A model generated the notes under the pieces. It did not search any database, was not told where the DNA came from, and saw only the letters and a list, made by a program, of their open reading frames with translations. 40,178 nt of DNA, taken from assembly GCA_003215315.1 (NCBI GenBank), contig QCKO01000010.1, positions 1-40,178 of the forward strand. The letters are read 5' to 3'. The DNA comes from Prochlorococcus sp. AG-409-P19 (GTDB lineage: Bacteria > Cyanobacteriota > Cyanobacteriia > PCC-6307 > Cyanobiaceae). The translations under genes were made by a program, and so were the position numbers. Each line of letters begins with the position of its first letter. The stretch's first letter is position 1. Below are positions 1 through 40,178 of the stretch, piece by piece.

Positions 1-1920
1 ACCAACAATAACTGAGTCTCCTTGAAAAACTATGGGTCTCTGATTCAGACAAGTATCTTGATTTGATCTTTGATATTTCTGAAGATAATGAGTATGGTCA
101 TTTCCTTCTTCGTCAGTAACTACAATTGCATTCGCATCGACATAAGTAACAGTTCCATTTACTTTAGAAATTGGAACCATTCCAGAATCACGCGCAACCT
201 GAGTTTCTAAACCAGTACCAACTAAAGGTCTTTCTGGTCTCAACAAAGGAACCGCTTGACGTTGCATATTGGATCCCATAAGAGCCCTATTAGCATCATC
301 ATGTTCTAGGAATGGAATCAAGGAAGTTGCAACTGAGATAACTTGCACTGGAGAAAGTTGCACATAATCAACTTGCTCCGGAATAACTTTTTCAAAATCC
401 TGACGATATCTAACTGGAATTAATTCTGAAAGAATCTTTCCCTGACTATCTGTTGCAACATCACCAGGGGCTACTCTGCATTCATCTTCAAGATCAGCGG
501 AAAGATATATAGGTTTCCCTTCTTTAATTACTCTTCCTTTTTCTACTTTCCAAAAAGGAGTTTCAATAAAACCATATTCATTCACTCTTGCATGAGTAGC
601 CAAAGAATTAATCAAACCTGCATTGGGTCCTTCAGGAGTCTCAATTGGGCATAGTCTTCCATAATGAGATGGATGTATATCTCTAACAGCAAAACCTGCT
701 CTCTCTCGTGTTAAACCACCAGGTCCTAAAGCAGATATACGTCTTTTATGTGTTAATTCAGCCAAAGGATTTGTTTGATCCATGAACTGACTTAATTGAC
801 TTGATCCAAAAAACTCTTTAATAGCTGCCACAAGAGGTTTAGGGTTAACTAATTGAGCGGGGGTTAATGAATCTGTTTCTCCAACTGTCATTCTTTCTTT
901 TATTATCCTTTCCAGTCGATTTAATCCAACACGAACTTGATTTTGGAGCAATTCTCCTACAGATCTAACGCGTCGATTACCTAAGTGATCAATATCATCT
1001 AAACTTGCACCACCAACATCTAACTCTAAATTGATAAGGTAATCTAAAGTAGATAGAACATCTTCATGCGTAAGAGTTCTTACATTATCAGGAATAGTTA
1101 AACGTAATTTCTTATTAATTTTGTATCTTCCTACACGTCCCAAATCATAGCGCTTAGCATCAAAGAATCTTGTCTGTAATAGCTGTTGTCCTCCACTGAC
1201 AGAAGGTGGTTCTCCAGGACGTAATTTTTTATATAATTCTAATAGAGCTTGATCTTCTGAGCTTATCCCTTCTTCATTAGCCGCCTCTATTGATTTCTTA
1301 TAATATTCAGGATGCCGCAACTTATCAATAACATCATTGTCTGATAAACCCATTGCCCTCATTAGAACATGGGCATTAATTTTTCTGGTTTTATCAACCC
1401 TTACATGTAAGAGATCATTTTTATCAGTCTCGAACTTTAACCATGCGCCTCTATTTGGAATAACACTGGCATTATAAGTTCTCCTTCCATTTTTATCTTG
1501 TTCATCTTTAAAGTAAACGCCTGGACTTCTCACTATTTGATTAACAATTACTCTTTCCGCTCCATTAATAATAAAGGTACCCCTCTCGGTCATCAATGGA
1601 AGCTCTCCTATAAATACTTCTTGCTCTTTAATTTCTCCTGTTTCTTTATTAACTAACCGACAGGTTACATACATCTGAGAACCAAATGTTGCATCTCTCC
1701 TCTTAGCTTCTTCTACATCATGACGAGGACGCTTAAGCCTATATTCTGAGCCTATAAAATGAAGTTCAAGCTTACCAGTATAATCAGTAATAGGAGAAAA
1801 ATTATCTAGTTCCTCTATTAGACCTTTCTCCAAAAACCATTTAAAACTTGATCTCTGCACCTCAACCAAATCAGGCAGATATGTAGCAGCTTTGGCTACC
1901 TGAATCGCGCTTCTGCTCAT
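1..1920 (-). CDS. rpoB: RNA polymerase beta subunit, 5' part (truncated by window edge)
   Basis: Catalytic beta subunit of DNA-dependent RNA polymerase. The first 640 codons are present, from an ATG at 1918-1920 ([20 protein letters not shown]) to the window edge; cyanobacterial RpoB is roughly 1,100 residues, so the C-terminal part lies outside. Readable family signatures include the rifampicin-binding region starting at G372 ([20 protein letters not shown], followed by [19 protein letters not shown]), which carries the usual rifampicin-sensitive residues, and the following [20 protein letters not shown] block. No frameshift is seen. tatD lies upstream on the same strand, 279 bp away; in cyanobacteria rpoC1 and rpoC2 normally follow, beyond position 1. 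Identity is near certain. Confidence 0.98.
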
Positions 1921-2199
1921 GCGAGAACCTGCGTTTAAATTGATAGGACAATTGGGGATGTCTTGATTGAGAGTCGAGCAATCTCATGAATCTGGTGAAA
2001 ATTGAAAAAATTTATCCCATAAAATGAGGAATAAACTTTCAAAATTGCTTCACTTCTCTGAGATTAAAACCACAGACTTCAATAAACGCTCTAAAGAAAA
2101 ACTCCTTAAAGCATCAGATAGAGGCATATGCCACATCAAGACAAGACAATATTTTATTTTACACTCAAATTAGATAAAAACCTATTTCAAACCCCATTT
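1921..2199 (-). promoter_or_regulatory. tatD-rpoB intergenic region, probable rpoB leader
   Basis: This 279-bp AT-rich stretch separates the tatD stop from the rpoB start, long for this compact genome, so it probably holds the rpoB promoter and 5' leader. No clear -35/-10 pair or terminator hairpin could be fixed by eye. A 28-codon open frame (2050-2136, minus) is present but has no supporting feature. Confidence 0.4.
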
Positions 2200-2985
2200 T
2201 TAAGGTAAGCAAAACAATCGGCGTGCATTAGAGGTGCTATTTTCAGCAATTTTTGTAAAAGGCTCGTTCCTTAGCTCGGCAATATACTCAGCAACATGCT
2301 TTACATAAGATGGTTCATTTCTTTTCCCTCTCAAAGGAACTGGAGAGAGAAAGGGTGAATCAGTCTCGACTAGAAATCTATTTGATGGGACATTTTTTGC
2401 ACATTCATGAATATCTTTTGCCTTTGGGAAAGTAACATTTCCACTGAAGCTAACGTAAAAACCTAAGGCAAGAAACTTATTCATTTCAGCAACATTCCCA
2501 CTCCAGCAATGCATTACACCCTGGGGGCAACTACCCTTCAATTTGAGATCTTGTAGAACATTCAACATTTCATTGGCGGCATTGCGACAATGAACAATGA
2601 CAGGCAGCTTTAATTCATGAGCAAGCTCTAGTTGAGGCAACAAGATAGATAGTTGACTGTCAAGATTTTTATCTTTAAAGAGATCTAATCCAAGCTCACC
2701 TATAGCAACTACTCTTGAATCATCACAAGCTGCTTGTTTTAAAATATCTATAGTGTTGAAATTCCAATGACTAGTGTCTAAAGGGTGAACACCAACGGCA
2801 TACCTCATCTCTGGGAAACGATTAGCCAACTCTTTTATAAAAGGAATTTCTGAAGGTTCTACACATGCATGTAACAAGCTCTTAACACCCTCTAACCTCC
2901 AACGCGCGGCAACCTCATCAAGATCATCTTTGAAGCTATCAAAAACAATATGGCAATGACTATCTATCAAAGAGTAATCAGTCAC
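2200..2985 (-). CDS. tatD: TatD family metal-dependent hydrolase / 3'-5' DNase
   Basis: 261-residue cytosolic TIM-barrel metallohydrolase of the TatD family, whose characterised members are Mg-dependent 3'-5' exonucleases/DNases. Metal ligands are visible: the N-terminal HxH (DSHCH, H10 and H12), a Glu in VVAIGELGLDLF, His in PVIVHCRNA and VMHCWSG, and Asp in FLVETDSPFLSP. The family's usual GLDYY/GLDYH after the Glu reads GLDLFKDKN here, a mild divergence. The start is GTG at 2983-2985; no strong Shine-Dalgarno sequence is seen. It lies between rpsT and rpoB on the same strand, a cyanobacterial arrangement that suggests cotranscription with rpsT (63 bp gap). Physiological substrate in this organism is unknown. 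Confidence 0.93.
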   Translation of the reverse strand: MTDYSLIDSHCHIVFDSFKDDLDEVAARWRLEGVKSLLHACVEPSEIPFIKELANRFPEMRYAVGVHPLDTSHWNFNTIDILKQAACDDSRVVAIGELGLDLFKDKNLDSQLSILLPQLELAHELKLPVIVHCRNAANEMLNVLQDLKLKGSCPQGVMHCWSGNVAEMNKFLALGFYVSFSGNVTFPKAKDIHECAKNVPSNRFLVETDSPFLSPVPLRGKRNEPSYVKHVAEYIAELRNEPFTKIAENSTSNARRLFCLP

Positions 2986-3048
2986 AACAAAAGCAGAATC
3001 TTTTTACTGGTCAAAAAAATTGTTAGTTAACAAAGAATTGATTTTATC

Positions 3049-3366
<318 letters not shown>

Positions 3367-3471
3367 TTAAACCGAACGTTACACACACTACCTCAAGACC
3401 CTCAAAGGAGACTACAAAAATCCCATAGAAGAGATATAAGATAGAAAAGCTGAGCCAGAATTTTAAGGTTC

Positions 3472-4824
3472 ATGTCTCAAAGACTCGCTTCACAAGCTCA
3501 AAGCACTCAAATGAACCACTTAGGCTTTTTAAAGTGCTTAGAAAACTTTAATGACTCAATTAGAGAATTAGATAGGATAACAAAAAGGACTACTGGAAAA
3601 ACTCAAGCAAATGCTATAAAAACAGTCAACGAAATTCTTGAAAGAATTGATCAACTTGGTGATAAAGCTGTCATTGAATACACGTTGCGCTTCGACGGTT
3701 TCTCCCCGGAACCTTTATTGATTCCAGAAAAACTCCTACAAGAATCCTGGAATAAAACACCTAAATCTCTTCAACTAGCACTACAAACCGCAAAAAAAAG
3801 GATTGAAGATTTTCATAATTTAGAAATCCCGAAAGACATATCTTTAAAAGGACATTATGGGGAAACTCTTAGCAGAAGATGGCTTCCAGTAGAAAAAGCT
3901 GGTATTTATATCCCAGGTGGACGAGCAGCATACCCAAGTACAGTTTTAATGAATGCTATCCCTGCATTAGTGGCTGGCGTCAAAGAAATATTAATGATGT
4001 CTCCAGGGAATCAAAAAGGTGAAATAAATCAAACTGTGCTTGCTGCTGCCTACATTACAGGTATCAAAAAAGTATTCCGTATTGGGGGCGCGCAAGCAAT
4101 TGGAGCACTTGCCTATGGGACAGAATCAATTGCGAAAGTTGATGTAATTACTGGGCCTGGAAATCTTTACGTGACATTAGCTAAAAAATTAGTTTATGGA
4201 AAAGTTGGCATAGATTCTTTAGCTGGGCCAAGCGAAGTTTTAATTATTGCAGACAAATCAGCAAAAGTTTCTCATGTTGCTGCTGACATGCTTGCACAAT
4301 CTGAGCATGACCCACTTGCTTCAGCAATCCTAATCACAACCGAAAAAAACTTAGCGGAGAAGTTACCTAACGAAATCAATAGACAACTAAAAAATCACCC
4401 TCGAGCAGAAATCTGTAAGCAATCTTTGTCTAATTGGGGAGTAATAATAATATGTAAAGACTTAGAATCTTGTCTGAAATTAAGTGATCATTTTGCACCT
4501 GAACATCTTGAGTTGCTTACAGAAAATCCTAAAGATTTAGCAAAATATATTAAAAATGCTGGTGCAATATTCATTGGTCCATGGAGTCCTGAAGCAGTAG
4601 GTGATTACTTAGCAGGCCCAAATCACACTTTACCAACATCAGGCACTGCCAGATTTAGCGGTGCCTTAGGAGTTGAAACATTTATGAAAAACACATCAAT
4701 TATCGAATTTTCCGAGGATGCATTTAACATTAATAGTGATTCAGTAATTGAATTAGCCAAAAGTGAAGGATTATATAGCCATGGACAATCAATTCATATA
4801 AGGTCTGCTAATTCTGATTCATAG
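3472..4824 (+). CDS. hisD: Histidinol dehydrogenase
   Basis: Zn-dependent enzyme for the last two steps of histidine synthesis: L-histidinol to L-histidinal to L-histidine with two NAD+. The 450-residue protein shows the family core: [60 protein letters not shown], the metal-binding AQSEHDPLA (Gln and His ligands) and [10 protein letters not shown] with catalytic Glu/His, and a C-terminal ligand region near [11 protein letters not shown]. It is a little longer than the usual ~430 because of the N-terminus; M14 (ATG at 3511) is an alternative start. It stands alone among non-histidine genes, as his genes usually do in cyanobacteria. Its 3' end overlaps the 3' end of the convergent rpiA by 17 bp. 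Confidence 0.97.
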
Positions 4825-5518
4825 AATAAACACTAGCAATATCATCCTTTACTTGTCCTACTAGAACTTGATCAGTTAGATTTACAAAAAGACCATTCTC
4901 AAGAACTCCTGGGATATTATTGATTTCTCTTTCGAGATTTTCTGGGTTATCAATTCCATTCTTAAATATTACATCGAGTACTAAATTTCCTTGATCTGTA
5001 ACAATAGGGCCTGCTTTATTCTTTGCCATTCTTAATTCACTTTTACCATTTAATTCTTGAATATTATTTTTAACTTGTTTCCAAGCTGAAGGTAAAACTT
5101 CCACTGGCAGTTTAAATTGAAGGTTTAATTTATCTACAATTTTGGTTGAGTCAACAACAACAATAAATCTGTTCGCAAGAGCAGCTACCAACTTTTCTTG
5201 AACATGACATGCACCTCCTCCTTTTATTAATTGAAAATTAGGGTCAACTTCATCAGCACCATCGATAGCTAAATCAATTTGCGATACTGAAGAGAGACTT
5301 TTTAAAGGTATTCCAAGTTCAGAAGCCAAAACCTCGCCTTGGAATGATGTAGTAACTCCTACAACATCATTAATTTCACCAGACCTAATTTTTCTTCCTA
5401 AAGCCTCAATCATCAAAGCTGCTGTTGATCCAGAGCCCAGTCCCAGAACCATACCGCTTTGAATTTGATCAACAGCAGCGCATGCCACTGCGTGTTTCAT
5501 TTGTGTTTGAAGATCCAC
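4808..5518 (-). CDS. rpiA: Ribose-5-phosphate isomerase A
   Basis: Interconverts ribose-5-phosphate and ribulose-5-phosphate in the Calvin cycle and pentose phosphate pathway. 236 residues, the normal RpiA length, with the phosphate-binding [16 protein letters not shown], the active-site [23 protein letters not shown] motif (catalytic Asp and Glu), the [19 protein letters not shown] strand and the VEVLPSAW segment. The start is GTG at 5516-5518; an in-frame ATG at 5498-5500 (MKHAVAC) is the alternative. It lies 39 bp downstream of the Deg protease, same strand, so possibly cotranscribed. Its 3' end overlaps hisD convergently. Confidence 0.96.
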
Positions 5519-5557
5519 TATCAGTAAATTGCAATTCGTGAAACAGTAGCAAGATGA

Positions 5558-6763
<1,206 letters not shown>

Positions 6764-6817
6764 CTATAAGAGAACATTGAACCCCATATCGAGTAGAATT
6801 AAGAGGCCTGATGGTTA

Positions 6818-6873
6818 CCTCCTTAAATGGAGGCAGCTTAAAACTGAACCTGTCGGGCATGCCCCCGTCCGAC
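6818..6873 (+). promoter_or_regulatory. Two stem-loops in the rimP leader
   Basis: Hairpin 1 is CCTCC (6818-6822), loop TTAAAT, GGAGG (6829-6833). Hairpin 2 is GTCGGGC (6852-6858), loop ATGCCCCC, GTCCGAC (6867-6873), seven pairs with one G-U; it also contains the palindrome GGGCATGCCC (6855-6864). They lie just before the likely rimP start at 6888. GC-rich stems stand out against AT-rich surroundings. Hairpin 1 could hide or expose a GGAGG sequence. They may be a control element of the rimP-nusA-infB operon, but no known RNA family was recognised. Confidence 0.4.
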
Positions 6874-6887
6874 TTCAAACCTGCCTC

Positions 6888-7358
6888 TTGTCTAACACCA
6901 TCATCACGGATTTAGAGAAAATTGCTTCTCAGACTGCCTATGATAAGGGTTTTGAAATTATTGATTTACAAGTAAATTCCCAACCCAATTCAGTGTCCAT
7001 TCAAATACAAATCAGACATTGCGACAAAAATAAGGATGTATCAATTAATGATTGCGCACAATTAAATCCTCCCATTAATGAAGCAATAGAAGATTCTAAA
7101 CTTATCGATCAACCATTTTTCCTGGAAATTAGTAGTACTGGCATAAGTGAATTCCTCACTGAAGACAGAGACTTCCAGACTTTTAAAGGTTTTCCAGTAG
7201 AAGTTACCTATAAAGAAGATGAACTTACTCAAAAATTACAAAATGGTTTACTCCAAGACCGATCTGAAAATGACCTTCTAATTAACCTGAAAGGAAGAAT
7301 TAGTCGAATACCGCGCGACGACGTGATTAAAGTGCGACTGACTACTCCAACTGGTTAA
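6888..7358 (+). CDS. rimP: Ribosome maturation factor RimP
   Basis: Cytosolic factor for 30S subunit maturation. The conserved body starts at ITDLEKIASQTAYDKGFEIIDLQV, and the family features QIQIRHCDK, DCAQLNPPINEAIEDSKLI, FFLEISSTGISEFLTEDRDFQTFKGFPVEV and the C-terminal IPRDDVIKVRLTT follow. The open frame runs back to a TTG at 6777, but residues 1-37 of that form do not look like RimP; the family begins two to eight residues before this helix, so TTG at 6888 (about 156 residues) is preferred. It is followed by nusA after 47 bp, the classical rimP-nusA-ylxR-infB order. Confidence 0.9.
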   Translation: MSNTIITDLEKIASQTAYDKGFEIIDLQVNSQPNSVSIQIQIRHCDKNKDVSINDCAQLNPPINEAIEDSKLIDQPFFLEISSTGISEFLTEDRDFQTFKGFPVEVTYKEDELTQKLQNGLLQDRSENDLLINLKGRISRIPRDDVIKVRLTTPTG

Positions 7359-7405
7359 TCAATCAACCAATCAACTAGCCCAAATTATCTTCATCCCCAT
7401 CATCG

Positions 7406-8890
7406 ATGGCACTTGTTTTACTCCCAGGCCTTAATACTTTAATTGAAGACATTAGTGAGGAAAAAAAACTTCCCACTCAAGTCGTAGAAGCTGCTCTTAG
7501 AGAAGCTCTTTTAAAAGGATATGAGAGATACAGAAAAACGTTGTATTTAGGGATCAGTCAAGACCCATTCGAAGAAGATTATTTTAGTAATTTTGATGTT
7601 GGATTAGATTTAGAAGAAGAAGGTTACAGAGTTTTAGCTAGTAAAATTATTGTTGAAGATGTCCAAAGTGAAGACCATCAAATAGCCATAGCAGAAGTCA
7701 TGCAAGTGGCTGATGATGCTCAAGTGGGAGACACAGTTGTACTTGATGTAACACCTGAGAAAGAAGAGTTCGGCCGGATGGCAGCTGCTACTACAAAACA
7801 AGTACTTGCTCAAAAGCTTCGCGATCAGCAAAGGAGAATGATCCAAGAAGAATTTGCAGACTTAGAAGATCCTGTTTTAACAGCACGAGTAATTAGATTT
7901 GAAAGGCAGTCGGTAATTATGGCTGTCAGTTCAGGCTTGGGCAGACCAGAAGTCGAAGCTGAGCTACCTAGAAGAGATCAACTTCCGAACGATAATTACC
8001 GTGCAAATGCAACATTTAAAGTATTTCTAAAAGAAGTAAGTGAAGTCCCTCGAAGAGGGCCACAATTGTTCGTAAGCAGAGCGAATGCAGGTTTAGTTGT
8101 TTATTTATTTGAGAATGAAGTCCCAGAAATTCAAGAAGGTTCCGTAAAAATTGTTGCAGTCGCCAGAGAAGCCAACCCACCATCAAGATCTGTAGGTCCT
8201 AGAACCAAAGTAGCCGTAGACAGTATCGAAAGAGAGGTTGATCCGGTTGGTGCCTGTATTGGTGCTAGAGGAGCTCGAATTCAACAAGTAGTTAATGAAC
8301 TTCGCGGCGAAAAAATAGATGTTATTCGATGGTCAGCTGACCCCGTTCAATATATTTCCAACTCTCTAAGTCCAGCGCGAGTAGAAGTTGTCAGATTGGT
8401 AGACCCTGATGGGCAGCATGCTCATGTCTTAGTCCCTCCAGATCAATTAAGTCTTGCAATAGGTAGAGAAGGGCAAAATGTACGACTTGCAGCCAGGCTC
8501 ACTGGTTGGAAAATAGATATAAAAAATTCCCAGGAATATGATCAAGAAGCAGAGGATGCTGAGGTTTCAGAATTAATCTCACAAAGAGAAGAAGAAGAAG
8601 CATTGCAACGAGAAGCCGAAGAGAGATTAGAAGCTGAACAAGCTGCTCGAGCAGAAGAAGATGCAAGGCTAAGAGAACTTTATCCACTACCAGAGGATGA
8701 GGAAGACTATCCAAATACAGATATACAAGAAGAAGATAATGAAAAAACTCTGTCTGAAGAGGAAACAGATATACAAGAAGAAGATAATGAAAAAACTCTG
8801 TCTGAAGAGGAAAACGATGTCAATACAAAACTAAATGTTGATAATTCAGATGAGATAATGGAGGAACAAGATGAGGAAGGACCCCGGTGA
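7406..8890 (+). CDS. nusA: Transcription termination/antitermination factor NusA
   Basis: RNA polymerase-binding factor that controls pausing, termination and antitermination. 494 residues: N-terminal polymerase-binding domain (1 to ~125, beginning [20 protein letters not shown]), S1 domain (~135-200), KH1 around 278-310 ([18 protein letters not shown]) and KH2 around 345-372 ([19 protein letters not shown]). After the KH domains comes a coiled, very acidic tail (~378-494) instead of the E. coli AR repeats. The tail contains an exact 16-residue tandem duplication ([16 protein letters not shown] twice). The stop overlaps the next gene's GTG by four bases (GTGA), implying translational coupling. 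Confidence 0.97.
8717..8812 (+). repeat. Exact 48-bp tandem duplication inside nusA
   Basis: Two adjacent, base-for-base identical 48-bp copies, 8717-8764 and 8765-8812, in frame, each coding for [16 protein letters not shown] in the acidic tail of NusA. No synonymous difference separates the copies, so the duplication is recent or is kept uniform by slippage. Confidence 0.97.
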
Positions 8891-9168
8891 GTCAAGCAAG
8901 TACTGTCCTGAGACGCTGTGTTTCTTGTAGAAAAGTGCTGGATCGCCAACAACTACTTAAAGTCACAAGAGACCACCAGGAGGGCATAGTACTCCAAGGA
9001 GGAATGGGTAGATCAGCCTATATCTGTCCTAGTGAAGCATGTCTAGAAGATGCTTGGCGACGCAAACGTCTGCAAAAAGCCTTGAGATGTAATGTTGAAT
9101 TCAAAGTTATAGATGCGCTCCAAAAGCAATTAAATACCTGCAATGATTCATATATTGAGGCAATATAA
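8887..9168 (+). CDS. YlxR-family (DUF448) RNA-binding protein
   Basis: 93-residue small basic protein of the YlxR/DUF448 family, normally coded between nusA and infB; family members have been linked to nucleoid or RNA binding and, in one case, RNase P, but the role in cyanobacteria is not settled. The family signature RRCVSCRKVLDRQQLLKVTR, then GGMGRSAYICPSEACLEDAWRRKRLQKAL is present, with the CxxC-like and C-terminal Cys pair. The GTG start at 8887 overlaps the nusA stop by four bases, and infB begins 61 bp after its stop. Confidence 0.92.
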   Translation: MSQASTVLRRCVSCRKVLDRQQLLKVTRDHQEGIVLQGGMGRSAYICPSEACLEDAWRRKRLQKALRCNVEFKVIDALQKQLNTCNDSYIEAI

Positions 9169-9229
9169 AAGCTATATAGATCTAAATTAGGATCACAAAA
9201 CCAAGTCTTCTGACCAAGCGGAACATTTA

Positions 9230-12200
9230 ATGACCAGCAGCAGCGGCAAAATCAGGATTTACGAATTGTCCAAGGAATTAAGCCTGGACAATAAAGATGT
9301 ACTTGATGCAGCTCGTAAGTTAAATATCTCGGCCAAAAGCCATAGCAGCTCAATCAGTGATGAAGATGCTGTGCAAATCAAAACTTTAATAAGAAAAAAT
9401 AATCCTTCAATTTCTTCTACAAAGTCCAAACCAGCAGCATCCAAAGAAATTCTTTCAGTTAAGAAAACCTCAATCAAACCTAAAAAAGATCTTCCATCCG
9501 CAAAGAAAAATATAAAAAAGGCAAAGCCAGAAATAACTAAAACTGCCCCATTAGCTCAGCCAATAAGACCGACTCCTGACCTAGCTGCAAAATCAAAAAA
9601 AGCTATTAACAAGTCGACTTCTGAGAAAAAAGCTAAACCCACCCTAATTTCACAAAACAACAACCAAAATAATTTACTTAATGCGCCCCCTAAGCCCAAT
9701 AGGCCTTTAGCTCCCAAACCAAGACCAGAACTTAAGGCTTCCGGACCAAAACCACACAGTACAGACATAAAAAATCTCTCTAAGCCAAATAACTTTGTAA
9801 AAACTGACAAGATAGAAAAGCTCAATCCACAAAACCAAGTAAAAACAAATCAATCTACACATCAACCTGGCAATAGAAATAGTCTCAATGATCCAAGTCA
9901 CAAAAATATTTCTGCTCCCAAAAGCCCCTCTAAGCCTGAATTAATAGGTAGGCCAACCAAACCACAGAGGAATGTTTCATCCCCCAGCAGACCGCAAGCC
10001 GTTCGAACAGATAACCAGACGCAACGCATAAAATTCCATCAAAAACCAAACCAAGGCACAAATCAACGAAACTCGCCTACACAGAATAGAAATAGCAATA
10101 TTCCTCCCTCAGGGCAAAATCCGAATAATCGCTCAAACACCCCAACTAGGCCCTCTAGACCTCCTTTAAGAGGAAATGCCCCTGAACTAGTAGGAGCTCC
10201 TATTAGAAGAGAGAAGCCAACAAATAGAGGACCATCAAGAACACAAAATTTTGGATCTAATAGGACTGGAGCACCTAATAGACCTGAAGTGCCTAATAGA
10301 GCTGGAGCACCTAATAGACCTGGTGCTCCTAATAGAGCTGGATCACCTAATAGACCTGGTGCTCCTAATAGAGCTGGAGCACCTAATAGACCTGGTGCTC
10401 CTAATAGGCCTGGATCAGCCAATAGGTCTGGCGGGCGCCCAGGTGTCGGCATGCCTACCGGGATGAGAAAACCCGTAGCACCTAGTGAGTTAATGCAACT
10501 CCAAAAACCAAAAGGGCGCCCTGGCACTCCTCCACCCCGACGAGCGGATAGTACTCCTGGACCTAAAAGGAGAGAAGGCTCTGAGGGAGCTAAACCACCC
10601 GTTAATAGACCAACCCCCACTGCACCTAAAAAACTTGGACAAAGGCCAGGAGGTGGAGCAGCTCCAAGAAAAACTCGACCCGATTGGGACGACAGTGCAA
10701 AGCTTGAGGCTCTAAGAAATAAATCACCTCAAAAACAACGTCAAAAAGTACACATCATTGGAGAGAATGATGATGCATTAACAACTGAAACCAGTGGATT
10801 TGCAGGAGAACAGCAAGCAGTAGTTCTTTCCGCTAGCCTAGCTAGACCTTCAAAGCCCAAAACAGACAAGAAAAGTTCTGCAAAACCAGTTTCTGCTTTA
10901 AGGAAACGTAAAAAAGAAACAACTCGTCAAAGACAGCGTCGTCGGGCAATGGAATTAAGAGCAGCAAGAGAAGCCAAGCTGCAAAGGCCTGAAATGATTG
11001 TAGTTCCAGAAGATAATCTCACGGTCCAAGAACTAGCTGACATGCTGAGTCTTGAAAGCTCCGAAATTATTAAATCTTTATTTTTCAAAGGTATAACCGC
11101 AACCGTCACTCAATCATTAGATTTGCAAACCATTGAAACTGTTGCCGAAGAATTTGGAGTACCTGTTCTTCAAGACGATGTAGAGGAAGCTGCGAAGAAA
11201 ACTGGGGAGATGATTGAGGAAGCAGATTTAAAATATTTGATTCGAAGACCCCCTGTCGTAACAGTTATGGGTCATGTTGACCATGGGAAAACAAGCTTAC
11301 TTGATGCCATTCGTAAAGCAAGAGTTGCCTCTGGAGAAGCTGGTGGCATTACTCAACATATTGGTGCTTATCAAGTTGAAACCCAACATGATGGCAAACC
11401 TCGCAAATTAACTTTTCTGGATACCCCGGGGCATGAAGCTTTCACCGCCATGAGAGCAAGAGGCACAAGAGTCACTGATGTGGCAATTTTAGTTGTAGCA
11501 GCCGATGATGGAGTAAGACCTCAAACGCTTGAAGCAATTAGTCATGCTCGTGCAGCCGAAGTCCCTATCGTTGTAGCTATTAATAAAATTGATAAAGAAG
11601 GAGCTTCACCCGATCGTGTCAAACAAGAACTATCAGAACAAAATCTTATAGCCGAAGAATGGGGTGGAGATGTTGTTATGGTTCCTGTTAGTGCGATTAA
11701 AGGAGAAAATATAGATAAGCTTCTAGAGATGATTCTTCTTGTCACAGAAGTTGAAGACCTTCAGGCCAATCCAGAACGCTTAGCAAAAGGTACAGTTATA
11801 GAAGCTCATTTAGACAAAGCCAAAGGGCCTGTAGCAACTTTACTAATACAAAATGGAACCCTTAAAACCGGGGATATTATCGCTGCGGGAGCTGTATTAG
11901 GAAAGATTCGTGCAATGGTTGATGAAAATGGTTCAAGACTGAAACAAGGCGGACCATCTTGTCCTGTAGAAGCCCTTGGTTTTAATGAAGTCCCGACTGC
12001 TGGAGATGAATTTGAAGTATATCCAGATGAAAAAGCTGCCAGGGCAGTAGTAGGAGAACGCGCTACTGATGCTCGAGCTGCAAGACTGGCTCAGCAAATG
12101 TCTTCCAGACGTGTTTCACTTTCAGCAATATCAAACAAAGCTAATGAAGGCGATTTAAAAGAATTGAATATTATTTTGAAAGCTGATGTTCAAGGAAGTG

Positions 12201-12772
12201 TTGAAGCAATTCTTGGTTCTCTAGAACAATTACCAAAAGATGAAGTTCAGGTTAGAGTTTTACTTTCTGCCCCTGGCGAAATTACTGAAACTGACGTTGA
12301 CCTCGCGGCAGCATCTGGAGCAGTCATAGTTGGATTTAACACTTCTATGGCTTCTGGAGCAAAACGAGCCGCGGACATAAATAGTGTTGACGTAAGAGAT
12401 TATGAAGTTATTTATAAACTTTTAGAGGACATTCAACTAGCAATGGAAGGATTATTAGAACCTGAAATGGTAGAAGAATCTCTTGGAACTGCTGAAGTTA
12501 GAGCAATATTCAATATTGGCAAGAGTGCAGTAGCAGGTTGCTATATAACTAATGGCAAAATACAACGTAACTGCAAAGTTCGTGTCAAGCGAGCGGCTCA
12601 AATAGTTTTTGAAGGAGATCTGGATTCATTAAAAAGAAACAAAGATGATGTTAAAGATGTATCAACTGGTTTCGAATGCGGTATTGGTTGTGATCGGTTT
12701 GCAAACTGGAAAGAAGGTGATCTAATTGAAGCCTACAAGCTAACCACTCAACGTAGAAAATTAACAACTTAA
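9230..12772 (+). CDS. infB: Translation initiation factor IF-2
   Basis: GTPase that delivers fMet-tRNA to the 30S subunit and promotes subunit joining. 1,180 residues, long even for cyanobacteria. Order: IF2-N module (~2-52, [20 protein letters not shown]), a very long Pro/Asn/Lys/Arg-rich disordered linker (~55-580) with hexapeptide repeats at 344-401, a second IF2-N module (~592-645, [20 protein letters not shown]), G domain with G1 at 681-688 (GHVDHGKT), [23 protein letters not shown] and SAIKGEN, then domains II, III and IV (initiator tRNA-binding C2, ending near [10 protein letters not shown]). Last gene of the rimP-nusA-ylxR-infB operon; no intrinsic terminator is obvious after it. Confidence 0.97.
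10259..10432 (+). repeat. Hexapeptide-coding tandem repeat in infB (18-bp unit, 36-bp higher period)
   Basis: About ten in-frame 18-bp units code for PNR(P/A)G(A/S) hexapeptides at IF-2 residues 344-401. The middle three copies form a 36-bp higher-order unit (10292-10327, 10328-10363, 10364-10399; PNRAGA+PNRPGA, with PNRAGS in the second), identical apart from one base at the G/T of GCA versus TCA. Codon choice alternates with the unit (GCT GGA GCA in one half, CCT GGT GCT in the other), which shows that the 36-bp block, not the 18-bp unit, was the last thing duplicated. Confidence 0.95.
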
Positions 12773-12808
12773 TTTATTTCTCAAAAAATAAAATTATCTG
12801 ATTACTAG

Positions 12809-13087
12809 TTAATCTTCATCTGTCTTATCAGACCTATCCTTCCATAATAGAAATGCAAAAATCACAAACGCAGAAGTTTGAATTGCTAAGTCATTCAAAC
12901 CAACAGTATCTCCTGTAATAATTCTGCTAAACATTATTAACAATCCTAAAGCTGATGATCCAAACAAAGTTATCCACAGCGTTCTTCTTAGCCCCATAAA
13001 AGGTCGTCTTGACTCATTTAAGAGTTTTTTCCTGAGATTTGAATTTATTTTAGAACCTGATTTTTTGGAATAACTCAAAGTAAACAA
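12809..13087 (-). CDS. DUF3493-like small membrane protein
   Basis: 92-residue protein with a basic N-terminus (SKKSGSKINSNLRKKLLNES), a RRPFMGLRRTLWITLFGSSALG segment and two likely transmembrane helices (about 35-54 and 70-83, ending in FVIFAFLLWKDRSD). The sequence R-P-[FY]-x-G-L-R-R leading into a GxSGxxG-like first helix is what I recall of the cyanobacterial/plastid DUF3493 family, which includes the plant LPA3-type PSII assembly factors; that link is from memory and unsearched. It is convergent with infB (36 bp between stops), and its start lies 32 bp from the tRNA gene on the other strand. Confidence 0.7.
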   Translation of the reverse strand: MFTLSYSKKSGSKINSNLRKKLLNESRRPFMGLRRTLWITLFGSSALGLLIMFSRIITGDTVGLNDLAIQTSAFVIFAFLLWKDRSDKTDED

Positions 13088-13119
13088 AGCTATTGCTTCA
13101 ATGATAAGTTAATTTCGTT

Positions 13120-13191
13120 GCCGATGTAGCTCAGGGGTAGAGCAACTGTTTCGTAACCAGTAGGCCAGCGGTTCAATTCCGCTCATCGGCA
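13120..13191 (+). tRNA. trnT: tRNA-Thr (anticodon CGT)
   Basis: A 72-nt cloverleaf reads: acceptor GCCGATG/CATCGGC, D arm GCTC-AGGGGTA-GAGC, anticodon loop TTCGTAA with anticodon CGT, variable loop AGGCC, T arm AGCGG-TTCAATT-CCGCT, discriminator A. No CCA is encoded (next bases TAA). The innermost anticodon-stem pair is T31 against C39, a mismatch. It reads ACG codons. Confidence 0.93.
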
Positions 13192-13230
13192 TAACTCATA
13201 AAGAATTAAAGAGAAAAAACAGAATTTTTG

Positions 13231-13674
13231 TTAAAGCTTTATCAATAAAATTATTACCAATCTAAACATTTCAAACGCAAAGATAAATGAACCTATTTGA
13301 AAATAAACCTCGGTTTGCGAAAGCTTTTTTTTAATATATGAAGATTTTAGAGTTGGTATTGCCTTATCAGAATTATTATCTATCAAGGCTTTAGAGCCAC
13401 TGACCGAAAAAGTATTTACACTATTCTGCATGGGCTCATCCAAAATTGCAGATGAAAGATCATTAGAATTATTTACTTCCACAATCTTTACACTATTACT
13501 TTCTTGAAGAAAATTATCTTTTTCAATAAGTCCATCATTTTCAAGAAAATCATTAGTCATGAGAAGTGTCTCAGAAAGATCTTCATTCTGGTCAGAAACA
13601 TTATTTAGCTTTTGATCATTAGGAGCCCATACATCTTCGGACAGTTGACCATCTGTAGAGTTAGTATTTTCCAC
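13231..13674 (-). CDS. Hypothetical acidic protein with C-terminal membrane anchor
   Basis: 147 residues, not recognised. Residues 1-~115 are hydrophilic, rich in Asn, Ser, Asp and Glu and probably disordered (MENTNSTDGQLSEDVWAPND at the start). A short basic patch (SSYIKKKLSQTE) precedes a hydrophobic C-terminal segment (~124-147, YFQIGSFIFAFEMFRLVIIL), so the protein looks tail-anchored with its body in the cytosol. No Cys and no enzymatic motif. The start is GTG at 13672-13674. It lies alone downstream of the tRNA gene on the opposite strand. Real coding is likely from length and composition, but no homologue is known to me. Confidence 0.6.
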   Translation of the reverse strand: MENTNSTDGQLSEDVWAPNDQKLNNVSDQNEDLSETLLMTNDFLENDGLIEKDNFLQESNSVKIVEVNNSNDLSSAILDEPMQNSVNTFSVSGSKALIDNNSDKAIPTLKSSYIKKKLSQTEVYFQIGSFIFAFEMFRLVIILLIKL

Positions 13675-13772
13675 AATGCTAATTTATATCTATCTATAAT
13701 ATATAATGATATTTAATTAGAATGTGATAAGACATCTGAAATCATGGTCTAATTCATGAATCAAGAAGCAAG

Positions 13773-13892
13773 CTATGTTTTTTTTATTCTCTGATGCTTT
13801 TCCCTATCAGAAACGCTTACTTCAAAATCGATCAGAAAGCCAATCAATACAAGCACTATTCCTATAATCTGCCAATCTGGAGAAAAGTTCAA
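13773..13892 (-). CDS. Possible 39-residue single-helix membrane protein
   Basis: An open frame with TTG start (13890-13892) and TAG stop reads NFSPDWQIIGIVLVLIGFLI in its first half, then a charged tail with DFEVSVSDREKHQRIKKT. One hydrophobic helix followed by a polar C-terminus is typical of the small membrane proteins common in cyanobacteria. No ATG is available in frame and no good ribosome-binding site is seen, so coding is uncertain. No family recognised. Confidence 0.3.
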   Translation of the reverse strand: MNFSPDWQIIGIVLVLIGFLIDFEVSVSDREKHQRIKKT

Positions 13893-13988
13893 AGTCTTAA
13901 TAGCATAATTATTAACATTACGACTTTAAATGACTAATTAAAGCAATAGATTTACGATAATTTAGATTTTTTATACGCAAAAATACCT

Positions 13989-14023
13989 AAAAAGTCCTGG
14001 AAGGTTGACTCCCAGGACTTTTT
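13989..14023 (-). terminator. Intrinsic terminator of the 91-residue membrane protein gene
   Basis: Perfect 12-bp inverted repeat AAAAAGTCCTGG (13989-14000) / CCAGGACTTTTT (14012-14023) with an 11-nt spacer. Read on the minus strand it is a GC-containing stem ending in a run of five U, 30 bp after the stop of the upstream gene (14054). The symmetric A and T tracts mean it could also work in the + direction. Confidence 0.88.
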
Positions 14024-14053
14024 GCAAGTAATAGAGATTGTTTAAAAAATTTA

Positions 14054-14329
14054 TTAACTAAAATATTTAAAAGGGAAAAATATTTTATCTGGTCCAGCAA
14101 GCATGACTGAAGAAGCAATAAGTGCTGTAACAACCTGTACGCCAATAAATTGTTTTAAAAGGTAGTCGTAGGAACCTGATTCAGCATATTCAACTGTAGG
14201 CTCATTCTGAGGTAGCCCATAGTAGAAAATTTGAGAAATCTGAAAAAAGATAACTAAACCTGCCAAGGCAGCCAACGCATTAAATCCCCCAAAAGAAATT
14301 GTTGAAAAAAGAGTTGTTGAATAAATCAT
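14054..14329 (-). CDS. Hypothetical two-helix membrane protein
   Basis: 91 residues, ATG start at 14327-14329. Two hydrophobic segments are visible: ~14-38 (FNALAALAGLVIFFQISQIF) and ~61-80 (FIGVQVVTALIASSVMLAGP), separated by a polar, acidic, Tyr-rich loop (PQNEPTVEYAESGSYDYLLK). There is no Cys or His, and no signal-peptide cleavage site. Size, two helices and a dedicated terminator recall small thylakoid proteins of photosynthetic or NDH complexes, but I do not recognise it as any named subunit. It stands as a monocistronic unit. Confidence 0.7.
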   Translation of the reverse strand: MIYSTTLFSTISFGGFNALAALAGLVIFFQISQIFYYGLPQNEPTVEYAESGSYDYLLKQFIGVQVVTALIASSVMLAGPDKIFFPFKYFS

Positions 14330-14723
14330 TTAGTAAAAGCTAGTAAAGGAATTACGCATACTGCTCATAATTACAGCATCCATTTTATGAAAAGCTCAAG
14401 GAACTAATAATCTGAAATCTATTTAGGAAGAAGACGAGGAAGAATGAAGAGTTGATATCTCTGATAAAAATTCTTGAGAAACCTTTTAAATACAATGGAT
14501 TTAGGGACATCAAGTCGTCAGAACACCTGTTTTTGGGAAAGATAAACTAGTCTTTTTTAACCATTTCTTGTTAAGTGGTCTTAACGATAATGGCTCTAAG
14601 AATTCGAAACCAGAAAAAAACTAATATTAAATTGAATGAACAACAATCGCATCAATCATAAAAATTATTTATCAATTAAATTTCTTGCAAATTATTTTGC
14701 GAGATACAAGCAAGTTATAACAA
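14330..14723. other. 394-bp AT-rich intergenic region
   Basis: Between the start of the 91-residue protein and the stop of the RRM protein, both on the minus strand. Only a weak hairpin (GTTAAG 14570-14575 / CTTAAC 14580-14585) and very short open frames (under 25 codons) are seen. It must contain the promoter of the downstream membrane protein; none could be fixed by eye. Confidence 0.5.
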
Positions 14724-15023
14724 CTAATTGCCACCTCTTCCAGAGCCACCATTGGAATAACCACCGCCATTTCGCGACTGATTCCTTGGGAGAGCTTTAG
14801 TAACACGAATAGATCTTCCCATCCACTCGACATCTTGCAAATCATCAATTGCCTTTTGCTCCTGCGCATCATCCAACATCTCAATAAAAGCAAAACCTCT
14901 TTTCCTACCTGTCTCTCTATCTAAAGGAAGCTTGCAATTCGTAACTTCTCCATAAGCACTAAATACTCCAATAATATCCTCTCTTTCAGCATCAAAAGAT
15001 AAGTTGCCTATGTAAATAGTCAT
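14724..15023 (-). CDS. RRM-type RNA-binding protein (cyanobacterial Rbp)
   Basis: 99-residue single-RRM protein of the cyanobacterial Rbp family, cytosolic RNA-binding proteins whose members have been tied to cold response and, in Synechocystis, to mRNA localisation at thylakoids. RNP2 is IYIGNLSF (residues 3-10) and RNP1 is RKRGFAFIEM (about 40-49), with the usual aromatic positions present. After the ~80-residue RRM comes a short Gly-rich tail (GGGYSNGGSGRGGN). Rbp genes are often next to rpsU in cyanobacteria; here rpsU lies adjacent but in divergent orientation, 193 bp from start to start, so the two may share a regulatory region. Confidence 0.94.
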   Translation of the reverse strand: MTIYIGNLSFDAEREDIIGVFSAYGEVTNCKLPLDRETGRKRGFAFIEMLDDAQEQKAIDDLQDVEWMGRSIRVTKALPRNQSRNGGGYSNGGSGRGGN

Positions 15024-15050
15024 GGTTGATCGGACCTCTAAAAAGTGAGC

Positions 15051-15197
15051 ATGAATGGCCCGAAAAGGAAAGTTCTTAATGCTGAAGCCCTTAAGCTAAA
15101 GACTGCGAAGCAAGCCTTTGGAGAATTCATTCATACTTTAAGCGTTCTTCAGTCCAAAACTCAAAAGAAATTTGCTGATCTGTCCTGTAAACTGTAA
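15051..15197 (+). CDS. Possible 48-residue basic leader ORF upstream of rpsU
   Basis: ATG at 15051, TAA at 15195-15197, 19 bp before the likely rpsU start. It would code for a Lys-rich peptide beginning [20 protein letters not shown] and ending [10 protein letters not shown]. There is only a weak GTGAG before the ATG, and no family is recognised. It may be a leader peptide, a small protein, or just the rpsU 5' UTR. Confidence 0.3.
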
Positions 15198-15216
15198 AGC
15201 TACTGATTTAGATTTC

Positions 15217-15393
15217 TTGACTCAAGTAACTGTTGGAGAAAACGAAGGGATTGAATCTGCCCTTCGTCGCTTTAAGCGCCAAGTATCTAAGGCGGGCATT
15301 TTTGGCGAGCTTAAGCGCCTTAGACATCATGAAACTCCTGTAGAAAAATACAAAAGAAAGCTCCAACAAAGACGCAGAAGCAGAAGACGCTAA
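15217..15393 (+). CDS. rpsU: 30S ribosomal protein S21
   Basis: 58-residue basic protein of the small subunit, needed for initiation on structured mRNAs. The sequence from [20 protein letters not shown] through [20 protein letters not shown] to the Arg-rich end QQRRRSRRR is typical S21. The open frame extends to a TTG at 15172, but the extra 15 residues are unlike S21; TTG at 15217 gives the family length and the expected (M)[10 protein letters not shown]-terminus. Confidence 0.94.
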
Positions 15394-15463
15394 GAGTTAA
15401 TTTTTCGATAAGTAAAAATCTATTCCAGACAAGGGATAGATATTTATGTAATCCTTTTAAAAC

Positions 15464-15688
15464 ATGCAAAAAGAAAGTTGCTGGGTTTGGTTTAAAGGAG
15501 GGCTCAAAGAAACAGGGATATGGAAAAGTGGATTTACATTTACAACAGATGAAAAACCAGGGGTAATAATCCAAAGCCCGACATATGTCACATGCAGAGT
15601 ACCTGAATGGCGAATAAGTAAAATCGAGCCAGCAGACAAGCACATCGGGCCTGAAATACCTAGTGGGTCAACATGGAAAATAATTTAA
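15464..15688 (+). CDS. Hypothetical 74-residue protein
   Basis: Not recognised. Begins MQKESCWVWFKGGLKETGIW; aromatic-rich with four Trp in the first 50 residues or so, two Cys and several Gly/Pro turns, looking like a small beta-rich soluble domain. There is no membrane segment or signal peptide. It has a plain ATG start 70 bp after rpsU on the same strand, so it may be read from the rpsU transcript. A longer frame on the other strand (15320-15643) overlaps it but also crosses rpsU and is probably spurious. Confidence 0.55.
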   Translation: MQKESCWVWFKGGLKETGIWKSGFTFTTDEKPGVIIQSPTYVTCRVPEWRISKIEPADKHIGPEIPSGSTWKII

Positions 15689-15721
15689 TCCTCAGTTTTA
15701 AAAAATTAGAGCATAATTTAG

Positions 15722-16240
15722 TTATTCAAGATCAATCCCAAAGAAAGTTGATAGAAACTTGACTAAAGAGGGGATTAAAAGAAGGACAGTTATTAATCTG
15801 ACGGCATGTATTGCAGCAACAGCTGCACCTACACCAAATTCAGCTCCGACTAAACTCATTCCAAGAGTCCCACCTGGTGCGGCACCTAACAAAGCCACTA
15901 ATGGGTCTATCCCCAAGAAACGAACACTTACGAACCCAACCAAGAGTCCAGTAACAACAAGGGTGACCGTAATGAGCAAGGCAGGCTTCCAAAGAGCTTG
16001 CAAATCGCCTAGTGTTTCTTTTGTAATACCAGTTCCAATTATAGTTCCAACACCAATTCCTAAAGCTGTTTTAGTACCTAAGGGCCAATGTGCAACTTCA
16101 AGCTGGCCACTAATACTTAATAATCCAGCACCTAAAATTGCACCAACCAAGGAAGCCGCCGGTATACCAGTTAAAAGCATTAAAGCTCCAAGTGCAGTAC
16201 CGCCAAGGAGGTATATGCATAGTGATAGTAGCGAACTCAT
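15722..16240 (-). CDS. AbrB-type membrane protein, half-size
   Basis: 172 residues, almost wholly hydrophobic, with about five or six predicted helices rich in Gly/Ala/Leu. It resembles the AbrB membrane family (COG3180, annotated as putative ammonia monooxygenase/regulator): the LTGIPAASLVGAILGAGLLS N-terminal block and the LLGAAPGGTLGMSLVGAEFG block with APGG motif. Full-length members are ~350 residues with two such repeats; this one has a single repeat, which is usual for cyanobacterial versions. Despite the family name there is no DNA-binding domain. It probably acts as a homo-oligomeric membrane protein; substrate unknown. Convergent with the 74-residue ORF. Confidence 0.75.
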   Translation of the reverse strand: MSSLLSLCIYLLGGTALGALMLLTGIPAASLVGAILGAGLLSISGQLEVAHWPLGTKTALGIGVGTIIGTGITKETLGDLQALWKPALLITVTLVVTGLLVGFVSVRFLGIDPLVALLGAAPGGTLGMSLVGAEFGVGAAVAAIHAVRLITVLLLIPSLVKFLSTFFGIDLE

Positions 16241-16733
16241 AAAAATTCGATCAATAAATTAAGTCTGATACCTATAGGCCTTTTTTGAAGGTTATAGATA
16301 AAAAAACTAACTAAATAAACTATAAAAATAAATATTGATCTTAATGATAATAGTCAAGAATTTATCTAAATTTTTCCAACAAATCACTAAGAAGGCAAAT
16401 ACTCCTCCAACTAATATTCCGTTTTCTTGAATGAAGGGTAAATTAATTGACTAATATCAAGTAACTTTTCAATACGGAGGAGAGAATACAAAAGAAGAAC
16501 AATTTAACTAATTAAAAAGATTTTTGAAGAAAATTTCATACAAGATCAATTGTTCATCTTGACCCTTTAAATTTTCACCGCTCAAAACGACTGCTATAGC
16601 AAGGCAAATCAGCATCAAGGCAATTATTAGACCTTCTGGCAACAAAACGAACTAAATAATAAAGCTATCAAAAATGCCAACTAATTGTTAATGTTTAAGT
16701 CTTGTAAAGCGTAACTACAATTTTTTCGAACCA
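16241..16733. other. 493-bp intergenic region between divergent genes
   Basis: AT-rich. Visible items: an imperfect hairpin at 16272-16297 (CTATA..CCTT-TTTTG-AAGG.TATAG); a long-range inverted repeat CTCCTCC (16402-16408) / GGAGGAG (16476-16482); and a possible 44-codon membrane ORF on the minus strand (16508-16642). It must also contain the promoters of the AbrB-type gene and the radical SAM gene. No known small RNA was recognised. Confidence 0.5.
16508..16642 (-). CDS. Possible 44-residue single-helix membrane protein
   Basis: Open frame with TTG start (16640-16642, another TTG just before it at 16643-16645) and TAG stop. The first half is hydrophobic (PEGLIIALMLICLAIAVVLS), then a polar stretch (GENLKGQDEQ) and a second apolar end (LILYEIFFKNLFN). 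No ribosome-binding site is visible. The pattern fits a small membrane protein but chance cannot be excluded. No family recognised. Confidence 0.28.
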   Translation of the reverse strand: MPEGLIIALMLICLAIAVVLSGENLKGQDEQLILYEIFFKNLFN

Positions 16734-18359
16734 ATGGGTTCCTTTATGCCAGATGAAATAGACATTTCCAAGAGTTCAGTGCTCAACGGATCTCAAGAAA
16801 AAGTCTTACTAATAAGGCTCCCTTGTAATCCCATATTCCCTATTGGCCCAATTTACCTTGCAGATCATTTACATAAATGCTTCCCATCGATCAAACAACT
16901 AATACTTGATCTAGCAGCAATACCCATTTTAGATGTCCAAAGAGTCTTAAGAACAACAATAAATGAATTCCAACCATCCTTATTAGTTTTCTCCTGGAGA
17001 GATATTCAAATTTATGCTCCTGTAGATGGCAGAGGAGGCAATCCCCTTCAAAATTCTTTTGAGGTTTTCTATGCGAAAAACCCTATAAAAAAAATCCATG
17101 GTGCCATTGGAGGGCTGCAACTTATGCGGAGTCACTATGGAGAGATTTGGCGAAATCAAAAACTGATAAGACAAGGCCTAAAACGTGCCAGAAAGTTTAA
17201 CAAAAATGCGAAGGCAGTAATTGGTGGAGGAGCTGTAAGCGTCTTCTACGACCAATTAAGAAAATCATTACCTAAAGGAACTATCATTTCCTTAGGAGAA
17301 GGAGAAATCTTATTAGAAAAATTAATCAAAAAAGAATCCATAAAAGACGAAAGATGTTTCATTGTAGGTGAATCACCTAGAGAAAGACTTATCCATGAAA
17401 AACCAAACTCAATAACAAAAACAGCATGTAATTATAAATATATAAAATCAATATGGCCTCAATTAGCATGGTATTTAGATGGAGGCGACTTCTATGTAGG
17501 AGTGCAAACCAAAAGAGGCTGCCCACACAATTGTTGTTATTGTGTTTACACAGTAATTGAAGGCAAGAAAGTAAGAATTAACCCTGTCAATGAAGTAATA
17601 AAAGAAATGCGTGAACTCTATGATTTAGGAGTAAGAGGATTTTGGTTTACAGACGCGCAATTTATTCCTTCACGTGGCCATATACAAAATGCAAAAGATA
17701 TTCTCAAAGCAATAATTGATGAAAATCTAAAAGATATCAAATGGGCTGCATATATTCGAGCAGATAATTTAGACGAAGAACTCGCAGAATTAATGGTTGC
17801 AACTGGAATGCGCTACTTTGAGATTGGAATTACATCTGGATCACAAGAGCTAGTTCGCAAAATGCGAATGGGTTACAACTTAAAAACAGTCCTGAAAAAT
17901 TGCAAGCTACTAGCCAATGCTGGTTTCAAAGATCACGTATCTGTTAATTACTCATTTAATGTTATTGATGAAAGACCTGAAACAATTGCACAAACAGTCG
18001 CATACCATCGAGAATTAGAAAAAATCTTTGGAGTCAACAAAGTAGAGCCAGCTATCTTTTTTATTGGTCTTCAACCTCATACTCTTTTAGAAGAATATGG
18101 GTTCAAGCAAGGTCTTCTTAAAACTGGCTATAACCCTATGAGTCTGATGCCCTGGACAGCAAGAAAACTTCTCTGGAATCCAGAGCCAATGGGTAAATAT
18201 TTTGGCAAAATCTGCCTAGAAGCTTTTGATACAAATCCTAACGACTTTGGTCGCACTGTTTTTACTTTACTAGAAAAAGAGTATGGGAAATCTACACTTG
18301 ATGATGCTCTAAATGTTCAAACAAAAAATCGCCCAGTTCCAAACAAAGTATTACGCTGA
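16734..18359 (+). CDS. Radical SAM protein, possibly the cyanobacterial PSII high-light acclimation family
   Basis: 541 residues. An N-terminal ~200-residue region resembles the B12-binding-type Rossmann domain found in many radical SAM enzymes (IFPIGPIYLADHL, SLLVFSWRDI, VIGGGAVSVFY, ISLGEGEILLEKL). The [4Fe-4S]/SAM motif is CPHNCCYC, with Cys at 263, 267 and 270, in RGCPHNCCYCVYTVIEGKKV; then come GVRGFWFTDAQF and the later barrel strands FEIGITSGSQELVRKM and VNYSFNVIDERPET. I recall this cyanobacterium-specific family being labelled photosystem II high light acclimation radical SAM protein, but the reaction is not known to me. ATG start at 16734 (second ATG at Met5). Its last 43 bp overlap the convergent CPBP protease gene. 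Confidence 0.75.
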   Translation: MGSFMPDEIDISKSSVLNGSQEKVLLIRLPCNPIFPIGPIYLADHLHKCFPSIKQLILDLAAIPILDVQRVLRTTINEFQPSLLVFSWRDIQIYAPVDGRGGNPLQNSFEVFYAKNPIKKIHGAIGGLQLMRSHYGEIWRNQKLIRQGLKRARKFNKNAKAVIGGGAVSVFYDQLRKSLPKGTIISLGEGEILLEKLIKKESIKDERCFIVGESPRERLIHEKPNSITKTACNYKYIKSIWPQLAWYLDGGDFYVGVQTKRGCPHNCCYCVYTVIEGKKVRINPVNEVIKEMRELYDLGVRGFWFTDAQFIPSRGHIQNAKDILKAIIDENLKDIKWAAYIRADNLDEELAELMVATGMRYFEIGITSGSQELVRKMRMGYNLKTVLKNCKLLANAGFKDHVSVNYSFNVIDERPETIAQTVAYHRELEKIFGVNKVEPAIFFIGLQPHTLLEEYGFKQGLLKTGYNPMSLMPWTARKLLWNPEPMGKYFGKICLEAFDTNPNDFGRTVFTLLEKEYGKSTLDDALNVQTKNRPVPNKVLR

Positions 18360-19144
18360 TAAACAAGTATTATTAATAATATAAAAATAGATATTAAGCC
18401 GCCTAAAGGGTTTGGGTTATCTTGTCCACCACCTATAATAAAAGAAGGAATCTTAGGAGCAAATTGTATATAACCCGAAGAAATAATAAACCAAAGACCT
18501 ACCATACCTCCATGCAAGCCGATACAACCCCAAATAGAACCTCTATCCAATATTCTTCTAAAAGCAAGCAATACGCCAAAAAGAAATAATCCTAACAATA
18601 AAGGTAGCAAATTGACCAATGGAACATCAAGTCTAATATGAGCAAGGCTAAAAATAATTGCCTGAATAATAATCCCTTTACGAATACCAAAAGTATTTTT
18701 CATTTCTACAAACAACCATCCTCTAAAAATCAACTCCTCAGCAAAACCAACTCCTAAAGTTAATAAAATTGCATTAAATAACTGATTAGAGTTGATCAAT
18801 GAAAATCCTTGAATCTTATTAGTAATAAATAAAATAAAAATGAGCAAAGTAACTAAACTGAAAGACCATGATAACCCTTGCAAAAAATACCTTGAAATAT
18901 CTTTTATTGGATATGCATAAACTCCAACATACTTCCAAGTATGGTTAGTATGCCATCTATATTTAGACCAGCTTGGCAGATAACAAATAAATAGTATAAA
19001 AGTAAAAATTGTTCCAATAATTGACAGCATATTCTGGCTTATGTCTGAAAAAATAAAATTGATCAAATTAGAAAATATCCAGCCCAGAAAATATAAAACA
19101 GGAAATAAGATGAAAACAGGAATTATGTTTTTAATTTTCAACAA
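18317..19144 (-). CDS. CPBP family intramembrane glutamic endopeptidase (CAAX/Abi type)
   Basis: 275-residue polytopic membrane protein with about seven or eight helices. The protease signature is EELIFRGWLF at about residues 137-146 (EExxxR), followed by the second conserved motif around FSLAHIRLDVP (catalytic His) and a later WGCIGLHGGM (His). CPBP members cleave within the membrane or process prenylated peptides; substrates in cyanobacteria are unknown. It is convergent with the radical SAM gene, overlapping by 43 bp, and lies 30 bp after clpS on the same strand, so it may be read from the clpS transcript. Confidence 0.9.
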   Translation of the reverse strand: MLKIKNIIPVFILFPVLYFLGWIFSNLINFIFSDISQNMLSIIGTIFTFILFICYLPSWSKYRWHTNHTWKYVGVYAYPIKDISRYFLQGLSWSFSLVTLLIFILFITNKIQGFSLINSNQLFNAILLTLGVGFAEELIFRGWLFVEMKNTFGIRKGIIIQAIIFSLAHIRLDVPLVNLLPLLLGLFLFGVLLAFRRILDRGSIWGCIGLHGGMVGLWFIISSGYIQFAPKIPSFIIGGGQDNPNPLGGLISIFILLIILVYQRNTLFGTGRFFV

Positions 19145-19174
19145 AATCGCCTCCTAAGTCCGGCAAATAGTTTA

Positions 19175-19489
19175 TCAGCTTTCTTTCTCAATAGTGCTTG
19201 TAAGTCCCTTAGCCTTTAGAGATTCTGAGTAGAATTCTGCAGGTTCAAGGTCACAAACAATTACCAATCCCACTCCATTATTATGTGCTTCCAACATAAC
19301 TTTCAATGCATCTTGTTCACTCAACTGAGGAACAACCTGTCTAAGAGCATCTACAACATAATCCATTGTGTTAACTGGATCATTATGCAATAAAACCCTA
19401 TAGCGAGGGGAAGTCTTGCGAACTCGCTTAAGTTTTGGTTCAACTATCGCTGTACCACTTTCACTTAACATTGCTTGATACAAAATCAT
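19175..19489 (-). CDS. clpS: ATP-dependent Clp protease adaptor ClpS
   Basis: 104-residue cytosolic adaptor that hands N-degron substrates to ClpC/ClpA-ClpP. The ClpS core is clear: SPRYRVLLHNDPVNTMDYVV (binding-pocket Asn-Asp and Met/Asp-Tyr), then VMLEAHNNGVGLVIVCDLEPAEFY with the MxxAHxxG motif and a hydrophobic pocket. The first ~25 residues are a flexible N-terminal tail. Start taken at ATG 19487-19489; M8 at 19466-19468 is a possible shorter start. Confidence 0.94.
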   Translation of the reverse strand: MILYQAMLSESGTAIVEPKLKRVRKTSPRYRVLLHNDPVNTMDYVVDALRQVVPQLSEQDALKVMLEAHNNGVGLVIVCDLEPAEFYSESLKAKGLTSTIEKES

Positions 19490-19547
19490 TAAAAATTACC
19501 AATGCAAAGAATCTCACTAATATGAAAATTTACCATGAAAATTGAAA

Positions 19548-20771
19548 TTAGATTTTCGCAATTCGCTCCATTGCTAACTGCACATTTTGTCGGCTATTAA
19601 AAGCAGAGAGACGAAAATACCCCTCGCCGGAAGAACCAAAGCCACTTCCAGGCGTGCCCACAACATTTGCTTTGTTTAGCAAGAAATCAAAAAATTCCCA
19701 TGAATCCATATTGTCAGGGGTTTTTATCCAAGCATATGGTGCATTAACTGCTCCAAAGACCTCAAAGCCAGCATCAGATAAAGAACTCCTTATTATTTCT
19801 GCATTCAGCATATAGAAATCAACTAAATTACTAATTTGTTTTTTCCCTTCATTTGAATAAACTGCTTCTGCTCCTCTTTGAACTATATAACTGACACCAT
19901 TAAATTTTGTACTTTGCCGTCTACTCCATAAAGACCAAATATCTATTTCATTAGCATCTGAAAACCCTCGTAGGCTCTTTGGTATTACAGTAAAAGCGCA
20001 CCTTGTACCAGTAAAACCCGCATTTTTTGAAAAAGAACGAAATTCAATTGCGCAATCTCTCGCCCCAGGGATTTCATAAATAGAATGTGGTATCAGATCA
20101 TCTTGAATAAAAGCTTCATATGCCGCATCAAAAAGAATCAATGCTTTATTTTCTTTTGCATATTGTACCCACTTATTTAACTCCTCTTTTGTAGCAACTG
20201 CTCCAGTAGGATTATTAGGAAAGCATAGATAAATTAAATCTACAGGTTTTTGAGGAATCTCTGCCTTGAAATCATTTTCTGCTGTTATTGGAATATAAAT
20301 AAGCCCTTCATATCTCCCTTGATTTTCAGCTTGACCAGTCCTCCCAGTCATTACATTGCTATCTACATATACCGGATAAACTGGATCTGTTACAGCAATT
20401 TTATTATGCAAGCCAAGAATATCTAAAATATTGCTGCTATCACATTTTGATCCATCTGAAATAAAAATCTCCTCTGGATAGACTTCACAACCTCGAGACT
20501 CATAATCATTTTTAGCAATGACCTGTCTAAGCCACTGGTAGCCTTGTTCTGGTCCATAGCCATGAAAGCCTTCTTGCGTGCCCATTTCATCAATGGCTTG
20601 CTTCATTGCCTCCCTGCATGCTGAGGGCAATGGCTCGGTGACATCACCAATTCCTAAGCGAATCAAATTTGCATCTGGGTTGTTATCACTAAAGTTCTTA
20701 ACTCTTCTAGCAATTTCTGGAAATAAATAACCAGCTTTCAACTTGAGATAATTTTTGTTTATTTGAACCAC
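19548..20771 (-). CDS. dapL: LL-diaminopimelate aminotransferase
   Basis: 407-residue PLP-dependent class I/II aminotransferase that converts tetrahydrodipicolinate plus glutamate to LL-diaminopimelate, the one-step lysine/peptidoglycan branch used by cyanobacteria, plants and Chlamydia. Signatures: N-terminal [63 protein letters not shown], and the PLP-binding [14 protein letters not shown] with Lys. It ends with [13 protein letters not shown]. The start is GTG at 20769-20771. It is divergent from the DUF2344 radical SAM gene (94 bp between starts). Confidence 0.96.
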
Positions 20772-20865
20772 GTTGACAATTCCTTTAATCTTTTCTCAAT
20801 GGTAAAAATCTATACCCATCTGGTCTAGTAATCCATACGATGTCTTTATGAGATGAGAATTAACC

Positions 20866-23547
20866 GTGGGGAAATTAATCAAAACCGATATAAAGGCCAA
20901 CAAAAATGATCTGCCTATAGATTTCAACCAGTTAATTGACAGTAGCATTTCAAAGCCTGCGAGATATATGGGGTTAGAACAAGGGGTCGAATATCATAAT
21001 TGGGATAAAGCTAAAGTTAGATGGGCACTTACTTATCCTGAAATTTACGAAATAGGCGCTTCGAATTTAGGACATATAATTCTTTATTCAATTCTCAATA
21101 AAGTCCCTGGACAAATCTGCGATCGTGCTTATCTACCAGACAAAGATCTAGCCTTAAGACTTAGAGAGCAATCGCTACCATTATTTGGCGTTGAATCTAG
21201 AAGGCCTTTAATCAGCTTTGATTTAGTGGGTTTTAGTTTGAGCTATGAATTAGGGGCAACCAATATTTTAGAAATGCTAGATCTATCTGGCATCAAACTC
21301 AACGCTAGAGAGAGACAGAATATTCCATTAAATGAACCACACTCAACACCTCTAATTTTTGCCGGCGGCCCCACAGCAACAAGCAACCCAGAACCATATG
21401 CCTCTTTCTTCGATTTCTTTACTTTAGGAGACGGAGAGGAGGTCCTTCCAGAAATTGGATTAATAATTGCCCAAGGTAAAGAAAAAAACCTTTCAAGATT
21501 TTCACTCCTTAAAGAAATCTCAGAAATACCTGGAGTGTATGTTCCATCATTTTACTCTCCAAGCAAAAAGTCACCAAAAATAGAACCTATTCAGCCATAT
21601 GTACCTCATCGAGTTTTAAGACGTGTTTCTTCACCAATGCCCAGTTATGGAATGGGATTAGTGCCATATGTTGAAACAGTTCATGATCGACTCACTATTG
21701 AAATCAGGAGAGGTTGCACAAAAGGTTGCCGTTTCTGTCAGCCTGGCATGCTAACTCGGCCAGCCAGAGATCTAAAGCCCAAAGAAGTCATACATGCTGT
21801 AGAAGCTGGTATGAAGCAAACAGGTTATAGCGATTTCTCTTTACTATCTTTAAGTTGTAGCGATTATTTGTCTCTACCATCCGTAGGAATAGAACTACGT
21901 AATCGTTTATCAAAAGAGAACATCTCTCTTCAACTTCCTAGCCAAAGAATAGACAGATTTGACGACAATATTGCACACATTCTTGGAGGCAATCGTAAAT
22001 CAGGTCTTACATTCGCTCCAGAAGCAGGGACGCAACGATTACGTGACATTATCAACAAAGGTTTATCTGATGAAGATTTACTTAAAGGAATAAGAACAGC
22101 GATGAAAAACAATTATCGCAAAATAAAGCTATATTTCATGATTGGTTTACCTGGAGAAAGAGATGAAGATGTAATCGGAATCGCAAATACATGTAAAAAC
22201 CTTCAGTCAAATTGTAGAGATTTAGGTTACTTAAATTTCAACATAACAATTAGTAATTTCACCCCTAAGCCCCATACTCCATTTCAATGGCATAGTGTTT
22301 CTCATATTGAGTTCATGAGAAAACAAAAAATACTCAAAGAAGCTTTCCGGCAAATAAAGGGTATAAAAGTGAATTACACCGATATTAGAATCTCATCAAT
22401 TGAAGATTTTATTGGAAGAGGTGGACGAGAACTTAGTCCCGTCATTGAAGCAGCATGGAGATCAGGAGCCGGAATGGATGCCTGGTTTGAATCTCAAGAT
22501 AAAGTTTATGGGGCTTGGAAAACCGCAATAATTGATGCAGGTCTAGAAGGGAAATATAGAAAGCTTGAGCTTGGCAATTGGAGCACACTCGAACAACTTA
22601 GCAAAGACGATTTGATCAAGTTCTGTAATCAACCTCTCCCATGGGACCACATTGATTCTGGAATTACAAAACAATGGTTAATCAATGATCTGCAAAGAGC
22701 ACTTAACTTAACAACAGTGCCTGATTGCTCTTTCAATGAATGCAGTAGTTGTGGCGTATGCGGGTCTGATTTAGGTCACAACGTAGTTATTCAACCTCCG
22801 CCGATACCTGATCCATGTACAACAAGCTCTCCCCCACAGGAGAAAATTAGTCGTGTCTTAATAAAATTTTCAAAAACAAACCCTATGCACCTTATTAGTC
22901 ACCTTGATTTAATGAGATTGCTAGAGAGATGTTTGAGAAAAAGTCAACTCCCAGTAAGTTATTCTGGAGGTTTTCACTCTCTCCCACGCATACGAGTTGC
23001 ACTTGCTCTGCCTCTAGGAGTTGAAGCCTTAAATGAATGGCTAGATATTGATTTCTATGAAGATGTACCAGCTCAAACAATTAAAGCAGAACTAGAAAAA
23101 CAATTACCTAAAGGGATCAAACTACTATCTGCAATAAATATCCCTGTAAAAAGCTCAAACTTATCTCAGAAAATCAAAGGAGCAATATGGAGCTTTGATT
23201 TAATAGCAACAGAAAGTAAATACCCGTCCGTATCGGAATGGAAAAAAGCAATCAACAAGCTTCTTCAAGCCAATGAACTTATATGGAAAGATAAAGACAA
23301 AAAAGGACGACCTAGAGAAAGAGACTTCCATGAAGCATTAATCTCACTTAAAATTAATCACATAGAAAACTTATCCTCAGACATATCCAAACCACAAAGA
23401 GTTAGATTGCAACTTCATAGTGAAATTGATGAAAGCGGGAGAAGCATTAAGCCAATTCAGGTAAAGAACTGGTTGGATAAAATTTTTGGATTAGATCTCA
23501 AGTTGAAAAGTATAAAAAGAGATGAACTACAGTTAAAGTGCTGCTAA
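20866..23547 (+). CDS. Radical SAM protein fused to DUF2344 domain
   Basis: 893 residues combining three parts: a B12-binding-like N-terminal region (~40-250; LTYPEIYEIGASNLGHIILY, GFSLSYELGATNILEML, FAGGPTATSNPEPYASFFDF, LGDGEEVLPE); a radical SAM barrel with CTKGCRFC (Cys 284, 288, 291), LTFAPEAGTQRLRDIINKG and FMIGLPGERDED; and a C-terminal DUF2344 domain (~660-890; LISHLDLMRLLERCLRKSQL). Between the last two a Cys cluster C621-x4-C626-x2-C629-x2-C632 suggests a second Fe-S centre. In many bacteria the DUF2344 part is a separate gene next to the RNase E/G gene, and here rne follows directly, so a role in tRNA/rRNA modification or RNase E-linked RNA metabolism is likely but unproven. Start GTG 20866. 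Confidence 0.88.
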   Translation: MGKLIKTDIKANKNDLPIDFNQLIDSSISKPARYMGLEQGVEYHNWDKAKVRWALTYPEIYEIGASNLGHIILYSILNKVPGQICDRAYLPDKDLALRLREQSLPLFGVESRRPLISFDLVGFSLSYELGATNILEMLDLSGIKLNARERQNIPLNEPHSTPLIFAGGPTATSNPEPYASFFDFFTLGDGEEVLPEIGLIIAQGKEKNLSRFSLLKEISEIPGVYVPSFYSPSKKSPKIEPIQPYVPHRVLRRVSSPMPSYGMGLVPYVETVHDRLTIEIRRGCTKGCRFCQPGMLTRPARDLKPKEVIHAVEAGMKQTGYSDFSLLSLSCSDYLSLPSVGIELRNRLSKENISLQLPSQRIDRFDDNIAHILGGNRKSGLTFAPEAGTQRLRDIINKGLSDEDLLKGIRTAMKNNYRKIKLYFMIGLPGERDEDVIGIANTCKNLQSNCRDLGYLNFNITISNFTPKPHTPFQWHSVSHIEFMRKQKILKEAFRQIKGIKVNYTDIRISSIEDFIGRGGRELSPVIEAAWRSGAGMDAWFESQDKVYGAWKTAIIDAGLEGKYRKLELGNWSTLEQLSKDDLIKFCNQPLPWDHIDSGITKQWLINDLQRALNLTTVPDCSFNECSSCGVCGSDLGHNVVIQPPPIPDPCTTSSPPQEKISRVLIKFSKTNPMHLISHLDLMRLLERCLRKSQLPVSYSGGFHSLPRIRVALALPLGVEALNEWLDIDFYEDVPAQTIKAELEKQLPKGIKLLSAINIPVKSSNLSQKIKGAIWSFDLIATESKYPSVSEWKKAINKLLQANELIWKDKDKKGRPRERDFHEALISLKINHIENLSSDISKPQRVRLQLHSEIDESGRSIKPIQVKNWLDKIFGLDLKLKSIKRDELQLKCC

Positions 23548-23555
23548 TATATTAA

Positions 23556-23584
23556 AAGAACCAAGGAAGATCCCTTCAGTTCTT
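23556..23584 (+). terminator. Weak terminator-like hairpin after the DUF2344 gene
   Basis: AAGAAC (23556-23561) pairs with GTTCTT (23579-23584), with an inner AAGG/CCTT pairing, followed by AATTAACGTCATTTTTTGG. The stem is imperfect and the T run is displaced, so it may end or attenuate the upstream transcript before rne. Confidence 0.35.
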
Positions 23585-23725
23585 AATTAACGTCATTTTT
23601 TGGAAGAGAGATCTAATTCTCATCAACATCCGGCACATCAATTCCCGGTAATAAGTAAATCAATTCGAGAACATGGTCTAAGTATCTCTTCCAGCAAGAG
23701 TTGTCGTTAAACGTTCGTTTCAGGC

Positions 23726-23749
23726 TATTTGCAGAACACTCTGCAAATA
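23726..23749 (+). promoter_or_regulatory. Stem-loop in the rne 5' leader
   Basis: Perfect 10-bp stem TATTTGCAGA (23726-23735) / TCTGCAAATA (23740-23749) with a four-base ACAC loop, followed by AT-rich ATTTTATTAAAG, and 42 bp before the RNase E start codon. RNase E mRNAs are classically self-controlled through 5' UTR structure; this is a good candidate for such an element, or for a terminator/attenuator. Confidence 0.55.
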
Positions 23750-23791
23750 ATTTTATTAAAGAGCCAACAAGGCCCACACTCATTTTTGTAT

Positions 23792-25714
23792 ATGCCTCAG
23801 CAAATTATCATCGCTGAGCAGTTGCGAATTGCAGCACTGCTCACTGATGAGCGAATAGACGAATTAATTGTCGCCCAGGGTCGCTATCAAATCGGAGATG
23901 TATTTTTAGGCACAGTTGAAAATGTTCTTCCAGGAATTGATGCGGCTTTTGTCAATATTGGAGAAAGTGAAAAGAATGGATTTATTCATGTAAGTGATTT
24001 AGGACCTTTAAGACTAAAAAAAGGAGCCGCAGCAATAACAGAATTACTAGAGCCCAGGCAAAAGGTTTTAGTACAAGTAATGAAAGAACCTACAGGATCT
24101 AAAGGTCCTAGATTATCAGGAAATTTAGTATTACCTGGTAGATACATTGCTCTTCAACCTCATGGGCAAGGGGTAAATATTTCACGCAAAATCAGTTCAG
24201 AAGGTGAAAGGAATCGACTGAGAGCTCTCGGAGTGTTAATTAAACCTTCAAGTACTGGACTAGTAATGAGAACAGAAGCTGAAGATATAAGCGAAGAAAA
24301 TCTAATAAATGACTTTGAAATTTTGCTTAAACAATGGGACCTAATTCAACAAGCAGCAGAAGAATGCACACCACCACTTCTATTAAACCGGGATGAAGAT
24401 TTTATACATCGAATACTCAGAGATCATAGAAGTCCAAACTTACATAAAATAGTAGTTGACAACATAGATGGTGTTGAAAGAATTAAAAAATTCTTAGGTG
24501 ATGAAGATAAGATCTCTATAGAAGTGCATCATGAGCCTGATGAAATACTTGAACATTATAAGGTCAACCTTTCTATACAAAATGCTTTAAAACCAAGAGT
24601 TGATCTACCTTCTGGCGGCTATATTATTATAGAACCTACAGAAGCATTAACAGTTATTGATGTCAATTCAGGGTCATTTACACGATCCGCGAATTCAAGA
24701 GAAACTGTTCTATGGACAAACTGTGAAGCAGCAATTGAAATAGCTAGACAGTTAAAGCTACGAAATATAGGTGGAGTAATAATTATCGATTTTATCGATA
24801 TGGATACGAGAAGAGATCAACTTCAACTTCTTGAACATTTCACATCTGCAATCAAGGATGACTCGGCACGGCCACAAATAGCACAACTAACAGAGCTTGG
24901 CCTTGTAGAGCTAACAAGGAAAAGACAAGGTCAGAACATTTATGAATTATTTGGAAAAACTTGTCCAACTTGTTCAGGCCAAGGTCTCATTGGGATAATC
25001 CCTGGCAAAGATCACCTAGAAGAAAGTGCAACAGAAAGTGGGTTAGTTTCTTCCAATCTAAATATTAGAAGGGACGCTTATAAGCAAACAGAAAGCAACA
25101 ATAGTAAGAAAAAGAAAAATAAGAGTAAAGATGACAATATTGGTGATCAAGATGATTCCGGACTACACATTGATAATGATTCTTCTATTAACTCTGAAGG
25201 AGTTGCAGAAGAAAACAATGTGGAGAGCTTTTCAAATAAACAAGAAGCTGAATTAATCACAGTAGGAATAACCGAAGAAGAAGAAGAAATTTATAGCCTA
25301 ATGGGACTTAATCCAATACTTCTAACAGAAAATATTCCACAAAATGAAAACTTGATTGTTCATATTGTAAGGCCTGGAGAAGATGAAGCAAAGGTCTTAG
25401 ATGATGCAAAAAAAGCAATGATAGCGAACTCAAATAAAAAACGTAAACGGGGCAAAAATCAAGTTCGAACAAATATTAAAAGCACAGAGGAAGCCAATTT
25501 AAATAAAAATATAGAAATCCTAAATAAGTCTTCCCAAGAAAGTAACGAATCCGATGAGGAGCATCAAAATTCTAATGATGATATAACTATTATAGAACCC
25601 TTAATGACATTAAATGAGAATCAGGACAGTAACGATGAGAATGAACTATCAACACTAGAAGATAATATCGAAGACCCTAGAAGACGACGAAGAAGGTCAT
25701 CAGCTTCTATATAA
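23792..25714 (+). CDS. rne: Ribonuclease E
   Basis: Single-strand-specific endoribonuclease that starts mRNA decay and processes rRNA/tRNA. I start it at ATG 23792 (MPQQIIIAEQLRIAALLTDE), the family N-terminus; a frame running 21 codons further back crosses the leader hairpin. 640 residues: S1 domain in the first ~110 (GDVFLGTVENVLPGIDAAFV), RNase H-like and 5'-sensor regions, DNase I-like catalytic Asp290 (VIDVNSGS) and Asp333 (IIIDFIDMD), and the Zn-link Cys391/Cys394 (CPTCSGQG), all offset by 13 from E. coli. The acidic, disordered tail ends in RRRRRRSSA, the nonapeptide reported to bind PNPase in cyanobacteria. rnhB follows after 4 bp. Confidence 0.96.
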   Translation: MPQQIIIAEQLRIAALLTDERIDELIVAQGRYQIGDVFLGTVENVLPGIDAAFVNIGESEKNGFIHVSDLGPLRLKKGAAAITELLEPRQKVLVQVMKEPTGSKGPRLSGNLVLPGRYIALQPHGQGVNISRKISSEGERNRLRALGVLIKPSSTGLVMRTEAEDISEENLINDFEILLKQWDLIQQAAEECTPPLLLNRDEDFIHRILRDHRSPNLHKIVVDNIDGVERIKKFLGDEDKISIEVHHEPDEILEHYKVNLSIQNALKPRVDLPSGGYIIIEPTEALTVIDVNSGSFTRSANSRETVLWTNCEAAIEIARQLKLRNIGGVIIIDFIDMDTRRDQLQLLEHFTSAIKDDSARPQIAQLTELGLVELTRKRQGQNIYELFGKTCPTCSGQGLIGIIPGKDHLEESATESGLVSSNLNIRRDAYKQTESNNSKKKKNKSKDDNIGDQDDSGLHIDNDSSINSEGVAEENNVESFSNKQEAELITVGITEEEEEIYSLMGLNPILLTENIPQNENLIVHIVRPGEDEAKVLDDAKKAMIANSNKKRKRGKNQVRTNIKSTEEANLNKNIEILNKSSQESNESDEEHQNSNDDITIIEPLMTLNENQDSNDENELSTLEDNIEDPRRRRRRSSASI

Positions 25715-25718
25715 ATTA

Positions 25719-26315
25719 ATGATGATCAAAACAAATCATATTGCTGGAATAGACGAAGTTGGGAAAGGATCTTTATTCGGACCAGTTTTTGCAGGTGCTG
25801 TAATTCTTGATGATCTGACAGCCATTCATTTACGTAAAGAAGGTGTAAAGGACAGTAAAGAATTAACACCTAAGAAAAGGGCTTATTTAGTTCCGTTAAT
25901 AAAAAAATCGTGTATTGAATGGGGCCTAGGACAAGCTTCAGCAAAAGAAATTGATAAACTAGGCATTCGCGTTGCCACTGAGAAGGCAATGCTACGTGCC
26001 ATCCAAAAGTTAAAAACTACTCCTAAAAAGATTTTAGTAGATGGACATCTACCTCTTCGCATATGGCAAGGCAAGCAGGAGTCAATAATTAATGGAGAAA
26101 GTCATTTTGTATCAATTGCTGCAGCAAGTATATTGGCCAAAGAAGCCAGAGATGATCTTATAAAAAGGTTGGCAGATAAATTTCCAAATTTTGGACTAAG
26201 TTCAAATGTCGGGTATCCCACTGAGCTTCATAGGAAATCACTTAAAATGTATGGTCCAACAGATCTTCATAGGCGAAGTTTTCTTTCAAAAATAATAAGT
26301 CTAGAACAAAAATAA
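25719..26315 (+). CDS. rnhB: Ribonuclease HII
   Basis: 198-residue cytosolic enzyme that nicks RNA-DNA hybrids and removes single ribonucleotides from DNA. The DEDD active site is visible: Asp and Glu in HIAGIDEVGKGSLFGPVFAG, Asp in KILVDGHLPL, and Asp in AAASILAKEARDDLI; the C-terminal GYPTELHRKSLKMYGPTDLH is also typical. Two adjacent ATG codons form the start. Only 4 bp separate it from the rne stop, so it is cotranscribed with rne. It is convergent with the DUF1997 gene, with one base between stops. Confidence 0.96.
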   Translation: MMIKTNHIAGIDEVGKGSLFGPVFAGAVILDDLTAIHLRKEGVKDSKELTPKKRAYLVPLIKKSCIEWGLGQASAKEIDKLGIRVATEKAMLRAIQKLKTTPKKILVDGHLPLRIWQGKQESIINGESHFVSIAAASILAKEARDDLIKRLADKFPNFGLSSNVGYPTELHRKSLKMYGPTDLHRRSFLSKIISLEQK

Positions 26316-26316
26316 C

Positions 26317-26829
26317 TTATTTTCCGTTACACCAATTCTGAAAATCCTGAACAAGTTGCTTTCCTACCCTTGCTTTAATTCCAAGCAATATTCCATTTAA
26401 AATTGATTCCCCTGTGGATTCAAGAATCTTTGGCGGTATTAAATTCAAAAGAGGAGGTCTGCTGACAGTTACCCCTAATAATGCTTCTCCTTCTAAACCA
26501 TTAGGTGTCGCTTGTAAGATCGCATCAAGAGTTAAATCAAAATCATCAACCAAACCAAGTCCCTCAAGATGGCTATCTGTAACCTTCATACGAATTTGAT
26601 TCTCAGTATTTTCAACAGCAATTGATACAACTGGGTTAACTTGCAATTGAAAAACTTTAAAACTAGTTACTTCATATCTAAAGCTACCTGAGCCTAAAGA
26701 CTTTAATTTGTTCGGATCAAGCATTGCTCCAACAACCCTTTCCTGTTGTAAGAGATAATCAGGAAGAAGTTCAGCATTGACTTGAACGATCAGATCAAGT
26801 TTCTGTCGTGCATTAAAGGCCAGAGACAT
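26317..26829 (-). CDS. DUF1997 family protein
   Basis: About 170 residues from the ATG at 26827-26829 (MSLAFNARQKLDLIVQVNAE). The frame is open back to 26889, but that would run over the pheA start, so the shorter form is preferred. It resembles the DUF1997 family of cyanobacteria and plastids, a soluble START/SRPBCC-like alpha-beta fold: LPDYLLQQERVVGAMLDPNK, LGSGSFRYEVTSFKVFQLQV, PVVSIAVEN and a C-terminal amphipathic helix (ILNGILLGIKARVGKQLVQD). Function unknown. Divergent from pheA with 52 bp between starts, which likely holds both promoters. Confidence 0.78.
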   Translation of the reverse strand: MSLAFNARQKLDLIVQVNAELLPDYLLQQERVVGAMLDPNKLKSLGSGSFRYEVTSFKVFQLQVNPVVSIAVENTENQIRMKVTDSHLEGLGLVDDFDLTLDAILQATPNGLEGEALLGVTVSRPPLLNLIPPKILESTGESILNGILLGIKARVGKQLVQDFQNWCNGK

Positions 26830-26881
26830 GATCAACAGCTTCAGCTGAATGATCTTATCGACATTTGCCCCCTTTTTTCTA

Positions 26882-27718
26882 ATGCCCACACAAGTTGCCT
26901 ATCTTGGGCCAAAAGGAACATACGCTGAAAAAGCAGCCTTTGCGCTAGCCAAGCTTGAAAAGATTGAGGAACCTTCTTTTTTTCCCTGTCATGGACTTCG
27001 TTCTGTTGTCGAACACTTAGCCAATGATCTGAGTGAAGCTGCTGTAGTACCAATTGAGAATTCCGTAGAAGGTGGTGTTACAACAACTTTAGATGCGCTA
27101 TGGAGACACAAAAATTTATTTATACAAAGAGCTCTGGTTATTCCTATACGCCATGCACTTTTAAGTAATGGTTCCTTTGATGGAATCTCGGAAGTTTTAT
27201 CTCACCCTCAGGCCTTGGCTCAATGCAGTGGATGGCTCAATGACCATCTGCCAAACGCAATACAACTTCCAACAAATTCAACAGCTGAGGCAATGCGCAT
27301 GGTCAAAGGGAGTCAATTTCGTGCAGCCATAGGTGATTTAGATGCCGGCAACAATCAGGACCTTTCTATACTTAAATATCCAATTAACGATATATCAGGC
27401 AACTGCACACGTTTCATACTTTTGAAAAAAGAAAACATCAACCAAAATGGTAACAAAGCAAGCTTTGCATTTTCTCTTAAATCAAATAGCCCTGGTTCGT
27501 TATTGAAAGCACTTAATTGCATTGCAGAGCTTGGTCTAAATATGAGCAGAATTGAATCCCGCCCTTCAAAAAGAGAACTTGGAGAGTATGTCTTTTTTGT
27601 TGATCTAGATTTCCCAAATGGATTAGATATCCAACAAGAGAAAATCTTAAAGTTATTAGACCCTTTTTGTGATCATATAACTCACTTTGGATGTTATTCC
27701 AATAGTGAAATTATATAA
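26882..27718 (+). CDS. pheA: Prephenate dehydratase
   Basis: Converts prephenate to phenylpyruvate in phenylalanine synthesis; monofunctional, without a chorismate mutase domain. Start taken at ATG 26882 (MPTQVAYLGPKGTYAEKAAF, the family N-terminus) rather than 26849. 278 residues: catalytic PDT domain (1 to ~185) with VVPIENSVEGGVTTTLDALW and the T-R-F motif in ISGNCTRFILL, then a C-terminal ACT domain (~195-270) with GSLLKALNCIAELGLNMSRI and the ESRP motif that binds Phe for feedback inhibition. Convergent with the MPBQ/MSBQ methyltransferase gene, with their ends directly abutting. Confidence 0.95.
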   Translation: MPTQVAYLGPKGTYAEKAAFALAKLEKIEEPSFFPCHGLRSVVEHLANDLSEAAVVPIENSVEGGVTTTLDALWRHKNLFIQRALVIPIRHALLSNGSFDGISEVLSHPQALAQCSGWLNDHLPNAIQLPTNSTAEAMRMVKGSQFRAAIGDLDAGNNQDLSILKYPINDISGNCTRFILLKKENINQNGNKASFAFSLKSNSPGSLLKALNCIAELGLNMSRIESRPSKRELGEYVFFVDLDFPNGLDIQQEKILKLLDPFCDHITHFGCYSNSEII

Positions 27719-28654
27719 TTAACCTCTAGATTTGAATACGCCAAAATTCATTAAACCTGTACCAAAGGCCCATCGCATCATTAATATTGTTGGGATTTCT
27801 CTTATAGCTTTAAAAAACGCTTTATAGCCTAATCTCAAAATCAATCCTGGCCTCCTAAAACCTTCATAAATTGATTCATTCCAAGATCTAATTGTTTTTA
27901 AAGTCCAATCTTCAGTTTCAACAGAACCACCACAGAACCTACTTTTTAATAGGTTCTTTTTAAAACTTTTAATGCTTGAAAATTCTGGATGAGTCCATTG
28001 GGTAAGCAATTGGTGCATAATGATTTTCTCTAATCTATTCATTTCCCCATCTTCAGGATCTCTGCGATTCCAATCAGCTACAGCTAATACGCCCCCAGGT
28101 CTTAACACTCTCAACATTTCATCAGCATATCTTTGTTTATCAAACATATGTGGTCCTGCTTCTACACTCCATACTCCATCAAAACTTCCTTTTTCAAAAT
28201 TCAAATCAAGAGCATCCATTACCAAGAATTCACAATTCAATCCTTTAGGAGTTAATTCAATAGCCCTACGAATTTGCTCTGAACTTATTGATACTCCTAC
28301 AACATCAAATCCATAATCTTTAGCCAGAATTCTAGAGCTTCCTCCAATACCACAACCTATATCAATAATTCTCGATCCTTTAGGCAAATTGTTTAAACCA
28401 CTCCATACAACTAATTGATGGACAAAATCAATTTTTGCTTGTTTAAAATCCTTTTTTATATTCTTATATTGATAGTAACCAAGATGAATATGTTCTCCCC
28501 AAAGGTTTTCTAACAATCTATCATTAGTCCAAGAATCATAAGATGAAGCTACAGTTTTACTAGATATATACTTCCTTCCTAGAGAAAAAAAATACATCCC
28601 CGCTATAGAGATTAGAGCAAAAAAAACAATAAAAATATTCATAAAGTTATTCAC
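27719..28654 (-). CDS. MPBQ/MSBQ methyltransferase (Sll0418-like)
   Basis: SAM-dependent C-methyltransferase that methylates 2-methyl-6-phytyl- and 2-methyl-6-solanesyl-benzoquinol on the way to tocopherol and plastoquinone. 311 residues with an N-terminal membrane anchor (~4-25, FMNIFIVFFALISIAGMYFF) and a class I methyltransferase fold: IIDIGCGIGGSSRILAKDYG (motif I), GVWSVEAGPHMFDKQRYADE, LRVLRPGGVLAVADWNRRDP. The lineup YDSWTNDRLLENLWGEHIHLGYY and the C-terminal REIPTILMMRWAFGTGLMNF match what I recall of Synechocystis Sll0418 across the length. The GTG start (28652-28654) overlaps the upstream stop by one base (TAGTG), so coupled; ATG at codon 5 is an alternative. Confidence 0.87.
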   Translation of the reverse strand: MNNFMNIFIVFFALISIAGMYFFSLGRKYISSKTVASSYDSWTNDRLLENLWGEHIHLGYYQYKNIKKDFKQAKIDFVHQLVVWSGLNNLPKGSRIIDIGCGIGGSSRILAKDYGFDVVGVSISSEQIRRAIELTPKGLNCEFLVMDALDLNFEKGSFDGVWSVEAGPHMFDKQRYADEMLRVLRPGGVLAVADWNRRDPEDGEMNRLEKIIMHQLLTQWTHPEFSSIKSFKKNLLKSRFCGGSVETEDWTLKTIRSWNESIYEGFRRPGLILRLGYKAFFKAIREIPTILMMRWAFGTGLMNFGVFKSRG

Positions 28655-29316
28655 TAGTTATTCGTTTGATCAGCATTAGAAAAAGTATCTTTCAATGCAG
28701 TTCTAGCAGCTAATTGACGTCTAGTATGATTAAGAAGCTCATATTCTCTTTCCAATCGTTGAGAAGTATTCTGTAATTCAAGTAAATACTGCTGTTCATC
28801 TGCAACAGGTCCTCCAAGATGTGATGCAATCCAAAACGATAACTCTCTAGGCATTTCAGGTAGCTCATCAGGCAACTTAGTTTCAGAATCCATTAATTTT
28901 CCAGTAAGAGAAACAACATCTTTTAATGCAACAAAAACGGATTTTTTAATCTCATCTAATTGAACTTGATCAACAATTGGCTCATCATCAATCCAGCTCA
29001 CCAAAGCATTCAGAAAAGGTGTCTCTCTAATAACCTCAAGGACCCGAAATCTTTGCTGACCAATAGTAACGATATTACTTCTTCCATCTTCAGAAGTTTG
29101 ATGCTTAATTATTTGTGCACAGCAGCCAACATCTGCCATTTTATTTTTCACCGGATCCCATCTGATTACACCAAACCTACTATCAGTCTCTAGGACCGAT
29201 TTAAGCATTAGTCTGTAGCGAGACTCAAAAATATGAAGAGGAAGAAATTCTTGAGGAAAGAGAACAACTTCGGGAAGAGGGAATAATGGTAACTCCCTAA
29301 CAGAAAGTTCACTCAA
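28654..29316 (-). CDS. LON peptidase substrate-binding domain protein
   Basis: 220 residues carrying only the N-terminal LON substrate-binding domain, with no ATPase or protease parts. Seen: ELPLFPLPEVVLFPQEFLPL, HIFESRYRLMLKSVLETDSR, FGVIRW, IVTIGQQRFRVLEVIRETPF, then a helical C-terminal bundle (LPDELPEMPRELSFWIASHL, LEREYELLNHTRRQLAARTA). Stand-alone LON-domain proteins are common in cyanobacteria and chloroplasts and are of unknown function. TTG start at 29314-29316. It lies 59 bp after rpsJ on the same strand and overlaps the methyltransferase by one base, so it may be at the end of the str operon transcript. Confidence 0.9.
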   Translation of the reverse strand: MSELSVRELPLFPLPEVVLFPQEFLPLHIFESRYRLMLKSVLETDSRFGVIRWDPVKNKMADVGCCAQIIKHQTSEDGRSNIVTIGQQRFRVLEVIRETPFLNALVSWIDDEPIVDQVQLDEIKKSVFVALKDVVSLTGKLMDSETKLPDELPEMPRELSFWIASHLGGPVADEQQYLLELQNTSQRLEREYELLNHTRRQLAARTALKDTFSNADQTNN

Positions 29317-29375
29317 AAGATCATTCCAAAGAACCTTATCCTAGATAAAGTATCTCTAAATTGGAGAGTAATATA

Positions 29376-29696
29376 TCAGAGTTTAACTTCTATATCTACT
29401 CCGCTTGGCAGATCCAATTTCATAAGGGCATCAATAGTTTTAGCAGAAGGGCTATAAATATCGATAATTCTTCTATGAGTTCTGGTTTCAAAATGCTCAC
29501 GTGAATCCTTGTCAACGTGGGGAGAACGAAGAACACAATAAATCTTTCTTTTAGTTGGCAACGGTATTGGTCCTATTGCTGATGCAGCAGTTGTATCAGC
29601 AGTTTCAATAATTTTTTCACAAGAGAGGTCCAACATACGTCTATCAAAAGCCTTAAGACGGATCCGAATTTTTTGCTGAGCTATTGCAGTTGACAT
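29376..29696 (-). CDS. rpsJ: 30S ribosomal protein S10
   Basis: 106-residue protein of the 30S head that also serves as NusE, partner of NusB in antitermination. Family motifs: [57 protein letters not shown], and the C-terminal [11 protein letters not shown]. It is the last gene of the str operon, as usual in cyanobacteria, 129 bp after tufA, and this gap holds a long hairpin. Confidence 0.97.
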
Positions 29697-29782
29697 GAAA
29701 ATTTCCTAATAGAAATCTCTAAACGAGATAAAAAGTTTTCTAGTTTCTTAGAGAGTATAGGTCCATCTCTCTATTGATAATG

Positions 29783-29819
29783 TAATAGATGACTTGAACT
29801 TAAGCCAAGCCATCTATTA
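29783..29819 (-). promoter_or_regulatory. Intercistronic hairpin between tufA and rpsJ
   Basis: On the minus-strand RNA, UAAUAGAUGGCUUG pairs with CAAGUCAUCUAUUA (29819-29806 with 29796-29783): 14 pairs including one G-U, loop of nine. The G-U would be an A-C mismatch in the opposite strand's RNA, so the fold fits tufA-side transcripts. It begins six bases after the tufA stop. No U run follows, so it is more likely an attenuator, mRNA-stabilising 3' end or RNase site than a simple terminator. The order tufA-hairpin-rpsJ places it downstream of tufA in the transcript. Confidence 0.55.
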
Positions 29820-29825
29820 AGAAAA

Positions 29826-31025
29826 TCACTCAAGTATCTTTGAGACTACTCCTGCTCCAATAGTTCTTCCTCCTTCTCTAATAGCAAATCTCATGCCTTG
29901 CTCTATAGCTACAGGGCAAATCAATTCACCTGTCATCTTGATTCGATCTCCTGGCATAACCATTTCAACATTGCTTCCATCATCAGAAGTGAAAGCTGTG
30001 ATTTGACCGGTAACATCAGTAGTACGAATATAAAACTGAGGGCGATAACCTGCAAAGAAAGGGGTGTGGCGTCCACCTTCCTCTTTCTTTAATACATAAA
30101 CTTCACCTTCAAATTTTGTATGTGGCGTTATAGAACCTTTTTTAACTAAAACCATCCCTCTTTCAATATCTTCTTTCTGAATACCGCGTAAAAGAAGGCC
30201 AACATTATCACCAGCCATACCCTCATCTAACAACTTACGGAACATTTCTACTCCAGTAACAGTAGTCATTCTTGTATCTTTAATTCCAACAATTTCAACT
30301 TCCTCTCCAACAGTAACTTTTCCACGCTCTATACGCCCAGTTGCCACCGTTCCACGTCCTGTAATTGAAAATACATCTTCTATAGCCATCAAAAATGGTT
30401 TATCAACTTCTCTTTCTGGCTCAGGGATGGAAGCATCAACTGATGACATTAATTCATCAATTTTAGCTTCCCAATCAGCATCACCTTCTATAGCCTTCAA
30501 ACCTGAGACTTGAACTACAGGAATATCATCACCCGGAAAATCATAACTAGTAAGAAGTTCCCGAATTTCCATTTCAACCAATTCAATCATTTCTTCATCA
30601 TCAACCATGTCGCATTTATTAAGGGCAACAACTAAAGCTGGAACTCCAACTTGCTTAGCAAGCAGAATATGTTCTTTTGTCTGAGCCATTGCACCATCAG
30701 TAGCAGCAACTACAAGAATGGCACCATCCATTTGGGCGGCTCCTGTAATCATATTTTTAACGTAATCTGCGTGACCAGGGCAATCAACATGAGCATAGTG
30801 ACGTCCATCTGTCTCATACTCAACATGAGCTGTGTTGATCGTGATACCGCGTTCGCGCTCTTCAGGCGCACCGTCAATATCAGCATAGTCTTGCTCTGTT
30901 GCTTGTCCCTTCTTAGCTAAGACTTTTGTAATCGCAGCTGTCAGGGTTGTCTTTCCATGGTCAACGTGACCAATAGTGCCAATGTTGACGTGAGGTTTGT
31001 TCCTCTCAAACTTCTCGCGAGCCAT
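29826..31025 (-). CDS. tufA: Elongation factor Tu
   Basis: GTPase that carries aminoacyl-tRNA to the ribosome. 399 residues, the normal length: G1 [10 protein letters not shown], switch I region [31 protein letters not shown] and SGLKA in domain 1, then domains 2 and 3 ([45 protein letters not shown]). ATG start at 31023-31025. It lies 40 bp after fusA in the str operon; only one copy is seen in this window. Confidence 0.98.
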
Positions 31026-31065
31026 TTGTTTAAAGAATCGGGGGTTAGTTAGTGAATTTTAGAGA

Positions 31066-33141
31066 TCAGGAATTGCCCTGATTCTTGGAGATAATTGCTT
31101 CAGCAACATTACGAGGAACTTCCTCATAGTTGCTGAACTCCATTGAGAAAATACCCCGACCTTGAGTCATTGATCGGAGCTGAGTTGCATAGCCAAACAT
31201 TTCGGCTAAAGGCACTTTTGCCTGAACTTTTGATTGACCATCATCGATGGACTGACCTTCGACCTGTCCTCGTCGAGAAGACAGGTCTCCGATAATAGAT
31301 CCTAGGAAATCCTCAGGAACTTCTACCTCAACCTTCATCATAGGCTCTAGAAGAACAGGATTGCACTTCTTAATGCCATCTTTGAAAGCCATTGAGCCAG
31401 CAATTTTGAAGGCCATTTCAGATGAGTCAACATCGTGATAAGAGCCATCAACCAAAGTAACTTTGACATCTATTAAAGGATAACCAGCAATAACACCAGA
31501 CTCACAAGTTTCCTTCATACCTGATTCAGCAGGCTTGATATATTCCTTAGGAACTGAACCTCCTACTATTTTATTAATAAATTCAAAGCCTGAACCGGGT
31601 TCACCTGGCTCGACTTCAATAATAACGTGCCCATATTGTCCTTTACCTCCTGTCTGTCTAGCAAATTTGCCTTCTCCAGATGAGCTTGCTCTTATTGTTT
31701 CTCTATAAGAAACTTGTGGTGCTCCAATATTTGCTTCAACTTTAAATTCCCTCAACATTCTATCTACAAGGATCTCAAGGTGTAACTCACCCATTCCTGC
31801 GATAACTGTTTGGTTGGTTTCCTGATCAGTACTGACTCTGAAAGTTGGATCTTCCTCTGCAAGTGAAGTTAACGCTTTGCCAAGTTTTTCCATATCACTT
31901 TTCGTCTTAGGCTCCACTGCAACAGAGATAACTGGCTCTGGTATATAAAGAGTTTCTAGTACTATAGCGTCATCTGAAGCACATAAAGTATCTCCTGTAG
32001 TTGTATTTTTTAACCCTAAAACTGCACCTAAGTCTCCAGCTCTAAGTTCATCAACCTCCTCCCTATCATCAGCTTTTAAAACAATTAAACGTGAGATCCG
32101 TTCTTTTGCATCTTTTGTAGAATTCAACACATAACTACCTTTCTCTAAAACACCCGAATACATCCTTACAAAAGTCAATTTCCCATAAGGGTCAGCCATC
32201 ACTTTGAAAGCTAATGCACTAAAAGGTGCACTATCATCGGATGGTCTTAAAGCTTCTTTGCCATTCGGAAGCAATCCTTGAATAGGCGGAACATCAACAG
32301 GTGCAGGTAAATAATCAACTACAGCATCAAGTAATAATTGAACTCCTTTATTTTTAAAAGCAGATCCACATAACATCGGCACCAATCCATGTTTAAGAAC
32401 TCCTTCCCTAATTCCTGCTTTTAACTGCTCCTCATTCAACTCTCCTGTTTCAAGAAAAACCTCTATCAATTCCTCATCCGTTTCAGCAATAGATTCCATT
32501 AATTTTGAGCGCCAATCTGCAGCCAAATCAACCATATCTGAAGGAATTTCAGTTTCCTCAATATCTTTTCCAAGATCATCTTTATAGATATAAGCCTTGT
32601 TTCCAACAAGATCAACAATTCCTTTTAAATCATTTTCAGCACCTATAGGCAACTGAATAGGGACAGCATTGGCTTTTAACCTATCTTTAATCTGACCATG
32701 AACTTTAAGAAAGTCAGCACCAGTTCGATCCATTTTATTGACAAAAACCATTCTTGGAACCGAGTACCTATCTGCTTGTCGCCAAACAGTTTCAGATTGT
32801 GGTTGGACGCCTCCAACTGCACAGAAGACAGCAATAACACCATCCAATACTCGCATTGATCGTTCAACTTCAATCGTGAAATCAACGTGACCAGGAGTAT
32901 CAATAATGTTAATACGATGATCTTCCCAAGTAGTTGAAATGGCTGCTGCAGTAATGGTGATGCCTCGCTCCCTCTCTTGGGCCATCCAATCAGTCACAGC
33001 GGCTCCATCATGGACTTCGCCCATCTTGTGGACCACTCCCGAGTAAAAGAGAATCCTTTCAGTGCATGTTGTTTTACCAGCGTCAATATGGGCAGCGATC
33101 CCGATATTTCTGACGCGATCCAGGGGAAAGGCGCGTGCCAC
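31066..33141 (-). CDS. fusA: Elongation factor G
   Basis: Translocation GTPase. 691 residues with G1 [42 protein letters not shown], then domains II-V ([44 protein letters not shown], and the C-terminal [20 protein letters not shown]). The start is GTG at 33139-33141. The gap to rpsG is 104 bp, the largest but one in the operon. No second EF-G is in the window. Confidence 0.98.
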
Positions 33142-33245
33142 AGAAAAATTCTCCGACTAAAGGGCTAAAAATGAGGTTGAAACTCTACAGGGCGACAGGC
33201 TCAAAAGCGAATTTTTTGATGTTTAAATTGAAATTTTGACTAAAT

Positions 33246-33716
33246 TCAATAGCGATAGTGAGCAAATGCTTTATTTGCTTCAGCCATTTTATGAGTCTCT
33301 TCACGCTTTCGAACAGCATTTCCAGCTTCATTAGCAGCGTCCATAAGTTCACCAGCAAGTTTATGAGACATACTCTTACCATTTCTTGCGCGAGAAAAAT
33401 TCACTAGCCACCTAAGGGCCATAGCCGTCCCTCTTTCCTGACGAACTTCCATAGGAACTTGATACGTAGCACCCCCAACTCTTCTTGCCCTTACTTCTAC
33501 TAGAGGCGTGACATTTTTTACTGCAGTTTCAAATAATTCCACTGGATCAGAGCCTGTACGCTCGTTTATCAACCCAAAAGCCTTAGAAAGAATCCTTTGA
33601 GCAGTTGATTTTTTACCATGTTTCATTAATCGATGAACCATCATGCTGGCTAATCGATTATTAAATTCCGGATCTGGCAAAACCGGTCTCTTTTCGGCTG
33701 CGTTTCTTCTTGACAT
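33246..33716 (-). CDS. rpsG: 30S ribosomal protein S7
   Basis: 156-residue primary binder of the 16S rRNA 3' domain. Recognisable: [80 protein letters not shown], and [13 protein letters not shown] at the end. In E. coli S7 represses its own operon through the rpsL-rpsG spacer; here that spacer is 71 bp and AT-rich, with no clear matching fold. Confidence 0.97.
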
Positions 33717-33787
33717 ATAAAAAATTGATAGAGGTTTAAAAATAAAAGTGATTCACATAAAATTAGATATGTGACAAAACGTTTTGG

Positions 33788-34162
33788 CTATTCCTTCGGA
33801 GATTTTGCACCATACTTTGATCTAGCTTGCTTTCGATCTTTAACTCCAGCTGTGTCTAGAGTTCCTCTAATTATGTGATATCTCACACCAGGCAAATCTT
33901 TAACTCTGCCTCCACGTAGCAAGACAACAGAATGTTCCTGCAGGTTATGACCAATGCCTGGGATATAAGCGGTAACCTCAAAACCCGAGGTCAATCTTAC
34001 CCTGGCGACTTTACGAAGCGCTGAATTTGGCTTTTTAGGCGTGGAGGTATATACCCGAGTACAAACCCCTCTACGCTCCGGGCAAGCCCTTAGTGCAGGA
34101 GACTTAGTCTTCCTAGTGAGAGTGGAACGACCTGTTCTTATCAGCTGCTGAATAGTTGGCAT
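33788..34162 (-). CDS. rpsL: 30S ribosomal protein S12
   Basis: 124-residue decoding-centre protein, first gene of the str operon. Sequence runs [80 protein letters not shown]. The Lys of KKPNSALRK and of GGRVKDLPG, where streptomycin-resistance changes usually fall, are in the sensitive form. The upstream 374 bp, shared with glutamate synthase, should carry the operon promoter. Confidence 0.98.
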
Positions 34163-34393
34163 CGAAAATTAATTAAGTTGGTCTACTAATGACCATATTC
34201 ATCAATATCCTAGATTACTAGTTCATACACCCAATTGGAAAAATCAAAAATCTAATAAACAATTTTTACGACTTTGTTATAAGGAAGCAAGCATCCCCCA
34301 AAGAAATCAAAATGTAATCAAAAATTGATCAACCATTCAAAAAAGCTCTGAAAGTAAAATAATCAAAATAAAAATTTCATTTAAACTATTACC

Positions 34394-34409
34394 GTGATGA
34401 ATTCATCAC
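34394..34409. promoter_or_regulatory. Perfect 16-bp palindrome, putative operator
   Basis: GTGATGAATTCATCAC is fully self-complementary. It is laid out like a dimeric-regulator site and reads GTGA-N8-TCAC, reminiscent of CRP-family sites but two bases wider than the CRP spacing and without the GTA...TAC of NtcA. It lies just upstream of the TTGACT box at 34418. Confidence 0.45.
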
Positions 34410-34417
34410 TGAATTGG

Positions 34418-34447
34418 TTGACTAGAATATATTTGGGTTTGTTAAAT
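34418..34447 (+). promoter_or_regulatory. Putative sigma70-type promoter of glutamate synthase
   Basis: TTGACT at 34418-34423 is followed after 18 bases by TTAAAT at 34442-34447. The -35 box is nearly perfect; the -10 is modest. The start of translation is about 90 bp further on. Confidence 0.4.
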
Positions 34448-34536
34448 AAAACTGGGCCAAGTCTAAATCAGCCCTTATTCACCTCTTCCATATTTTGGTA
34501 AAAGCCAAAGCGCATTGAAATAGTACGGTAAAGATC

Positions 34537-37500
34537 ATGAAACAAGTCATTGATACGTCTAATTGGCCTTACTGCGATAGCAGTAGCCCACATTCCATCT
34601 CAGGAGAAAGAGATGCTTGTGGAGTAGGTTTTTTGGCGAATATCAATGGATCAAAAAATAATTGGGTCTTAAAACAAGCATTGCGAGGCCTCAGTTGCAT
34701 GGAGCACAGAGGTGGATGTGGAGGTGATAGTAATTCGGGAGATGGTGCAGGAATACTTTGTGAAATCCCCTGGGATTACTTAAAGAGCGTTTGGGATGAA
34801 GCCAATAAGCCCAATACCAATCAGATGGGTCTAGGCATGATCTTTATGCCGAAAGATGCTGAAATGAGAAATAAGGCAAAAAGCTTCTGCGAAGAAGAAG
34901 CTAAAGCACTTGGCTTAAACTCATTAGGTTGGCGTAAAGTCCCTGTCAATGAAGCAGTTCTAGGACCGTTAGCAAAAGCCAATGCACCGTTTATAAACCA
35001 ATGGCTTGTTGAAGGAAACTTACAATCGCTACAACTTGATGCATTGCTATTTCGACTAAGAAGAAGAATTGGGAAAAGAGCAAAAGCAGAGTGGGGAGCA
35101 AAAGCGTTAAATCTATATATTTGCTCTCTAAGTAGTAAAACAGTTGTTTATAAAGGAATGGTCAGATCAGAGGTATTAGGACCTTTTTATAAAGACCTCG
35201 AAGATCCAAAATTTGAGGTTTCCTTTGCTGTCTATCACAGACGATTCAGCACAAATACTCTTCCACGTTGGCCATTAGCACAGCCTATGAGATTACTAGG
35301 CCATAATGGAGAAATTAATACTCTTTTAGGGAACTTAAATTGGGCAAGAGCAACGGAAATAGATATAGATTCTGTTTGGGGAAAAAGTTCTAATGATATT
35401 AAACCAATAATAAATGATTCTTTTAGTGATTCAGCAAATCTAGATGCAACTTTAGAACTATTAGTAAGAAGTGGAAGGCCTATTACTGATAGTCTTTTAA
35501 CACTTGTTCCAGAAGCTTTCAGAGATCAGCCTGAACTAACAAACAAGCCTGAAATTTCTGCATTTTATGAATATTCAGCAGGAACTCAAGAGCCATGGGA
35601 TGGTCCCGCTCTATTAGTTTTTACTGATGGTCGAAATATTGGTGCAACTCTTGATAGAAATGGATTAAGACCTGCAAGATACTGCTTAACCCACGATGGC
35701 TATGTAATTATGGGTTCCGAAGCTGGAGTAGTGGAACTTAATGATGATCAAATTTTAGAAAAAGGTCGACTTGGACCAGGGCAAATGTTAGCGGTAGATC
35801 TTGAAAATAAACGGATTTTACGGAATTGGGATGTAAAGAAAGAAGTTTCAAATAGATATCCTTACCTGAAATGGATAAAAGAGAATAGAATCAATCATGA
35901 ACAGCAAAGTTGGGAAAATAAATGTAAAGTAGGAAAACTAGAACTTCTTCAAAAACAAACAGCTTTTGGTTTCACGGCTGAAGATTTTGACTATATAATC
36001 AATGCAATGGCAAGCGGCGCGAAAGAACCTACTTATTGCATGGGAGATGATATTCCACTTGCAATACTTTCATCCAAGCCACATCTTCTTTATGATTACT
36101 TCAAGCAAAGATTTGCACAAGTCACCAACCCACCAATAGACCCCTTAAGGGAAAAGCTTGTTACAAGTCTAGAAATGACATTAGGCACTAGGCATGCACC
36201 ACTAAAGCCAAGCCCTAATGCAGCCAAGGTTATACATATAGATTCACCAATTCTAAACGAATCTGATCTTATATCATTAACAAAACTGGGGCTTAAAGCT
36301 AAAACATTATCTACATTAATATCAATAGAAGATGATCAAAATAGCCTAGAAAAAGGTTTGAAGAATCTTTGTGTAAAAACAGAGTCATATGTCAAAGAAG
36401 GCATAGAGATATTAATCTTGTCAGATAGAGGTCTAAATAAGCAAAAAACATATATACCTCCCTTACTTGCAGTTGGAGCAATCCATCATCACCTTTTAAA
36501 GAAAGATCTAAGACTTAAAACTTCAATCATAATTGATACGGCACAATGCTGGAGCACCCATCATGTTGCATGTTTAATTGGGTATGGTGTCAGTGCAATA
36601 TGCCCCTGGATGGCCTGGGAAACGACACGCCATTGGTGGGAATCTTCCAAAACACAAAAACTTATTGAAAGTGGAAAGTTAGAGAACCTTACTATTGAAC
36701 AAGCACAAGCCAATTTAAAAAAGGCACTGGAAGATGGACTAAGAAAAATCTTATCCAAAATTGGTATTTCTGTTTTAGCTAGCTATCACGGAGCCCAAAT
36801 CTTTGAAGCAATAGGTATAGGAGCAGATTTAATTAATCTTGCATTCAGAGGAACAACAAGCCGTATTGCGGGTCTAAGTCTGAAGGAATTAGCGATAGAA
36901 ACTCTTGCTTTTCATGCCAAAGCCTACCCAGAACTTGATAGAAACAAACTTGAATTCTTAGGTTTCGTTCAATATCGAGCTAGTGGTGAATTTCATTTAA
37001 ATAATCCAGAAATGTCCAAAGTGCTTCATGCGGCTGTTAAATCAGGGCCAGGATATGATCACTTCAATACTTATCAACAACTACTAGAAAATCGACCTGT
37101 TACTGCATTAAGAGATTTACTTTCTTTAAAAAAAGCCCAAACACCATTACCAATTGAATCAATTGAAAGTGTAGAAAGCATTTGCCAAAGATTCTGTACC
37201 GGTGGGATGAGCCTTGGAGCACTCTCAAGAGAGGCTCATGAAGTATTAGCAATAGCAATGAATAGAATAGGTGGGAAAAGTAATAGTGGAGAGGGAGGGG
37301 AAGATCCTGCCCGATTCAAAATTCTTGAAGATGTTGATGAAAGTCATAGATCAGCAACATTGCCCAATATCAAAGGCCTCATTAATGGTGATACAGCTTG
37401 CTCGGCTATTAAGCAAATCGCATCAGGGCGTTTTGGAGTAACACCTGAATACCTTATTAGTGGCAAACAATTAGAAATAAAAGTTGCTCAGGGAGCAAAG

Positions 37501-39126
37501 CCTGGAGAAGGGGGACAACTCCCTGGGCAAAAAGTTGATCCTTATATAGCCAAATTGAGAAATAGCAAACCTGGCGTAGCCCTAATTTCACCACCACCTC
37601 ATCATGATATCTACTCAATTGAAGATTTAGCTCAACTCATTCATGACTTACACCAAATTCATCCAACTGCAAAAGTTAGCGTCAAATTAGTCGCAGAAAT
37701 TGGTATTGGGACTATTGCTGGAGGAGTTGCAAAAGCAAATGCTGACGTCATTCAAATATCCGGCCACGATGGAGGCACAGGTGCTTCTCCTCTTAGCTCA
37801 ATCAAGCATGCAGGATTACCATGGGAACTGGGACTAACTGAGGTTCATAAATCCCTTCTTGACAATGGTCTGCGAGATAGAGTTTTACTAAGGGCAGATG
37901 GAGGATTAAAAACTGGGTGGGATGTTGTTATAGCAGCATTACTTGGCGCAGAAGAATTTGGATTTGGAACTGTCGCAATGATTGCCGAAGGCTGCATTAT
38001 GGCAAGAATATGTCACACCAATAAATGCCCCGTAGGAGTTGCCACTCAGCAAGAAGGATTAAGGAAAAGATTCCCTGGACTTCCTGAACATGTAGTGAAT
38101 TTCTTCCTTTTTGTTGCAGAAGAAATCCGTCAACTGATGAGTATCTTAGGAGTCAGAACTATTGAAGAGTTAATAGGAAGAAATGATCTACTTATGCCTA
38201 GGGAAATTCAACTTACTAAAACTCAGAAAGTTGACTTATCTAGTCTCATGCAAACGATACAAAAACCAAAAGATCGTTCTTGGTTAATACACAAAAAGGA
38301 TGCTCATAGTAATGGAGAAGTTTTAGAGGATAATCTTATAACAGATCAAGAAATAAACAATGCAATAAAAAATCAAGGTGACACTTCTAAAGTTATAAAA
38401 ATCAAAAATACTGACCGTAGTGTTTGTGCTCGCATATCAGGAGTAATAGCAAAAAGATATGGAAATCTTGGGTTTAAAGGAAACATAAATCTCAAATTTC
38501 ATGGCTCAGCAGGACAAAGTTTTGGATGTTTCAACCTTAAAGGTATGAATATAATATTAATAGGAGAGGCTAATGATTATGTTGGCAAAGGAATGAATGG
38601 GGGTAATATTGCAATTATGCCATCTATAATTAATGAAGATTCTTCTGATCAGGTAATACTTGGAAATACTTGTCTATACGGTGCAACTGGTGGAAATTTA
38701 TATGCTCTAGGAAGAGCTGGAGAACGTTTTGCTGTTAGGAATAGCGGAGCAGAGACTGTTATCGAAGGAGCAGGTGATCATTGCTGTGAATATATGACAG
38801 GAGGGATTGTAGTGGTACTAGGATCCACTGGAAGAAATATTGGTGCTGGGATGACTGGAGGGATAGCATTCTTTATGGATGAAAATAATCAGCTGAATCA
38901 AAGAGTGAATAAAGAAATTGTTCAAGTTTTCCCTATAAGTAATTCATGTCAAGAAATAATTCTAAAAACTCAAATTGAGAACCATCTAAAACAAACACAT
39001 AGCATAAAGGCGAAAAAAATTCTAACAAATTGGAAAGAGTCTAAAACCTTATTTAAAATAGTTGCTCCCCCTAGTGAAAAGTTAAAGCTAGGTCTTGAAG
39101 ATGTTTTAGTAAAGACATTTTCATAA
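34537..39126 (+). CDS. gltS: Ferredoxin-dependent glutamate synthase
   Basis: Transfers the glutamine amide to 2-oxoglutarate, giving two glutamates with electrons from photosynthetic ferredoxin; centre of ammonium assimilation with glutamine synthetase. 1,529 residues. A 27-residue propeptide precedes the catalytic Cys28 (SGERDA-CGVGFLAN) of the class II amidotransferase domain (~28-430, with MEHRGGCGGDSNSGDGAG). Then come the central domain, the FMN barrel (GEGGEDPARF, KPGEGGQLPGQKVDPYIA, ISGHDGGTGASPLSSI), the 3Fe-4S cluster Cys1153/1159/1164 (CIMARICHTNKCPVGVAT) and a C-terminal Gly-rich beta-helix (~1290-1450). No small NADPH subunit is adjacent, which supports ferredoxin dependence. Symbol glsF or gltB is also used. 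Confidence 0.96.
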   Translation: MKQVIDTSNWPYCDSSSPHSISGERDACGVGFLANINGSKNNWVLKQALRGLSCMEHRGGCGGDSNSGDGAGILCEIPWDYLKSVWDEANKPNTNQMGLGMIFMPKDAEMRNKAKSFCEEEAKALGLNSLGWRKVPVNEAVLGPLAKANAPFINQWLVEGNLQSLQLDALLFRLRRRIGKRAKAEWGAKALNLYICSLSSKTVVYKGMVRSEVLGPFYKDLEDPKFEVSFAVYHRRFSTNTLPRWPLAQPMRLLGHNGEINTLLGNLNWARATEIDIDSVWGKSSNDIKPIINDSFSDSANLDATLELLVRSGRPITDSLLTLVPEAFRDQPELTNKPEISAFYEYSAGTQEPWDGPALLVFTDGRNIGATLDRNGLRPARYCLTHDGYVIMGSEAGVVELNDDQILEKGRLGPGQMLAVDLENKRILRNWDVKKEVSNRYPYLKWIKENRINHEQQSWENKCKVGKLELLQKQTAFGFTAEDFDYIINAMASGAKEPTYCMGDDIPLAILSSKPHLLYDYFKQRFAQVTNPPIDPLREKLVTSLEMTLGTRHAPLKPSPNAAKVIHIDSPILNESDLISLTKLGLKAKTLSTLISIEDDQNSLEKGLKNLCVKTESYVKEGIEILILSDRGLNKQKTYIPPLLAVGAIHHHLLKKDLRLKTSIIIDTAQCWSTHHVACLIGYGVSAICPWMAWETTRHWWESSKTQKLIESGKLENLTIEQAQANLKKALEDGLRKILSKIGISVLASYHGAQIFEAIGIGADLINLAFRGTTSRIAGLSLKELAIETLAFHAKAYPELDRNKLEFLGFVQYRASGEFHLNNPEMSKVLHAAVKSGPGYDHFNTYQQLLENRPVTALRDLLSLKKAQTPLPIESIESVESICQRFCTGGMSLGALSREAHEVLAIAMNRIGGKSNSGEGGEDPARFKILEDVDESHRSATLPNIKGLINGDTACSAIKQIASGRFGVTPEYLISGKQLEIKVAQGAKPGEGGQLPGQKVDPYIAKLRNSKPGVALISPPPHHDIYSIEDLAQLIHDLHQIHPTAKVSVKLVAEIGIGTIAGGVAKANADVIQISGHDGGTGASPLSSIKHAGLPWELGLTEVHKSLLDNGLRDRVLLRADGGLKTGWDVVIAALLGAEEFGFGTVAMIAEGCIMARICHTNKCPVGVATQQEGLRKRFPGLPEHVVNFFLFVAEEIRQLMSILGVRTIEELIGRNDLLMPREIQLTKTQKVDLSSLMQTIQKPKDRSWLIHKKDAHSNGEVLEDNLITDQEINNAIKNQGDTSKVIKIKNTDRSVCARISGVIAKRYGNLGFKGNINLKFHGSAGQSFGCFNLKGMNIILIGEANDYVGKGMNGGNIAIMPSIINEDSSDQVILGNTCLYGATGGNLYALGRAGERFAVRNSGAETVIEGAGDHCCEYMTGGIVVVLGSTGRNIGAGMTGGIAFFMDENNQLNQRVNKEIVQVFPISNSCQEIILKTQIENHLKQTHSIKAKKILTNWKESKTLFKIVAPPSEKLKLGLEDVLVKTFS

Positions 39127-39127
39127 A

Positions 39128-39442
39128 ATGGCTTGGTTTATTAAAACCGAAAAATTCAAACAAGAAACAAAAAGTTTATCTTTTCAAGAAAAAGACTATT
39201 TTCTTCAACAACACAAAGATTGGATTAAATTAAAAAGATCTTTAGGAATAGAAATTTTTAGTGGTTACCTAATCAATCAAAACAAACTACCTGGTGGTGG
39301 CGGATTGTTAATTCTCAAATCAAAATCCTATCAAGAAGCAAGGAAAATAATACTTAAAGACCCTATGATTGCAAATAATTTGGTTAATTGGGAATTACAT
39401 GAAGTCATCTCCGTAGACAAAGATTTATCTGAATTATCTTAA
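39128..39442 (+). CDS. YciI-like protein
   Basis: 104 residues, ATG one base after the glutamate synthase stop, so translationally linked to it. It looks like a YciI-type dimeric alpha-beta barrel (ferredoxin-like fold): MAWFIKTEKFKQETKSLSFQ, then FLQQHKDWIKLKRSLGIEIF with His, SGYLINQNKLPGGGGLLILK and SYQEARKIILKDPMIANNLV with the conserved Asp-Pro. Enzymes of this fold include small isomerases/dehalogenases, but no function is known for this group. It is convergent with lipA, one base between stops. Confidence 0.8.
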   Translation: MAWFIKTEKFKQETKSLSFQEKDYFLQQHKDWIKLKRSLGIEIFSGYLINQNKLPGGGGLLILKSKSYQEARKIILKDPMIANNLVNWELHEVISVDKDLSELS

Positions 39443-39443
39443 T

Positions 39444-40178
39444 TTATCTTGGATATTCGATCATTAATCTTTTAACCTCACCAGCATGGTAACTGCTTCT
39501 CGTGAGAGGGGAACTGATTATCTGTAAAAAATCATGTTCCTCCTCACCTTTTAAACGATATTCATCAAATTGCTTTGGTTTCACAAACCTTGAGACAGGA
39601 AGGTGCCCCTCTCCTGGACAAAGGTATTGACCAATAGTAACTATATCTACTTTATTTAAATTAAGATCATTAAGAACATTTAATACCTCATCATCTTTTT
39701 CACCTAATCCAACCATTAAACCTGATTTTGTATATACTTTTGGCCAGCCTTGTTTAACTCTTCTCAACAATTCAAGAGATCTACTATAAACAGCTTGAGG
39801 TCTAACTCTTGAATATAATCTTGGAACAGTCTCAATATTATGATTTAACACATTTGGCTTTGCATCTAATACTAATTTTAAGGCTTCCCAATTGCCACAA
39901 AAATCTGGTATCAATATTTCAATAGATGTAAGTGGAGATTTTTCTTGCACTGCTTGTATGCACTGCACAAACTGAAAAGCTCCACCATCTTCAAGATCAT
40001 CTCTATTTACAGAAGTTATAACCACATGACTCAAACCCATACGAAATACTGCTTCTGCTAGACGTACTGGTTCCGAAGGGTCTAATGGTCGCTTAGAGGA
40101 GTCAAAACCAATATCGCAATAAGGGCACTTTCGCGTGCATGCAGGACCCATGATTAAAAAAGTCGCTGTTCCAGCAGC
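39444..40178 (-). CDS. lipA: Lipoyl synthase (N-terminus beyond window)
   Basis: Radical SAM enzyme that inserts two sulfurs into octanoyl-protein to make lipoate for 2-oxoacid dehydrogenases and the glycine cleavage system. The visible 244 codons begin inside the gene: [25 protein letters not shown] carries the radical SAM CxxxCxxC; also seen are [50 protein letters not shown], and the C-terminal [13 protein letters not shown] with the conserved Ser that ligates the auxiliary cluster. The three Cys of the N-terminal auxiliary-cluster motif lie outside the window. The frame is open to position 40178, so the ATG at 40149-40151 is an internal Met, not the start. Confidence 0.96.

Follow-up and report, generated by a model that had tools for sequence, protein, structure and literature searches.

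A hairpin upstream of rne is part of a predicted folded mRNA leader in marine picocyanobacteria

The hairpin upstream of the RNase E gene (rne) in Prochlorococcus sp. AG-409-P19 is real, and it forms one element of a folded region that opens the predicted rne mRNA of marine picocyanobacteria. By analogy with published rne leaders, RNase E probably acts on this folded leader to restrain its own synthesis. The hairpin itself, here called H1, may serve within a leader of about 235 nt as a docking site for RNase E, with cutting in the adjoining linker and feedback control, a reading that we regard as evenly balanced. All coordinates refer to the window, i.e. the whole 40,178-nt stretch of DNA that was analysed.

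Results

The rne locus and the sampled relatives

In the window, rne (23792..25714, + strand) encodes an RNase E of 640 aa, recognized by NCBIfam TIGR00757 and Pfam PF10150. The next gene, rnhB for ribonuclease HII (25719..26315, + strand), begins 4 nt after rne. The upstream gene encodes a TIGR03960-type B12-binding radical SAM protein, and its stop codon ends at 23547. The ORF finder placed the start of rne at a TTG at 23729; since the alignments with relatives begin at the ATG (23792), this TTG is probably not the true start. The RNase E of the window scored 726.9 with the NCBIfam model for cyanobacterial RNase E, under its cut-off of 900, with the best stretch ending at residue 470, and the C-terminal part of the protein seems divergent. 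An rne match was present in 36 of 41 genomes of the genus, including the source genome, the assembly of which is incomplete (1.16 Mb, 67% complete).

The relatives used for comparison are a selection among the matches listed, from 300 genomes drawn out of a larger group. The labels LLIV-like, HL and Syn were assigned by title and by resemblance of sequence and do not derive from a tree, and freshwater Cyanobium-type loci were left out of every count. We take HL to be the clade of MED4, a high-light strain. Three of the genus leaders (L097, L098 and L114) look identical to leaders on Prochlorococcus single-cell contigs (L016, L036 and L047).

H1 lies in a predicted 5′ UTR of rne

H1 occupies positions 23726..23749 on the + strand, based on the sequence and fold of the window and on the comparison within the genus. 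Its layout is 23726-TATTTGCAGA-ACAC-TCTGCAAATA-23749, with ten Watson-Crick pairs, three of them G-C, and a loop of 4 nt. The sequence ATTTTATTAA follows directly on the 3′ side, and the distance from H1 to the ATG (23792) is 42 nt. The initial annotation had described a perfect 10-bp stem with a 4-nt loop 42 nt before the RNase E start, and the sequence confirms this description. Across the 40,178 nt, H1 is the sole stem with at least 10 perfect pairs and a loop of 3–8 nt, and the fold of its own zone has a z-score of -3.86. Shuffled versions of the whole window contained a mean of 0.45 stems of this class (40 shuffles). When the 244-nt intergenic region alone was shuffled, 4 of 3000 versions had one. 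Thus, a single stem of this class per window is not rare, but one within the intergenic region is.

An extended -10-like element, TGC-TAATAT (23542..23550, + strand), is the putative rne promoter and was recognized by the pattern TGnTAnnnT in relatives. The upstream radical SAM gene ends within this element, so that the two share the stop codon (TGC TAA TAT, 23542-23550). In a scan confined to positions -262 to -212 and scored as raw counts without a chance level, the pattern was present in the window, with its hexamer 247 nt ahead of the ATG, in all 34 genus leaders (240–257 nt) and in 26 of 27 high-light leaders (222–243 nt). Matches were also seen in 9 of 35 leaders of other Prochlorococcus and in 11 of 17 of Synechococcus. 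For MED4, the rne start sites are published at -220 and -200; with a hexamer at -232, transcription would be expected to begin near -220, which is the published TSS1 (PMC9692554). Applying the same spacing between hexamer and start to the element in the window, we infer that the rne transcript would start near 23557. The 5′ UTR would then measure about 235 nt, with H1 about 170 nt into the mRNA.

The whole leader folds more stably than shuffled sequence

The leader from 23558 to 23800 folds to -54.1 kcal/mol (z = -3.86), and none of 200 shuffles reached an energy as low. For 23558-23791 the z-score is -3.05 (100 shuffles), and when the window is divided into 167 adjacent 240-nt blocks, the block at 23521 ranks second by z (-3.80). 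Among the relatives, in which the leader, control and H1-zone z-scores rest on 385 of 456 folds, the mean z-scores of the leader were -3.22 for the own genus, g1 (n = 29), -2.43 for HL (n = 25), -1.83 for LLIV-like (n = 29) and -1.51 for Syn (n = 14). Control folds from -500 to -265 gave 0.17 for HL, 0.11 for LLIV-like, 0.44 for Syn and -1.25 for g1; the g1 control is therefore already shifted.

Two further blocks of the window are also structured. The most over-structured of the 167 + strand blocks, 5281-5520 (z = -4.4, repeat -3.8), extends over the 5′ end of ORF 4808-5518 on the minus strand, which presumably encodes ribose-5-phosphate isomerase. The block 6721-6960 (z = -3.7, repeat -2.6) lies at the start of ORF 6777-7358 and before the ORF at 7406, which we take to be rimP and nusA, respectively. 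It is possibly a structured leader, with the true start codon downstream of the TTG.

The rne leader was drawn from the fold of the window together with the genus alignment A3, which holds the window and 34 genus leaders (35 rows). A3 shows a 5′-terminal hairpin, long-range P1 and P2, inner hairpins, H1 and H2. The 5′-terminal hairpin PA (23558..23582, + strand) is formed by GAAC/GTTC and AAGG/CCTT, and 75.1% of its cells are paired as drawn in the genus alignment. The long-range domain P1/P2/P3 spans 23587..23710 on the + strand. P1 pairs TTAACG (23587-23592) with CGTTAA (23705-23710) and P2 pairs TGGAAGAGA (23601-23609) with TCTCTTCCA (23685-23693), with 93% and 97% pairing, respectively, over 35 leaders. 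The A3 consensus is TTAACGTCA/TGRCGTTAA for P1 and CTTAAAGGGA/TCTCTTTAAG for P2, which reads TTGGAAGAGA/TCTCTTCCAG in the window. The inner hairpin P3 pairs CCGG (23630-23633) with CCGG (23645-23648) on the same strand; in the 12 rows shown, this hairpin is variable, CCGG/CCGG-like in the window and in divergent members and paired otherwise elsewhere. Ahead of the start codon stands H2 (GAGCC-AACAA-GGCCC, 23761..23775, + strand), a small hairpin with one A.C mismatch in the window.

The seven helices drawn on A3 have 88.4% of their cells paired, compared with at most 47.7% when the partners are slid. Fourteen pairs are doubly changed versus 6.7 ± 1.7 after shuffling (0 of 500 shuffles), and the cells with double changes number 21 in place versus 24 with a slide of -1, which speaks against covariation. 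Double changes occur in three of the ten P2 pairs and in none of the nine P1 pairs (35 leaders). RNAalifold, run unaided on the genus, found P1, P2, one inner hairpin and the core of H1, with a covariation energy of only -0.21. Native 5′ and 3′ segments pair better than species-swapped segments in the genus (p = 0.0009), and no better than swapped ones in LLIV-like (p = 0.11), Syn (p = 0.9) and HL (p = 0.92) leaders. Because native pairing was not above swapped pairing in these three groups, P1/P2 found no support as a domain of all picocyanobacteria. The leader appears to be under selection as RNA, and its structure and, in part, its conservation are supported by comparison.

H1 and H2 across clades

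The GCAG..CTGC-type core of H1, searched with a broad pattern, is present in 31 of 34 leaders of the genus, in 24 of 35 leaders of the other low-light types, in 3 of 17 Syn leaders and in 0 of 27 HL leaders. At least six of eight H1 pairs are kept in 32 of 35 genus rows but all eight in only two, because in most rows the position four pairs down from the loop is mismatched, mostly as T.T. This position, columns 218-233 of A3, is unpaired in 30 of 35 rows, UA in four and AU in one. The stem of the window is perfect because this T.T-type mismatch is closed there. Several other low-light Prochlorococcus have, by eye, an apparent single-base bulge at the position of the genus mismatch. When the ten pairs of the window are followed through the genus, three are unpaired in 29–30 of 35 rows and H1 is 69.7% paired. 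These ten pairs together with H2 contain 6 doubly changed pairs versus 2.7 ± 1.0 after shuffling (1 of 500); their covariation score is 0.054 in place and higher, 0.065, with a slide of +1.

RNAalifold returned no structure for the low-light and Synechococcus-type sets, and so pairs were counted on structures drawn from single rows (the window or L104, L154, L133), which are favoured over slid controls. The low-light set A2 has 36 rows including the window, and at least 75% of the H1 pairs are present in 10 of them. A2 has 30 double-change cells versus 20.2 ± 3.1 after shuffling (1 of 500). In A2 the numbers of doubly changed pairs and of pair types are at the chance level (reached by 100 and 315 of 500 shuffles, respectively), slides match the covariation score (0.177 vs 0.175), and two slides exceed the number of double-change cells (31 and 32).

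The Synechococcus-type set A6 comprises all 65 distinct rows and was relied on over A5, which keeps 51 of these rows after 14 were dropped by eye, some for looking unlike. A6 is mixed, with L124, L132, L147, L151, L152 and L158 also present in A2 and some rows titled Prochlorococcus. In A6, H1 is a bulged hairpin in the same place, with arms very different in sequence, and is followed by H2. The cells of H1 and H2 are 77.2% paired versus 65.5 ± 0.9 after shuffling (0 of 500), in a structure drawn from one row and with a shuffle control that ignores relatedness. By the same control, double-change cells number 145 versus 63.7 ± 8.5 (0 of 500), the covariation score is 0.388 versus 0.218 ± 0.012 (0 of 500) and at most 0.164 when slid, and doubly changed pairs number 14 versus 10.9 (3 of 500).

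H2 is paired in 92.0% of cells in the genus alignment, 83.3% in A2 and 83.7% in A6, where three of its four pairs are doubly changed. At least 75% of its pairs are present in 32 of 35 rows of A1, 28 of 36 of A2 and 39 of 51 of A5. The mean fold z-scores of the H1 zone are -0.68 for g1, -0.33 for HL, -1.11 for LLIV-like and -0.28 for Syn.

The initial annotation had proposed a covariation search of the leader, and its outcome was divided. The pairing of the hairpin at the place of H1 appears to be kept by compensatory change, clearly so in the Synechococcus-type set, whereas the alignments of the own genus and of the low-light set give a mixed picture.

Covariance models built on the genus were run against 63 other loci. 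The H1-H2 model (R1) matched one leader, L117, with an E-value of 0.034; its second match, in L161 (E = 0.38), is on the other strand at an unrelated place away from the leader. The P1/P2/P3 model (R2) had no match among the 63 loci. Homology across the whole family by covariance model was thus not supported (one leader among the 63 loci for R1, none for R2). Since the genus models do not reach the other clades, H1 is equated across clades by position and layout only. Among the HL leaders, L072, L077, L078 and L079 have AU-rich stems of 10–12 bp at -74 to -44 before rne, at the place of H1. The nearest of the other 23 is L080, with 9 pairs at -57 to -36, and the rest are weaker or elsewhere.

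The linker downstream of H1

The U-rich linker ATTTTATTAAA (23750..23760, + strand) is a candidate RNase E cleavage site, by extension from the Synechocystis sites described in PMC10989929. A run of at least five consecutive U between H1 and H2 is present in 27 of 35 genus leaders, and the run in the window is 4. After H1, such a run occurs in 0 of 36 rows of A2 (the window counted) and 0 of 51 rows of A5. The AU content from -50 to -31, compared with that of the leader, is 74% vs 68% in g1, 64% vs 57% in LLIV-like, 44% vs 45% in Syn and 82% vs 81% in HL.

Discussion

In E. coli, the rne5 leader contains a stem-loop that is bound by RNase E. The leader described here resembles rne5 (Rfam RF00040) in its hairpins in the predicted rne 5′ UTR and in the proposed binding of RNase E. 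For the E. coli enzyme, simple stem-loops have been suggested as an activating element that supports cleavage (PMC9841416). In Synechocystis, the cut made by RNase E in the rne 5′ UTR falls within six consecutive U, and elsewhere in that organism the enzyme reportedly binds a short hairpin and cleaves the AU-rich strand just downstream (PMC10989929). The rne 5′ UTR of Synechocystis 6803 resembles what is proposed here in its long leader, its RNase E cut in a U run and its feedback control, but its main cuts lie 228–229 nt after the start and premature termination is reported for it; the likeness is drawn at the level of description (PMC10989929). The rne 5′ UTR of MED4 shares both gene and lineage with the window, and its start sites fit the promoter element found here. 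According to the published work, it contains an autoregulatory cleavage site, and phage bypass the leader in Prochlorococcus through an induced start at +3 (PMC9692554). The comparison with MED4 is weakened by the sampled HL leaders, which are mostly without a clear H1.

In the proposed mechanism, RNase E would dock on H1, perhaps together with H2, as a stem-loop and would cut the adjacent U-rich strand at 23750-23760. A cut in the linker would split the leader from the coding region and open the rne mRNA to decay, so that surplus RNase E would reduce its own message. With RNase E scarce or otherwise engaged, the leader would remain uncut and more enzyme would be made. The 5′-terminal hairpin and P1/P2 may shield the 5′ end, which would make decay dependent on the internal entry site. 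The suggestion of the initial annotation that H1 senses RNase E activity gains from the position of H1 in the predicted 5′ UTR, from the kept pairing of a hairpin at its place, clear in the Synechococcus-type set and mixed in the own genus and the low-light set, and from the autoregulation of rne published for MED4 and Synechocystis. It loses from H1 being only one of seven drawn helices and from the HL clade, where most leaders have no clear equivalent; the absence of the H1 core from all 27 HL leaders, although autoregulation is reported in MED4, counts against docking.

Several other explanations can be set against docking and cleavage. The leader could govern translation or the stability of the mRNA independently of RNase E as a ligand, with H2 and H1 shaping the ribosome site or binding another protein or an sRNA. 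We consider this rather unlikely: H2 does stand immediately before the start codon in most rows, and in the window fold AGGC before H1 pairs with GCCU at the start codon, but this AGGC is absent, by eye, from the other genus rows, and cleavage by RNase E is what the literature on rne leaders of cyanobacteria indicates (PMC9692554 and PMC10989929). The initial annotation also offered an attenuator, in which H1 and the U-rich tract would form a weak intrinsic terminator and regulated readthrough would set rne expression. A terminator pattern matches at H1 (four matches listed in the 2-kb stretch, two of them overlapping, with 1.3 expected), at least five T occur within 8 nt after H1 in 26 of 35 genus leaders, and for the rne 5′ UTR of Synechocystis, premature termination of about 96% has been estimated (PMC10989929). 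However, H1 lacks the G+C-rich stem and the uninterrupted U run, conserved in relatives, of an intrinsic terminator: three of ten pairs are G-C in the window and its U run is broken, and the usual genus form has, by eye, about three other bases between stem and U run. The T-rich tail, so common in the genus, is found in 4 of 36 rows of A2, the window being one, and in 0 of 51 rows of A5, where the hairpin covaries nonetheless. The attenuator is therefore the weaker of the two proposals first made for this hairpin, and we judge it distinctly unlikely.

As DNA, the inverted repeat could be a protein-binding palindrome, and the GCAG/CTGC core is indeed nearly invariant within the genus. In the Synechococcus-type set, by contrast, the arms diverge widely while pairing is kept, which argues for RNA structure and not for an operator; in addition, H1 would lie about 170 nt past the predicted start site, and many relatives have, by eye, an unpaired base in one arm. 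With compensatory pairing across the 65 rows of this set, we judged a DNA operator very improbable. Least probable of all is that H1 is a chance stem or has no role within a leader that is merely stable. Such a view could draw on the 0.45 stems of this class expected per shuffled window and on mean H1-zone z-scores near zero in relatives, but it has to contend with the 4 of 3000 intergenic shuffles, the core in 31 of 34 genus leaders and the covariation in A6. On balance, docking and cleavage by RNase E is the reading we prefer over control of translation and over attenuation, at a confidence that stands midway between belief and doubt.

As a class, the autoregulated rne leader is known, and the fold of this leader appears to be uncatalogued. 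In cmscan, rne5 (RF00040) and rne-II (RF01756) were unmatched both in the window at the gathering score and in 23500-23850 at E-values up to 10; the latter is the motif of Pseudomonadales catalogued as an RNA structure named for rne (PMC2864571). No Rfam family matches the leader of the window, and the leaders of seven relatives have no match at the gathering score. The fold is undescribed in the literature searched, and the 2016 primary MED4 paper may contain a description of it.

We put forward tentatively, and with more doubt than confidence, that the picocyanobacterial rne leader may represent an RNA family that senses RNase E, so far uncatalogued and distinct from rne5 and rne-II. It would consist of a covarying H1-linker-H2 cleavage module common to low-light Prochlorococcus and marine Synechococcus, to which one Prochlorococcus genus would have added the long-range P1/P2 domain and which the high-light clade would have rebuilt. 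A cyanophage would escape this control element through a transcription start at the start codon. Several bacteria adjust the level of RNase E through the leader of its own message; the fold drawn here, with its compensatory changes, offers concrete bases for testing. If the proposal is true, it would add an RNase E-sensing leader, one without an Rfam match, for very abundant marine phototrophs.
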